Shown here: piece by piece, positions 1-57,210 of the stretch
Numbering within the stretch: the first letter of the stretch is position 1
Layout: every line of letters starts with the position of its first letter
Assembly (NCBI GenBank): GCA_022827685.1
Contig: JAJEIH010000059.1
Location: 1-57,210 of the forward strand
Length of the DNA stretch: 57,210 nt
Reading direction: 5' to 3'
Source of the DNA: Alphaproteobacteria bacterium
GTDB lineage: Bacteria > Pseudomonadota > Alphaproteobacteria > Bin95
The notes under the pieces: model-generated
The model's database searches: none
Seen by the model: only the letters and a program-made list of their open reading frames with translations
What the model was told of the DNA's origin: nothing
Translations under genes and position numbers: made by a program

Positions 1-50
1 TCCTGCCGTGGAACTGGGTTCCGGAGCAGAGGCTCGATCAAGCCGCATAA
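1..50 (+). CDS. 3' end of an IS66-family transposase (cut by window edge)
   Basis: The third frame reads LPWNWVPEQRLDQAA and then stops (TAA at 48-50). A Leu-Pro-Trp-Asn-Trp motif a few residues before the stop is characteristic of the C-terminal segment of IS66 TnpC transposases, so this looks like the tail of such a gene whose body lies left of the window. Fragments of IS66 tnpA and tnpB are also present near 27 kb on the minus strand. Only 15 residues are visible, so the call rests on one motif. Confidence 0.55.
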   Translation, partial: LPWNWVPEQRLDQAA

Positions 51-305
51 GCCGGCTCACGCTCAAAACCACTCCGCTCCGCACGCACTCGCCGCAAAGA
101 ACGGCCTGCCTACCCCTGCGGTCTTCGGCGGACGCATACGAACAAAGTGGCTGGTCCCGCCCTTGAGGCAGGGCTGGGCTCGCCGAAGCCGCCGGTCGGT
201 GGTCTCACTCTCGCGACATCACAACCGGCCCAACTGGGCCCGGCACCGCGTCGCCGTCGCGCGTGTCCGCACCCGCATTCCGATCCCGGGGTAGCGCACC
301 AGAGA

Positions 306-1319
306 CTACTCGAGCTTCCCGACCACCAACTCAATCTCCGGTGCCAGTTCTTCCACGGCTTCCACGACCACATCGGCTGGCACGGCCGCATAGTGCGGCG
401 CGAACCATTCGTCCGGGCCGTAGGATGCGACGTGGTCTTCGACGGCAAGACCGATCACGAAGCCATCTTCTGAGACTACTGGCCCACCGCTGTTCCCGGG
501 TCTGGAAACCGCAGAGTAGAGAAATAGCGACTGCCCATCGAGGTTCGTCACACGCTCGTTGGTCACGGTGCCGGACTGCATGGTCAGCGTGGCGTCCCGA
601 GTGTTTGGCAACCGTGGGAAGCCCATCGTATGGACCACCTGTCCGACAATTGGCTGGCGAAACACTGCGCGATGCAACGGCGTCAAGGTCACGTCCACGC
701 GGATTAGCGCAATGTCCTCCGTTGGATGCTTCTGTACGCGACCTGTGTCCACTGCGCATGCCTTGCCCTGGAAGCTCTGGCACGCGTCCAGGTCCACGCC
801 CTCGACCACATGCCGGCAGGTAACAACATAGTGTTGATGGACAATCACGCCCGTGGCTCCCACGGCTTCGCCATCCTTCGTTCCGGTGATATGCACTACC
901 CCCGGGCGGGCTTCCCTATAGAGCAACTCCGGTCCCAGCACCGGCGCGAGCCACAGGTTTCCCCGAAAATGCTCGCCGAACATGCCCCGGAAATACATGT
1001 AGCGCTCCGTGAGCAGCGGCGGGACGTGCTCCGAGTGCCCGGCCTGAATCAAGAACCCATGCGATGCCATTGCATTGACGATGTGCTGCACGCGGAAGTG
1101 GTTCGGCTTCCTCTCGAATACTCGCACGCGTTCCAGGTACTCGCAGAACTCAAGCACCGAAAAGGGCGGCCGATCACCACTGCGGGCGCGATGCGCTGGT
1201 TCGGGAACCAACTGCGCCATCCGATGCCTGTTATGCACATCGAAGAACTCAAGCGCCGTCAACGCCAGCTTCAGCCGACTGTCGAGCGACCACGACATGT
1301 TCATCGCGTCCTTGTTCAT
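306..1319 (-). CDS. Trypsin-like serine protease with unknown N-terminal domain
   Basis: A 337-residue product. The C-terminal half has a trypsin/HtrA-type fold signature: TCRHVVEG (catalytic His), DIALIRV (catalytic Asp) and GNSGGPVV (nucleophile Ser with oxyanion glycines), in that order and with normal spacing. The first 140 residues are alpha-helical in character and match no domain I recognise; a winged-helix-like role is possible but not shown. There is no signal peptide, so the protease probably acts in the cytoplasm. Such cytosolic trypsin-like domains occur in bacterial conflict systems as effectors fused to sensor domains. The frame is open upstream to 1568, but that stretch is Arg/His/Cys-rich and unconvincing. 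Starts at 1319, 1304 (AAGGA just upstream) or 1298 are all possible. Confidence 0.8.
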   Translation of the reverse strand: MNKDAMNMSWSLDSRLKLALTALEFFDVHNRHRMAQLVPEPAHRARSGDRPPFSVLEFCEYLERVRVFERKPNHFRVQHIVNAMASHGFLIQAGHSEHVPPLLTERYMYFRGMFGEHFRGNLWLAPVLGPELLYREARPGVVHITGTKDGEAVGATGVIVHQHYVVTCRHVVEGVDLDACQSFQGKACAVDTGRVQKHPTEDIALIRVDVTLTPLHRAVFRQPIVGQVVHTMGFPRLPNTRDATLTMQSGTVTNERVTNLDGQSLFLYSAVSRPGNSGGPVVSEDGFVIGLAVEDHVASYGPDEWFAPHYAAVPADVVVEAVEELAPEIELVVGKLE

Positions 1320-1736
1320 CACTTCAAACGACGATAGTGCTTCCCGCGAACGTGTCGTCACCGTGTCGTCTCCGTAACCATGCTTCCCTGCGCATTTGTT
1401 GTGAAACTCGACGCCTACACCCCGTCCAAGCCTCCACCGCCTACATGAAGCAAGTCCTGAGGTCCACCCGTCCGCGCGGTGTGTTGTGTTTTGCTTTGGG
1501 CCGATTCGCGCGCTATCAACCGCGCAATGATGACACTCTCGGTTGCTTACTCCTGCCGTCCCGCCCACCGAGGCGTTCTATGCACGAGGCGACGAAGCCG
1601 GTTTTCGCAAGCACTGCGAGACGGATCAGATAATGACTCCGTGTGCCCTGAGATGGTATTCATCTGACATCGAGTCCAGCCAAGGTGTAGAATACGGCAC
1701 GATCAACGACAATTTCGTAGAGGAGAACCAAAGAAA
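1320..1736. other. Intergenic region, divergent promoters expected
   Basis: It lies between the leftward protease gene and the rightward DUF2513 gene, so it should contain both promoters. The composition becomes less GC-rich from about 1620. I see a good ribosome binding site (AGGAGA, about 1719-1724) for the right-hand gene. I see no gene, RNA or clear operator. Confidence 0.5.
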
Positions 1737-2120
1737 ATGATTACAGATATGGATTTGTGTCGGGACATACTATTTCGATATGCCGACGAACAACATTATC
1801 CCTCGCGAATTCAACTGGAGGACCTGTATTCCATATATTCCGAAAAGAGTGAAGAAGAGATACTCTTCAATGTTCTGGCCTTGAAGGACGCAGGTCTGTT
1901 GCACGCCAGGATAGAGCTTATGGTGGGTGCCGACCTACATGCAGGGGTCAAAGACATGGGTATCATTGGCCTTACACCCCATCTTGGCTCGGAGTTTGTA
2001 CATCACGCCAGAAGCGATAAATTGTGGAAGGCGGCCATAAGGAAATTCAGCGACGCCGGAATGGATGCAGCTCTTTCTCGCATGTTTGATATTCTAACCA
2101 ATCTCCCAATCGGCAAATGA
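1737..2120 (+). CDS. DUF2513-like hypothetical protein
   Basis: A 127-residue acidic protein. It starts MITDMDLCRDILFRYADEQ, continues with a helical segment containing EKSEEEILFNVLALKDAGLL, and has GLTPHLGSEFVHHARSDKLW near residues 77-96. This order (initial MDL..IL helix, an E-E-I-x-x-x-L helix, then GLT..G.EF...R.D..W) is the pattern of DUF2513 proteins, small winged-helix-like accessory proteins common in prophages and islands. A Shine-Dalgarno AGGAG lies 11 bases before the ATG. Base composition is clearly lower in GC than the flanks, in keeping with horizontal origin. Function is unknown. Confidence 0.7.
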   Translation: MITDMDLCRDILFRYADEQHYPSRIQLEDLYSIYSEKSEEEILFNVLALKDAGLLHARIELMVGADLHAGVKDMGIIGLTPHLGSEFVHHARSDKLWKAAIRKFSDAGMDAALSRMFDILTNLPIGK

Positions 2121-2140
2121 CCACAACATTGAAGAAACGA

Positions 2141-2458
2141 TCAGCGGCGGCGGGCACTCCTCAGGGCTTGTCGGTAGGCTTCATCGTGAGGACCGACGGC
2201 AACCGGCTGCGCGGTGCCGAGATCCGGGTGGAGCAGAAATACAAAGCGATACGCCCGATTGAGGCGCACGGAATAGAGCTCGTCGCCCGCATTGAGCTTC
2301 TCATACCTTCGTCCGGCGGAAAGGTTGCCGGCGAGCAATTCGTCGATCACCGCGGCCAGTTCGCGCTTCATGGGCTGAGGGAGTCGCTGCCAGCTTTTCC
2401 TGAAGAGGCGGCCGGGCTCGTGAAACTCGCGAATCGGAGCCGGCTGCCTATTCGTCAA
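2141..2458 (-). CDS. RelE/ParE-type toxin-like protein
   Basis: A 105-residue basic protein. The segment LYSVRLNRAYRFVFLL followed by VGPHDEAYRQAL is typical of the RelE/ParE superfamily: a beta-strand with conserved Arg and Tyr, then a C-terminal strand with G-x-H-D-E-A-Y. Family members are ribosome-dependent mRNA interferases or gyrase inhibitors in type II toxin-antitoxin pairs. The ATG overlaps the 3' end of the upstream gene by 11 bases, so the two are translationally coupled, as is usual for such pairs. The upstream protein is not a recognisable antitoxin. The gene could therefore be an orphan toxin domain or belong to an unusual pair. Confidence 0.7.
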   Translation of the reverse strand: MTNRQPAPIREFHEPGRLFRKSWQRLPQPMKRELAAVIDELLAGNLSAGRRYEKLNAGDELYSVRLNRAYRFVFLLHPDLGTAQPVAVGPHDEAYRQALRSARRR

Positions 2459-2963
2459 GCGCCGCCACCAGGGAGGCTCCGGACGTGAACCTGCGCTCGC
2501 CCGGAGGCGTCCGCCTGCCGTCGGCGATCAGCATCGTCCACCGGACCTCCTGCATGGTGGCGACGATCCACGCATACAATCCGTCGAGACGGTCGAGCGC
2601 ATCGAACACATCGTGGCCGCGCGGAGCGCCCGCGTCGATGAGGGCGGCGCGAAAGCAGCCCAGATCGTCGCGTTGGGCATGGAAATAGGCTTCGGCCTTT
2701 TCCAGGGCTTCGGCGCCCTCGCCCTCGGGATCCATGATCGAGGCCGGGTCCAGCTCATTGAACGCGGCCGCCAGCTTTTGACCACCACGGTCGATTACCG
2801 GGTAGAGGGTGTCATATCGGCTCCGAAGATCCTCGACGAGAGCGTCGAGAAGTTCTGTCCGCTCTCTCAACGACACGCCGATCGGGATCGGTTCGGATCG
2901 GGGTTCCGCCACCAGCCAGGGCAGCGCCCGGCCCACATCACGGATCATCTCGGCGCTGAGCAT
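2448..2963 (-). CDS. Unknown protein coupled to the RelE-like toxin
   Basis: A 171-residue, acidic, probably all-helical protein. It begins MLSAEMIRDVGRALPWLV and ends FTSGASLVAALDE. I find no helix-turn-helix, ribbon-helix-helix or AbrB signature, so it is not an obvious antitoxin. It is nevertheless the upstream partner of the toxin, overlapping it by 11 bases, and its acidity fits a neutraliser. AGGA lies four bases before the ATG. The alternative is an unrelated upstream operon member. Confidence 0.65.
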   Translation of the reverse strand: MLSAEMIRDVGRALPWLVAEPRSEPIPIGVSLRERTELLDALVEDLRSRYDTLYPVIDRGGQKLAAAFNELDPASIMDPEGEGAEALEKAEAYFHAQRDDLGCFRAALIDAGAPRGHDVFDALDRLDGLYAWIVATMQEVRWTMLIADGRRTPPGERRFTSGASLVAALDE

Positions 2964-3435
2964 TCATCCTGCTCCCGATTGCCTGACGGGAACGAGACTA
3001 ACGTCAGCGCGGCGATGCGTCCATATCGGGAACCGTTGCGCGAGGGCGCAACGGTGATCGATGCCCACCATCGAAGCGTATGTGCCGACAGCGGGGGTCC
3101 TGCTGAGGACAACAGGCGACACGGCCCGCCTCAGCCTGGTTGTCTTGCGGGTGCCGGCATAGGCCGGAACCTCGACCGTGCAGGTCCGGCTCTCCAGAAG
3201 CAGTCTCATCGCCTTATCGCAAGCACAACGAGGCCTACCTTAAGGCGGCGCGGTGGAACCTGCTGGCGTGGGAGGATCCGCGCTGTCCGTTGCGCGCGTC
3301 GCCGTACGGGGAGGATGTGCCCGTGGTCGATGTGCAGTTGGTGTGGCCCGGCGGCGCAGGCGGATAGGGGCTGAGCGACGTTGCACGTGGGACCGGTGCG
3401 CGGTTCCTGGGGCTGTGGCTACTCGATCGACGGAA
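2964..3435. other. Intergenic region with a possible coding remnant
   Basis: No full gene is convincing here. On the plus strand, about 3196-3367 reads a protein-like stretch containing HNEAYLKAARWNLLAWEDPR and ending at TAG 3365-3367. It has no plausible start or SD, so it may be the tail of a decayed gene. I cannot assign it to a family. The promoter of the leftward toxin pair must lie near 2970-3050. Confidence 0.3.
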
Positions 3436-4674
3436 TCAGGTTAACGGGAACGGATAGGTAGGATTGTACGGGGCGGGCACTGGATCGTGGCTCGGAGGGC
3501 CCTCACGGCCCGTGACGTTGATGTTCAGACGGATGTCCAGATGTTGCCGGTGGGCACCGGCGGCGCCGGAAGCTCGCACGTCTTGTCGCCCCTCAAGGTT
3601 AACCGCATAGCCCAGTCCGACCGTTTCGGCCTCGTCCAGAATCACACGCGCGGCCTTGCCGAGGTTACGCGCCTGTTCGGTGTCGATCAGCGCACGCGCT
3701 GCGGCTTCCCCGACAGAGCTCTCGAAGTAGCGCCAGCTGTCGAAGGTCTGGCGGCCGGCATCGAGGGCGGCCGCTATGCCGGGGTAGTCGGCCGCCACTC
3801 GGCGACGGCTTGGTTCCGGGAGATCGTCATACAGCTGTTTCAGATCATGTTTCTTGAGGGCTTCGTCGTTCACTGTCAGAGAAACCGCCTTCATCGCGAG
3901 TTCGCACGCGAATGCCGAGATCATCGCCGCTGTCAGCGTCTCTCCCAGGTTTCGGAGCAGCCGGCGTTCGTGGAACTGCGGATCGTCGCCGATTCCCTCC
4001 GTGGAAATCGTCCAGATGGCGGATCCGTCGTCACGGAAGCGAACCCGCGGAAAATCGGCCACGGACTGCATGTGGGGATGGAAGATGTTTTCAACGCTCG
4101 CCATGAGCGTGGTGGCCTGAAGGACGAAGTATCCGGGCGTCCCTGGCGGAAAGCCGTTGCGGTCGATCTTGTTCCCCTTACTTGGCATGGCCTTGGAGCG
4201 AGTTACGCGGGCGCAGAGGTCGTCGGGAGACATGTGCTCGCGCGCGGGGAAGGTCTTGAGGACGAAGGTGGCGTTGTCGGCGTAACGCGGAAGCCGTCCG
4301 GACGACACGTTTCCACGGTTGGCGGCATGTTCGTTGCGCATTCGCGTATCCTCATCGCGTGCCGCTTCGCCTTCGAGCTTTTCGCCGCAGACGCGGCATT
4401 TCATGCCTGAGATTTGGTGACGGTCGTCGTGGCGGGCCACGAGACCGCCCCAGCATCTGGCGCATCTGCCCTTGACTCTCGCTTCGTGCGCGGTTCCATC
4501 CCAGCCGGTCCATCGGAAGGTGAGACTATCGAGATCGACGCCCCAATCCATTTCAATCGTGAGGTCCGCGGCTGAGCCGCATCGCTCCGTGTCTTGGACG
4601 CGGGACTTGCGGTATCGGTTGTAGGCGCGACGGATTGTGTTGGTTACGGCGTCGATCAGTGCGGGGCGAACCAT
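3436..4674 (-). CDS. Zinc-ribbon protein with C-terminal HEPN-like domain
   Basis: A 412-residue product. The start at 4674 is chosen because AAGGAG stands six bases upstream; the open frame continues to 4893 but overlaps the preceding gene in poor sequence. Residues 71-96 form a treble-clef or zinc-ribbon motif (C71, C74, C93, C96). Residues about 245-320 read like a HEPN-type helical bundle: ACELAMKAVSL, then KKHDLKQLYDDLPE, then SWRYFE, the pattern seen in many HEPN proteins of defence and toxin systems. The catalytic R-x4-6-H of nuclease HEPNs is not evident, so it may be structural or a binding domain. It lies 98 bases after a PD-(D/E)XK gene on the same strand and probably shares its transcript. 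Confidence 0.6.
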   Translation of the reverse strand: MVRPALIDAVTNTIRRAYNRYRKSRVQDTERCGSAADLTIEMDWGVDLDSLTFRWTGWDGTAHEARVKGRCARCWGGLVARHDDRHQISGMKCRVCGEKLEGEAARDEDTRMRNEHAANRGNVSSGRLPRYADNATFVLKTFPAREHMSPDDLCARVTRSKAMPSKGNKIDRNGFPPGTPGYFVLQATTLMASVENIFHPHMQSVADFPRVRFRDDGSAIWTISTEGIGDDPQFHERRLLRNLGETLTAAMISAFACELAMKAVSLTVNDEALKKHDLKQLYDDLPEPSRRRVAADYPGIAAALDAGRQTFDSWRYFESSVGEAAARALIDTEQARNLGKAARVILDEAETVGLGYAVNLEGRQDVRASGAAGAHRQHLDIRLNINVTGREGPPSHDPVPAPYNPTYPFPLT

Positions 4675-4772
4675 CTGGGGCTCCTTCGTATTGAAATCGG
4701 CTTGGTGCGTGTTCAGGAAGCCGCTGACACTGACCTCGCTAATCGCGGAGAAAACGCTCGCCGGGAAGGACC

Positions 4773-6023
4773 TCATGATCGGGTGGCTGCATCCTCGTCG
4801 TAGAGATCGAAAAGAAAGACGTGGACTGTCACCCGGCGTCCCTCGTCTTCTTCGCTTCGCATGAGGACACGCCATTCCCCGGCCTCTTTGCATGGCAGGT
4901 CGCGGACGAACAGGTTATGGCACCGGATTGAATCAGGGATCGTTGGCGCAATCCTGGAGAAGTTCCTGTTTCGCGTATTGAACAAAATGACAGACGCCTT
5001 GCTGTCCCTCCATGTGAGGTAGCGCAGCAGCTGGTCCAGCGCGCCGGTCAGGCCTGCGGGACCCGTCCACAGCTTGCACTCCCCGACAAAAGCGGCCCGG
5101 TTGTCGGTTTCGATGCAGATGTCGGTTTTTCCCTTTCCTCGAAAGGCCTCGCCCTTGGCAGCACCCTGGAATTGGCCGTTCAGCTGGGCCAGCATGATGT
5201 TCCGCAACCCCTCCTCGTCATGCAGGGCGTAGGTGCCGGGCGTCGTCTCGAACGTCCGTCCCTGGTGGCGAATGAAGTGGAGGATATGCTCGTAGTTTTC
5301 GTCGGTGATTCCAGGTTCCGGCGCGAGACCCGTCTTCGGCGGGCGGGGCAGCGCCGGAGGCCGGCGTGTTTCGATCCGCACCGGCTTGATCGGCGGGGCG
5401 CCGTCCTTCGCGGCGAGAGGAATGTCCAGCAGGTCTGCGATACCCGCATGCTTGCTGAGGCGCGAACGACGGGCCGCGATGGCCTCATGTATCAAGGATT
5501 CCAAGCGGTCGTTGTGTGCTTCGATCTGCTTGCGCGCGTTATCGACATATCCGCCGATCAGGCGGATCTCGCGGTCATAGGTTTCCTTGAACTTTTCCTG
5601 CGGGGTATCGTGGGGCAACGAGATAGAAATGCGGAGATTTCCTCTCCCCACTTCGGCGCGAGGAAGTTGGAGCCCGAACGGGTTGGTGCGGTATCGGAAA
5701 ATCCAGTCCTCGCCTGTATATGGAATGTCTATGTCCACGCGCGTGCCCGGAACATAGAAAGGACCATCGCGGTCCAGATCGAAGAAGCCTCTCATCGAGT
5801 CGCCCGAGACATCGACCTTCGTTTCGGCCTGGTTCATGGTTCTGGCATCCAACTGGAGCACGACCGGTTCCACACGCAGCTGCGGATGTAGGTGCTCGAC
5901 AATCTCCCGGTCGCTGGAGACCAGAAACTGATCCTCGGGTATGGCACCGATTTGGGAAGGGATACGATCCTGTCTCTTGCGCAGTTGATGGTCCAGATCG
6001 TTCTCTCTGAACAGGTAATCCAC
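4773..6023 (-). CDS. PD-(D/E)XK nuclease-domain protein
   Basis: A 416-residue product with a GTG start and GGAGG ten bases upstream. The C-terminal third has the restriction-endonuclease fold signature: an early helix glutamate (E271), KTDICIET with D301, then FVGECKLW with E315 and K317, that is D-x13-E-x-K. After it comes a helix and the strand ASVILFN. The N-terminal part (about 1-160) is beta-rich and may be a sensor or DNA-binding domain; residues 150-190 look like a coiled coil. Proteins with this C-terminal half occur scattered in bacterial defence islands, usually annotated hypothetical. It is followed by the zinc-ribbon/HEPN-like gene, so the pair may be a two-gene defence module. 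Confidence 0.65.
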   Translation of the reverse strand: MDYLFRENDLDHQLRKRQDRIPSQIGAIPEDQFLVSSDREIVEHLHPQLRVEPVVLQLDARTMNQAETKVDVSGDSMRGFFDLDRDGPFYVPGTRVDIDIPYTGEDWIFRYRTNPFGLQLPRAEVGRGNLRISISLPHDTPQEKFKETYDREIRLIGGYVDNARKQIEAHNDRLESLIHEAIAARRSRLSKHAGIADLLDIPLAAKDGAPPIKPVRIETRRPPALPRPPKTGLAPEPGITDENYEHILHFIRHQGRTFETTPGTYALHDEEGLRNIMLAQLNGQFQGAAKGEAFRGKGKTDICIETDNRAAFVGECKLWTGPAGLTGALDQLLRYLTWRDSKASVILFNTRNRNFSRIAPTIPDSIRCHNLFVRDLPCKEAGEWRVLMRSEEDEGRRVTVHVFLFDLYDEDAATRS

Positions 6024-6347
6024 GATATCCGTGCCTCCATCGCGCGACGCTGAATAAGGCGATACCCCCTATCCGGGATTCGGAATCGATGCCATGGGCG
6101 TGGGGTGGGCGGCATATACCCTCCGGTATCTCTTGGGCCGGTGGGGCCCGTCATGGGGGCGGGCGATCACGAGGTTGGCTGCTGCCCCTTCATCTTGTTC
6201 AAATTCGTCCACAGGACTTGGACCCCTTGCATCCATCGCGGTCCCTCCCTGTTGCTCGGCACGCCTCTTCGAAGCCCATCAGCGCCATAAGTTACGGATG
6301 GCGTTGAATTCCGAAGGGTCAGGGCCCGGCGCTTAACGACGCGCCGC
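6024..6347. other. Intergenic region
   Basis: This holds the upstream region of the leftward nuclease gene and the 3' flank of the next leftward gene. Open frames across it are only extensions or antisense of neighbours. I see no clear terminator hairpin with a T-run and no RNA gene. Confidence 0.4.
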
Positions 6348-8075
6348 TTAACAGACCCCCGCCCGTCCCGGAACCCCGCCCGCGAGCGGGCTCTCGTGCT
6401 CCGGGCTGTCCACCAGGGCGAGGCCGACGAGCCGCGCGCTGCGGACGATGCGCCGGTCTGCGGCGGGCCATTCCTCTTCGAGCGCCTGGAACGCAACGCT
6501 GAACGCCGTGAGTTCGCCAGCCTCGACGCGCGCCCGAACCCGGCGGCCGTCATTGGTGTCCGGCAGGGTCACGGTCGCCCGCAGGCCGCCGGGGCCGTCA
6601 TCCAGCTCCAGGCCCTTCCCGGACCGGGCGAGCGGGGCGCCCCATTCATCGCGGACATGCACCAGCAGGCCGTTCGCCACCAGGGAGCCGGGTTCGAAGA
6701 CCTCCTCGAAGGCGCCGCCGATGCACATCGGCACGCCATAGGGGACCAGCAGGCCCTCCAGGACGCCGGGCGCCGTCATGTCGAACGCGAAGGCGCGCCG
6801 CTCGACCGGGACGGGTTTCCGGGGGAGCCTCCGGGCCCCGGGCTTCTTTGCCGGGGCGGACGGCCATGCCGGGCCGCAGTCGCGCTTCAGCTGCGCCAGC
6901 GCTGCATCCTGCAGGGCTTCCATTCGCCGGGCCAGCCTTCGGATCTCCCGGCCTTCGCCATACCGCCACTCGACCGGGCGGGCGGGCCGCCGGACCACGT
7001 CGTAGCGGAAGCGCCGCCGGGGGTCGCAGATCCGCCAGCGCCTGCGGGCTTCGCCATCTTCGCGCGGGGCGCCCGGAACCTCCTCGATCAGCCCGAGGTC
7101 CTCGCTCATGACCGCGAGCCAGAGATCGAGCCGGTCGGGCGGCACGTCCCGCATCGCGGCGTGAATGGCCGCGGTGTCGATCTCGCGCTCCTCGTCCCTG
7201 GCAAGACATTCCAGGATCCGCCAGTCCTCGGGCGGGTCTTCGCTGCGCCGCAGCGCGAAGTCCTGCTCCTCCCGATCCGGCAGCACCTGCTCGATGTAAT
7301 AGCGGGCGAACCCGCTCCGCCACTCGCGGTCCTCCGGCCAGGCGGCAAAATCGGCCGCCGGGGACCATGCGAACTGCTCCCAGTCCTGCGGCATCCCGCC
7401 GAGCGCGGTCCGGACCAGCGCCAGACGGTGCGGACGGTCCAGCCAGCCCCGGTCGCGGGCGACCGCGACGAGTTCCAGGGCGCTCCAGGGCTTCAGCAGC
7501 ATGGAGCGCCCGACGGCGTCGGCCCCCAGCGCGTCGAGCAGCTCCCGCATGCGGACATGCGCCATCCCCTGGACCACCAGCTTGCCCCGCCTCCTGAGCA
7601 GGGGGACGCCCGCGCCGGCCATCGGCGCGTCTTCCCGTCGGAGCCTGCGGGCGAGGTCCCCGATCTCCCGCACCAGGCCGGGCAGCGCGTCATCCAGCAT
7701 GTGGTCGGCCCAGTCGACCGCCACGCTGACGCCGGCCCGGAGAAGATGCTCCAGGACGGCCGGCATGCTCTGCAGGGAGGCGGCGGCGGCGCGAAGCTTC
7801 GACAGCTCTTCCTCGCTTGCACCGGTGACGGAGTAGCGCTCCAGACTGTGCAGGAGATGGTCCCGGGCCTGCTCCGGGGTGTTGCAGGCGAAGGCGCTGT
7901 GCCGGACCATCGGCCGGCCTTCGGGCAGGCCGTGGACGACCCTGTCGAGGAGCTGCGTCTTGCCCACGCGCCGGTGGCCCCGGATGGCGACCAGGTCGAA
8001 CTGCGGGGCGAGGAAGACGGCCCGGAGTTGCGCCGCCTCCGCCTCGCGCCCGTAGAAGCGCCATGGCTGGTTCAT
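6348..8075 (-). CDS. AAA+ (STAND-like) ATPase fused to a prohead-protease-like domain
   Basis: A 575-residue product. The N-terminus is an archaeal-type ATPase: FYGREAEAAQLRAVF, Walker A GHRRVGKT at residues 33-40, and a Walker B-like VSVAVDWAD at 116-124. A helical middle follows (about 200-400). Residues about 425-565 resemble HK97-family prohead proteases (peptidase S78): GVLEGLLVPYGVP, then GAFEEVFEPGSL, then WGAPLARSGKGLELDD, LRATVTLPDT and ELTAFSVAF. The nucleophile Ser is retained (S526), but where these proteases carry the catalytic His the sequence has D476, with H473 nearby, so activity is uncertain. I know of no standard family with this domain order. It is the last gene of a leftward group, 22 bases after the phosphatase gene. 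Confidence 0.7.
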   Translation of the reverse strand: MNQPWRFYGREAEAAQLRAVFLAPQFDLVAIRGHRRVGKTQLLDRVVHGLPEGRPMVRHSAFACNTPEQARDHLLHSLERYSVTGASEEELSKLRAAAASLQSMPAVLEHLLRAGVSVAVDWADHMLDDALPGLVREIGDLARRLRREDAPMAGAGVPLLRRRGKLVVQGMAHVRMRELLDALGADAVGRSMLLKPWSALELVAVARDRGWLDRPHRLALVRTALGGMPQDWEQFAWSPAADFAAWPEDREWRSGFARYYIEQVLPDREEQDFALRRSEDPPEDWRILECLARDEEREIDTAAIHAAMRDVPPDRLDLWLAVMSEDLGLIEEVPGAPREDGEARRRWRICDPRRRFRYDVVRRPARPVEWRYGEGREIRRLARRMEALQDAALAQLKRDCGPAWPSAPAKKPGARRLPRKPVPVERRAFAFDMTAPGVLEGLLVPYGVPMCIGGAFEEVFEPGSLVANGLLVHVRDEWGAPLARSGKGLELDDGPGGLRATVTLPDTNDGRRVRARVEAGELTAFSVAFQALEEEWPAADRRIVRSARLVGLALVDSPEHESPLAGGVPGRAGVC

Positions 8076-8097
8076 CGAAGGTCCTGTCCGCTGTCCG

Positions 8098-8928
8098 TCA
8101 TGACGCCTCGCCGGGGACCCGGTCGAAGGTCCAGGTGGCGATCTCCTCGGTGTCGATGCGCGCGAGGGTGAGGCGGCGCATGCCGCGGCGGTGGATGCCG
8201 GTGTCGATGTCGAGCACGTTCCAGTGCCGGACCGGCTCGCTCACGGGGGTGTGGCCGGTCAGGACGGCGCGCACGCCCGCCACCGGCCCGGCGGTCCCCG
8301 GCCGGCGGCTGCGGTGACGGACGCGGCTCCAGAGCGCGCGGCTGCGCGTGCGGCGCCCGGCGGGCCCGTCCTGGCGGAGCGCCTCCTCCAGCGCCTCCCA
8401 GGAGGGATGGACCGGGCAGGCATGCACCAGGCCCACAGGCCCGTGCGGGGTCTCGATGCGGGCCGCGAAGGGCAGCCCCGCCAGCGCCGCCGCCCATGCC
8501 TGCGCATCGCCTGTCCCTCCGGATCGGGGGTCGTCCGGGTCTCCCTCCTCCCACCAGTCTCCGCCGTTGAGATGCCAGAGGTTCCAGTCGGGCGGCCAGA
8601 GCGGCCGGTAGGCCGCCGAGACATGCGGGCCGAGCGCATCGAGCATCAGCTGCTCGTGGTCGCCGCGGACGACAAGGTCGAACCGCGCTTTGGGGTCGAG
8701 GCCCTCGATCCAGGCCTTCGCCTGGAAGCAGTCGGGGCCGCGGTCGACCAGGTCGCCGAGCGAGAACAGCCGGTCGCCCGCGCCGACCTCCAGTTCGGCC
8801 AGCGCATGGCGCAGGGTGGCGAAATGGCCGTGCACGTCGCCGACCACAAGGTCGCGGCCCCTGCCGGGGTTGGGCCCGAGCCGGACGGCCGGCGGCGCCT
8901 CCGGCAGGGTGAAATCGCTGTCGGTCAT
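8098..8928 (-). CDS. PPP-family metallophosphatase
   Basis: A 276-residue protein with the calcineurin-like phosphoesterase motifs in order: VVGDVHGHF (GDxHG), FSLGDLVDRGPD (GDxxDRG), VVRGDHEQLML (normally GNHE), LVHACP, and TGHTPV (GHTP). These are the metal-binding and catalytic elements of bacterial PPP phosphatases such as PrpA and the ApaH relatives, which act on phosphoproteins or dinucleoside polyphosphates. The Asn of GNHE is Asp here, an unusual change at a metal ligand. In this setting a nucleotide or protein-phosphate regulatory role is possible. It is co-directional with, and close to, its neighbours (27 bases from the upstream gene). Confidence 0.85.
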   Translation of the reverse strand: MTDSDFTLPEAPPAVRLGPNPGRGRDLVVGDVHGHFATLRHALAELEVGAGDRLFSLGDLVDRGPDCFQAKAWIEGLDPKARFDLVVRGDHEQLMLDALGPHVSAAYRPLWPPDWNLWHLNGGDWWEEGDPDDPRSGGTGDAQAWAAALAGLPFAARIETPHGPVGLVHACPVHPSWEALEEALRQDGPAGRRTRSRALWSRVRHRSRRPGTAGPVAGVRAVLTGHTPVSEPVRHWNVLDIDTGIHRRGMRRLTLARIDTEEIATWTFDRVPGEAS

Positions 8929-8955
8929 GGTCTCCTCACAGTTCGACGGTCAGCT

Positions 8956-9903
8956 TCACCTGCCGGCGGGACGCAGCATGTCGCGGAGGACCTTGTCGGC
9001 GGAGGGGATGACGCCCGCCTTCTCCAGCCCGCCCAGCAGCCCGGCCGTGGACAGCAGGTGCAGGTTCGACGGCGCTCCGAACAGGCGCAGGCCCCGGATG
9101 CGGTCGCAGAGGACCAGGAACGGGTCTCCGGAGCGCAGGTAACGGTCGATGCCGCCGCCCGCGGTCAGGAAGTCCGCCAGCGCCACGTCGGCGGCATTGG
9201 TCCTCGGAGGCTTGCCGGCCAGCCGCCGCCTCTCCGCAACCTCGTCGGCCCAGGTCTTCTCGACCGCGAAGGGCGGGCTGTGCGCTTCGATGAACGCCCC
9301 GATCTCCGCATCCTGCGCAACGGCATCCAGAACGCCGTCCAGGACGAGGACCTGCATACCCAGGCCGGGAAGCAGGTCGAGCCGCCCGGCGGCCCGGAGG
9401 CTCCATAGCGGCGCTTCCCCGGCAACCAGCAGCGTGGCCCGGCCCATGCCGCCATCCCGGATGCGCAGGAAGAGGGCGGCTTCGGCCTCGATCCCGGCCT
9501 CCGGGGCCCGGGGCGGCGCCAGGCCGGCCGCGCCCAGGGCGGCCAGAAGTCCTGCATGGTCGCGGAGCCTGCCGGCGCGGATGGCCTCGCGCTGCGAGAG
9601 CAGGCCCCGGGCGAAGGCCTGGAGCGGGTCGCTCCACGGGCCGGGGGCGGTCTTGCCGCCATTCCCCCCGATCCGCGCGCGCGCCTCCATCATGCGCAGG
9701 ACCGGCATCGCCCCGGCAAGCTCCGCCCCGACCTGCTCCGGCGGCGGTTTCGGCGGCGCGATGCCGCGGTCGGCGAGCGCGTTCAGCAGCTGCGCATAGC
9801 TCGACAGGCGCAGCAGTTCCATCGCCTCCTCGCGGGATATCTCCCCGGCCGCGAAGGCCTCGATCATCTGCGCCGGGGTGAGCAGGGGCGCTGTCTCCGT
9901 CAT
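8956..9903 (-). CDS. PIN-like domain protein
   Basis: A 315-residue product. The start at 9903 follows directly after the tRNA; the frame is open further upstream only because the tRNA is read through. An N-terminal helix (TPAQMIEAFAAGEISREEAM) and a proline-rich linker precede a C-terminal segment resembling VapC/PIN-like proteins: EAPLWSLRAAGRLDLL, then VLVLDGVLDAVAQD, then GDPFLVLCDR, then HLLSTAGLLGGLEKAG. The first expected catalytic Asp of PIN domains appears to be replaced (GEAPL), so nuclease activity is doubtful. PIN enzymes often cleave tRNA, and the gene lies 17 bases downstream of a tRNA-Lys in the same orientation. Confidence 0.5.
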   Translation of the reverse strand: MTETAPLLTPAQMIEAFAAGEISREEAMELLRLSSYAQLLNALADRGIAPPKPPPEQVGAELAGAMPVLRMMEARARIGGNGGKTAPGPWSDPLQAFARGLLSQREAIRAGRLRDHAGLLAALGAAGLAPPRAPEAGIEAEAALFLRIRDGGMGRATLLVAGEAPLWSLRAAGRLDLLPGLGMQVLVLDGVLDAVAQDAEIGAFIEAHSPPFAVEKTWADEVAERRRLAGKPPRTNAADVALADFLTAGGGIDRYLRSGDPFLVLCDRIRGLRLFGAPSNLHLLSTAGLLGGLEKAGVIPSADKVLRDMLRPAGR

Positions 9904-9920
9904 GGGCAGGGCTCCATGGG

Positions 9921-9995
9921 TGGAGGGCCCGCCGGGACTCGAACCCGGAACCTGCGGCTTAAAAGACCGTCGCTCTGCCATTGAGCTACGGGCCC
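9921..9995 (-). tRNA. tRNA-Lys (anticodon TTT), CCA encoded
   Basis: A full cloverleaf folds: acceptor stem GGGCCCG/CGGGCCC, D stem GCTC/GAGC with a short seven-base loop, anticodon stem ACGGT/GCCGC (one A-C mismatch and one U-G wobble), loop CTTTTAA, T stem CCGGG/CCCGG with loop TTCGAGT, and a genomic CCA. The mature gene is 72 nt plus CCA. Oddities are the U discriminator base (Lys tRNAs normally have A or G), the mismatched anticodon stem, and a position inside an apparent accessory operon. It may be a specialised or decoy tRNA. Confidence 0.85.
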
Positions 9996-10117
9996 TGCGG
10001 TTTCTTCTTTCAGGATGCGGGGGACGGCCATGAGGCCGCGCGCCGCCTCGTCGAGCGCCGGCGCCGCCCGTGCGGCGGCGCGCAGCGCCTCCGGAATGCC
10101 GCTCTCCGCCATCGGGC

Positions 10118-10321
10118 CTACAGCCATCCGCCGAAGCCGAGCAGCAGCGACATGCCGTGGGCCCAGCCGAGCGGCGGGATGGCCAGCCCGGCGACCAGAA
10201 GGGCCAGGGACTGCCAGCCCTCCGCGGCCTTCTCGATGCACCACAGCACATGCCAGCCGAGCGGGACGAGGCCCGCGACGGCCAGAACCAGCGCGGCTGC
10301 GAGGAACGCGAGCATTTTCAT
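10118..10321 (-). CDS. Small membrane protein
   Basis: A 67-residue, strongly hydrophobic protein. It has a first membrane segment at about 2-28 (MLAFLAAALVLAVAGLVPLG), a short charged turn (CIEKAAEG), and a second hydrophobic segment at about 38-66. It starts 28 bases after the AAA+ ATPase gene on the same strand, so it is probably cotranscribed and may anchor the system at the membrane or act as an effector. I recognise no family. The ORF is short, but its hydrophobic pattern and spacing make it credible. Confidence 0.55.
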   Translation of the reverse strand: MKMLAFLAAALVLAVAGLVPLGWHVLWCIEKAAEGWQSLALLVAGLAIPPLGWAHGMSLLLGFGGWL

Positions 10322-10349
10322 GATGTCAGTCTCCTTTCGGGGGTGGGGT

Positions 10350-11501
10350 TCAGTGCAGGATCGGGAGCGCGGCGAGTTCCTCGGCGCGCTCCAGCATGCG
10401 GTTGATGTCGCGCAGCGAGAGGCGGCGCGGCAGCCGGTCGGCGGCCTGCCCGACCGCCTCCACGATGGCGTCGACCGCCGGGTCCGGCAGCGCCATCGCC
10501 CGGCCCCGGACCCGGGCGAAGCCCTGCAGCTGCTCCAGCGTCACGTCCGGGATCGGCAGCACCCGGGCGCGGCTCAGCACCGGCTCCGGCACGGTCCTGA
10601 GCGTGTTGGCCAGCATGACCCAGCTCAGGTGGCGCATGTCGACCTTCACCTTGAAGTAGGGGCAGTGCCAGTCCTGCGCGCTCTCGGGCTCCAGAAGGCC
10701 CAGCAGCGCCGGCAGGAAGGCCGCCGACGCCCCGCTCGACGACACCGGGCTGCTGGCCTTGCAAATTTCATCGACTATGACGACCGGGTTGGCGATGCGG
10801 TCGGCGATCATGGTCCCCAGCGGGCGGCCGGGCTGGGCGGTCGCCCAGCCCTTCTCGGTACCGGTCAGGGAGAAGCTGGCGAGGCCCTGCGAGGCATCGA
10901 TGACGGTGGAGGCGACGGCGAGCTGCCCGGCGAGGCGCCGGGCCCAGGCGGTCTTGCCGACGCCGGGCGGGCCGGTCAGGACCAGCGGCCCGACGCGCAC
11001 CGGCTCGCTGAGGCGCGCGCTGCGCCGCAGCGCATGCCAGGCCGCCTCCGTCGCCGGGGCCATCCAGGGCATCTCCTCATGCAGCACCGCGGCGATCTCG
11101 TCCGCCCGGTGCTCCGTAGGCATCACGGCGGCCGGGACCTCGCCCAGCAGGGGCTTCAGCTGCTCCCGCTCGGGCTCCTTGAGATGATCCAGGCCGTTGG
11201 CCTTGCGCCGGCGCTCCGCCAGGGCCTCCGCCCGGCGCTTGATGCGGAGATGGTCCCTGTCGGGAAGCGACCCGAACCGGCGCATGCGGGCCTTGCTCCG
11301 CAGTCTCCGGAAGTCCTCCCACTCGAACGGCAGCGCCGGGCCCGGCGCGAACATCTGCTCGCGCTTGCGCAGTTCGCTGAACCAGGCCAGCAGCAGGCGC
11401 CGCTCGCGCAGGTCCGTAAGGAACGCCCGAAGGCGCTTGTCGATCGCGGCGCTGTCGATGTCGTATTGGGGAAGGTCGATCACTCTCACGGCATGCGTCA
11501 T
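10350..11501 (-). CDS. AAA+ ATPase (Lon/ClpX-like module)
   Basis: A 383-residue product. Walker A is GPPGVGKT (177-184), Walker B VVIVDEI (240-246), then a sensor-1-like VMLANTL, a candidate arginine finger in SRARV, and a C-terminal lid helix (RRLSLRDINRMLERAEEL). The N-terminal 150 residues are charged and helical and contain no protease domain. The AAA+ core resembles that of Lon-type proteins. It is the first gene of the leftward group that includes the membrane protein, tRNA-Lys, PIN-like, phosphatase and ATPase/protease-like genes. It probably supplies the ATP-driven remodelling step of that system; this role is inferred from context only. Confidence 0.8.
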   Translation of the reverse strand: MTHAVRVIDLPQYDIDSAAIDKRLRAFLTDLRERRLLLAWFSELRKREQMFAPGPALPFEWEDFRRLRSKARMRRFGSLPDRDHLRIKRRAEALAERRRKANGLDHLKEPEREQLKPLLGEVPAAVMPTEHRADEIAAVLHEEMPWMAPATEAAWHALRRSARLSEPVRVGPLVLTGPPGVGKTAWARRLAGQLAVASTVIDASQGLASFSLTGTEKGWATAQPGRPLGTMIADRIANPVVIVDEICKASSPVSSSGASAAFLPALLGLLEPESAQDWHCPYFKVKVDMRHLSWVMLANTLRTVPEPVLSRARVLPIPDVTLEQLQGFARVRGRAMALPDPAVDAIVEAVGQAADRLPRRLSLRDINRMLERAEELAALPILH

Positions 11502-12907
11502 CGCAGGGCTTGCTCCGGATGCCCCGGATACCCGGAACAGGTCCGGGCAGTGTCCGGGGCGGGTCTTCGGAAAGGGGGGCGCCCGCGCCGGTGGCGCGCG
11601 GGGCGTCGGCCGTCATTGCCGCCTGCCCCCGGATCGGGGGGCGGCGCCGGGGGCTCAGGGAATCGGCGAACGCGCCCCGGGCGGGGCGGCGGCGCGGCCT
11701 TCTCCGGGCGCAATCACCGTCGGGCGCGGCCGGGAGGCGCGCGCCGGGCCGGAAGCGGCGAAGCCGGGCGGACTCCCGGCCCGGGCCGGTCTATGGGGAC
11801 GGTGGGATGGACTGACAGCCGGCGGTGACGCCGTGCTAAAGTCGTGAGCATCCATGCGATCTTTCTCCAGGGAAGATCCTGTGGTCAGGGCGGCGCAGGA
11901 AGGTGGCTCTTCCTGCGCTGTCCGTCCCTGTTATGTTCCCATTTCTTTCCGATTGCAACCCCTCAACCAGAAAAAAATATGAACATGGAGTGGAAATATC
12001 CCCGCGCCCTCTCCGGAAACCGTTCGGGGAAGGAGGACCGGCCGTTCCCGGCACCGGCGATCAGCAGAGGGAACGCCTGACGTCATGTTGCTTCGAAACG
12101 CTCGACCGCGATCTCGCGGGAGCGGAGCTGCCGGAAATCCTGGGCCATCTGCATCCCGGGCCGGCTTTCGGGGGTCGACCCGAGGGCTCTTGAAAGCCGG
12201 ATCGCCTTCTCCTTTCAACGAGCCGAACGGGCCGGCCATCGTCGAAAGGGAGGCAGCAGGGCGACGCCGAAGGCATGCGTCCTCGCGCAATTCGCGGAAA
12301 CGAGGCACGAACTCTCAACCGATTCTCCCCCGGCTTGGGGACGCGCGATCCGCGGCGGCGCCATACACTCCGGCCTCGCGTCATGCCGCCCGCGCATGAA
12401 TGTTCCGGCGACCGGCATTATCCATGCGGGTTCCGGGCCGCTAACAGGGAGGAGCGGAGAAGGAAGGACGCAGGGTCAGGGACCGCGTTTCCACCCGACA
12501 TCTGAAGCGTATCCCCCGCGGATGCGCCCCTGCAGGGACACGGAACCATCGGGAGATGTATGCACGAAGCCCGGACAGCCGGAAAACGGAACGCAATCCC
12601 GGCCGCGGGACCCACCGGCCCGCCCTCGTCCTCGGCCGGTCTCGCGGTCTGCTGCCGCGGGACCCCGGCCGCGGGTTGCGGGCGCCGGTCAGGGCCCCGA
12701 CAGAAGCGCCGCGCATGGACAGCCATGCGCAGCGTTCTCGTTTCCGGAGCACGGCGGGTGCCCCCATTCCCGGCCTGATATCAGCCTGTCGAGCGCGAAC
12801 AACGGCGATGGGGTGCCGGAGAGAGCGCCCGGGACCGAAAAAGCGCGGAACGGCAACCGTTTGCGCCGCCGCCGGAGCGGCGCAGGGCGGGATTTCGCCG
12901 GGTCGTT

Positions 12908-12939
12908 TTGCTCGCGATAGCTGTCGCTATCGCGAGCAA
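12908..12939. repeat. Lox-like palindrome, site A
   Basis: TTGCTCGCGATAGC, then TGTC, then its perfect reverse complement (14-4-14). Read as a recombinase site it is two 12-bp arms around the 8-bp spacer GCTGTCGC, close to the 13-8-13 layout of loxP. It lies 312 bases beyond the 3' end of the tyrosine recombinase gene. A partner palindrome with the spacer in the opposite orientation lies at 14275-14306. Confidence 0.7.
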
Positions 12940-13108
12940 CTATGTCAATCGGATTGTGCGTTTCGCAACCCGCTGCGCCCGCAACAGGGCGCGGCATCTT
13001 GCCCTGGACGGTTTCCAACCCGTTGAAATACAGTGTTTCTTCCGGGATCGGCCGGTCCCGACCGTGTCATGCAGGCAGGGCGCCGACCTGTGGCCCCATG
13101 CCGGGTTT

Positions 13109-13122
13109 TTGCTCGCGATAGC
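13109..13122. repeat. Half copy of the lox-like arm
   Basis: An exact copy of the 14-bp left arm of site A (TTGCTCGCGATAGC) without a mirrored right arm. It lies between site A and the recombinase stop codon. It may be a single recombinase-binding site or the scar of an earlier rearrangement. Confidence 0.6.
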
Positions 13123-13251
13123 ATTTTCCGGATCTGCGCCCATCCGGCGCTCGCAGCCCGGTTTTGGCTGCCGGTCCGCTGTCGCGGCCCGTTCCCGCCG
13201 CCGGGAAATCATAGCCCGGCGGCTGTAGCCCTGCATCCCCCTCGGGGCCGT

Positions 13252-14235
13252 TCAGCCCCGCCCCTGCACCCGGGCCAGTTGCGCCGCCCCGCTGCGCCGC
13301 ACCAGCAGGTGTTCTCCATAGCGGTTCACCATCGCGGTGGACTTCCACCGGCCCGCATGAAGGATCGACGGCAGCTCGATGCCGGCGGCCACCATGTCCT
13401 GGGCCGCCCCGACCCGGGCGCTGTGCCCTGACAGGCCCCCTGCGACCGTTTCCGGCAGGCCGGCCGCGCGCGCCATCGCCTTGAGGATGCGCGGCACCTG
13501 GCTGGGATGCAGCTGCTCGCCGATCCGCCCGCTCTTGGTGACCGAGCGGAACAGCAGTCCCTCCGCGATCCCGGCACGATCGAGCCACTCGCGCACCATA
13601 TGGACGGTGTCCGCACCGACCCACACGACTTCGCCCCTGCCCTCGCAATCGGTCTTGGAGCGGCGCACCAGCAGGCTGCCGTCGCCCCGCACTTCCTCAA
13701 GCAGGTCAGGGACTTGCAATGACACAAGCTCCGCCCGGCGCAGCATCGCGTCGTAGGCGACGGCAAGCAGGGCGCGGTTGCGGTCGTCGATCGGTCTGTC
13801 GCCGGCCGCCTCCAGCAGGCGCTGGCGCAGCGGCCATGTCAGCCCCGTCGCCTGGTCCTGGCGCCGGCCCTTCTTCCGGTGCATGCGCTTGAGCGCAAGC
13901 TGCACCGGCGGGCTCTTCACCGTTCTCTCCAGCCCGAGTGCCCGGTGGGCGATACCGATGCTGGTGACGTAGCGGCGCACCGTGGCCGGCGCCCGCTCCT
14001 CCGCCATGGCGTCGATGAAGGCGGCGACGGTCTCGGGCTTTGCCGGCAGCGCCCGTTCCCCGCGCTCGGCGCACCATTCGCCATAGATGGCGAGGTCCGA
14101 CTTCAGCGCCCGCTCGGTGTTGCTTGCGAACGCGCCGCTTGCCGCCCGGACGAACCGTCCGAGCCGCTCGGAGAGCGCGGGGTCCCGGTCTCCCGCCGGC
14201 TCCTCCGAAGCGTTGAACGGGGGTTCAAGGAACAT
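13252..14235 (-). CDS. Tyrosine recombinase (site-specific integrase)
   Basis: A 327-residue protein. A SAM-like core-binding domain spans about 20-120 (NTERALKSDLAIYGEW, RYVTSIGIAHRAL), followed by the catalytic domain with Arg I in YDAMLRRAEL (R166/R167), Lys in RRSKTD (K194), box II HSAR (H271, R274), W297 in HAGRWKST, and nucleophile Tyr306 in NRYGE. All catalytic positions are present, so the enzyme should be active. Length and style fit the Cre-like group of integrases that lack an arm-binding domain. The gene sits between inverted lox-like palindromes at 12908-12939 and 14275-14306, which are plausible targets. Confidence 0.92.
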   Translation of the reverse strand: MFLEPPFNASEEPAGDRDPALSERLGRFVRAASGAFASNTERALKSDLAIYGEWCAERGERALPAKPETVAAFIDAMAEERAPATVRRYVTSIGIAHRALGLERTVKSPPVQLALKRMHRKKGRRQDQATGLTWPLRQRLLEAAGDRPIDDRNRALLAVAYDAMLRRAELVSLQVPDLLEEVRGDGSLLVRRSKTDCEGRGEVVWVGADTVHMVREWLDRAGIAEGLLFRSVTKSGRIGEQLHPSQVPRILKAMARAAGLPETVAGGLSGHSARVGAAQDMVAAGIELPSILHAGRWKSTAMVNRYGEHLLVRRSGAAQLARVQGRG

Positions 14236-14274
14236 TCAGGGGCCTCCGGACCGATCGCACACAGGAGCCCCGGA

Positions 14275-14306
14275 TTACTCGCGATAGCGACAGTTATCGC
14301 GAGTAA
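14275..14306. repeat. Lox-like palindrome, site B
   Basis: TTACTCGCGATAGC, GACA, GTTATCGCGAGTAA: arms match 13 of 14, or perfectly as 12-bp arms around the spacer GCGACAGT. The spacer is the reverse complement of the site A spacer at 7 of 8 positions, so the two sites are in inverted orientation. It lies 40 bases upstream of the recombinase start, in the divergent region shared with the autotransporter. Confidence 0.7.
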
Positions 14307-14396
14307 AAGCGGAAGGTGGCGGCGCGTGGATCCGGCCCTGCTGAGTGGATTGGCAAGTGCTGTTCGGCTCGACGGCCATGCAAGGCTGGGGCGGGG

Positions 14397-14464
<68 letters not shown>

Positions 14465-14847
14465 CCGATGATGTGTGGCGCGGAGGACACATCGCCTCAA
14501 TGGGGTGGTCTCGCGCCGGCACGGTCATGAGCGGGCGCGGCGTGTCCTCTTCCGGGCTTCCCCCGGGCGCGCGGGCCGGTGACGGCGGAGCGGCGCGGGC
14601 TCTCCCCGCTCACCCCGCCCGGCCCACCACGGAAGGGCCGGACGGGCGCGGCATTCGCAATGCCTTCCAACGCCGGCGGACCGCCCTGCCGGGCGCCGAT
14701 ACCGGCATTCCCGGGTCCGGCCGCGCGGCCGGTCGCTTCCTTTCGTTCGGGCGCCGCGGCGCGCCCCGGCCCGGATGCCTGTCCTCCCCGGGGCGGCGGG
14801 GGCCGCCGGTGCCGGACGGGGCGGAGCAAATCGTTCGAGGAGTTGAA

Positions 14848-17800
14848 ATGATGCACTCATCGACAGTCGAGACACCGAACGGTTCCGGGAGCACGGCGAC
14901 GTCCGGGACGGGCACCTCCCGCCGCTATGCGGCCTTGCTCTTCCGTCCCGCGCACCTCGCCCGCCGGGCGGCCCGCCTGACCGGCCCTGTCTTTCCGTTC
15001 GCCGGCCGACGCGCCCTGCGCACGGGGCTGCGCTCTGTCCATGCGTGGGCGGCGGCGCTCGCCGCCGGCCTCGCACTCACCCTTGCGGCGATGCCGATGT
15101 CGGCGCAGGCGCAGACGCAGACCAGCGTCACCCTGGTGAGCAATCACGGCCAGTCATCCGCCTGGGCGAGTATCGATGATAAGGACTACCGAACGCAGTT
15201 CACCACCGGCAGCCACGCCGGCGGCTACCGGCTGACCGGCGTGACCGTCGAGTTGAACCAGATAACCTCCTCGACCGTCGCCTTCAATGTGGCTGTTGGC
15301 GGTTCGTCCCTAGCAGATACAGTACTGACCGCCCCGGCCTCGCTGGTCAACGGGAACAACACATTCACGGCCTCCGGGAACGGCATCGACCTCGCCGCGA
15401 ACACGACCTATTACGTGTGGCTCGAGGTGACCGCCCAGGGGAACGGTAATGGCTTCATAAACCGCACGACTTCCGATGACGAAGACTCCGTCGTGGCGGC
15501 GGGCTGGAGCATCACGAATGACGGCGAATGGCGTGATTGGAACCTCGCCGACTGGAGTTCGACATCGTCTCTTCTGAAGTTCGCCATCAAGGGCTACGCG
15601 AAGGGCCAGAGCGCGCCCGTGGCACCGGCGGCCCCGACGGTGAGCGCGGTGCCGCTTCAGCCCGACCGCCTGGCGGTGCGCTGGACGGCGCCGGCCACGA
15701 CGGGGATCATCGACTACGACGTGCGCTACTACAAGGGCAGCGCCGACCCGGCGAACGAGGCGGACTGGATCGAGGCCGGCGAGACGGGCGGCCACGACCA
15801 CGCGGGCACGCTGACCCAGGCGACGATCACCGGCCTCGACCCGGTCTCCACCTACCGCGTGCAGGTGCGCGCCACCAATGCCGGGGGCATAAGTGCGTGG
15901 TCCGCCTCGGGCAGCGGACGGACGGAGGCGCCGGTCGGCGCGTGGGGCTCGTCGATGCAGGAGCTGGTGGGGAACACCGGGAAGGCGGTGGGCGGAAACC
16001 GTCCCCTTGCCAGTTTTGACGTGGCGCAGGGCTTCCGCTCGGCCGGTCACGGTCTCGGCTACACCGTCACCGACGTCGACGTGCTGTTCGGCACGGCCCC
16101 CGACGCCGGCGTGCGGGTCACGCTGGCGACCGGGTTGTCGTCGTCGAGCGCCGGGACCACGCTCGCCACGCTGCGCAATCCGGCGGCGCTCACCGCCGGC
16201 GTCAACACCTTCACCGCGCCCGCGGGCACCACCCTGGACGCCAATACGACCTACCACGTGGTCGTCGAAGGCGCGGCGGGCAGCCTGTCCTGGACGACAT
16301 CCAACGCCGAGGCCGGTTTGCTGGGCTGGCGTATAAACAACAGCGTCCACACCCGAGTCGCGTCCTCGACGGGAGGGTGGACGGGCAGTGGCGTGGCGTC
16401 GCTGATCCGCGTCAACGGCAGGGAGAACGTCGGCGATCCGCCCGGCGCGCCGGCGGCACCGACGGTGACCGCGGTGACCGGATCCACCGGCGTGACGGTA
16501 GGCTGGTCCGCGCCGGCCCACACCGGCTCGGGGATCACCGACTACGACGTGCGCTACTACGAGGGCAGCGCCGACCCGGCGAACGAGGCGGACTGGGTCG
16601 AGGAGGACGAGACGACCGGCCTGCCGGACACGTTCACGGCGGACGCGTCGACCAGCCTGACCATCACCGGGCTGAAGGCGAGCACCGCCTACCGGGTGCA
16701 GGTGCGCGCCGAGAGCCACGGCGCCCCGGGCCCGTGGTCCCCCTCGTCCTCGGTCACCACGAACGCGGGGACGGGCACGAACAACGCGCCGACCCTCGCG
16801 AAGCTCGCCGCGGTGGCCGCGAACGGCTGCATCGCGGATACCGGGAACAATTCGCGGGGAGCGCTCACCGTGACCGGCGGGCGGCTGGTGGACGCGAAGC
16901 GCACGGTGCGGGGCGAGAACCGGAGCGTGACGGTGCGGGTGCGCCCGTCCCAGTCCGGGGCCCTGACGCTGGCGCTGGCGGCGCCGACGGACTGCTCGGC
17001 GGCGGACGCGGTCTGCGCGAGCGACGGCCGCAAGCTCTCGGCCGCGGTCTCGGCATCGGTGCCGGGTCCGGACACGCCGCAGGTCACAGTGCCGGTGCTG
17101 TCCGTTGCGGATGCGCGCGCCGACGAAGGCGGCAGCCTCGCCTTCGCGGTGACGCTGAGCGAGGCGGCGGCGGGCGACGTCACGGTGGACTACGCCACCA
17201 GCGACGGCACGGCCAATGCGGGCGCGGACTACACCGCGGCCTCGGGCACGCTCACCTTCGCGGCGGGCGAGACGGCGAAGACGGTGTCGGTGGCGCTGCT
17301 GCATGACGGGTCCGCCGAGAACGACGAGACCGTGACGCTGACACTCTCCAACCCCTCGGGCGCCACGATCGGCGACGGCGAGGCGATCGGCACGGTGGCG
17401 GACGTGGCGCCGCTCACGGCGTCGTTCCACGGCCTGCCGGAGGAGCATGACGGCAGGAAGCTGTTCGCCTTCGAGGTCCGGTTCTCCGAGGAGTTCCAGG
17501 GCCTGAGGCTGACGGCGTTCAAGGCCGGCGCGCTCCAGGTGACGGGCGGCCGGGTGATCGACGCGAAGCGCACGGTGCGGGGGCAGAACCGCAGCGTGAC
17601 GGTGAAGGTGCGGCCGTCCTCGACCGACGACATGACGATCACACTGCCGGCGGTAACGGACTGTGCGGCGGCGAGCGCGATCTGCACGCATGACGGCAGG
17701 AAGCTCTCCCGCACGGTGACGGCGACGGTGCGGGGGCCGGTCGCGGTCTCGGTGGCGGATGCCGAGGCGCAGGAGGGCGCGGACGCGGCGGTCTCCTTCG

Positions 17801-19620
17801 CGGTGACGCTGAGCCGGGCCGCTTCCCGTGAAGTCGCGGTCGACTACGCGACGCGCGACGGCACGGCCACGGCGGGCGAGGACTACACCTTCACCCGCGG
17901 TACGCTGACCTTCGCCCAGGGCGAGACGGAGAAGACGGTCGAGGTGCCGATCCTCGACGACGCGCTCGACGAGGGCAGCGAGACGTTCACGCTGAAGCTG
18001 ACGGGCGCGCGGGGCGCGGCGATCGCCGACGGCGAGGCGACGGGCACCATCAAGAACTCCGATCCGCTGCAGACGATGTGGCTCTCGCGCTTCGGTCGCA
18101 CCGTCGCGGACCACGTGACGGCGGCCGTGTCCGACCGTCTGGCGAACCCGCTGACGGGCGCGCAGGTGACGGTGGGCGGCCAGACCATGAACCTTGCGGA
18201 GCTGGAGGACGAGGCGTGGCTCGGCCGGACGCTGACCTCGATCGCGCAGGTCATGGGCGCCCCGTCCGGGCCGGCGTCCGGCGGCGATCCCGGATCGGGG
18301 TCCCTCGATGCGGGTGATGCGCTCGGCCTGGGTGACGCGCCGACGGCCACCAGCGCGCCGGGGCGGCTGATGACGGGCCGCGAGCTGCTGCTCGGCAGCG
18401 CCTTCCATCTGGCGAAGGAAGGCGACGGCGCCACGCCGGGCCTTGCGGCCTGGGGCCGGGTGACGGTGGGCGGCTTCGACGGCGAGGCGCCGGCCGACGC
18501 CGGCAACGTGCGCATCGACGGCGATGTGACCACGGGGATCATCGGCACCGACGCCGAGTGGAACCGGGTGCTGGCGGGCGTCGCGGTCTCGGTGAGCGAG
18601 GGCGAGGGCAGGTTCGACCAGCCGGGTGTGGATTCCGGGACCATCGAGAGCACGATGACCACGGTGAACCCCTATGCGCGGCTGAGCGTGAACGAGCGGC
18701 TCTCGGTCTGGGGCCTTGCGGGCTACGGCACCGGCGACATGACCATCGTGCAGGATGCGCGGACCGTCACCGACTCCCAGGGCAACACGGTCAACAAGCC
18801 CAGGATGGTGACGAAGACCGACCTCTCGATGCGCCTTGCGGCGCTGGGCGGACGGGGCGCGCTGCTGACGGCGGACGGGGACGGTGGCATGGACCTCGCG
18901 CTCAAGGCGGACGGGTTCTTCGTCGAGACGACCTCCGAGGCCATCTCCAACGAGGGCGACACCACGGCGGATGCGAGCCGGGTGCGGCTCGCGCTCGAAG
19001 GCAGCCGCGCATTCCAGGCGGGCGATGGCGTGTTCACGCCGGGCCTTGAGCTGGGGCTCCGCCATGACGGCGGCGACGCCGAGACCGGCACCGGCGTCGA
19101 ACTCGGCGGGCGCCTGTCCTGGGCCGATGCGGGCTCGGGCCTCAGCATGGACCTGAATGCCCGTACGCTCATTGCGCATGAGGACTCGAACTACCGCGAG
19201 TGGGGCGCGTCGGGCGCGGTGCGTCTGGCCCCGGGCGAGCGGGGGCGCGGCCTCTCGTTCAGCCTCGCGCCCACATACGGGGTGCCGGGGAGCGGCGTCG
19301 ACCGGCTGTGGTCGGCGCAGGACGCGCGGGGCCTCGCGCCCACCGGCGGCGCGTTCGAGCCGGAGAGCCGGCTGGAGGGCGAGCTCGGCTACGGCATGGG
19401 GCTGTTCGGCGACCGCTTCACCGGCACGCCCAACCTCGGCTTCGGGCTCTCGGGCGCCGGGGCGCGGGATTACCGCATCGGCTGGCGGCTGACCTCGATG
19501 ATCCGGGGCGATGCCGGCTTCGAGGTCACGCTCGACGCCACCCGCAGCGAACCGGCGAACGACAACGGCGCCGGGGCGGCACAGCACGGCATCGGTCTCA
19601 GGCTGGCCGCCCGCTGGTAG
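14848..19620 (+). CDS. Autotransporter adhesin with fibronectin III and Calx-beta domains
   Basis: A 1590-residue product; the start is fixed by GAGGAG five bases before ATG 14848. A long basic N-region leads to a signal peptide ending near SAQAQ (about residue 88). Fibronectin III domains lie near 256-350 and 534-640, each with a DYDVRYY-GSADPANEADW strand pair. Repeated modules with DAKRTVRG-NRSVTV lie near 680 and 905, and Calx-beta domains near 747-850 and 964-1069 (VDYAT..GTA..G.DYT). From about 1176 to the final Trp is a beta-barrel translocator (GRELLLGSAFHL, LAAWGRVTVGGF, closing LRLAARW). It should be exported by Sec and displayed at the outer membrane, probably for adhesion. The near-identical repeats suggest duplication. 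The upstream (CCTG)17 tract may modulate expression. Confidence 0.88.
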   Translation: MMHSSTVETPNGSGSTATSGTGTSRRYAALLFRPAHLARRAARLTGPVFPFAGRRALRTGLRSVHAWAAALAAGLALTLAAMPMSAQAQTQTSVTLVSNHGQSSAWASIDDKDYRTQFTTGSHAGGYRLTGVTVELNQITSSTVAFNVAVGGSSLADTVLTAPASLVNGNNTFTASGNGIDLAANTTYYVWLEVTAQGNGNGFINRTTSDDEDSVVAAGWSITNDGEWRDWNLADWSSTSSLLKFAIKGYAKGQSAPVAPAAPTVSAVPLQPDRLAVRWTAPATTGIIDYDVRYYKGSADPANEADWIEAGETGGHDHAGTLTQATITGLDPVSTYRVQVRATNAGGISAWSASGSGRTEAPVGAWGSSMQELVGNTGKAVGGNRPLASFDVAQGFRSAGHGLGYTVTDVDVLFGTAPDAGVRVTLATGLSSSSAGTTLATLRNPAALTAGVNTFTAPAGTTLDANTTYHVVVEGAAGSLSWTTSNAEAGLLGWRINNSVHTRVASSTGGWTGSGVASLIRVNGRENVGDPPGAPAAPTVTAVTGSTGVTVGWSAPAHTGSGITDYDVRYYEGSADPANEADWVEEDETTGLPDTFTADASTSLTITGLKASTAYRVQVRAESHGAPGPWSPSSSVTTNAGTGTNNAPTLAKLAAVAANGCIADTGNNSRGALTVTGGRLVDAKRTVRGENRSVTVRVRPSQSGALTLALAAPTDCSAADAVCASDGRKLSAAVSASVPGPDTPQVTVPVLSVADARADEGGSLAFAVTLSEAAAGDVTVDYATSDGTANAGADYTAASGTLTFAAGETAKTVSVALLHDGSAENDETVTLTLSNPSGATIGDGEAIGTVADVAPLTASFHGLPEEHDGRKLFAFEVRFSEEFQGLRLTAFKAGALQVTGGRVIDAKRTVRGQNRSVTVKVRPSSTDDMTITLPAVTDCAAASAICTHDGRKLSRTVTATVRGPVAVSVADAEAQEGADAAVSFAVTLSRAASREVAVDYATRDGTATAGEDYTFTRGTLTFAQGETEKTVEVPILDDALDEGSETFTLKLTGARGAAIADGEATGTIKNSDPLQTMWLSRFGRTVADHVTAAVSDRLANPLTGAQVTVGGQTMNLAELEDEAWLGRTLTSIAQVMGAPSGPASGGDPGSGSLDAGDALGLGDAPTATSAPGRLMTGRELLLGSAFHLAKEGDGATPGLAAWGRVTVGGFDGEAPADAGNVRIDGDVTTGIIGTDAEWNRVLAGVAVSVSEGEGRFDQPGVDSGTIESTMTTVNPYARLSVNERLSVWGLAGYGTGDMTIVQDARTVTDSQGNTVNKPRMVTKTDLSMRLAALGGRGALLTADGDGGMDLALKADGFFVETTSEAISNEGDTTADASRVRLALEGSRAFQAGDGVFTPGLELGLRHDGGDAETGTGVELGGRLSWADAGSGLSMDLNARTLIAHEDSNYREWGASGAVRLAPGERGRGLSFSLAPTYGVPGSGVDRLWSAQDARGLAPTGGAFEPESRLEGELGYGMGLFGDRFTGTPNLGFGLSGAGARDYRIGWRLTSMIRGDAGFEVTLDATRSEPANDNGAGAAQHGIGLRLAARW

Positions 19621-19733
19621 GCGCAGAGCACGGTCCCGGCGCGCGGCTTCCAGCGGGAAGGCCGCGACCGGGCGCCGGCCCGCCGCGTGACGGAGAGGTC
19701 CGGGAGGGCGGACCTTGAGGGGGGAGAGTGACG

Positions 19734-21845
19734 ATGGCGGGAAAATCCCGGCCCATGGCCGAGGAAGACCTTCGGGCGTTCGAGCCGATCCCGTTCCCGG
19801 AGATCGGACCGAATGTGACATTCAACGCCAATTTCTGCCGCAACCCGATGTGCCCGTATTTCGGCCCGGCCCCCGACGCCGGGACCTATCGGGCCCGCTA
19901 TACGGTCGAGGCGGTGGAAGACAGGCCCTACGACCGGACGTATGAGTGCACTTTCTGCCGGAAGTCCTGGCCGCTGCTGTCGAACCGGTCGCTGCGCGCC
20001 GCCTATGCCTGGTTCAAGCGCCAGAGCGTGCCGTTCGCGGCCTGCTCCAGTCCCGACTGCGTGAACGAGGGCGTCAACGTCTTCGAATACCGCCGCCGCT
20101 ACCGGAACGACAGCAGCGCCAAGCCGCATCTCGCCCGATGCTCGTGCAGGAGCAGGACGACGGGGGAGGCGATCGGCAGGAAGGGTATGACCCTGGGCGA
20201 GGCCATAGACCTGCGCGGCACCAGGACCGAGGTCGCCAGCCGCCTGGAGGAGGTGTTCAGGTCCGCGCGCGACCGCGGGGGATTGCGCGACAAGATCGAC
20301 AATCTTCTGGCTTACCGGGGCTACGCCATCGGACGGTCCCGGTATCTGAGGACGCTCAAGAGGCTTGCGCCCCGCCTGCGCGACCTTCACAGCTACTGCA
20401 ATACCGGCCTCATGGCGCAGGACTGCCTGGCGCGGCTCGACCGGCTGTTCGAGGAGGAGCGCGACGCGGACAGGCCGGACGACGCCCTTCCGGGCAGCCC
20501 GTTCAACGGCGTCGCCACGCTCCGGACCGATGTGGCGAGCATCTCGCTCGGGAAGCGGAAGAAGTCCGCCCGGTCCCGGGCAGAGGACCGGGACCGCGAC
20601 CGGCACCACCTGCTCCAGGTCCGGATGACGGCGCTGCGCATCGACCGGTCGCATGTCGCGTCCGAGGAGAGAGGGAGCACGCATTTCCTGCTCGCGGCGC
20701 ATCCTTTCGTGGTCTTCAAGAAGAAAAAGAAAAAGGGCAAGGCGCTGCCGGAAGACGACGAGCCGGGGAAGATGCACGACGATGCGGTCCGTCCCGTTGC
20801 GGACCGGCAATACGACCATCTCTTTCACGAGGGCACCGACCATGGAAAGGATGCCCATCTGAAAAGGCAGCGGTCCTATCTGGCCGCGGGCGGCCTGTTC
20901 ATGCGCCCGGACTATGCCGAGCTTGCGCATTTCATGGTGGTGAAGGACCTGACGGCCCGGTTCCGGCGGGTCACATTGTGCATGGACGGGGACAGGACCG
21001 CCTACGCATACGCCACCGCCGCCTTCGCCAGGGACCTGCGGACCGTCTGCCATGACGGGGGTATGGAGTGCCGCCGCGCCGAGATCGCCGTCCTCCAGGC
21101 GCAACGGCGCTCCGGCAAGGGCGGCGTGTCCCGCGAAGAGCAGGACAGGATCTGCGACGTCGAGAACGAGCGCGTCGTCAGGGAATGGGACGAGAGGCTC
21201 GCCGCCAGGCTGGAGGAGGACGGGGCCGCCGATCTCGGGGACGAGGACCGGCGCCTGCTGGTGGCGAAGGCGAAGGTGGAGCTCTTCGAGCAGGTAACGG
21301 CCGGCGGCTGGGCAGCGGACGCGACATGGGGCTGGCGCAAGCGCCCGACCCAGAGGGGCAACCGTCTTCTGGCGTCGCTGTGGCTCTCGCAGGGCCCGGA
21401 CCGCGACGGGCCGCCGAACGCGGTCATCGACGAGTTCCTGCGGCGCTCCAGCCTGCAATCCGTGGACACCGCCATCAAGGGCCTCCGGGATACGTTTTCG
21501 TCCGGGAGGCGCCCCGAGAGCCGGGCGGGCGGGGGCATCACCTATTACCGGTCCTCGCGGGACGCCGAAGTCGCAGCCTGCCAGATATGGCTTTACAGCT
21601 TCTTCTCGAACTATCTGAGGTTCCGGATCGAACCCCGGAAACAGCGGGCCGGCCTTCTCGGGCTGCTGCGCCGGGAGGACCGGCAGCGGTTCGACATCGC
21701 CCGACTGCTGGAGTTCCAGCCGAACTGGGACCACGCCATCGAAATAACGGAAAGGACCGGCCATGGACAAGAGACCCTTCCTCGCCGGCGTCCAGCAGGA
21801 GCTGTACTTCCTGCAGTCGGCGCTTCGGGCCCTGGAGGACGGTAG
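19734..21845 (+). CDS. Divergent DDE-transposase-like protein with paired-cysteine motifs
   Basis: A 703-residue product (ATG 19734 after GGGGGAGAG; GTG 19728 also possible). Four paired-Cys motifs suggest zinc ribbons: C35/C40, C72/C75, C104/C109 and C136/C138. The rest aligns by eye with the protein at 27818-29701: first acidic site TDVAS (D266), second RVTLCMDGD (D418), then SVDTAIKGLRDTF (D578), RRPE and GGGITYYR, and a closing segment with NYLRF. This resembles the DDE fold and C-terminal signature of IS1-type transposases. A Lys-run insert (330-336) and a Glu/Asp-rich insert distinguish it from its relative. The reading frame overlaps the next gene by 83 bases. It could be a transposase, or one domesticated for another DNA transaction. 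Confidence 0.55.
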   Translation: MAGKSRPMAEEDLRAFEPIPFPEIGPNVTFNANFCRNPMCPYFGPAPDAGTYRARYTVEAVEDRPYDRTYECTFCRKSWPLLSNRSLRAAYAWFKRQSVPFAACSSPDCVNEGVNVFEYRRRYRNDSSAKPHLARCSCRSRTTGEAIGRKGMTLGEAIDLRGTRTEVASRLEEVFRSARDRGGLRDKIDNLLAYRGYAIGRSRYLRTLKRLAPRLRDLHSYCNTGLMAQDCLARLDRLFEEERDADRPDDALPGSPFNGVATLRTDVASISLGKRKKSARSRAEDRDRDRHHLLQVRMTALRIDRSHVASEERGSTHFLLAAHPFVVFKKKKKKGKALPEDDEPGKMHDDAVRPVADRQYDHLFHEGTDHGKDAHLKRQRSYLAAGGLFMRPDYAELAHFMVVKDLTARFRRVTLCMDGDRTAYAYATAAFARDLRTVCHDGGMECRRAEIAVLQAQRRSGKGGVSREEQDRICDVENERVVREWDERLAARLEEDGAADLGDEDRRLLVAKAKVELFEQVTAGGWAADATWGWRKRPTQRGNRLLASLWLSQGPDRDGPPNAVIDEFLRRSSLQSVDTAIKGLRDTFSSGRRPESRAGGGITYYRSSRDAEVAACQIWLYSFFSNYLRFRIEPRKQRAGLLGLLRREDRQRFDIARLLEFQPNWDHAIEITERTGHGQETLPRRRPAGAVLPAVGASGPGGR

Positions 21846-22623
21846 GGAGAGCCGGCGCCCGGCGATCGAACTGGTGGAAGCCAGGATCGAGCAGGACGGC
21901 CTGGACGACGGGCACCTGGAGGGGCTGGGGCTCTTCGGCGCGCCCGAGGAGGACGATGACGGCGATCCCGCCGCCCCGCCCTGGGAGGCGGTCCTCCCGG
22001 CGATGGCGTTCGACTGCCTCGACGAACTCCGGCAGCTGAAGCTGATCGACGAGGACGACCGCGTCACGCCCGACGGGCGCCGCTGCATGAGGGATGTCGG
22101 CCCGCTGCAACGGGCCGTCCGGCACCATTACACGATCGCGGGGGCCGACCGCGTGGAGCGCCCGGTGGTCGGGCAGCTGACGAACGTGTTCGCGGCCTTC
22201 ACCAGGCTCGGCACGGAGCGCAGGGACGACCCGTTCTCCGTGATCTACCGCCCGGCGCTCTGCCTTGCCGAGTTCATGCGGCTGCATTTCTGGATGCAGG
22301 CGCTGGAACGCAGGCCCGGCACCCGGCAGTTCGCCGCAATGCTCGTGGAGGAGCGCAAACAGGACCTCGCGGGAATGGAGGTCGAGAACGACGACATCGA
22401 CTGGGCCGCCTTCTGCGTGGCGGGCGGCGCGGGGCGGCGTCTCGAGACGCTGCATGGCGAGGACGTCGGGCAGCGGATCGCCGCGGTCAAGTCCACCGCG
22501 CTGATGCTCTTCCACGCCGGTTTCCTCGCATTCGAGGGATTCCCCGGCGAACTCCAGTGGCTCCGCCCCGCGGACCGCAAGGTGCTGGAGCGCCGTCTCG
22601 TGCAGATGGGAGCGGGCTCATGA
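21763..22623 (+). CDS. Unknown operon protein with possible winged helix
   Basis: A 286-residue acidic protein beginning MDKRPFLAGVQQELYFLQSAL. An acidic linker (PEEDDDGDP) near 65-72 separates two helical parts. The segment CLDELRQLKLIDEDDRVTPDGR (shown here in words: a helix, then a hairpin with D-D-R-V-T-P-D-G-R) resembles the wing region of a winged-helix DNA-binding domain. No catalytic motif is visible. It starts 83 bases before the end of the preceding gene, and its stop overlaps the next ATG (ATGA at 22620), so the three genes are translationally coupled and probably work together. No family is recognised. Confidence 0.6.
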   Translation: MDKRPFLAGVQQELYFLQSALRALEDGRESRRPAIELVEARIEQDGLDDGHLEGLGLFGAPEEDDDGDPAAPPWEAVLPAMAFDCLDELRQLKLIDEDDRVTPDGRRCMRDVGPLQRAVRHHYTIAGADRVERPVVGQLTNVFAAFTRLGTERRDDPFSVIYRPALCLAEFMRLHFWMQALERRPGTRQFAAMLVEERKQDLAGMEVENDDIDWAAFCVAGGAGRRLETLHGEDVGQRIAAVKSTALMLFHAGFLAFEGFPGELQWLRPADRKVLERRLVQMGAGS

Positions 22624-23591
22624 CGCGGCCGGCGCGCATCCAGGTGGGAGACCCGAAATCGCAGCCGATGGTCCCCTTTCCGCCCCCCGGCCACGATTTC
22701 GGCCCGCGCAGGATCGCAGACGCTGCCTCCTACATTCTGGAAGACGATTACGGGGTCAACCTCGATCGGATCTACTGTCTCATCGGCTTCGATGCGGCCG
22801 CCCTCGCGAAGTATCTGCGTCTCAAGAAGAAGGAGGAGGCGCTGATCGCAGACGGTCGGCTCCCGCCCCTGTCGAAGGTGCAGAGGTCGTTGCGGCCCGT
22901 CGTCAGGGCGGTCGGGCTCGAACTGACGACCGGCCTGTTCCTGGCCTGCCTCGACAGTCCGGCCCGGACGGCCTGCCCGTGCGGCGTGTACATCGACGAT
23001 GAGGGCCGCCCGGTTCCCATGGCCCCGGCGGGACAGGGCCTCGCCGACGCCAGGGCGGACTATGAGGGCTTCTCCGTCATCGCGGAAGTCACGATCGGCA
23101 AGAAGACCCGGCGGGAACCCCTCCGCAGGCAGTACAACAGCGCCGTCAGCCATATCGCCACGATCCTTGCGGAGCGGAACGCAAGGCGCGGCTACTGTCT
23201 CATGGTGAGCCGCGCCAAACTCAGCGATGAGCAGGTCCCCGTCCTCATCGTTGAGGCGCAGGAGAAACTGGAAAGAAACCACGGGCCCGGCAATGTCAGG
23301 GTCCTCGCCTTCGGCATCGAGGAAATGGCGCATGTCGCCGACCAGCTGGGCCGGCTCCACTGGACCGACGAGGAGGCCCGGCCGCTGACGGCGGCGGACC
23401 TGGGCGACATTCTGGACACGCTGCATGACGGGATGATGGCGTGGATATCGTCCGGCAAGCCGTTCCCCGAACACTGGGCCGCCAGGCAATTCGAGAAACT
23501 GCTCCGCGCGCACGCCAGGGGCAGGCCGGTGAAGACGCTGTTCGACCGACCGGCCGAACAGGCCGGTCAGGCGGCAGGACCGGCTTCGTGA
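22620..23591 (+). CDS. PD-(D/E)XK nuclease-like protein (AlwI-like)
   Basis: A 323-residue protein. Residues about 135-170 read ADYEGFSVIAEVTIGKKT followed by an RRQYNSAVSHI helix. A hydrophobic strand ending E-V-T after an upstream acidic residue, with a following R-R-Q helix, is the pattern of the AlwI-type branch of PD-(D/E)XK endonucleases, where E-V-T replaces E-x-K. Further strands (YCLMVSRAKL, VPVLIVEAQEKLE, VRVLAFGIEEM) fit the fold. The start is set by the ATGA overlap with the previous stop. As the third member of the operon with a transposase-like protein, it invites comparison with nuclease plus DDE pairs such as TnsA/TnsB, but that is inference only. Confidence 0.55.
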   Translation: MTRPARIQVGDPKSQPMVPFPPPGHDFGPRRIADAASYILEDDYGVNLDRIYCLIGFDAAALAKYLRLKKKEEALIADGRLPPLSKVQRSLRPVVRAVGLELTTGLFLACLDSPARTACPCGVYIDDEGRPVPMAPAGQGLADARADYEGFSVIAEVTIGKKTRREPLRRQYNSAVSHIATILAERNARRGYCLMVSRAKLSDEQVPVLIVEAQEKLERNHGPGNVRVLAFGIEEMAHVADQLGRLHWTDEEARPLTAADLGDILDTLHDGMMAWISSGKPFPEHWAARQFEKLLRAHARGRPVKTLFDRPAEQAGQAAGPAS

Positions 23592-23626
23592 GGCGGGGCG
23601 TCGCCCGCTGCATGGCACCTTCCGAT

Positions 23627-24508
23627 TCAGGCTCGTTTGGTCGATCTTCCCATCAAGGAACGAACAAGCGCTTCCGATCGCCCCGCAATAATGTCGCTAT
23701 GCGCTGCAGTTGCTCTGTTGATTGACCTGATAATCGACTCCCTCTCGCGGTTCAGACGAAATTTGAATCCCCGATCGGGAAAGGCCGTAACCTGGATTGC
23801 AACATCGTGAGCAACGGGAAGCCAGTTGCCGCCCGATGAGGCCCCGTCCTGCATTACGGTGAGCCCGTGGCTTCCGATGACGAAACTCCGCTTCGGCAAC
23901 TCTATCAGCGCAAGGCCCCAGCCTGTCTCCCGCGAGAATCTCTTTGTGTCATCTTCCAGAATATGGTGCGCTCCCGCTGCGAAATTCGCACTTTGGTTGG
24001 CCTTCATTGTCCGCTTTATTTTCGATATACCGGGATCCAGATCGAACCAATCCTGTTCCGGGACATCGTAGCCTGCACTCCTGAGGAGATCCTTTGCTAC
24101 GGTATCGAACACCTCTTCGAAGCTCCTGTCCGCTTCGCTAAAGACTCGGTCCTGGGATTCAGGTGTCCGCCTCGCCATAGCGATCACGAACTCCTTGAGT
24201 CGTCTGTCCATCGCCAAATTTAGTCGAGGATTGAGGCCGGCTCTTGCCTGATCGATCACATTCGATATTGCGGATTTTGCATTACTCTCAATTCTGGACA
24301 GAACCTGTTCATACTCGTAACTGTCAGTCCCCCGACTGTAGTCATGATGAGAATACAGATTTCTCTCCGCGAACACATTCTTGGGCGTTGTCCGGTAGCA
24401 TTTCCCGCGTACTTTATCCCCTACCCACAGGACTCCTTCATCGTCACAGAAATTTCTGAGCAACATTTGCGGGATATAGTGATGATTTCTCGGACGATTC
24501 GCACCCAT
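23627..24508 (-). CDS. DUF4238 protein
   Basis: A 293-residue protein that opens NHHYIPQMLLRNFCDDEGVL and continues with KVRGKCYRTTPKNVFAERNLY. N-H-H-Y-[VI]-P-Q-x-x-L-R-N-F at the extreme N-terminus is the defining signature of DUF4238. A later conserved region has FVIGSHGLTVMQDG followed by LPVAHDVAIQV, also typical. Function is unknown; these proteins are scattered by horizontal transfer and found near defence genes. The gene converges with the three-gene operon, ending 35 bases from its stop. Its GC content is lower than that of the neighbours. Confidence 0.85.
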   Translation of the reverse strand: MGANRPRNHHYIPQMLLRNFCDDEGVLWVGDKVRGKCYRTTPKNVFAERNLYSHHDYSRGTDSYEYEQVLSRIESNAKSAISNVIDQARAGLNPRLNLAMDRRLKEFVIAMARRTPESQDRVFSEADRSFEEVFDTVAKDLLRSAGYDVPEQDWFDLDPGISKIKRTMKANQSANFAAGAHHILEDDTKRFSRETGWGLALIELPKRSFVIGSHGLTVMQDGASSGGNWLPVAHDVAIQVTAFPDRGFKFRLNRERESIIRSINRATAAHSDIIAGRSEALVRSLMGRSTKRA

Positions 24509-24803
24509 TTCCTATTTCCCCAAATTACCGCAAATCCCCGAGAGTGCGGACAAAGGCCTTCAACACCTTCTTTTCGCATCCGGAAGGCGCTGCATGCAAG
24601 CCCGGTTCTCCAGACCTTCTTCATCAACGAGGTTGTCGATCTCGAGGTTGCGGCCGCGCTGCGGAAATTCGGATAGCGATGCGGGGTCGGTTCACGACGA
24701 AGTCGGGGACGGGAAAACGCTTCGACGGTCGAGGCGGACCAGGGTATCGACGCTGATCTGCAGGAACAGAGCGTGGTCGCCTTCGAATTGGTCGATGTCC
24801 CAC

Positions 24804-25241
24804 CTAGACGGGCTCGTTCTCGTTGTCCCATTTGACCTTAAGCTTGACGCCGCGGCTGGTCTCGATGACGGTGCCGCCCTGGGAGCGGTCCGAGGTGAAG
24901 ATGCGCCGGTCGGTGAAGTCGGTCGGCATGGCGGCCCTACAGCGGGTGACGACGTCCAAGGCGAGACGCCGAACCTGGTCGATGGTGCGGCCTGGTGAGC
25001 CGTTCCATCGGACTATGGCGTGGAGGGCAGGATTTCCGTGCGGCTCGGGGCCGTCGGGTGTAACGACCTGGATGTCGGCCACGCTGGCGTAGAGCCCCGC
25101 TATGGCCTCGTCGCAGCCGCCGGCGGAGTAGATGTTCGCAATGTCCGGGATGGCGCGCTGGGTCTCGATGCGGAGCGCGCCGCCAAGGCAGAAGCAGTTG
25201 GCGTCCTGGTCCTGCCACTGGGACAGTTCGGGAATCGACAT
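24804..25241 (-). CDS. Hypothetical protein
   Basis: A 145-residue protein if translation begins at ATG 25241 (MSIPELSQWQDQ). The open frame reaches 25424, but the extension is low quality and Cys-rich. A central part (ADIQVVTPDGPEPHGNPALH) and an end rich in beta-strand character (VIETSRGVKLKVKWDNENE) look like genuine protein. No family is recognised. A GGGG run eight bases before the ATG is a weak ribosome site. Confidence 0.5.
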   Translation of the reverse strand: MSIPELSQWQDQDANCFCLGGALRIETQRAIPDIANIYSAGGCDEAIAGLYASVADIQVVTPDGPEPHGNPALHAIVRWNGSPGRTIDQVRRLALDVVTRCRAAMPTDFTDRRIFTSDRSQGGTVIETSRGVKLKVKWDNENEPV

Positions 25242-25441
25242 GTATCCCCAGATATCGTTGGTATGGGAGCACAATTCGCCTGGAGGCGGTGCGCGCCGGG
25301 CTGAACATCGCTTGCTTGACAGTTGCGCAAGGACCAAATATTGACAGGGATCACAGCACTTGGTTTGCTCAACCGGCGTTGACGTTGCGATCATCGAGTT
25401 CCCTTTGGGCGATCCGGAGCACACTTGAGCTAGTCCGGCCG

Positions 25442-25819
25442 ATGAAGCACAGCTTGTACCGAACCTATGTATTCGATTCCTCGAAGGGTCCTGTGAAGTG
25501 GGCTACTGCACCTCACGCGGTATATAAAGCGGTAATGCGCTACGGGTTTTCTGCGATTGGTGCATTTATTCCGTTTGGCGTAGCGCTGATTCATTCAGGT
25601 GTCTTGCGACAAAAAAGGATTGACGAGAATTTAGCCGCGGCGCCGATCGAATTTGTTGTTATTACACTAGTTCTGATTTGTGCATTTCTTGCTTCTGTCA
25701 TATTTGTTGGAAGTTCTGAGGAAAAATGGGCTCCAAAGTATATTTTTTTGGCATCTGCCGTTCCAGCAAATTTGGTTTTGGTAATGCGCTTGTTGTCATC
25801 CATCGGCACTAACGCGTAG
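25442..25819 (+). CDS. Small integral membrane protein
   Basis: A 125-residue product starting MKHSLYRTYVFD; the in-frame extension upstream to 25289 lacks credibility. Three hydrophobic segments are visible: about 32-50 (GFSAIGAFIPFGVALIHSG), 67-86 (FVVITLVLICAFLASVIFVG) and 99-117 (IFLASAVPANLVLVMRLL). The DNA is much richer in A+T than almost everything else in the window, pointing to recent acquisition. It ends 10 bases before the next gene, with which it forms a pair. No family is recognised. Confidence 0.6.
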   Translation: MKHSLYRTYVFDSSKGPVKWATAPHAVYKAVMRYGFSAIGAFIPFGVALIHSGVLRQKRIDENLAAAPIEFVVITLVLICAFLASVIFVGSSEEKWAPKYIFLASAVPANLVLVMRLLSSIGTNA

Positions 25820-25829
25820 GAGTGGAGAG

Positions 25830-26513
25830 ATGCTAGAGCGGGTAAATTCTAAGCTGGCTTCGGGTGGAACAAGGTTTTCTGTTTGTGCATTGATATTGGT
25901 ATTATTTGGTGTTGTTACACTTAATGGCTTGTCGAGTGCTGAAGACGGGCCGAATGATACCCCAAAGCCTGTCATCGGTGAAATTTTGACAACCAAGGTA
26001 GAGAACGAGTGTGTGGGGAAAGGTCTTTATGAGGATTTTGACTTCTGGAGACGAGTTCAGTTCGTTGCCGCATACTATACTAATCCGGATTTGCGGGAGC
26101 GAGCAATTGTTTTGGATCCGCTATATGCAGTGCCAGTAACGGCAGAATTGGCTAAGTTGAAAGTGGATGATGACAATGTGGTGGGAGACTCCATTCTAAT
26201 TCCGTTGAAAGAAGGTACTGAGAAATCGTATCGGTTCACCGTTGTAACACTGCCGTGTGTGTTGCCCGTAGAAGATCGAAGCGGATCGGTGCGATCGATG
26301 ACAATAGAAGACGTTTATTCGCTGCTAAAGTCGCAGAAAGGCGAGTCATCAGTGATTGAAGACCTCAAGGATCGAGCTTACGTGGTTGCGAAAAAGGGTT
26401 CAGGTTTGGAAGCGGCTGACGCTATGACATTCAAGGCAGCAATTGCGTGGAATCCAGAAACGGAGGTCGCTGTAACAGAAGTCACGAGAGCGGAAAGGGC
26501 GCTCGGGAAATAG
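25830..26513 (+). CDS. Exported or membrane-anchored hypothetical protein
   Basis: A 227-residue product with a good ribosome site (GGAGAG). Residues 18-36 form a hydrophobic segment (VCALILVLFGVVTLNGL) followed by SSAED, so it is either a cleaved signal peptide or an N-terminal anchor, placing the soluble part outside the cytoplasm. The mature region contains alternating strands and helices with no motif I know. It is AT-rich like its upstream partner, and the two probably form one transferred operon. Confidence 0.6.
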   Translation: MLERVNSKLASGGTRFSVCALILVLFGVVTLNGLSSAEDGPNDTPKPVIGEILTTKVENECVGKGLYEDFDFWRRVQFVAAYYTNPDLRERAIVLDPLYAVPVTAELAKLKVDDDNVVGDSILIPLKEGTEKSYRFTVVTLPCVLPVEDRSGSVRSMTIEDVYSLLKSQKGESSVIEDLKDRAYVVAKKGSGLEAADAMTFKAAIAWNPETEVAVTEVTRAERALGK

Positions 26514-26671
26514 TTGCATTTAGGAGAACAAGAAGTGTCGTGCGGTGGGTATGGGAGCGAATGCGTCCGAAGATAGCCGAGCAAGTGGCCGTCGCCACGT
26601 TCGTTTCGGATACGTCCTACTTTCAGATCGGCCAGTTGCCGTTTACATCTGTGCGGGACTGGTGATCCATA

Positions 26672-26881
26672 AGCGATGCCCGGGATATCCGAAAGGTGTC
26701 GCTCTGGCTCAGGCATGCCAGCCTGCGCAGTACGGGAATCTATCTGTGCGCCGATCCGACCGAGAAGCTGGAGGCCCTGATGGCGACAGCTCCGCCAAAC
26801 CTCGGAAGAGGACGGTTCAAGGCTCCCGACAAACTCGTTGCGATGCTTCGGAATGTCGGCCACCAGCGTCAATTATGTTGA
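26672..26881 (+). pseudogene. 3' remnant of a tyrosine recombinase
   Basis: The frame reads DIRKVSLWLRHASLRSTGIY, then LCADPTEKLEALMATAPPNL, then RGRFKAPDKLVAML. This is the C-terminal end of an integrase family found beside IS elements: V-S-L-W-L-G-H-A-S catalytic box, nucleophile Tyr in the STG-IY segment, and a PPDKL-type tail. Nothing upstream encodes the remaining catalytic domain, so it is a truncated remnant. Confidence 0.7.
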
Positions 26882-26885
26882 GCGA

Positions 26886-27017
26886 CTAAAGGCGACGAGC
26901 ACGGCAATAGGCGTTCCTTCCTTCCCGACTCTGCATAACCGCGCACTCGACATAACGGCGGAAGTCCACGGGCCTGGTCACGACGACGATCCGTACGCGG
27001 TTCGAAGGGAAGATCAC
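26886..27017 (-). pseudogene. IS66 tnpB fragment
   Basis: Starting at a GTG that overlaps the tnpA stop (GTGA), the frame reads MIFPSNRVRIVVVTRPVDF and then degenerates to a TAG after 43 codons. IS66 TnpB proteins begin with this motif (IFPSN-VRI-x-VAT-PVDFRKG) and are about 110-120 residues long. The fragment keeps only the first 20 or so residues, and the rest of the element is missing. Confidence 0.7.
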
Positions 27018-27355
27018 GATGACGCCGCGTTCAGCGCTGAGACGATCTCCGCCAGCCGACCCGCCGGCACCGCCGCGTCCAGACGGACCGTGACCTGACC
27101 CTGCACCACTTCCAGCCTGGCGCCCGCCGCCGGCAGATCACGGCGCTCCTCTTCCCGAACCACCACCGACGCAAAGGCCGGCGCCGTGTCCGAGGCCGGC
27201 AAAACCAGACGGCCCTCGCGCGCCATGCGACGCCAGTCCGACAGCTGGTTCGGACGAAGATCGTAACAGCGCGCTACTTCGCGCACCGTCGCGCCAGTCT
27301 CCAGCGTCTCGGCCACGATCCGCGCCTTCAGACCGTCCGGCCAGCAGGAAGGCTG
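27014..27355 (-). pseudogene. IS66 tnpA (accessory protein), 5'-truncated
   Basis: About 110 residues are recognisable: WPDGLKARIVAETLETGATV, REVARCYDLRPNQLSDWRRM (a helix-turn-helix), then an acidic/valine-rich tail ending ALNAASS. This is the helix-turn-helix protein TnpA of IS66 elements. The normal basic N-terminus before WPD is absent; the upstream reading frame is antisense to the ankyrin gene and unrelated. Together with the tnpB stub it forms an IS66 relic. Confidence 0.7.
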
Positions 27356-27367
27356 TATTCTTCGAGA

Positions 27368-27811
27368 ATGATCTACGCAGACGGCATGCACGGGCGGTTC
27401 CGGCCGGGCTACGGGGCGCAGTTCATCCATGTCGCTGCCGCCATCGCTGAGGAACGCGCCGAAATCGACCGGCTGATCGCCCGAGGCGCGAACCCCGATG
27501 CCCGCGACGCGGGCGGCTGCACGCCGCTGCACTACGCCGCCTGGAACAACCCGGTTGGGGCCGTGGCCCGGGCGCTGTTCGAGGCCGGGGCCGACCCGGA
27601 AGCCTGCGACGGGCACGGCCGGAAGCCGCTCGACTACGCCATCAGCGCCGGCAATACGGCCTTCATCGAGGCGGCGCTGGACGCCGGCGCCGATCCGGCC
27701 GGCAGCGGCGACGCCTTCGGGGAAGCGCGGGACGAGGCCCGCGCCTGCCCCGCCTTCGCCCGGAGCCCGGCCTACAGGCGCCTGATGCTGGCTTCGGCCC
27801 GGCGCGGCTGA
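27368..27811 (+). CDS. Ankyrin-repeat protein
   Basis: A 147-residue protein with about three ankyrin repeats: AAIAEERAEIDRLIARGANP, then DAGGCTPLHYAAWNNPVGAV, then DGHGRKPLDYAISAGNTAFI and a degenerate fourth (EAALDAGADPAGSGD). Ankyrin repeats are protein-binding scaffolds; the target is unknown. The gene abuts the IS66 relic on the left and converges on the transposase-like gene on the right (6-base gap). The start lies at the edge of the relic, so the original N-terminus may have been lost or replaced. Confidence 0.8.
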   Translation: MIYADGMHGRFRPGYGAQFIHVAAAIAEERAEIDRLIARGANPDARDAGGCTPLHYAAWNNPVGAVARALFEAGADPEACDGHGRKPLDYAISAGNTAFIEAALDAGADPAGSGDAFGEARDEARACPAFARSPAYRRLMLASARRG

Positions 27812-27817
27812 ATCCTG

Positions 27818-29701
27818 TCAGAGCTTGAGCGCGCGCCCCTTGCGCCGGATGCGCCGGGGCTTGGGGATCCTCTCGCCCGGCCAGAGAATGTCGGCATAGG
27901 AGAGCGGGCGGTCGGCGAAACCCAGGCGCATGGCGGGCGTCTCGCCGTCCTTCCTGCCGGTGTGGACGAAATTGTTCACCGCCCGGAAGATGTCGAGATA
28001 TTTCCGCACCATGTCCGGGTTGTAGGGCGCATAGCCGTACCAGACCTGGTTCCAGCCGCCGCTCGGCGTATAGAAGGGCCGCTCCAGGGGCGAGAGGAAC
28101 CGGCGGGTCAGCTCGAAGACATTGTCGACCCGTCCGAGCGAGGCCCCGAGATAGAGCCGGGCCCTGTCGTCCAGCTCCATGTCCGGGTGCTCCGTGATCC
28201 AGCGGACCTCCTTGTTCGGCTCCTGCAGCGTCGGCAGCGGATGGCGCAGCCACCCATGCTCCGGCAGGCCGCCGCCGCGCAGGGCGGTCCGGATCATCTC
28301 GAAGCCGAGTTCCTCCCTGCTCATGCCTTCGAGATTGCGCGCCTGGGCGAAAGCCTCCATCTGCCGCCTGGACTCCTTGTAGAGCCGCTCGCGGTCGTCG
28401 ATCGGGCAGTCCTTGTCATAGCGCACCAGGAAGCCGTGGGCGCGGCCCTCGGCGATCGGCTCCCGGAACGCGCACATGAAGGAGGCAATGGTCGAAAGAT
28501 GCTCGTCCATGGAGAGTTGCAGCCGCTCCACGCCGGCGCCCTTCAGGATCTCGCGCAGCACGAACATGTGCCCGAGCGTGCGGTAGCCCGTCTTCACCAG
28601 CATGCCGGAGCGCAGCATGTGGTCGCGCAGCGGCCCCTGGCCCGGCACGATCTCCATCTCCGCCACGTCGTCATAGGCGTTGGCCTCCCGGAAGGCGTCC
28701 TGGATGTCTCCGACGGCCCGCTCGGCGGCCGCCCGGCCCATGCGGCGCTGGCCGGTGCGCCCGCTGCGCATCTCGTCGCCGGTGAGCCAGAAGCGGGCAT
28801 ATCTGCGGAACGCCTCCTTGCGGGTCATGTCGCCCAGTTCGGCCGACTCGTGGTTGACGTCGAAGGCGTCGAAGCGCGGGTCGTGGTTGACGTCCAGTTC
28901 GAGGATGAAGCGCGAGGCGCTGTCCACGCTGCAGCAGGAGGTCATCTCGACGGTACGGCGCTGGACCCGGCTCGGCCAGTTGACCATGAGCGTCTGGGAG
29001 TCGATGGCGACGTCCATCGCCGCCGGCAGGTGGCGTTCGCCGGTCAGGAAGGCGCGGGTGACCGAGCCGTTCATCTCCAGGCAGCGCCGGTGGATGAAGT
29101 CGAGGATCCTGTAATAGGCGGAATTGCCGGAAAGCCCGGCCCCTTCCACCGTGCGGCGCATCGGCGACTTGTTGGCGAAGCGCGAGAACACGTCCGCGGC
29201 CCGCGCCCGGTTCCCGGCGCGAATCCGCGGAACCTTCACCGAGACCAGCACGCGGCGCTGGCAGGCCTTGCACTGGTAGTAACGGTTCTCCGGCGTCTTG
29301 TAATAGCCGCGCCTCACATAGAGGTGGCGATGCTCGCCGATGGAGAGCCCCTCATTGGCGCAGCCCTCGGTCTTGCAGGCGAAGCGGTGCTCCAGCGGCC
29401 GGACATAACCGGCGATGCGCTCGATCTCCTCGGCAATGGCCGCGTTGGAGCGGACAGCGCCCTTGCCCCGGCACGCCTTGCACTCGATCGCGGGCTCCTG
29501 GCCCTTGGCGGTCGAAGTCAGCTTGTAGCGCAGGTCGCGGTCTTTGCTCGGGCCCCGCTTGCCGGGACTGGTGCGGGCCGGCACGCCGAAATTGGCGCAG
29601 CCGGGCGTGCGGCAGTGGTTGACCTGCACCGGGAACGGCGTGCCGAGAATGCTGGCATTGGCGGTCTCGGGGACCCGGACCGTGCGGGGTCTGGAAGCCA
29701 T
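27818..29701 (-). CDS. Solo DDE-transposase-like protein with four paired-Cys motifs
   Basis: A 627-residue product. ATG 29701 has AGGAGGAGAG just upstream and a strong promoter behind it. Paired Cys lie at C30/C35, C74/C77, C109/C114 and C144/C147. A helix-turn-helix-like part follows (about 170-205: KSPMRRTVEGAGLSGNSAYY). Candidate catalytic acids are AIDSQT (D234), LQLSMDEH (D399) and SLGRVDNVFELTRRF (D526 or E530), and the end, NNFVHTGRKDGETPAMRLG, reads like an IS transposase C-terminus. The motif order and several blocks match the protein at 19734-21845, although overall identity is low. I infer a divergent IS1-like transposase family. No terminal inverted repeats were found by eye. Confidence 0.6.
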   Translation of the reverse strand: MASRPRTVRVPETANASILGTPFPVQVNHCRTPGCANFGVPARTSPGKRGPSKDRDLRYKLTSTAKGQEPAIECKACRGKGAVRSNAAIAEEIERIAGYVRPLEHRFACKTEGCANEGLSIGEHRHLYVRRGYYKTPENRYYQCKACQRRVLVSVKVPRIRAGNRARAADVFSRFANKSPMRRTVEGAGLSGNSAYYRILDFIHRRCLEMNGSVTRAFLTGERHLPAAMDVAIDSQTLMVNWPSRVQRRTVEMTSCCSVDSASRFILELDVNHDPRFDAFDVNHESAELGDMTRKEAFRRYARFWLTGDEMRSGRTGQRRMGRAAAERAVGDIQDAFREANAYDDVAEMEIVPGQGPLRDHMLRSGMLVKTGYRTLGHMFVLREILKGAGVERLQLSMDEHLSTIASFMCAFREPIAEGRAHGFLVRYDKDCPIDDRERLYKESRRQMEAFAQARNLEGMSREELGFEMIRTALRGGGLPEHGWLRHPLPTLQEPNKEVRWITEHPDMELDDRARLYLGASLGRVDNVFELTRRFLSPLERPFYTPSGGWNQVWYGYAPYNPDMVRKYLDIFRAVNNFVHTGRKDGETPAMRLGFADRPLSYADILWPGERIPKPRRIRRKGRALKL

Positions 29702-29726
29702 CGCTCTCCTCCTCGAAGAGCTCCCC

Positions 29727-29755
29727 ATCATAACGCCGGAGGGGCCTCCTGTAAA
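29727..29755 (-). promoter_or_regulatory. Sigma70-type promoter of the solo transposase-like gene
   Basis: On the minus strand TTTACA (29755-29750), a 17-base spacer and TATGAT (29732-29727) make a near-consensus promoter, about 25 bases before the start codon of the gene. The spacer contains GGAGGCCCCTCC, a perfect palindrome that could be an operator for autoregulation. Confidence 0.65.
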
Positions 29756-29764
29756 GCCTCTTTT

Positions 29765-29787
29765 TTGATTTTATATAATAAAATCAA
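29765..29787. repeat. AT-rich inverted repeat
   Basis: TTGATTTTA, five bases, then TAAAATCAA: perfect 9-bp arms in otherwise GC-rich DNA, just upstream of the -35 element of the solo transposase-like gene. It may be an UP-like element, an operator or part of an element end. Its right half belongs to a 15-bp direct repeat (next entry). Confidence 0.55.
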
Positions 29788-29789
29788 TG
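29775..29789 (+). repeat. 15-bp direct repeat, left copy
   Basis: ATAATAAAATCAATG is repeated exactly at 32057-32071. The two copies bracket the GIY-YIG, AbiTii and toxin-antitoxin-remnant segment. Confidence 0.55.
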
Positions 29790-30098
29790 TGTTGTAACAA
29801 TAGACCCTGGCACCGGCCTGGGCCGAACTCATCGCACGGCGTGTCAGAAGCGGAGCAGGATTGTACCGGCGCGGCCGAGCCGGCCGTCGGCTTCCCGTGG
29901 CCCATCCTTCCACCGCCGCTGACGCTTCGCGGCCCCGGCTGCGGGGCCACCGGAAGCCGACGGCCGCAATGGTGGCCGGCAGATCGCTGTTGGACTGCGC
30001 GAGGGGACAGGTGTAGCCGTATTCCGTGTCGAAGCGGGCGTCCGGCGGCTCGCCGCTCTCATCGACCAGTGGGCTCAGTCGCGTATTCCAGTCCTTGG
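29790..30098 (-). other. Intergenic region with a protein-like remnant
   Basis: No complete gene is seen. On the minus strand about 29950-30110 reads TKDWNTRLSPLVDESGEPPD, then ARFDTEYGYTCPLAQ, a protein-like stretch without a proper start and running on into low-quality sequence. It may be the relic of a gene cut by insertion. I cannot place it in a family. Confidence 0.3.
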
Positions 30099-30533
30099 TC
30101 AGCGGTTGAGCAGCTTCACGCCCGCTCCGGCCTCCGAGACCAGGGCGGCATGTTCGAGCAGGCGGCGCGTGGCCTTGTCGCCAAGATCGACGCTCAACAG
30201 CGCTCCGGCGCTCGAAACCGATATCCCCTCTGAAGCAATATCGACCTCTATGGTTCCATCTGCGGCAATATGCTGGCGGAATTCCTCATTCATTCGAATG
30301 TTGGTTTTCTGCGACGGGCCGGGCGTGCGGTAATGCCGGAACCGTCGCCGAAGCTCGTCCGTCTCGCCGATATAGTGCCGGATGTCGCCATTGCCCAAAA
30401 GACGAAACCGGTAGAGCCCCGGCTGTCGAGGAGCGACCGGAAACAGCAGACGACCGTTTTCGTCTTGTCCAAGACGACCAAGCGGCCGCCATTGGAATTC
30501 GGCAGATATCCGAACCGACGACAAGCTACTCAT
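30099..30533 (-). CDS. GIY-YIG domain protein
   Basis: A 144-residue protein (ATG 30533; a GTG at 30566 would add 11 residues). The central part has GLYRFRL, then RHYIGETDELRRRFRHYRTP, then QKTNIRMNEEFRQHI: the GIY and YIG strands, the helix with catalytic Arg, and a candidate metal-binding Glu. These are features of the GIY-YIG nuclease superfamily (homing enzymes, restriction enzymes, repair nucleases). The remaining sequence is short and holds no extra domain, so it is a stand-alone nuclease-like protein. It lies beside an AbiTii gene on the same strand, suggesting a defence setting. Confidence 0.7.
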   Translation of the reverse strand: MSSLSSVRISAEFQWRPLGRLGQDENGRLLFPVAPRQPGLYRFRLLGNGDIRHYIGETDELRRRFRHYRTPGPSQKTNIRMNEEFRQHIAADGTIEVDIASEGISVSSAGALLSVDLGDKATRRLLEHAALVSEAGAGVKLLNR

Positions 30534-30618
30534 AGGGGCGTGAATCTCGTATGGCGATGACCCCACTCAGAAGGCCAAGATGGTACATGTCTGCGTTGTG
30601 TCTCGCTATGTGCACTCT

Positions 30619-31539
30619 TCACGTCAGCCCATAGTATCGTTTCGCTATCTCAATGATTGCGGACTTTGCAACAGACTTCCCAAGATCCCATGCTTCTGAG
30701 GCGACCGCTTTCGCCTTGTTCTTCAGCCACTCTTGAGCATGCGTGCCTAATGGAATTTCTTTATCCTGTGGTTTCTCCCTAGCCATAATTCCCGCAAATG
30801 CCTTTGCATCTCCGGGGGAAAAGCCAGCCGACTCAAGAGCTTTAGTCAGAGACAATGTATCTCCTTTGGTAACACAAAAATTTGCCGTAGATGTGGATTG
30901 AATATTGACATTTTCCACATCTCCATAGAAAATATTCTGCGTTAAATTATTAATGGCTTCCTGTTCAATTGAGGTTATTGCACCACTCTCTTGCCCAACT
31001 ACAATTTCAGCGGCTGCTGGAACCTGCTTTTCTATTTTCAAGGAAAAATCAAGGGCCTTGGCCCTTACGGTATGTTGAACTTGTGTGAGCGCTGATCTGC
31101 TGATACAGCCCCTTGTCTCGATAAGGGTCATATTTTTGTAAAATTTGCCTTGGAGAAGAATTTTCAGATTGCTACAGTCGAATGAGAAATTGTCATCTTT
31201 GTCGAGATTCCTTATCTGGTCATCTATTACGGGTAGTCCTGCAAGGATTTTGTATCTCACCCACTGCTCACCAGCCTCAGAATCGATCAAATAGCTTGGG
31301 ATGGATACGTTGCGCAACTGCACTCCAGAATTCATGTAATCGCCAGTGTAGCTGGGATATGTTATTCGATAATCGGGAATTTGCACGTCATCCGGATAAC
31401 CTTCGGTTTCATATCGCACCCATTCCTCCAGAATGTCTGCATCCAGCTTCGACGCCAAAAAGCGAAGTTTCAGGAGCGTGGTTCCAACACCGATTGTGTC
31501 GTCGAGGAGTGCTGCCTGGATGTCGTGTAGCAGAGGCAT
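30619..31539 (-). CDS. AbiTii-domain protein (abortive-infection-like)
   Basis: A 306-residue protein with AAGGAGG upstream of the ATG. Residues 1-100 match the AbiTii pattern: a first helix (LLHDIQAALLDDTIGVGTTL), LRFLASKLDADILEEWVRYE, then GYPDDVQIPDYRI and later VSIPSYLI. Family members are linked to abortive infection. The C-terminal half is different: FYGDVENVNIQSTSTA, then GDTLSLTKALESAGFSPGDA and KEIPLGTHAQEWL, an arrangement also seen in other AbiTii proteins of unknown mechanism. The gene is distinctly AT-rich against its surroundings. The mechanism of defence is not known from sequence. Confidence 0.75.
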   Translation of the reverse strand: MPLLHDIQAALLDDTIGVGTTLLKLRFLASKLDADILEEWVRYETEGYPDDVQIPDYRITYPSYTGDYMNSGVQLRNVSIPSYLIDSEAGEQWVRYKILAGLPVIDDQIRNLDKDDNFSFDCSNLKILLQGKFYKNMTLIETRGCISRSALTQVQHTVRAKALDFSLKIEKQVPAAAEIVVGQESGAITSIEQEAINNLTQNIFYGDVENVNIQSTSTANFCVTKGDTLSLTKALESAGFSPGDAKAFAGIMAREKPQDKEIPLGTHAQEWLKNKAKAVASEAWDLGKSVAKSAIIEIAKRYYGLT

Positions 31540-31657
31540 TCCGGTTCCTCCTTCATTGCCGACCTTAGGTCAAGTTGAAAGATGAAGGCGGTCAGCGCAA
31601 GCTGCCTAGGGGTAGGTATGAAGGCCCCCGATCTGAGCCGTCCGGCACGCTCGGCGC

Positions 31658-32004
31658 CATTGCATCGAAGAAGCCCTGCAGCAGGCCCATGACGGCGAGG
31701 ACGTCACCGAATATGAGAGCCTGGAGGCCCTCAAGGCCGCGCATGGCTGACGCATGCACCTGCTCACGACAGCGGGACCTCCGGCGTGCCCGGAGGCGCT
31801 GCAAGCATCTCGACAGGCTCTGGGGTGGCCCGGCTGCTGGCCGGGGAACGCCTGGAGCCGCGCTACCGCGCTCACCGGCTATGCGGCCAACGGGCCCGGT
31901 CCCGGGAATGCCATATCGAGCCTGACTGGCTGCTCATCTGGCATATCGAGGACGACGCCCTGGTGCCGACGCGCACCGGAACCTATGCCGACCTGTTCGG
32001 CTAA
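31658..32004 (+). pseudogene. Frameshifted YafQ-type toxin-antitoxin remnant
   Basis: Plus-strand 31658-31750 reads HCIEEALQQAHDGEDVTEYE and SLEALKAAHG, then a stop: the tail of a RelB/DinJ-like antitoxin. The toxin follows from about 31754. Its N-terminal motif (RQRDLRRARRRCKHLDRL) is in one frame, and the C-terminal part (LEPRYRAHRLCG, then RECHIEPDWLLIWHIEDDAL and TRTGTYADLF) is in another, so there is a frameshift near 31830. YafQ-family toxins show exactly this order. The pair is therefore inactive. The rest of 31540-32219 contains no gene that I can see. Confidence 0.75.
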
Positions 32005-32056
32005 CGATGCGAGCCTCCGGAGCGTCGCCCGCTATCGTCATTCGCCCTTCGGAATC

Positions 32057-32071
32057 ATAATAAAATCAATG
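32057..32071 (+). repeat. 15-bp direct repeat, right copy
   Basis: Exact copy of ATAATAAAATCAATG at 29775-29789, 2.28 kb apart in the same orientation. It lies between the toxin-antitoxin remnant and tRNA-Ser. It may mark the end of an inserted segment. Confidence 0.55.
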
Positions 32072-32219
32072 CTTTACAGAATTTGTCGGCGTCGACACAC
32101 GCGCCAGACGACACCGGACCATGCGCGGCGTCAAAATCACTGTGCCAAGTTAAGGAGAGCAATTTGTTGCACTATTACAATATGTTCTACGGAAAATGCC
32201 ACAATGAGCGGACCCTCTC

Positions 32220-32309
32220 TGGCGGTGGGGGTGGGATTCGAACCCACGGTACGCTTGCGCGTACAACGGTTTTCGAGACCGCCCCGTTCAACCACTCCGG
32301 CACCCCACC
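32220..32309 (-). tRNA. tRNA-Ser (anticodon CGA), CCA encoded
   Basis: A canonical class II tRNA: acceptor GGTGGGG/CCCCACC, G discriminator, encoded CCA, anticodon loop CTCGAAA (CGA) and a long variable arm (TGTACGCGCAAGCGTACC). Its sequence is close to known alphaproteobacterial tRNA-Ser(CGA). Its 3' end faces the accessory region on the left, and its 5' end faces the core genes. tRNA-Ser 3' ends are frequent integrase attachment sites. Confidence 0.97.
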
Positions 32310-32424
32310 GCTGACGGGTCGTCGCGCGGCTTCTTACAGTGAGGCCCGCCCTCCGCCAACCTCTTTCTGCAGCAGGGATGCGCGCCAGCCCCCGGCCCGC
32401 CCGCGAGGCCGCCGGCCTTGTTGA

Positions 32425-35239
<2,815 letters not shown>

Positions 35240-35243
<4 letters not shown>

Positions 35244-36496
35244 GCGAAGACGCAATCGAGATCGTGGCCGGGCTCGGCCGACAGGCGCGGGCCGCAGCCG
35301 ACAGGCTGGCGGTGACGCCGGGCGAGGTGAAGGACCGTGCGCTCCGGGCGGCGGCAGAGGCGGTGCGGGACGGTTGCTCCCGCCTGCTGGAGGCGAATGC
35401 GCACGACCTGGAAGACGCTGCCCACCTGCGCGCCTCGATGGTGGACCGCCTCCGGCTCGACGAGGCGCGGGTCGAGGCGATCGCGCGCGGGCTGGAGGAG
35501 GTCGCCGGCCTTCCCGATCCCGTGGGGTCCGTGGCCGCCTCCTGGACCCGGCCGAACGGCCTGCGCTTCGAGCGCGTGCGCACGCCGCTCGGCGTGGTCG
35601 GGATCATCTACGAATCCCGGCCCAATGTGACCGCGGATGCCGGCGGGCTCTGCCTGAAATCGGGCAATGCGGCGATCCTGCGCGGCGGATCGGAGAGCTT
35701 CCATTCGAGCATGGCCATCGTCGGGGCCCTGCATGAGGGGCTGGAGGCGGCCGGCCTGCCGAAGGCCTGCATCCAGCTTGTGCCGGTGCGGGACCGCGCG
35801 GCCGTCGGCGCCATGCTTTCCATGCGCGGCGCGGTCGATGTCGTGGTGCCGCGCGGCGGCAAGGGGCTGATCCAGCGCGTGCTGGACGAGGCGCGGGTCC
35901 CGGTGATCGGCCATCTGGAAGGGCTCTGCCATGTCTATGTGGACGGCGCGGCGGACCTGGAAAAGGCGCGCCGCGTCGCCATCAACGCCAAGATGCGCCG
36001 CACCGGCATTTGCGGCGCGGCGGAAACCATCCTGTTCGACCGCGCGGTGGCCGAAAGCCACATGCCGGCGATCCTCGACGACCTGATCGCGGCCGGCTGC
36101 GAGGTGCGCGGCGACACGGAAGTCTGCGCGATGGACGGCCGGGCCGTGCCCGCCGGCGAGGAGGACTGGAACACGGAGTATCTGGACGCCGTGATCTCGG
36201 CCCGGGTGGTGGACGGCGTGGAGGGCGCGGTCAGCCACATCCGGCGTTACGGCTCGCAGCATACCGATACGATCCTGACCGAGGACGAGGCCGCCGCCGA
36301 GCATTTCCTCGCCCATGTGGACAGCGCCATCGTGCTGCACAACGCCTCCACGCAGTTCGCCGACGGCGGCGAGTTCGGCTTCGGGGCGGAGATCGGCATC
36401 TCGACCGACAAGTTCCACGCCCGCGGCCCGGTCGGGGCCGAGCAATTGACGAGTTACAAATATGTGGTGCGGGGCGACGGCACGGTGAGGCCCTGA
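35240..36496 (+). CDS. proA: Gamma-glutamyl phosphate reductase
   Basis: A 418-residue aldehyde-dehydrogenase-fold enzyme. It makes glutamate 5-semialdehyde from glutamyl phosphate with NADPH, the second step of proline synthesis. Recognised segments are [50 protein letters not shown] (catalytic Cys), and near the end [19 protein letters not shown]. The ATG overlaps the proB stop, so the two are coupled and form the usual proBA unit. Only three bases separate its stop from the next start. Confidence 0.97.
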
Positions 36497-36499
36497 CCG

Positions 36500-37498
36500 G
36501 TGCAGCCGGCGCGTGTCCGCGCTGCGCCGGCGGCGGCGCGCGTCCGCATTACGCCGGCGGCGGGGCGCATCGGCCTTCTCGGCGGATCCTTCAACCCCGC
36601 CCATGCCGGCCACCGGCATATCTCGCTCGAAGCGCTGAAGCGGCTCCGCCTCGACCGGGTGTGGTGGCTGGTGTCGCCGCAGAACCCGCTCAAGGAGGAG
36701 GACGGCATGGCGCCGCTGGCGGATCGCGAGGCGGTCGCCGCCGCTGTCGCCGACCATCCGCGCATCGCCGTGTCCTCGCTCGAGACCGGCCTCGGTACCC
36801 GTTATACGATCGACACCGTCCAGGCGTTGAAGCAACGGTTCCCGGCGGCTGACTTCGTCTGGCTGATGGGGGCCGACAACCTCCGGCAACTGCCCCGCTG
36901 GCGGGGCTGGCAGCAGCTGTTCCGCGAGGTCCCGATTGCCGTTTTCGCGCGCGCGCCCTATCATGCGAACGCGGCTTCCGGCAAAGCGGCGCTGCGGTTC
37001 GCAAGGGCGCGGCTGCGCCCGGAACGGTCCGCGCTTCTGGCCGGCGGCAAGCCCCCTTTGTGGTGCTACCTGCCGGTCCGCCGCCACCCGGCTTCCGCAA
37101 CGGCGATAAGGAGTCTCCGTTCGTCGATGCAGACATTCATGGCGACCGCGCCCGCATCACCCGGCAACCCCGACCTCATGGGGGCCGTGCGCGCGGTGCT
37201 GGACGAAATGAAGGCGCTCGACGTGGTGGAGATCGACATGCGCGGCAAGACGGCCGTCTGCGACGGCATGGTCGTCGCCTCCGGCGGCTCGCAGCGCCAT
37301 GTCCAGGCGATCGCCGAAAAGCTGGTCGAGGCGCTGAAGCCGATATTGCCGGCGGTTCCGCCGGTCGAAGGCGCAGCCCAGGGGGACTGGGTGCTCATCG
37401 ACGGCGGCGATGTCATCGTCCACCTGTTCCGCCCGGAGGTCCGCGACTTCTACCGTCTTGAGAAGATGTGGGGTTCGCTGCCGCAGGAGCGCGTCTAG
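36500..37498 (+). CDS. nadD: NadD-RsfS in-frame fusion
   Basis: One open frame of 332 residues (GTG start) holds two proteins normally separate. Residues about 22-208 are nicotinate-nucleotide adenylyltransferase (NAD synthesis): GLLGGSFNPAHAGHRHISLE, TRYTIDTVQAL, WLMGADNLRQLPRW and the PASATAIRS motif that closes NadD. After a linker (QTFMATAPASPGNP), residues about 225-325 are ribosome silencing factor RsfS: VEIDMRGKTAVCDGMVVASG, RHVQAIAEKLVEAL, DGGDVIVHLF, RDFYRLEKMWG. No stop intervenes. An AGGAG 13 bases before ATG 37127 might allow separate RsfS initiation. The order nadD-rsfS-rlmH is standard; the fusion is not. Confidence 0.9.
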   Translation: MQPARVRAAPAAARVRITPAAGRIGLLGGSFNPAHAGHRHISLEALKRLRLDRVWWLVSPQNPLKEEDGMAPLADREAVAAAVADHPRIAVSSLETGLGTRYTIDTVQALKQRFPAADFVWLMGADNLRQLPRWRGWQQLFREVPIAVFARAPYHANAASGKAALRFARARLRPERSALLAGGKPPLWCYLPVRRHPASATAIRSLRSSMQTFMATAPASPGNPDLMGAVRAVLDEMKALDVVEIDMRGKTAVCDGMVVASGGSQRHVQAIAEKLVEALKPILPAVPPVEGAAQGDWVLIDGGDVIVHLFRPEVRDFYRLEKMWGSLPQERV

Positions 37499-37981
37499 AT
37501 GCGCTTCGCCGTGGTCGCGGTCGGCCGGATGCGCGGCGACCCGGCGGCGGCGCTGTTCGAGCGTTATCGCAAGCGGTTGCGGGCGCCGCTTTCGGTCACG
37601 GAAATCGAGGTTCCGGCCGGGCCGGCGCGCGCGCGCCGCGAGGGCGAACGGCTGCTCGCCGCCGTGCCGGCAGGCGCCGCGGTCGCGGTGCTGGACGAGG
37701 GGGGCGAGATGCTCTCCAGCGAGGGTCTCGCCCGGCGCCTTGCGAGCTGGCGCGACAGCGGGCAGCGCGATTGCGCGTTCCTGATCGGCGGCGCCGACGG
37801 ACATGGCGCCGACGTTCTGGAGAAGGCCGATTTCCGCCTCTCGCTCGGGCGCATGACATGGCCCCATCTCCTCGTCCGCGCTATGTTGGCCGAGCAGCTC
37901 TACCGGGCGGAGACGATCCTCGCCGACCATCCCTACCACAGGGGCGGGCAGACGCGGGGCTTTCGCGCCGGCGCCAATTGA
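37499..37981 (+). CDS. rlmH: 23S rRNA pseudouridine-1915 N3-methyltransferase
   Basis: A 160-residue SPOUT-class enzyme: VGRMRGDPAAALFERYRKRL, then FLIGGADGHG (cofactor knot) and LGRMTWPHLLVRAMLAEQLYRA followed by HPYHRGG at the C-terminus (segments quoted separately). It methylates pseudouridine 1915 in helix 69 of 23S rRNA using S-adenosylmethionine. It begins immediately after the RsfS stop codon, so it belongs to the same operon. Confidence 0.95.
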   Translation: MRFAVVAVGRMRGDPAAALFERYRKRLRAPLSVTEIEVPAGPARARREGERLLAAVPAGAAVAVLDEGGEMLSSEGLARRLASWRDSGQRDCAFLIGGADGHGADVLEKADFRLSLGRMTWPHLLVRAMLAEQLYRAETILADHPYHRGGQTRGFRAGAN

Positions 37982-38068
37982 ATAGGCTGCCGGACGATGG
38001 GCATCGCCCGCGCGCTTCGGGCCTGCCGGAAGCCCTTCCGGCAGGCCGGGAAAGGACAGGTAACCGTT

Positions 38069-39313
38069 ATGGTCATTCGCTTTCTGGCCATCCTTGCCCT
38101 GGCGGCCTTCGCCGGTTCGGCTGCCGCTGAGGACGACGACAATTACGACCAGATATCGCTGTTCGGCACCGTGCTGGAGCGCATCCGGGCGGACCATGTG
38201 GCGGAGCCCGAGGTCGAGGCGCTGATCGAGGCGGCCATAAACGGCATGCTCTCCTCCCTGGATCCGCACTCGGCCTATCTGTCGCCGCGCAGCTTCAAGG
38301 AAATGCAGGTCCAGTCGAAAGGCGAATTCGGCGGGCTCGGAATCGAGGTCACGATGGAAAACGGCCTGGTCAAGGTGGTCTCCCCCATCGATGACACGCC
38401 GGCCTTCCGCGCCGGCCTCAAGCCGGGAGACCTGATTACCCATATCGACGACGAGGTGGTTCTGGGCCTCACGCTCGGCCAGGCGGTGGACAAGATGCGC
38501 GGGCCGGTCGATTCGCCGATTACCGTCACCGTCCGGCGCGCGGGCGAGGCGCCTTTCGACGTCACCATCGTGCGGGCCGTGATCCGCATCCAGTCCGTCC
38601 GCCGCCGGGCCGAGGGCGATGTCGGCTATGTCCGCATCACCTCCTTCAACGGCAATACGCTGACGGGCCTGAAAAACGCCGTTTCGCGCCTGAAGGAGGA
38701 GATCGGCGACGGGCTGAAGGGCTATGTGGTGGACCTGCGCAACAATCCGGGCGGGCTGCTGGAGCAGGCGATTTCGGTTTCCGATGCGTTTCTGGAGCAG
38801 GGCGAGATCGTCTCCACGCGGGGCCGGGACGAGGATTCCGCCCAGCGCTTCAACGCAAAGCCGGGCGACATTGCGGGCGGCCTGCCGCTGGTGGTGCTCA
38901 TCAATGAGGGTTCGGCCTCGGCATCCGAGATCGTGGCCGGCGCGCTCCGCGACCACCGCCGCGCGATCGTCATGGGCACGGGCTCGTTCGGCAAGGGCTC
39001 GGTGCAGTCCATGATCCCGATTACGGGCCATGGCGCGCTGAAACTGACGACGGCGCGCTATTACACGCCGTCCGGGGCATCGATACAGGGCAAGGGCATC
39101 GAGCCCGACATCGAGGTCGAGCAGGCGGTGCTGTCGCCGGTGGAGGGCCGGCGCCGGGTTCGCGAGGCGGATCTGCGCGGCGCCCTCGACAAGGTCGAGA
39201 CGCCCGAGGCCGGGGACGAAAAGGAGCCGGCCGAGCGTTCCGACTACCAGTTGACGCGCGCGCTCGACCTTCTGCAGGCGCTGTCCTTCTACAACAGCGC
39301 CGCCTCCCACTAG
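38069..39313 (+). CDS. ctpA: Carboxy-terminal processing protease, S41 family
   Basis: A 414-residue periplasmic serine protease if translation starts at ATG 38069, which gives a clean signal peptide (MVIRFLAILALAAFAGSAAA); a start at 37997 would add 24 residues. Recognised features are an N-terminal helix region (NGMLSSLDPHSAYLSP), a PDZ domain (about 85-165: GGLGIEVTMENGLVKVVSPI, GLKPGDLITHIDD), and the S41 core with VVDLRNNPGGLL, NEGSASASEIVAGAL (nucleophile Ser) and GSFGKGSVQ (Lys general base). It trims periplasmic proteins at the C-terminus. Most alphaproteobacteria have an envC-like gene between rlmH and ctpA; it is missing here. Confidence 0.93.
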   Translation: MVIRFLAILALAAFAGSAAAEDDDNYDQISLFGTVLERIRADHVAEPEVEALIEAAINGMLSSLDPHSAYLSPRSFKEMQVQSKGEFGGLGIEVTMENGLVKVVSPIDDTPAFRAGLKPGDLITHIDDEVVLGLTLGQAVDKMRGPVDSPITVTVRRAGEAPFDVTIVRAVIRIQSVRRRAEGDVGYVRITSFNGNTLTGLKNAVSRLKEEIGDGLKGYVVDLRNNPGGLLEQAISVSDAFLEQGEIVSTRGRDEDSAQRFNAKPGDIAGGLPLVVLINEGSASASEIVAGALRDHRRAIVMGTGSFGKGSVQSMIPITGHGALKLTTARYYTPSGASIQGKGIEPDIEVEQAVLSPVEGRRRVREADLRGALDKVETPEAGDEKEPAERSDYQLTRALDLLQALSFYNSAASH

Positions 39314-39332
39314 GCGGGGGCACGCAAAATCG

Positions 39333-39830
39333 GTGAGCGTTCGTCCCCCTGCGGGCTACCGGGCCAATGTCGGGATCGTGCTGGTGAACCCGGCCGGCGA
39401 GGTGTTCGTCGGCCGGCGCCGCGACACGCCGGACGCCTGGCAGATGCCCCAGGGGGGGATCGACAGGGGCGAGACGGTCCGCGCCGCGGCCGCGCGCGAG
39501 CTCGTCGAGGAGGCCGGGACCGACAAGGCCGAGGCGGTCGCGGAAACCCCCGGCTGGCTCACCTACGAGCTGCCGGGAAACCTGGCCCGGCGCCTCTGGG
39601 GCGGGCGCTACAGGGGGCAGGCCCAGAAATGGGTGCTGATGCGCTTTACCGGAACCGACGCCGATATCGACCTCTTCCGGCACAACCCGCCGGAATTCGA
39701 CGCCTGGCGGTGGGTCTCGACTTCGGAACTGCTGGCGAGCATCGTCGCCTTCAAGCGCCCCGTCTACGAACAAGTGCTGGCCGCCTTCGCCGAAGACCTG
39801 GAGCGTTTACGGGAGCGGGGCCCGGCATAG
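39333..39830 (+). CDS. rppH: RNA pyrophosphohydrolase
   Basis: A 165-residue Nudix hydrolase (GTG start). The Nudix box is complete: GGIDRGETVRAAAARELVEE followed by AG. The opening YRANVGIVLVNPAGEVFVGR and the late WRWVSTSELLASIVAFKRPV are typical of RppH, which removes pyrophosphate from 5'-triphosphorylated mRNA and so starts decay. It follows ctpA by 19 bases, as in many alphaproteobacteria, although the divergent polysaccharide deacetylase gene often found between them is absent. Confidence 0.93.
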   Translation: MSVRPPAGYRANVGIVLVNPAGEVFVGRRRDTPDAWQMPQGGIDRGETVRAAAARELVEEAGTDKAEAVAETPGWLTYELPGNLARRLWGGRYRGQAQKWVLMRFTGTDADIDLFRHNPPEFDAWRWVSTSELLASIVAFKRPVYEQVLAAFAEDLERLRERGPA

Positions 39831-39942
39831 GGCGGCAGCCGCCGTCCGGCGGCCCGTATTGACCCGCCCGGGCGGAGCGGGTTTGATCCTTGAGGTTTTC
39901 CCGAGGGTTGCGCGGCTGCGCCCCGGCAAGCGGAGGGTGGGC

Positions 39943-40734
39943 ATGAGCCGTCGCATCGTCGATATTTCGGTTGCGTTGAAGGCCGGTATTGCGAGCGACC
40001 CGCCGCATATGCTGCCCGAGATCGACTATCTCGATCACCACGACACCGCGCCCGCCATGGCCGGGTATTTCGGCGTCGGCGTGGACGCGCTGCCGGACGG
40101 CGAATACGCCGCCGTCGAGAAGGTCCGCATCTCCACCCATAACGGAACCCATCTGGACGCGCCCTGGCATTTCTTCTCGACGATGAACCACGCGCTGAAG
40201 GAAGGCGGCGAGCCCTCCTGGCGGATCGACGAGGTGCCGCTGGAATGGTGTTTCCAGCCGGGCGTCAAGCTGGATTTCCGCCATTTCGAGGACGGCTATG
40301 TGGTGCAGCCGGAGGATGTCGAGGCGGAGCTGGGCCGCATCGGCCATGCGCTGCAGCCGCTGGAGATCGTGCTGGTGAACACCCGCGCGGGCGCGCGCTA
40401 TGGCGAGGAGGACTTCATCCATGCCGGCTGCGGCATGGGCAAGGCCGCGACGCTCTGGCTGCTGGAGCGGGGCGTGCGCGTCACCGGCACCGACGGCTGG
40501 AGCTGGGACGCGCCCTTCTCATGGACCAGGGAACGGGTGCAGGAGACGGGCGATGCCGGCCTGATCTGGGAAGGCCACCGCGCCGGGCGCGAGATCGGCT
40601 ATTGCCACCTGGAGAAGCTCAGCAACCTCGAATCCCTGCCGGCGGAGGGCTTCCAGGTCGCCTGCTTCCCGGTCAAGGTGCATCGCGGCTCGGCCGGCTG
40701 GACGCGGGCCGTCGCGATTCTCGACGGAGACTGA
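39943..40734 (+). CDS. Cyclase family protein (kynurenine formamidase-like)
   Basis: A 263-residue metal-dependent hydrolase of the cyclase fold; the ATG is preceded by GGAGGG. The family motif is STHNGTHLDAPWHFF (His and Asp ligands), followed by DFRHFEDGYVV and GWSWDAPFS. Relatives hydrolyse N-formylkynurenine, isatin or related amide bonds. The substrate cannot be fixed here. It ends two bases before an SDR gene on the same strand, so the two probably form a small catabolic operon. Confidence 0.85.
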   Translation: MSRRIVDISVALKAGIASDPPHMLPEIDYLDHHDTAPAMAGYFGVGVDALPDGEYAAVEKVRISTHNGTHLDAPWHFFSTMNHALKEGGEPSWRIDEVPLEWCFQPGVKLDFRHFEDGYVVQPEDVEAELGRIGHALQPLEIVLVNTRAGARYGEEDFIHAGCGMGKAATLWLLERGVRVTGTDGWSWDAPFSWTRERVQETGDAGLIWEGHRAGREIGYCHLEKLSNLESLPAEGFQVACFPVKVHRGSAGWTRAVAILDGD

Positions 40735-40735
40735 G

Positions 40736-41494
40736 ATGGGCTTTGCGGACTCCCTGAGGCTCGACGGCAGGACCGCCGTCGTCACCGGCGCGGGACGCGG
40801 CCTCGGCCGCGGCTGCGCGCTGGCGCTTGCGGAGCTGGGCGCGCATGTCGTGGCGGCGGCGCGCTCGGCCGGCGAACTGGAAGACCTGGCGGCGGAAATA
40901 AGGGCGGATGGCGGCAGCGCCGAGGCCGCAGTGCTGGACGTCACCGACAGCGATGCGGTGCGGCGGGTATTCTCGGAGCTTCCGCGCGTGGATGTGCTCG
41001 TCAACAATGCCGGCTGGAATCGGCCCCAGCATTTTTTCGACGTCGAGGAACCGGTGCTCGACGCCATGCTGGCGCTCAATGTCAAGGCGGCGTTCATCGT
41101 GGCCCAGGCCGCCGCGCAGCGCATGGCGGAGGGCGGCGAAGGCGGCTCGATCGTCAACATGTCGTCTCAGATGGGGCATGTCGGCGGGCCCGAGCGCACC
41201 GTCTATTGCGCGACCAAGCACGCGCTCGAAGGCATGACCAAGGCGATGGCCATCGAGCTTGCGCCCCACCGCATCCGGGCGAACACGGTGGGTCCCACCT
41301 TCGTCGAGACGCCGCTCGCCGGGCCTTTCCTCCAGAACAGGGAGTTCCGCGAATTCGTGCTGGGCAGCATCCCGCTCGGGCGGCTCGGCGAAGTCGCGGA
41401 GGTGGCCGCCGCCGTGGCCTTCCTCGCCTCGCCGGCGTCCTCGCTGATTACCGGGACGAGCCTGCTGGTGGACGGGGGCTGGACGGCGAAGTGA
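40736..41494 (+). CDS. Short-chain dehydrogenase/reductase
   Basis: A 252-residue classical SDR: TGAGRGLGRG (nucleotide loop), DVLVNNAGWN, catalytic Ser in NMSSQMGHVG, YCATK (Tyr and Lys of YxxxK) and a C-terminal LITGTSLLVDGGW. An Arg in the region after strand two (AARSAGELE) suggests NADP(H). The substrate is unknown; coupling with the cyclase gene points to a linked pathway. Its 3' end overlaps the convergent uracil-DNA glycosylase gene by 47 bases. Confidence 0.9.
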   Translation: MGFADSLRLDGRTAVVTGAGRGLGRGCALALAELGAHVVAAARSAGELEDLAAEIRADGGSAEAAVLDVTDSDAVRRVFSELPRVDVLVNNAGWNRPQHFFDVEEPVLDAMLALNVKAAFIVAQAAAQRMAEGGEGGSIVNMSSQMGHVGGPERTVYCATKHALEGMTKAMAIELAPHRIRANTVGPTFVETPLAGPFLQNREFREFVLGSIPLGRLGEVAEVAAAVAFLASPASSLITGTSLLVDGGWTAK

Positions 41495-42071
41495 GCGCCG
41501 CGACCCGCGCCTGCAATTCGGGCACCACCTCCGCCTCGAACCAGGGGTTCAGTTTCAGCCAGTTGTTCACCCGCCAGCTCGGATGCGGCGTCGGCAGGAA
41601 GTCGGGCAGGTAGCTCCGCCAGGCAGCCACGGTCTCGCCGAGCGTCCGCCTGCGCCGCTTTCCGAGATAGCGGGCCTGGGCGTAGGCGCCGGCCAGCACG
41701 GTGAGTTCCACCGCCGGGAGCTCGGCGCGCAGGCGCGGATGCCAGAGCGGCGCGCATTCCGGGCGGGGCGGGGCGTCGCCGCCGCGCGGCAGCCGGCCCG
41801 GATAGCAGAAGCCCATCGGGAGGATGGCCACCCGGCTTGCATCGTAGAAGTCCTCGGGCGCGAGGCCGAGCCAGGCGCGCAGCCGCCTGCCGCTGGGATC
41901 GTCCCAGGGCACGCCGCTGGCATGAACCTTCGTGCCGGGCGCCTGGCCGACGATCATCAGCCGCGCGGTCGCTTCGGCGCGCAGCACCGGCCGGGGTCCG
42001 AGCGGCAGGTGCGCGGCGCAATGGGTGCAGGCGCGCACCTCCGCCAGCAGCGCCGAAAGGCGCGCGCTCAC
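41448..42071 (-). CDS. Uracil-DNA glycosylase superfamily protein
   Basis: A 207-residue protein with a GTG start that overlaps the thpR stop (GTGA). Features: an early CTHC pair, LMIVGQAPGTKVHASGVPWD followed by DPSGRRLRAWL (uracil-binding loop region), and the late LPTPHPSWRVNNWL with HPS (the catalytic or binding loop). This is the subgroup that lacks the full 4Fe-4S set of family 4 enzymes. It would remove deaminated or damaged bases, but the substrate is not certain. Confidence 0.85.
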   Translation of the reverse strand: MSARLSALLAEVRACTHCAAHLPLGPRPVLRAEATARLMIVGQAPGTKVHASGVPWDDPSGRRLRAWLGLAPEDFYDASRVAILPMGFCYPGRLPRGGDAPPRPECAPLWHPRLRAELPAVELTVLAGAYAQARYLGKRRRRTLGETVAAWRSYLPDFLPTPHPSWRVNNWLKLNPWFEAEVVPELQARVAALTSPSSPRPPAGSSR

Positions 42072-42616
42072 GGCGCGAAGGCCTCGCCGCCGAAGGGGTA
42101 GCGGACCTCCTCGCGATAGACCGGGGCCTCGCCGCCGAGCCGGCTCGACAGAAGCGAGAAACCCCGCACCGGAAAGGCCGGCAGGCGGACTGCGCCCCGG
42201 TCCTCCAGCCAGGCTGCGACAGCGGCCGGACGCGCGCCGGCCGTGCGGGCGAGGGTGACATGCGGCGTGAACTTGCGCTCTTCCGGGGGGAGGCCGGCAC
42301 GGACGAGCGCCGACTCGACGCGGCGCCTGAGCGCCGTCAGCGGCGCCGAGCCGGCGATGCCCGCCCAGACCGCCCGCGGCCGCGCGCCGCCGAAACTGCC
42401 CAGCGCCTCGATGGCGAGCTCGAATTCCCCGCCGCCGACATGGCTGAGCGCATCCGCCAGCTCCTCGGCGAAGCCCCGATCGACCTCGCCGATGAAGCGC
42501 AGCGTCAGATGGTAGTTCTCCTCCGGCGACCAGCGCGCGCCGGGCAGCCCGCCGGCGAGCCCGGCAAGCGCGCTCCGGACATCCTCCGGCAGGAGTATCG
42601 CGGCGAAGAGGCGCAA
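42068..42616 (-). CDS. thpR: RNA 2',3'-cyclic phosphodiesterase
   Basis: A 182-residue 2H phosphoesterase. Both catalytic motifs are present: NYHLTLRFIG (HxTx) and FTPHVTLART (HxTx). Only a TTG at 42616 places the start where the family begins (RLFAAILLPEDVRSAL); there is no nearby ATG or GTG in frame, so a TTG start is likely. The gene is 11 bases from the FIST gene stop and overlaps the glycosylase start. It opens 2',3'-cyclic phosphates to 2'-phosphates. Confidence 0.87.
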   Translation of the reverse strand: MRLFAAILLPEDVRSALAGLAGGLPGARWSPEENYHLTLRFIGEVDRGFAEELADALSHVGGGEFELAIEALGSFGGARPRAVWAGIAGSAPLTALRRRVESALVRAGLPPEERKFTPHVTLARTAGARPAAVAAWLEDRGAVRLPAFPVRGFSLLSSRLGGEAPVYREEVRYPFGGEAFAP

Positions 42617-42627
42617 ACCCGGCCCGG

Positions 42628-43767
42628 TTACTCGAACAGCGTGAGGACGCCCGTATAGCCGTAGATCCGCCCGCCCGAGAACTCGCCATTGGCGAAGAAG
42701 CCGGCAAGCGGCAGGTCGCCAATCTCCTCCCGGACGATTTCCATCTCGCCGTCCTCGGTGCCGAACATGTGGGGGCCGCGCGCGAGGCAGGAGACATAGA
42801 CGCCGCCCTGGGCCGGCCGCGAGAGGCGGGCCTTCACGCCCTGCAGCATGCGGCGCAGGTCCGCTTCCGCCGCCGCCGGGTCGCGCCGCACGAAGAACAG
42901 GCGCTCGCCCGGGTCGATCAGCGCGCCGAGCGCAACGATGCCGTCCTGCGCGTCGAGCCCGATGATGTTGCGGACGAGATAGTCGGCCTCGGAAGAGCCG
43001 GGCACCGGCCGCGCCGCGTGCAGCCAGTGCGCCACCTCCCGGATGCGGGCGACGGAGTCGAGGCCGAGATCGCTGCAAAGCACGTCGAAGGCGGGCTCGC
43101 CGTCGATCTCCAGCACGAGGTTGTTGTGGGATCGCGTGACCGTGCGCGCAGGGCCGATGGGCGCGCAGCCCTGGCTGAGCCCCGAGACGACGCCGACGGC
43201 CTCGCCGAAGACCAGGCCCGAAACCACCCCCTCCTCGACGGCGCCGGCAAGCTGGGATGTCGGTCCTTCGGCGGACGCGATGCCGCCGACGGTGAACGCG
43301 CCGAGCGTCTCGGCAAGCTCCGCCACGATTTCGCCCATGTTCCCGTTGCGCGGGTCGGCATGGAGCAGCGCCGTCGCGCGCGCCTGTCCCGCGGCCCAGC
43401 CGGCGAGGCCCGCGCCCGCTTCGGCCGTGTCCTCCCTGATGCCGGGCACGAGGCGCACGGCGTCGTCCGGGAAGCCGAAGGCGGCCGCGGCGATTGCGGG
43501 CCGGCCGAACGCGGCGCGCCCCGTGCCGCAAACGCCCATGCCGATCGTGCCCGCCCAGTCGATGATCCCGGTGTCTTCCTTGAGCGTCTCGACGACCTCG
43601 GGCAGACGGTCGGCGATGCTGTCGCTCACATACACGATGCCGGTATTCGCCCCGGCGGCGCCTTCCGCCAGCGCCGCCCGGACGGGGCCGAGCGCCGCCT
43701 GCCAGTCGCCGCCCTCGCCGAACCCTGCCGCTATGGCCGCCGGCCTCTCTTCTTCCGCGCCGCTCAT
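42628..43767 (-). CDS. FIST domain protein
   Basis: A 379-residue protein combining FIST-N (about 15-195: GIVYVSDSIADRLPEVV, GTIGMGVCGTGRAAFG, TVGGIASAEG) and FIST-C (about 200-375: LFFVRRDPAAAEADLRRMLQ, GGVYVSCLARGP, LAGFFANGEFSGG, IYGYTGVLTLFE). FIST proteins are putative small-ligand sensors in signalling. Here there is no attached kinase or cyclase. It is in the leftward arylesterase-FIST-thpR-UDG run. Confidence 0.9.
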   Translation of the reverse strand: MSGAEEERPAAIAAGFGEGGDWQAALGPVRAALAEGAAGANTGIVYVSDSIADRLPEVVETLKEDTGIIDWAGTIGMGVCGTGRAAFGRPAIAAAAFGFPDDAVRLVPGIREDTAEAGAGLAGWAAGQARATALLHADPRNGNMGEIVAELAETLGAFTVGGIASAEGPTSQLAGAVEEGVVSGLVFGEAVGVVSGLSQGCAPIGPARTVTRSHNNLVLEIDGEPAFDVLCSDLGLDSVARIREVAHWLHAARPVPGSSEADYLVRNIIGLDAQDGIVALGALIDPGERLFFVRRDPAAAEADLRRMLQGVKARLSRPAQGGVYVSCLARGPHMFGTEDGEMEIVREEIGDLPLAGFFANGEFSGGRIYGYTGVLTLFE

Positions 43768-43777
43768 GCTGTCCGCC

Positions 43778-44404
43778 TTACTCCCGGCCGCTGGCGCCGG
43801 GCCGCGTCGAGGATAGCGCGAGCAAGCGCACGACGTAAGGCTTGAGGCGGGCGGCGACTGCGGCGGCGCCTTTGGCATTGGGATGGATTCCGTCCGGCTG
43901 GTTGAGCGCCGGGTCGGCCGCCACGCCCTCCAGAAGGAAGGGATAGAAGACCACATCGTGGCGCGCGGCGAGCCGGGGATAGAGGCTGTCGAAGGCGTCC
44001 GCATAGGCGCGGCCCAGATTGCGCGGCGCCTTCATGCCGGCGAGCAGGACCGGAATGCCCTCGGCCGCCAGACGGTCGAGGATGGCGGCGAGCGCGGCTT
44101 CGGTCTCCGCCGGGTCGAGCCCGCGCAGCGCATCGTTGCCGCCGAGCGCCACCACGGCATGGCTCGGCCGGTCGCCGAGCATCCAGTCGAGGCGCGCGAG
44201 CCCGCCCGCCGCCGTGTCGCCGGAGACGCCGCCGTCAAGCACCGCCGCGTCGATGCCCTCCGCCCTGAGCCGCTCGCGCAGCTGCGCCACCAGCCCCTCT
44301 TCCGGCGCCAGCCCGAAGCCTGCCGTGATCGAATCCCCCAGCATCAGCAGCCGCGCCTCGGCGGCGGCGGCGTTCGATGCGGCAAGCCCGCAGGCGACCG
44401 CCAA
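43778..44404 (-). CDS. SGNH-type arylesterase/lysophospholipase (TesA-like)
   Basis: A 208-residue secreted esterase. Block I is LMLGDSITAGFGL (catalytic Ser), block III LGGNDALRGLDP, and block V DGIHPNAKG (Asp and His), the full SGNH set. The signal peptide is a short hydrophobic stretch (LAVACGLAASNAAAA). No in-frame ATG or GTG precedes it, so I propose TTG 44404; a CTG 21 bases further upstream is another option. It is divergent from an ABC exporter, the arrangement also seen for tesA and ybbAP. Confidence 0.85.
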   Translation of the reverse strand: MAVACGLAASNAAAAEARLLMLGDSITAGFGLAPEEGLVAQLRERLRAEGIDAAVLDGGVSGDTAAGGLARLDWMLGDRPSHAVVALGGNDALRGLDPAETEAALAAILDRLAAEGIPVLLAGMKAPRNLGRAYADAFDSLYPRLAARHDVVFYPFLLEGVAADPALNQPDGIHPNAKGAAAVAARLKPYVVRLLALSSTRPGASGRE

Positions 44405-44561
44405 ATGAAAAATTACAGCGAAATTTTTCCATCGTTTCAGAAGATGGAAAGAGCTTTTCCATCCTTTCCGTCCGGCCGCTGCGGCATCCGGCGCATTGAA
44501 CGGGACCGCTGCCGGGCCATATGCGCCGGGGAGGACCGGCCGGAAAAGGGAACGCGCGCGC

Positions 44562-45245
44562 ATGGCAGGCTCTGACTGGGCGGTGGAACTGGAGGATGTC
44601 CACCTGACATTGGTGAGCGCCGCCGGTCCGGTCAATGTGCTCCGCGGCATCGACCTTGCGGTGGCGTCCGGTGAATCGGTCGCCGTGGTGGGCCCGTCCG
44701 GGTCCGGCAAGACCTCGACCCTGCTGGTGGCCGCCGGGCTGGAGCGCGCGACCGAAGGCCGGGTGGCGGTCGCCGGCCGCGACCTCGGCGCCATGACCGA
44801 GGACGAGCTCGCCATGCTGCGGCGCGAGAAGGTCGGCATCGTCTTCCAGTCCTTCCACCTGATGGCGACCATGACGGCGCTGGAGAATGTCGCGGTGCCG
44901 CTGGAGCTTGCCGGGCGGCGCGATGCGCTTGAGCGGGCGCGCGCCTGCCTGGAGGCGGTCGGCCTCGGCGCCCGCACCGGCCACTATCCGGGGCAGCTGT
45001 CCGGCGGCGAGCAGCAGCGGGTCGCCATCGCGCGCGCCTTCGGGCCGGCCCCGGCCGCGATCTTCGCCGACGAGCCGACCGGCAATCTCGACGGCGAGAC
45101 CGGCCGCCGCGCGCTCGACGCGCTGTTCGGTCTCGCGGCGGACGGCGGCACTACGCTCGTCCTCGTGACGCACGATGCGGACCTTGCGGCGCGTTGCGCG
45201 CGCCAGGTGCGGATCGAGGACGGGCGCATCGTCCCCGATGGCTGA
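44562..45245 (+). CDS. ABC exporter ATP-binding protein (LolD/YbbA type)
   Basis: A 227-residue ATPase: Walker A GPSGSGKTS, Q-loop VFQSFHLM, signature LSGGEQQRVAIARAF, Walker B AIFADEPTGNLDG and switch VLVTHD. The FHLMATMTALENVAVPLELA segment is characteristic of the MacB/LolD/YbbA class that works with FtsX-like permeases. It overlaps the permease gene by 8 bases. The substrate is unknown, possibly linked with the arylesterase encoded divergently. Confidence 0.93.
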   Translation: MAGSDWAVELEDVHLTLVSAAGPVNVLRGIDLAVASGESVAVVGPSGSGKTSTLLVAAGLERATEGRVAVAGRDLGAMTEDELAMLRREKVGIVFQSFHLMATMTALENVAVPLELAGRRDALERARACLEAVGLGARTGHYPGQLSGGEQQRVAIARAFGPAPAAIFADEPTGNLDGETGRRALDALFGLAADGGTTLVLVTHDADLAARCARQVRIEDGRIVPDG

Positions 45246-47742
45246 CCTCGCGCTCGCCTGGCGGCTGGCGCGGCGCGAAATGCGCGGCGGGCTCGCCGGC
45301 TTCCGCATCTTTCTCCTCTGCATCGCCATCGGCGTCGCGGCGATTGCGGCGGTCCACTCCGTCAGCATGGCGGTGCAGACCGGCATTGCCCGCGACGCGC
45401 GCGCGCTGCATGGCGGCGACCTCGCCGTCCGCACCACCTATGTGCCGGCGGACGCCGTTGCGCGAAGCGACTTCGCCTCCCTCGGGCGCGTCTCGGAAGT
45501 GGTCGAGATGCGGGCCATGGCGCGCGCCGGCGGCGGCGCGGCCCTGGTCGAGCTCAAGGCGGTGGACGGCGCCTATCCGCTCGCGGGCGCTCTGCGCCTT
45601 TCCGGCGGCATGGCGCTGGCGGATGCGCTCGCCGACGGCGGCGCCGTCGTCGAGGCGGTCCTGCTGGAGCGCCTTGGCCTCGCCGTCGGCGACCGGATAG
45701 AGGTGGGCGACGGGTCCTTCGCCGTCCGCGCGACCCTGGAGCGCGAGCCGGACCGCGCCGTCGGCCTCTTCTCCTTCGGGCCGCGCTTCATGCTCGACAT
45801 GGAGGGGCTCCGGCGGACCGGCCTCGTGCAGCCCGGAAGCCTGATCCGCTACAAATACCGCATCGCGCTGGACGAGCCCGGCCGCACGATCGCGGAGCAC
45901 CGCCGCCTCGCGCGCGAATATGCCGACCGGGGCTGGCGGGTGACGGGCATCGGCTCGGCCGCCCCCGGCCTCCGGCAGACCATCCGGCGGCTCACGCTGT
46001 TCATGACGCTGGTCGGGCTCGCGGCGTCGATCATCGGCGGCATCGGCGTCGCCAATGCGGTGCGCGCGCATCTGGCCTCCCGGCGGCCCGCGATCGCGAC
46101 GCTCGGCTGCCTCGGCGCAACGCCCCGGCTGATCGGCCTCACATTCGGCCTCCAGATCGCGGCGATGACGGCGCTGGCCATCGCGGTCGGCCTCGCCCTG
46201 GGCGCGGCCGCGCCCTACCTGTTCGTCGGGCTGCTGGAAACCTATCTGCCCGTCGATCTGGCGCTCGGCGTCTATCCGGGCCCGCTGGTATTGGCGGCCG
46301 CCTTCGGGGCGCTCACCTCCGCCGTCTTCTCCCTGCCGCCGCTCGCCGCCGCCGCCCGCCGCCCCGCGGTTGCGCTCTTCCGGGATGTCGAGGCGGCGGG
46401 CGGCGAACGGGCCGGCCCTGCCGCCGTGCTCGCCTCCGCAACGCTGGCGGCGCTGCTTGCCGCGCTGGCGGTCGCGACGGCGCCGGACCGGGCGCTGGCG
46501 CTCTGGTTCGTCGCCGGCACGCTCGCGGCCTACGGCATTTTCTTCGCGGCTGCGACGGCAACCGTGCGGCTTGCGCGCCGCCTGAAGAGCGCCGGGCCGG
46601 GGGCGCTCCGCCGGGCGCTGGCGGCGCTCGCGCGGCCGGGCGGCGAGACCGGCGGGCTGTTGCTATCGCTCGGTTTCGGCGTGACCGTGCTGGTCGCCGT
46701 CGCCTCGGTCGAGGAGGGGCTGTCCCGCCAGTTGAGCGAAGAGATCCCGGCCGATGCGCCGACCCATTTCTTCATCGACATCCAGCCGGGCCAGGCGGCG
46801 CGCTTCGACGCCGTCATCGCCAAGACGCCGGGCGCCGTGCTGGACCGGCGCACGCCGCATCTGCGCGCCCGCATCGCCTCGATCGACGGCGTGCCGGCGG
46901 CGGAGGCGCAGGTGCCCGAAGACGCGCGCTGGGCGATCCGCGGCGAGCGCGGCCTCACCTGGTCCGCAAAACAGCCGGAGGGAACGGAGATCGTGGCCGG
47001 AAACTGGTGGCCGGCCGATTACCGGGGGCCGCCGCTCGTCTCCTTCGACGCCAATCTGGCCCAGGCTTTCGGGCTGGAGCCGGGGGACCGGATCGCCTTC
47101 AACATACTGGGCCGCACCATCGAGGCGGAGGTCGCCAATCTGCGCCGCATCGCCTGGCGGACGCTCAGGATGCAGTTCACCACCATCTTCGCGCCGGGCG
47201 CGCTGGAGCGCGCGCCGCAGACCTATATCGCCACCGTGCGCGCGCCGGCGGAGGCCGAGGTCGGCCTGACTGCCGCGATGGCCACCGCGCTGCCCAATGT
47301 CTCGGCGATCCGGGTGAAGGATGCGCTCCAGCTGGTGACGGAGCTGGTGGCGCAAATGGGCGTCGCGATCCGCCTCGTCGCCGCGGTCGGGCTGGCGGCC
47401 GGCCTCGCCGTGCTGGCGGGCGCCATCGCCGCCGGGCGCCGTCGCCGCCAGCGCGACGCGGTGGTCTTCAAGGTGCTCGGCGCCACGCGGGCCGACCTCG
47501 TGCGCAGCTACATGCTGGAATTCGTCATGCTCGGCGGGGTGGCGGCGCTGCTCGGCTGCCTGCTCGGCCTCGCCGCAGGCTATGTGCTGCTGGAGAGGGT
47601 CATGGACATCGCCTGGACCGCGCCCGTGGCGACGGCGGCGGGCACGGCGCTGGCCGCCGTCGCGGTGACGGCGCTGTTCGGCTTCCTCGGCACATGGCGC
47701 CTGCTCGGCCAGCCCGCCGCCCCGGCGCTGCGCGAGCCGTGA
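45238..47742 (+). CDS. FtsX-like ABC permease (YbbP type)
   Basis: An 834-residue membrane protein with two FtsX repeats. A first membrane segment lies near residues 22-42 (IFLLCIAIGVAAIAAVHSV), then a large periplasmic domain, then three hydrophobic segments near 255-370, more in the 400-500 region, and three at the end (VGLAAGLAVLAGAIAAG, VMLGGVAALLGCLLGLAAGY, VAVTALFGFLGTW). This 10-segment, two-repeat layout matches YbbP. The KVLGATRADLVRSYMLEF coupling helix is clear. It forms an exporter with the preceding ATPase. Confidence 0.93.
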   Translation: MADLALAWRLARREMRGGLAGFRIFLLCIAIGVAAIAAVHSVSMAVQTGIARDARALHGGDLAVRTTYVPADAVARSDFASLGRVSEVVEMRAMARAGGGAALVELKAVDGAYPLAGALRLSGGMALADALADGGAVVEAVLLERLGLAVGDRIEVGDGSFAVRATLEREPDRAVGLFSFGPRFMLDMEGLRRTGLVQPGSLIRYKYRIALDEPGRTIAEHRRLAREYADRGWRVTGIGSAAPGLRQTIRRLTLFMTLVGLAASIIGGIGVANAVRAHLASRRPAIATLGCLGATPRLIGLTFGLQIAAMTALAIAVGLALGAAAPYLFVGLLETYLPVDLALGVYPGPLVLAAAFGALTSAVFSLPPLAAAARRPAVALFRDVEAAGGERAGPAAVLASATLAALLAALAVATAPDRALALWFVAGTLAAYGIFFAAATATVRLARRLKSAGPGALRRALAALARPGGETGGLLLSLGFGVTVLVAVASVEEGLSRQLSEEIPADAPTHFFIDIQPGQAARFDAVIAKTPGAVLDRRTPHLRARIASIDGVPAAEAQVPEDARWAIRGERGLTWSAKQPEGTEIVAGNWWPADYRGPPLVSFDANLAQAFGLEPGDRIAFNILGRTIEAEVANLRRIAWRTLRMQFTTIFAPGALERAPQTYIATVRAPAEAEVGLTAAMATALPNVSAIRVKDALQLVTELVAQMGVAIRLVAAVGLAAGLAVLAGAIAAGRRRRQRDAVVFKVLGATRADLVRSYMLEFVMLGGVAALLGCLLGLAAGYVLLERVMDIAWTAPVATAAGTALAAVAVTALFGFLGTWRLLGQPAAPALREP

Positions 47743-47760
47743 GAGGCAGGATTCGCCACT

Positions 47761-48057
47761 CTATGCGGCATCGCGGGGCTGGATGATGTGCAGGGCCTCG
47801 GCCTCGTTTCTTTCCGCGCGTTCGAGTTCATAGCGCAGCTGCAAATTCATCCAGCTCCGGGCGTCGGTGCCGAAATACCGGGCCAGCCGCAGGGCCGTCG
47901 GGGCCGTAATGCCCCGCCGTCCGCGCACGATCTCGTTAATACGCGCCGGCGTCACGCCGATCGCTTTGGCAAGCGCCGTCGAGGACAACGCGAACGGCTC
48001 CATGAAGTCGTGCTTCAGCACCTCGCCGGGATGCACTGGCTCCAGTCGTGTCGTCAT
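47761..48057 (-). CDS. higA: HigA-type antitoxin
   Basis: A 98-residue protein with the HigA opening (LEPVHPGEVLKHDFMEPF) and an HTH_3 domain (SSTALAKAIGVTPARINEIV, RGRRGITAPTALRLARYFG). It should bind its own promoter and neutralise HigB. The gene is second in the pair, as usual for higBA. Confidence 0.92.
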   Translation of the reverse strand: MTTRLEPVHPGEVLKHDFMEPFALSSTALAKAIGVTPARINEIVRGRRGITAPTALRLARYFGTDARSWMNLQLRYELERAERNEAEALHIIQPRDAA

Positions 48058-48078
48058 GCGATCTCTCCTCGCGCCGCC

Positions 48079-48357
48079 TCAGTGATAATCGACGATCTCG
48101 GCGTCATGGGCGTCTCCGTCCAGGAAGCGGAAGCAGAGCCTCCACCGGTCGTTGATCCGGATGCTGTGTTGACCGGCGCGGTCGCCCCGCAATGCCTCGA
48201 GGCGATTCCCGGGCGGGACGCGCAGGAATTCCAGCGTCGCTGCCGCGTCCAATTGCGCGAGCTTGCGCCGGGCCACCCGTTCGATGGCCACGAACCGGCG
48301 CACCCGGAAACCCCTGGCGAGTTGTTCGGTCTCCTTGCAGCGGAAACTCCGGATCAT
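48079..48357 (-). CDS. higB: HigB-type toxin
   Basis: A 92-residue RelE-family toxin from ATG 48357 (MIRSFRCKETEQLARGF); an extension to 48408 is improbable. Conserved features are RKLAQLDAAATLEFLRVPPG, LEALRGDRAGQHSIRINDRW and LCFRF, and the C-terminal DAEIVDYH. HigB cleaves mRNA on the ribosome. The toxin gene comes first with 22 bases to higA. Confidence 0.92.
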   Translation of the reverse strand: MIRSFRCKETEQLARGFRVRRFVAIERVARRKLAQLDAAATLEFLRVPPGNRLEALRGDRAGQHSIRINDRWRLCFRFLDGDAHDAEIVDYH

Positions 48358-48514
48358 GCTCCTGAATATATCGCATCTCGATATACGATGAAACGAAGCA
48401 GCCGGCAACTGACGCCCGGGAAAGCTGAGACGGACGCGCCGAACATGACCTATCGTGACGCATGGCGCGGCGCGCTATGCTGGTCTTGAAACGGGCGGAA
48501 GGGGGATACGGGAC

Positions 48515-49282
48515 ATGGCGGGAATGCTGGCGGGCAAGGCAGCGCTGATTACCGGGGGCGCGAACGGCATCGGGCGCGCGACCGCGCTGCTCTTCGCCGG
48601 GGAGGGCGCGCGGGTGGCCGCGGCCGACCTCAACCTCGAAGGGGCGGAGGAGACCGCGGCCATGATCCGCGAGGCGGGCGGCGAGGCGGTTGCGCTCTCC
48701 GTCGAGGTGTCGGACGCCGGACAGGTCGAGGCGATGGTGGACGCCACCGTCGAGGCGTTCGGGCGGATCGACTGCGCGTTCAACAATGCCGGCATCGCGC
48801 CGATCAATGTCGGCAACAACGCCAAACGGACCCATAGCTGGTCGGAGGAAGGCTTCGACCGCATGATCGAGGTCAACCTCAAGGGCGTGTGGCTGTGCAT
48901 GAAGAGCGAGATCGCACGCATGCTGAAGACGGGCGGCGGGGCCATCGTCAACACCTCCTCCATCGCGGGCCTCGCCGGCCTGCCGACCTCGTCGGGCTAT
49001 GTCGCGGCCAAGCACGGCGTCTCCGGGCTCACGCGCACGGCCGGCATCGAATACGCCACCGACAATATCCGCGTGAACGCCGTCTGCCCCGGCTTCATCG
49101 CCACCGACATGACCCGCGAGGTCATGTCCCGGCGCGGCAACGAGCTCATGGCCCTGGTGCCGGCGCGGCGCATGGGCGAGGCGCGGGAGATCGCGGAGAT
49201 GGTCTGCTGGCTCTGCTCGGACCGCTCCGGCTTCGTCACCGGGGCCACCTACAATGTCGATGGCGGCTACATGGCGTCCTGA
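48515..49282 (+). CDS. SDR oxidoreductase (tandem copy 1)
   Basis: A 255-residue classical SDR: TGGANGIGRATALLFAGEGA, CAFNNAGIAPINVG, catalytic Ser in NTSSIAGLAG, YVAAK and the closing TGATYNVDGGYMAS. An Asp after strand two (AADLNLEGAEE) predicts NAD(H) preference. It has a Gly/Ala-rich ribosome site (GGGGGATACGGGAC). It is very similar to the following gene in every segment, so the two arose by tandem duplication. Substrate unknown. Confidence 0.92.
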   Translation: MAGMLAGKAALITGGANGIGRATALLFAGEGARVAAADLNLEGAEETAAMIREAGGEAVALSVEVSDAGQVEAMVDATVEAFGRIDCAFNNAGIAPINVGNNAKRTHSWSEEGFDRMIEVNLKGVWLCMKSEIARMLKTGGGAIVNTSSIAGLAGLPTSSGYVAAKHGVSGLTRTAGIEYATDNIRVNAVCPGFIATDMTREVMSRRGNELMALVPARRMGEAREIAEMVCWLCSDRSGFVTGATYNVDGGYMAS

Positions 49283-49307
49283 CGGGCGGAACGGGGGAAA
49301 CAGGGAC

Positions 49308-50078
49308 ATGGCCGGAATGCTGGACGGCAAGGCGGCGCTCATTACCGGGGGCGGCAACGGCATCGGGCGCGCGACGGCGCTGCTGTTTGCGCAGGAAGGG
49401 GCGCGGGTGGCGGCCGCGGACCTCAACCTCGAAGGGGCGGAGGAGACCGCCGCCATGATCCGCGAGGCCGGCGGCGAGGCCGTTGCGCTTGCCGTGGAAG
49501 TGGTGGAAGCGGAGCAGGTCGAGGCGATGCTGGATGCGGCGGTCGAAGCCTTCGGGCGGATCGACTGCGCCTTCAACAATGCAGGCATCGGCCCGGCGAA
49601 CATCGACCATTACGCCCGGCGCACCCACGAATGGACCGAGGAAGGCTTCGACCGGATGATCGCGGTCGACCTCAAGGGCGTGTGGCTCTGCATGAAGGGC
49701 GAGATCGAGCGGATGAAGGCGGACGGGGGCGGCGGGACGATCGTCAACACCTCGTCGGTCGCCGGCCTGCTCGGCCTGCCGGGCGGCTGCGGCTATGTCG
49801 CGGCCAAGCACGCCGTCTCGGGCCTCACGCGCACCGCCGGCATCGAATACGCCGCCGACAGCATCCGCGTGAACGCCGTCTGCCCCGGCTATATCACGAC
49901 CGACATGACGCGCATGGCGCGGGCCCGGCGCGGCAACGAGCTGATGAACCGCGTGCCGGCGCGCCGCATGGGCGAGGCGCAGGAGATCGCCGAGATGGTC
50001 TGCTGGCTCTGCTCCGACCGCTCCAGCTACGTCACCGGCGCCACTTACAATGTCGATGGCGGCTACGTGGCGTCGTGA
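49308..50078 (+). CDS. SDR oxidoreductase (tandem copy 2)
   Basis: A 256-residue classical SDR with the same motifs as its neighbour: TGGGNGIGRATALLFAQEGA, CAFNNAGIGPANID, NTSSVAGLLG, YVAAK, TGATYNVDGGYVAS. The closing and N-terminal segments are almost identical, while the loop after NNAG and the region around RMKADGGGG differ, which suggests different substrates. It follows the first copy by 25 bases. Confidence 0.92.
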   Translation: MAGMLDGKAALITGGGNGIGRATALLFAQEGARVAAADLNLEGAEETAAMIREAGGEAVALAVEVVEAEQVEAMLDAAVEAFGRIDCAFNNAGIGPANIDHYARRTHEWTEEGFDRMIAVDLKGVWLCMKGEIERMKADGGGGTIVNTSSVAGLLGLPGGCGYVAAKHAVSGLTRTAGIEYAADSIRVNAVCPGYITTDMTRMARARRGNELMNRVPARRMGEAQEIAEMVCWLCSDRSSYVTGATYNVDGGYVAS

Positions 50079-50541
50079 CCACGGAAGGGCGCAAAGGCTA
50101 GGCAGGCAGCCATAGCTCTCTTTCGTTCGATTGATATGAAATAATTCTGAATTAAAGCTTGATCTCAGAGAAACCTGAGCCAATATAGGGCTGGAGGAAG
50201 GGAGCGGTATCCGCGCGGGGCCGTTTCTTCTCCTGTGCCGCGCCGGCGCGAAAAAACCCCTGAGAAACGGACGGGAGGAGTGCGTCCTCTGCCTCGCGCG
50301 CGCAATCAGGTGCGCGAACCGCGCCGCCGCGATACGCGCGCCGGCACGCGCGCGGGCGCCCGCGCAGGATACGCGCGAATCAGGGTCCCGCCGCTCCGGC
50401 AACCGGGCGGTGGGAGGAACGGAACGAAGACGGATCGAGAGGATAAGCCCATGCCGAAGACGAGGGATCGGAGAAACCGGATGGAATACCCGGAGCGCAT
50501 GCCCGAACAGGACACAGCATATGCGCCCGGCGCATGCAGAT

Positions 50542-50610
50542 CATGACATTTCATGACATATCCCACAGGGTCCTGCCGGCGTGCATGACAAAACATGACA
50601 TCCCGTGACA
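50542..50610 (+). promoter_or_regulatory. Phased CATGACA direct repeats (candidate operator)
   Basis: CATGACA starts at 50542, 50552, 50584 and 50594, with CGTGACA at 50604: one pair and one triplet with exact 10-bp spacing. The reverse complement, TGTCATG, resembles the TGTCAT core of Pho boxes, but PhoB half-sites repeat every 11 bp. The cluster lies about 165-230 bases before phnG, which fits an activator site for phosphonate use. Confidence 0.6.
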
Positions 50611-50680
50611 CCCTCGACAGGTCCTCACGCTGTCCCGGGTCCCTGCCCGGCAGGTCCGGGAGGGAGAACGCCGCCTCGCC

Positions 50681-50709
50681 TTGACAAGAGGGGAAGCGCC
50701 CGGCTAACC
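50681..50709 (+). promoter_or_regulatory. Candidate phn promoter
   Basis: TTGACA (50681-50686), 17-base spacer, CTAACC (50704-50709). The -35 box is perfect and the -10 box is poor, as expected for an activator-dependent promoter. Confidence 0.4.
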
Positions 50710-50774
50710 GGGTCTCGGAAGCGTCACCGGGCTTTGCTCTTGTGAGCGCCGGGAAAGCTGGAGCGGCAGGAACC

Positions 50775-51242
50775 ATGCCGACCTCGACGGGCTCGGACCC
50801 GCAGATTGCGGCGCGGCAGCGATGGATGGGCGTTCTCGCCAGGGCGGAAGACGGCGCGCTCGAAGCCGCCTGGGCCGGTCTGGCCGAACCGCCCGAATAC
50901 CGGGTCCTGCGACCGCCGGAGACCGGCCTCGTCATGGTGCGCGGGCGCATGGGCGGCACGGGGAACCCCTTCAACATGGGCGAGATGAGCGCCACGCGCT
51001 GCGCCGTGCAGCTGGAGGGCGGCACGGTCGGCATCGCCTGGGTCGCGGGGCGCAGCGCCCGCCATGCCGAGCTCGCGGCGGCCTTCGACGCCCTGCTCCA
51101 GCAGCCGGCGCGACGCGACGGGCTGGAGGAAACGGTCATCGCCCCGCTGGAATCGGCCGAGCGCGCCCGGCGGGAGGAGGACCGCGCGAATGCCGCCAGT
51201 TCGCGGGTCGAGTTCTTCACCATGGCCCGGGGGGAGGATTGA
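50775..51242 (+). CDS. phnG: Carbon-phosphorus lyase subunit PhnG
   Basis: A 155-residue protein of the C-P lyase core complex PhnGHIJ. The conserved block is LRPPETGLVMVRGRMGGTGN followed by FNMGEMSATRCAVQLEGG. Start at ATG 50775, with CAGGAA upstream; an in-frame GTG at 50742 would add 11 residues. With PhnH, PhnI and PhnL it attaches phosphonate to ribose of ATP in place of adenine. First gene of the operon. Confidence 0.93.
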   Translation: MPTSTGSDPQIAARQRWMGVLARAEDGALEAAWAGLAEPPEYRVLRPPETGLVMVRGRMGGTGNPFNMGEMSATRCAVQLEGGTVGIAWVAGRSARHAELAAAFDALLQQPARRDGLEETVIAPLESAERARREEDRANAASSRVEFFTMARGED

Positions 51243-51256
51243 ACCCGGTGGCCGCC

Positions 51257-51853
51257 ATGAGCAACGGATCGGCGCTCCGGCCCGGCCTCCGCGACCCGGT
51301 GCCGGACAGCCAGCAGGTGTTCCGCCGCGTGCTCGCGGCAATGTCGGAGCCGGGCACGGTGCGGGATGTCGCGGTCGATCTGGCCCCGCCCGCGCCGCTG
51401 GACCGTGCGACCGCCGCCCTCTGCCTGACCCTGCTGGATTTCGAGACGCCGGTCTGGCTGGACGCGGCGGCGGATTGCGAGGAGGTGCGGGCCTGGCTCC
51501 GCTTCCATTGCGGCTGCCCGCTTGTGGAGGAGACGGACGCCGCGCGCTTCGCCGTCATGGCCGCCCCGGCTGAAATGCCGGCCCTCGACGCCTTCCCGCT
51601 CGGCTCGGAGGCCTATCCGGACGAGAGCGCGACCGTCATCCTCCAGGTCCCGTCCCTGGAAGCGGGCGAGGCGGTCACGCTGCGCGGCCCGGGAATCGAG
51701 GACTGCCGGGAGTTTCGCGCGGCCGGCATTGCCGGGAGCTTCTGGACGCGGCGCCGGGAGATGGAGGCGCTGTTTCCGCAGGGTGTGGACCTCGTGTTCG
51801 CATCGGGCGCAAGCCTCGCGGCCGTGCCGCGCTCCACCGAGGTGAGGTTCTGA
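51257..51853 (+). CDS. phnH: Carbon-phosphorus lyase subunit PhnH
   Basis: A 198-residue protein. Typical segments are RDPVPDSQQVFRRVLAAMSE, then GTV, LCLTLLDFETPVWLD, FPLGSEAYPDESATVILQV, and LRGPGIEDCREFRAAG. PhnH is a PLP-transferase fold subunit without catalytic function that dimerises at the edge of the PhnGHIJ complex. It follows phnG by 14 bases. Confidence 0.94.
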   Translation: MSNGSALRPGLRDPVPDSQQVFRRVLAAMSEPGTVRDVAVDLAPPAPLDRATAALCLTLLDFETPVWLDAAADCEEVRAWLRFHCGCPLVEETDAARFAVMAAPAEMPALDAFPLGSEAYPDESATVILQVPSLEAGEAVTLRGPGIEDCREFRAAGIAGSFWTRRREMEALFPQGVDLVFASGASLAAVPRSTEVRF

Positions 51854-51854
51854 G

Positions 51855-52964
51855 ATGTATGTCGCGGTCAAGGGCGGCGAGAAGGCCATAGAGGCGTCCC
51901 ACCGTCTGCTGGAAGAGGCCCGGCGCGGCGACCCGTCCGTGCCGGAGGTCTCCACCCGGCAGATAGCGGAGCAGCTCGGGCTCGCCGTGGACCGGGTGAT
52001 GGCCGAGGGCTCGCTTTACGACCGGGAGCTTGCGGCGCTTGCGATCAAGCAGGCGCAGGGAGACCTGATCGAAGCCGTCTTCCTGCTGCGCGCCTATCGC
52101 ACGACCCTGCCGCGCCTCGGCAACAGCGAGCCCGTCGATACCGCCCGCATGGCGATCCGCCGGCGGATTTCCGCGACCTTCAAGGACATTCCGGGCGGCC
52201 AGGTTCTCGGCCCGACCTATGACTACACCCACCGCCTGCTGGATTTCCGGCTCGCCGGCGAAGGCGGGTCCGGCGGCAAGGCCGCGGCCCCGGTAGAAAG
52301 GGCGGATGTGCCGGCCGGGGAGCCGATGCCCCGCGTCGCGGACCTGCTGGGCCATGAGGGCCTGATCGAGGAGGAAGCCGCCCCGGACGCCGCCGGGGCG
52401 CCGCCGACGGACATCACCCGGGAGCCGCTCAGGTTCCCCGCCGGGCGCGACGCGCGGCTCCAGACACTGGCGCGCGGCGACGAGGGCTTCCTGCTGGCGC
52501 TCGGCTATTCGAGCCAGCGCGGCTTCTCGAACAACCACCCCTTCGCCGGGGAAATCCGCTACGGGACGGTCGCGGTGGAGGTCGTGCCGGAGGAACTCGG
52601 CTTCGCCGTCGAGATCGGCGAAATCGAAGTGACCGAAGTGCAGATGGTCAACCAGTTCATGGGCAGCGCCGGGGCGCCGCCGCAATTCACGCGGGGATAC
52701 GGGCTCGTCTTCGGCCACCAGGAGCGCAAGGCCATGTCGATGGCGCTGGTGGACCGCGCGCTCCGTGCGGCCGAGCTTGACGAAGCGGCGGTCTCCCCGG
52801 CGCAGGACGAGGAGTTCGTCCTCTATCACAGCGACAATGTCGAAGCGTCGGGTTTCGTGCAGCACCTGAAGCTGCCGCACTATGTCGATTTCCAGTCGGA
52901 GCTCGAATTGCTGCGGAAACTCAGGGCCGAATTCGAAGCCCCGCCCGCCGAGGCGGCGGAGTAG
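51855..52964 (+). CDS. phnI: Carbon-phosphorus lyase subunit PhnI
   Basis: A 369-residue protein beginning MYVAVKGGEKAIEASHRLLE. Conserved stretches are EGSLYDRELAALAIKQAQGD, LRAYRTTLPRL, RRISATFKDIPGGQVLGPTY, DYTHRLLDF, and late DEEFVLYHSDNVEASGFVQH. PhnI is the nucleosidase that displaces adenine from ATP in the C-P lyase pathway. The start is one base from the phnH stop. Confidence 0.96.
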   Translation: MYVAVKGGEKAIEASHRLLEEARRGDPSVPEVSTRQIAEQLGLAVDRVMAEGSLYDRELAALAIKQAQGDLIEAVFLLRAYRTTLPRLGNSEPVDTARMAIRRRISATFKDIPGGQVLGPTYDYTHRLLDFRLAGEGGSGGKAAAPVERADVPAGEPMPRVADLLGHEGLIEEEAAPDAAGAPPTDITREPLRFPAGRDARLQTLARGDEGFLLALGYSSQRGFSNNHPFAGEIRYGTVAVEVVPEELGFAVEIGEIEVTEVQMVNQFMGSAGAPPQFTRGYGLVFGHQERKAMSMALVDRALRAAELDEAAVSPAQDEEFVLYHSDNVEASGFVQHLKLPHYVDFQSELELLRKLRAEFEAPPAEAAE

Positions 52965-52970
52965 GCGCGG

Positions 52971-53891
52971 ATGGCCGGGAGCGGAACATCCGCCGGCCCC
53001 GACGCCGCCCGGCCGGCGGAAGACGGCTACAATTTCGCCTATCTGGACGAGCAGACCAAGCGGATGATCCGCCGCGCGATCCTCAAGGCCGTCGCCATTC
53101 CGGGATACCAGGTGCCCTTCGGCAGCCGCGAAATGCCCCTTCCCTTCGGCTGGGGCACCGGCGGCATCCAGGTCACGGCCAGCATTATCGGCCGCGACGA
53201 TACGCTGAAGGTCATCGACCAGGGCGCCGACGACACGGTGAACGCCGTCAGCATCCGCAAGTTCTTCGCCCGCACCGCAGGCGTCGCAACCACGGAGCGG
53301 ACCGAGGACGCCACTATCCTCCAGACCCGGCACCGGATACCCGAGACGCGGCTCGCGGCCGGCCAGATACTCGTTTACCAGGTGCCCATTCCCGAGCCGC
53401 TGCGCTGGCTGGAGCCGAGGGAGGCGGAGACGCGCAAGATGCACGCGCTCGAGGAATACGGCGTGATGCATGTCCGCCTCTATGAGGACATTGCGCGGTT
53501 CGGGCATATCGCCACCTCCTACGACTATCCCGTGCGGGTGAACGGCCGCTACCTGATGCGGCCCTCGCCGATTCCGAAGTTCGACAATCCGAAGATGGAC
53601 CGCTCGCCGGCGCTGCAATTGTTCGGCGCGGGCCGCGAGAAACGCATCTACGCCATCCCTCCGCATACCGGGGTGCGGAGCCTCGATTTCGACGACCACC
53701 CGTTCGAGGTCCAGAAATGGGAGGATGTGTGCGCGCTTTGCGGGTCGGGCGGGAGCTTCCTCGACGAGATCGTCACCGACGACCGGGGCGGGCGCATGTT
53801 CGTGTGCTCGGATACGGACTATTGCGGCAGGCGCCGCGAAGCCGGCCACACCGGCCCCGCTGCGCCGGACCCGGAAGGAAGCGGGGCGTAA
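52971..53891 (+). CDS. phnJ: Carbon-phosphorus lyase, radical SAM subunit PhnJ
   Basis: A 306-residue protein. The 4Fe-4S ligands are C254, C257, C279 and C285, with the same spacing (CxxC, 21 residues, C-x5-C) as E. coli PhnJ. The glycyl-radical segment AIPGYQVPFGSREMPLPFGW, then GTGG, is intact. It cleaves the C-P bond of alkylphosphonate ribose phosphates, releasing the alkane (methane from methylphosphonate). It follows phnI by six bases. A 547-base repeat-containing gap then precedes phnK. Confidence 0.97.
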   Translation: MAGSGTSAGPDAARPAEDGYNFAYLDEQTKRMIRRAILKAVAIPGYQVPFGSREMPLPFGWGTGGIQVTASIIGRDDTLKVIDQGADDTVNAVSIRKFFARTAGVATTERTEDATILQTRHRIPETRLAAGQILVYQVPIPEPLRWLEPREAETRKMHALEEYGVMHVRLYEDIARFGHIATSYDYPVRVNGRYLMRPSPIPKFDNPKMDRSPALQLFGAGREKRIYAIPPHTGVRSLDFDDHPFEVQKWEDVCALCGSGGSFLDEIVTDDRGGRMFVCSDTDYCGRRREAGHTGPAAPDPEGSGA

Positions 53892-53967
53892 TGTCGTGTC
53901 TGCGAAGTTTGCGTCGTTCCGGTTCGGAGCGCCTGACTGCTCTTCCGTCACGTCTGCGCGCCCCCTT

Positions 53968-54377
53968 CGTCATGCCCGGACTTGTTCCATTGCCGTCCGG
54001 TTCAGCCATCGGGCGAAGCCGATCGGGGATCGGCCGGGTTTCCCCCCTCCCGCTCGGCGGGAGGGGTCGGGGGAGGGCCTCGCGGCGCGCGCGGACGGTT
54101 GCCGGGCTTCGCCCGCCGGCCTGGCGGCCGGCCCCCTCTCCCGGCCTCTCCCCGCAAGCGGGGAGAGGGGATTTGCGGCCGGCGCTGCTCAGGATGAGGG
54201 ACGCCGGGCGCCGATCCGAGTCTCCATTCCACCGGGTCCTTCGAAACCCGGTTGAAGCCAGGCCATGCGCCCTGTCCGCAAAATCTAAACAGGACAGCAG
54301 TGGACTCGTTCCGGGCATCTCCCTCGGGGCAGGCGCGGCGGCGAAAATGGATGCCCGGAACAAGTCCGGGCATGACG
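53968..54377. repeat. Palindromic intergenic element between phnJ and phnK
   Basis: A 21-bp sequence at 53968-53988 (CGTCATGCCCGGACTTG, then TTCC) recurs as a perfect reverse complement at 54357-54377. The right end is itself a hairpin, ATGCCCGGA-ACAAG-TCCGGGCAT. Inside are further palindromes: CCCCTCCCGCTCGGCGGGAG (then GGG) near 54045, and CCCTCTCCCGGCCTCTCCCC facing GGGGAGAGGGG near 54131-54171. These look like the repeated intergenic palindromes common in GC-rich alphaproteobacteria. No gene is present in 53892-54438. Confidence 0.8.
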
Positions 54378-54438
54378 GGACGGGGACGCCGGGATGGCCG
54401 TTCTGCGATGCAACGCACTTCAACTCCGGTACACCGGC

Positions 54439-55221
54439 ATGATGCCGAAGGCGCCGCCGCTCCTCTCCGCCCGGGGCGTGACGAAATTCTATGGCGGCAT
54501 TCCCGGCTGCCGCGATGTGTCGTTCGACATCTGGCCGGGCGAGGTTCTGGGCATTGTCGGCGAGTCCGGTTCCGGCAAGACGACGGTGCTGAACTGCATT
54601 TCCGCCCGTCTCGAACCCACTTCGGGAACCGTCGAATATGCGACGAGGCATGACGGCCCGGCCGACATCTACCGCATCAGCGAGCCGGTCCGGCGCCTGC
54701 TCATGCGCACCGACTGGGGCTTCGTCCACCAGAACCCGCGCGACGGGCTGCGCATGGAGGTCAGCGCAGGCGCCAATATCGGCGAGCGCCTGATGGCGGT
54801 GGGCGCCCGCCATTACGGCAATATCCGGCAGGCCGCCACCGACTGGCTCGACAAGGTCGAAATGGATACGGGGCGCATGGACGACCTGCCCTTCACCTTC
54901 TCGGGCGGCATGCAGCAGCGGCTCCAGATTGCGCGAAACCTTGTGACCGCGCCGCGCATCGTGTTCATGGACGAGCCGACGGGCGGGCTCGACGTGTCCG
55001 TCCAGGCCCGGCTGCTCGACCTGCTGCGCGGCCTGGTCTCGGACCTCGGGCTGGCGGCCGTCATCGTCACGCACGATCTGGCCGTGGCGCGGCTCCTGTC
55101 GCACCGCCTGCTCGTCATGCGCCGGGGCGAGATCGTGGAAGCCGGGCTGACGGACCAGGTGCTGGACGACCCGCAGCATCCCTACTCGCAACTCCTCGTG
55201 TCTTCGGTGCTCCATCCGTGA
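54439..55221 (+). CDS. phnK: C-P lyase ABC protein PhnK
   Basis: A 260-residue ABC ATPase from ATG 54439 (adjacent second ATG at 54442); the frame is open into the repeat element upstream, but that part is unrelated. Walker A GESGSGKTT, Q-loop VHQNPRDGLRMEVSAGANIG (a PhnK hallmark), signature FSGGMQQRLQIARNL, Walker B IVFMDEPTGGLD and H-loop IVTHD. PhnK binds the PhnGHIJ core and is needed for activity, not for transport. Confidence 0.95.
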   Translation: MMPKAPPLLSARGVTKFYGGIPGCRDVSFDIWPGEVLGIVGESGSGKTTVLNCISARLEPTSGTVEYATRHDGPADIYRISEPVRRLLMRTDWGFVHQNPRDGLRMEVSAGANIGERLMAVGARHYGNIRQAATDWLDKVEMDTGRMDDLPFTFSGGMQQRLQIARNLVTAPRIVFMDEPTGGLDVSVQARLLDLLRGLVSDLGLAAVIVTHDLAVARLLSHRLLVMRRGEIVEAGLTDQVLDDPQHPYSQLLVSSVLHP

Positions 55222-55240
55222 CAGGGAAAGGCGGCATGTT

Positions 55241-55939
55241 GTGACGGCGGCGGTCCGGATAGAGGGCCTGGCGAAGACCTTCATCCTGCACAACCAGGGG
55301 GGCGTGCGCCTTCCCGTGCTGGCGGGCTTCGACCTCGCCGTGGAGCCGGGCGAGTGCGTGGCGCTTCACGGCCCCTCGGGAATCGGCAAGAGCACGGTGC
55401 TCCGCTGCCTGTACGGAAACTACCGGGCCGATGGCGGGCGCATCCTCGTCAGCCATCGGGGCGGTGTCGTGGACATGGCGGCGGCGCATCCGCGCGAAAT
55501 CCTCGCCGTGCGCAACGAGACCCTCGGCTATGTCAGCCAGTTCCTGCGCGTGATCCCGCGCGTTGCGGCGGAAGACGTGGTCGCCGAAACCCTGCGCAAC
55601 CGCGGCGCGGACCGGGAGCGCGCGGCGGAAGCGGCGCGCGCCATGCTGCGGCGGCTCAACATTCCGGCCGCGCTGCACCGGCTGGCGCCGGCCACCTTCT
55701 CCGGCGGCGAACAGCAGCGGGTCAATCTCGCGCGCGTCTTCGTTGCCGACTATCCCGTGCTGCTGCTGGACGAGCCGACGGCGTCGCTGGACCGGGAGAA
55801 CCGGGAGGCCGCCATCGGCCTCATCCGCGAGGCCGCGGGACGGGGTGTCGCGATTGTCGGGATTTTCCACGATTCGGAGGTGCGGGCCGCGGTGGCGACA
55901 CGGACCGTTCCGCTCACCGCCGCAAGGGAGGCGGCCTGA
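55241..55939 (+). CDS. phnL: C-P lyase ABC protein PhnL
   Basis: A 232-residue ABC ATPase, GTG start. Walker A GPSGIGKST, FSGGEQQRVNLARVF signature, LLLDEPTASLD, and PhnL-type segments HNQGGVRLPVLAGFDL and RNETLGYVSQFLRVIPR. With PhnK it forms the ABC dimer on the C-P lyase core; its stop overlaps the phnM start by one base (TGATG). Confidence 0.95.
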   Translation: MTAAVRIEGLAKTFILHNQGGVRLPVLAGFDLAVEPGECVALHGPSGIGKSTVLRCLYGNYRADGGRILVSHRGGVVDMAAAHPREILAVRNETLGYVSQFLRVIPRVAAEDVVAETLRNRGADRERAAEAARAMLRRLNIPAALHRLAPATFSGGEQQRVNLARVFVADYPVLLLDEPTASLDRENREAAIGLIREAAGRGVAIVGIFHDSEVRAAVATRTVPLTAAREAA

Positions 55940-57075
55940 TGACGGACCTCACGATTACCAATGCCCGGATCGTCACGCGGGACGACGTCGTTTCCGGCAC
56001 GGTCGAGGTGGCGGACGGCCGGTTCTCGGAGGTCGGCGAGGGACCGGTCCGCTCCGGCGCGGCGCTCGATTTCGAAGGCGACTTCCTGCTGCCCGGCCTT
56101 GTCGAGCTCCACACCGACAATCTGGAGCGCCATTTCACCCCGCGCCCCGGCGTCGCGTGGCCGGCGGAGGCTGCGGTCCTGGCCCATGACAGCCAGCTCG
56201 CCGCCGCCGGGATCACCACGGCGCTCGACACCGTGCGGATCGGCGGCGGCGACAAGGCCCGCCCGGAGCATCTCTCGGGCATGGCGGATGCCGTGAAGAG
56301 GGCGATGCGATGGGGCGTCCTGCGCGCGGAGCATTTCCTGCATCTGCGCTGCGAGGTCTCCAGCCCGGACCTGATGGCGCATTTCTCGCCCTTCATGGAC
56401 GAGCCTCTGGTCCGCCTGGTTTCCCTGATGGACCACACGCCCGGCCAGCGGCAATTCGTCGATCTCGCCAGGCACCGCGAATACTACCAGGGCCGCTACG
56501 GCCTGAACGACGGCGAGATGGACGACTATGTGAAGGCCAAGCAGCAGGCCCAGCAGCAGTTCAGCGCCCGCCACCGCGCGCTGGTCGTCGAGGCGCTGAA
56601 GGGCCGGGATGTCGCGCTCGCCAGCCATGACGACGCCACGGTCGAGCATATCGAGGAGTCGGTGCGCGACGGCGTCGCCATTGCCGAGTTCCCCACCCGC
56701 CTCGAAGCCGCCGAGGCGGCGCGGCGCCACGGCCTCGCCGTGTTGATGGGCGCGCCCAACCTGGTGCTCGGCGGCTCGCATTCGGGCAACGCCTCGGCCC
56801 TCGATCTCGCCTCCTCCGGGCTTCTCGACATGCTGTCGTCCGACTATGTGCCGTCGAGCACCCTCCAGGGCGTTTTCCTGCTGCGCGACGGCATCCCGGA
56901 CATGACGCTTCCGCGCGCGGCCGCGGTGGCGACGGCCAATCCGGCGGACGCGATCGGGCTGGAGGACCGGGGCGAGATTGCGGAAGGCAAGCGGGCGGAC
57001 TTCATCCGCGTCAGGGAAATCGAGGGCAGCGCCGTCGTGTGCGGCACCTGGCGCGAAGGGCAGAGGGTCGTTTAG
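55939..57075 (+). CDS. phnM: Ribosyl triphosphate pyrophosphohydrolase PhnM
   Basis: A 378-residue amidohydrolase-superfamily enzyme. It opens with NARIVTRDDVVSGTVEV; metal-binding segments are LPGLVELHTDNLERHFTPRP (HxD), then MDHTPGQRQF, LASHDDATVEH and LGGSHSGNASALD. PhnM removes pyrophosphate from alkylphosphonate ribose triphosphate, giving the PhnJ substrate. Length matches the family (about 378). The AT-rich 135 bases after it, to the window end, show no clear terminator or gene. Confidence 0.96.
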   Translation: MTDLTITNARIVTRDDVVSGTVEVADGRFSEVGEGPVRSGAALDFEGDFLLPGLVELHTDNLERHFTPRPGVAWPAEAAVLAHDSQLAAAGITTALDTVRIGGGDKARPEHLSGMADAVKRAMRWGVLRAEHFLHLRCEVSSPDLMAHFSPFMDEPLVRLVSLMDHTPGQRQFVDLARHREYYQGRYGLNDGEMDDYVKAKQQAQQQFSARHRALVVEALKGRDVALASHDDATVEHIEESVRDGVAIAEFPTRLEAAEAARRHGLAVLMGAPNLVLGGSHSGNASALDLASSGLLDMLSSDYVPSSTLQGVFLLRDGIPDMTLPRAAAVATANPADAIGLEDRGEIAEGKRADFIRVREIEGSAVVCGTWREGQRVV

Positions 57076-57210
57076 CCCAAGTTTAACAGACTTTATTAAA
57101 GTTCGTTTATTATCAGCGTGTTAAGAAGCAATATTTTTGCGTGGGGCACTACATTTCAGTTTTTGGGCGTTGGAGGGGGGTCAGACGATCATTTTCCGGA
57201 CGCCTCCGGG

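Follow-up and report, generated by a model that had tools for sequence, protein, structure and literature searches.

Does a transposase relative encoded together with a restriction-type nuclease still move DNA, or has it been turned to defence? Three overlapping genes, which we named A, B and C, raise this question in a 57,210-nt stretch of DNA from an Alphaproteobacteria bacterium (contig JAJEIH010000059.1 of assembly GCA_022827685.1), the whole of which is hereafter called the window. The initial annotation had offered both answers, a new heteromeric transposon or a tamed transposase recruited into a defence system. The features that bear on the question are listed in Table 1.

Table 1. Positions of the three genes, their neighbours and a related mobile element; coordinates are those of the window unless another locus is named.
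Feature	Position	Strand	Description
Gene A	19734..21845	+	703 aa; transposase-derived
Gene B	21763..22623	+	286 aa; predicted fold closest to the N.BspD6I recognition part
Gene C	22620..23591	+	323 aa; AlwI/BspD6I-type PD-(D/E)XK cleavage protein
P0004	27818..29731	-	637 aa; full D-D-E relative of A (D244, D409, E550)
Ankyrin-repeat gene	27368..27811	+	convergent with P0004 and conserved with it
Calx-beta repeat gene	13879..19620	+	large, autotransporter-like layout; ends 114 bp before A
DUF4238 gene	23627..24508	-	adjoins C; variable part of the island
AbiTii gene	30619..31539	-	abortive infection; defence neighbour
dfrG-linked element	L036:5347-8622, L037:5347-8611		9-bp target duplications, read from two plasmids

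The overlaps between the three genes, already noted in the initial annotation, were borne out. The A-B overlap spans 83 bp (21763-21845), and B and C meet in an ATGA (22620-22623), a junction that is conserved in relatives. Because A stops about 24 codons sooner in the relatives, where its overlap with B is about 8 bp, the 83-bp overlap is peculiar to the window copy. The expectation that the trio travels together also held. The complete 3.9-kb A-B-C cassette occurs in identical gene order in three further genomes of the same genus, G003 (locus L038), G002 (L039/L091) and G006 (L040), and the copy at L041 is truncated by the contig end with its gene order unchanged. G006 carries several copies and many fragments, the broken copies containing in-frame stops, and G005 retains only a piece of C. 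The copies in the window, L038 and L039 are fully open. Between L038 and L039, dN/dS is 0.28 for A, 0.13 for B and 0.28 for C, and for C it is 0.20 between L041 and L042; all three genes evolve under purifying selection. Since the ordered trio recurs in three other genomes and dN/dS in close pairs is 0.13-0.28, we consider it more than a chance arrangement. The module is not essential, as the G006 copies have decayed.

Beyond the genus, profiles of A, B and C found nothing in the 385 genomes sampled from the class, apart from one weak match to B. When single proteins were searched against data holding one genome per species, we recovered related MAGs and one member (L011) of the insertion sequence (IS) family described below. 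No credible match was obtained for A, B or C in plasmids, for A in phage records or for the trio in viral contigs, and none of the three proteins individually had a confident match in Pfam, NCBIfam, PADLOC or PHROG. Two candidates for a distant homologue of B were set aside: the match in Neorhizobium proved to be the antisense of repeat genes, and that in genome G134 was weak.

For gene C, five of the six proteins matched RE_AlwI (PF09491) with a best E-value of 2.8e-4, at a score of 20.4 bits, which lies under Pfam's own cut-off of 23.1 bits. Searched against solved structures, the C profile matched N.BspD6I (E 9.5e-4, residues 446-518), and hhalign against seven AlwI-family enzymes, in which C matched the cleavage half, gave 83.5% with an E-value of 8e-6. 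D147, E156-V-T, Q171 and H178 are invariant, in keeping with the E-V-T type PD-(D/E)XK core proposed at the outset; the early description of C as an AlwI-like nuclease also stands. Judged by its sequence, C represents the cleaving half of a type IIS nuclease of the AlwI/BspD6I type.

B had been described as a protein of no known family. This is correct for its sequence, for which we found no relation, including to the AlwI enzymes, but not for its predicted fold. AlphaFold gave a model of fair quality (pLDDT 75, pTM 0.75), for which Foldseek alone returned no significant match. After re-alignment, the top five rows were all N.BspD6I entries (chain 10-457, about 208 residues), with Z of 11.1-11.3, the best being Z 11.3 over 208 residues, which falls below the Z of about 13 advised for helical models; the next row reached 7.1, and FokI and PaqCI 6.5. 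The model suggests that B may be the recognition half of a type IIS enzyme. Since C independently matches the remainder of the enzyme that the fold of B resembles, the simplest reading is that B and C together make up a split BspD6I/AlwI-type type IIS nuclease. R.BspD6I itself has a large subunit for recognition plus cleavage and a small cleavage-only subunit (PMC4081073).

A has full-length homology to P0004 and its IS family (hhalign 99.8%, E 1.7e-29), and is also homologous to plasmid proteins annotated as 'insertion element protein' or hypothetical. This homology upholds the transposase-like character first assigned to A, but structure prediction did not confirm an RNase H core: the AlphaFold model is poor (pLDDT 42), its order of strands and helices is of the RNase H type, and its matches to the RNase H-like transposases ISCth4, Hermes, Tn5 and Mos1 are weak (Z 2-4). 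Three of the four paired-Cys motifs originally listed, CRNPMC (35-40), CTFC (72-75) and CSSPDC (104-109), are conserved zinc-ligand pairs, whereas the fourth (CSC, 136) is degenerate in the window copy.

The acidic sites of A, which had been likened to those of a DDE fold, agree with it in two positions out of three. D266 and D418 correspond in the alignment to the first and second catalytic Asp of the transposase family, and both are retained in every readable copy. At the position of the catalytic Glu (E550 in P0004), the alignment places R592 for the window copy, Ala for those of L038 and L039, and Ser for that of L040; Arg was read from the translation of L041. As aligned, the third catalytic residue is missing in all readable copies. 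The Asp of a 'VD' motif (D578 in A) was considered as the third acid and rejected. It is replaced by Asn in the Enterococcus member, whose element has repeats and duplications, and the Glu of LERP is invariant, so we took the Glu, as aligned, to be catalytic. A looks like a tamed transposase, and its dN/dS indicates that it has been maintained without the catalytic Glu.

The P0004 family is a real insertion sequence. Its triad, D244, D409 and E550 in P0004 numbering, is invariant in 9/9 members, and terminal repeats of 25-40 bp and target duplications of 6-9 bp accompany L035, L036, L037, L079 and L080. In L036 and L037 the ends match over about 39 bp and the duplications measure 9 bp. L035 has a perfect 27-bp repeat with CTGTATC flanking both sides, and L079 and L080 are similar. 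In Enterococcus/Staphylococcus plasmids, the trimethoprim resistance gene dfrG lies inside such an element with terminal repeats of about 39 bp, adjoining a transposase of the P0004 family. In the window, P0004 and the convergent ankyrin gene form a module (27366-29851) that is conserved in four genomes with the D-D-E triad intact.

We weighed whether the trio could be a heteromeric transposase following TnsA/TnsB logic. A, or A together with the intact P0004, would then join the ends, and B and C would take over the role of TnsA in cutting the other strand. C as a restriction-type nuclease, A as a transposase relative and the several copies and fragments in G006 would all suit this explanation. 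So would the distribution of P0004: within the genus it is found in exactly the 4/8 genomes that carry A, and in the window, L039 and L042 its distance past C is 3.4-4.1 kb, in unchanged orientation and with exchangeable defence genes in between. Against it, the catalytic Glu is absent from all readable copies of A, neither the trio nor the P0004 module showed flanking terminal repeats or target duplications, and no ATPase family, including the TnsC type, exceeded the cut-off in A, B or C. Repeat motifs of the IS family scored no better in the window than in shuffled sequence. One pair of loci initially resembled a transposition between L038 and L039, which share a unit of 3931 bp at 96.4% identity that ends abruptly. 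This move was rejected: since a segment downstream and the P0004 module are likewise 93-95% identical between the two genomes, L038 and L039 are most simply one shared locus. Given the Glu loss and the missing ends, the live new transposon first envisaged is not supported, and we regard the TnsA/TnsB-like explanation as unlikely, though it is the chief rival.

According to a second explanation, the trio is a methylase-less restriction-like system, with B and C as an ordinary type IIS enzyme, A as an accessory or regulatory DNA binder, and protection of self DNA coming from a different methylase or from a lack of sites. The resemblance of C, and possibly of B, to the AlwI/BspD6I enzymes would follow directly. 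However, 5/6 of the AlwI-family plasmid enzymes examined adjoin an annotated Dam-family methylase, whereas in the window and in L091 the tested genes that adjoin the trio included no methyltransferase. A is, in addition, linked in every complete copy and under selection, which makes this explanation quite unlikely. L042 contains a type IIG enzyme and L041 a type IIG fragment; the type IIG enzyme-methylase beside the G006 copies looks like a separate system. In an Apilactobacillus sequence (L062:1-496), we noticed an AlwI-like gene preceded, in the usual position of the Dam methylase, by an annotated IS1595 transposase, an annotation that may be wrong. The idea that the trio is a decaying remnant of an element, now without function, draws on the broken G006 copies with their in-frame stops and many fragments, the piece of C in G005 and the narrow distribution, but with three fully open copies and dN/dS of 0.13-0.28 for L038/L039 it is the least probable of all.

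The surroundings of the trio contain defence genes. Besides AbiTii in the window and the type IIG genes of L042 and L041, AbiLi lies 0.2 kb from C in L091 with Avs2 also nearby, and an E1/ThiF and a capP-like gene are found near the C remnant of G005. This enrichment is suggestive rather than proven, since of ten control proteins taken from elsewhere in these genomes, 3/10 likewise matched PADLOC, the matches being methylases and a helicase. Tandem tyrosine-recombinase-like genes occur near copies or remnants of the trio (L038:3633-6019, L042:9793-12143 and L048:3397-5754), which suggests an integrative island. Elsewhere in the window, two adjoining stretches of about 0.8 kb, 84% identical, form a tandem duplication (48491-50079).

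Upstream of the trio, a relative of the Calx-beta repeat gene occupies the equivalent place in L038 and L039. We considered that the trio might target the ends of such genes, behind which it stands in three genomes, but find this doubtful. The genes are multi-copy, a close relative in G005 is followed by other genes, and one G006 copy has upstream sequence without a Calx-beta gene. As a separate observation, the Calx-beta repeat genes (that of the window and L070-L077) give 4 to 40 matches per genome, and their downstream neighbours diverge sharply directly 3' of the stop codon.

Taken together, the reading that we favour, though tentatively, is a defence-island module in which a tamed A, with B, aims the nuclease C at DNA. 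The second answer of the initial annotation, a defence system made from a tamed transposase, fits better than a live transposon does; the defence role, the complex and its target are inferred. A, B and C would be co-expressed as one module within the defence island. A, which descends from a D-D-E insertion sequence transposase, retains the DNA-binding zinc fingers and two catalytic Asp; because the catalytic Glu is lost, its most likely role is to bind DNA, such as the ends of transposons or foreign DNA of another kind, and to leave it uncut. B and C would supply the recognition and cleavage halves of an AlwI/BspD6I-type nuclease on separate chains, so that A and B would position C on the target, which C may nick or cut. 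That a catalytically dead transposase serves as a sensor of mobile-element DNA directing a split type IIS nuclease, and so founds a new DNA-targeting class of immune module, is a bolder claim that we consider doubtful. The trio is compact, at the size given above, and has no match in the PADLOC defence library. As it fails the tests for an active insertion sequence, a Tn7-like element and a classical restriction-modification system, we file it as a new combination of known parts.

Transposases have been tamed many times, and Tn7 includes a restriction-type nuclease, TnsA. Compared with the IS family, exemplified by the dfrG-linked element, A has the same zinc-finger N-terminus and two catalytic Asp along its full-length homology. 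Members of the IS family carry a single large transposase gene with an invariant Glu, together with terminal repeats and duplications of 6-9 bp, whereas A is without the Glu and the repeats and is accompanied by the partners B and C. The AlwI and R.BspD6I enzymes (PF09491) are matched by C in the sequence of the cleavage half and, for N.BspD6I, by B in predicted fold; the trio differs in placing recognition and cleavage on what would be separate chains, in having no adjoining Dam-type methylase and in its attached transposase relative. Catalytically inactive long prokaryotic Argonautes are RNase H-fold proteins kept with partner effectors (PMC10620215). They share only this principle with the trio, as A is transposase-derived, and we claim no sequence relation. 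Tn7 resembles the trio in joining a restriction-type nuclease, TnsA, which resembles FokI (PMC10188703), to a D-D-E-derived protein, TnsB. Unlike Tn7, the trio has no TnsC-like ATPase, no terminal repeats that we could find and no catalytic Glu in A, and its nuclease is of the AlwI type and apparently split. If our reading is correct, a transposase deprived of its Glu together with a two-piece AlwI-type nuclease would be an independent instance of the pairing known from Tn7, possibly redirected from mobility to defence.
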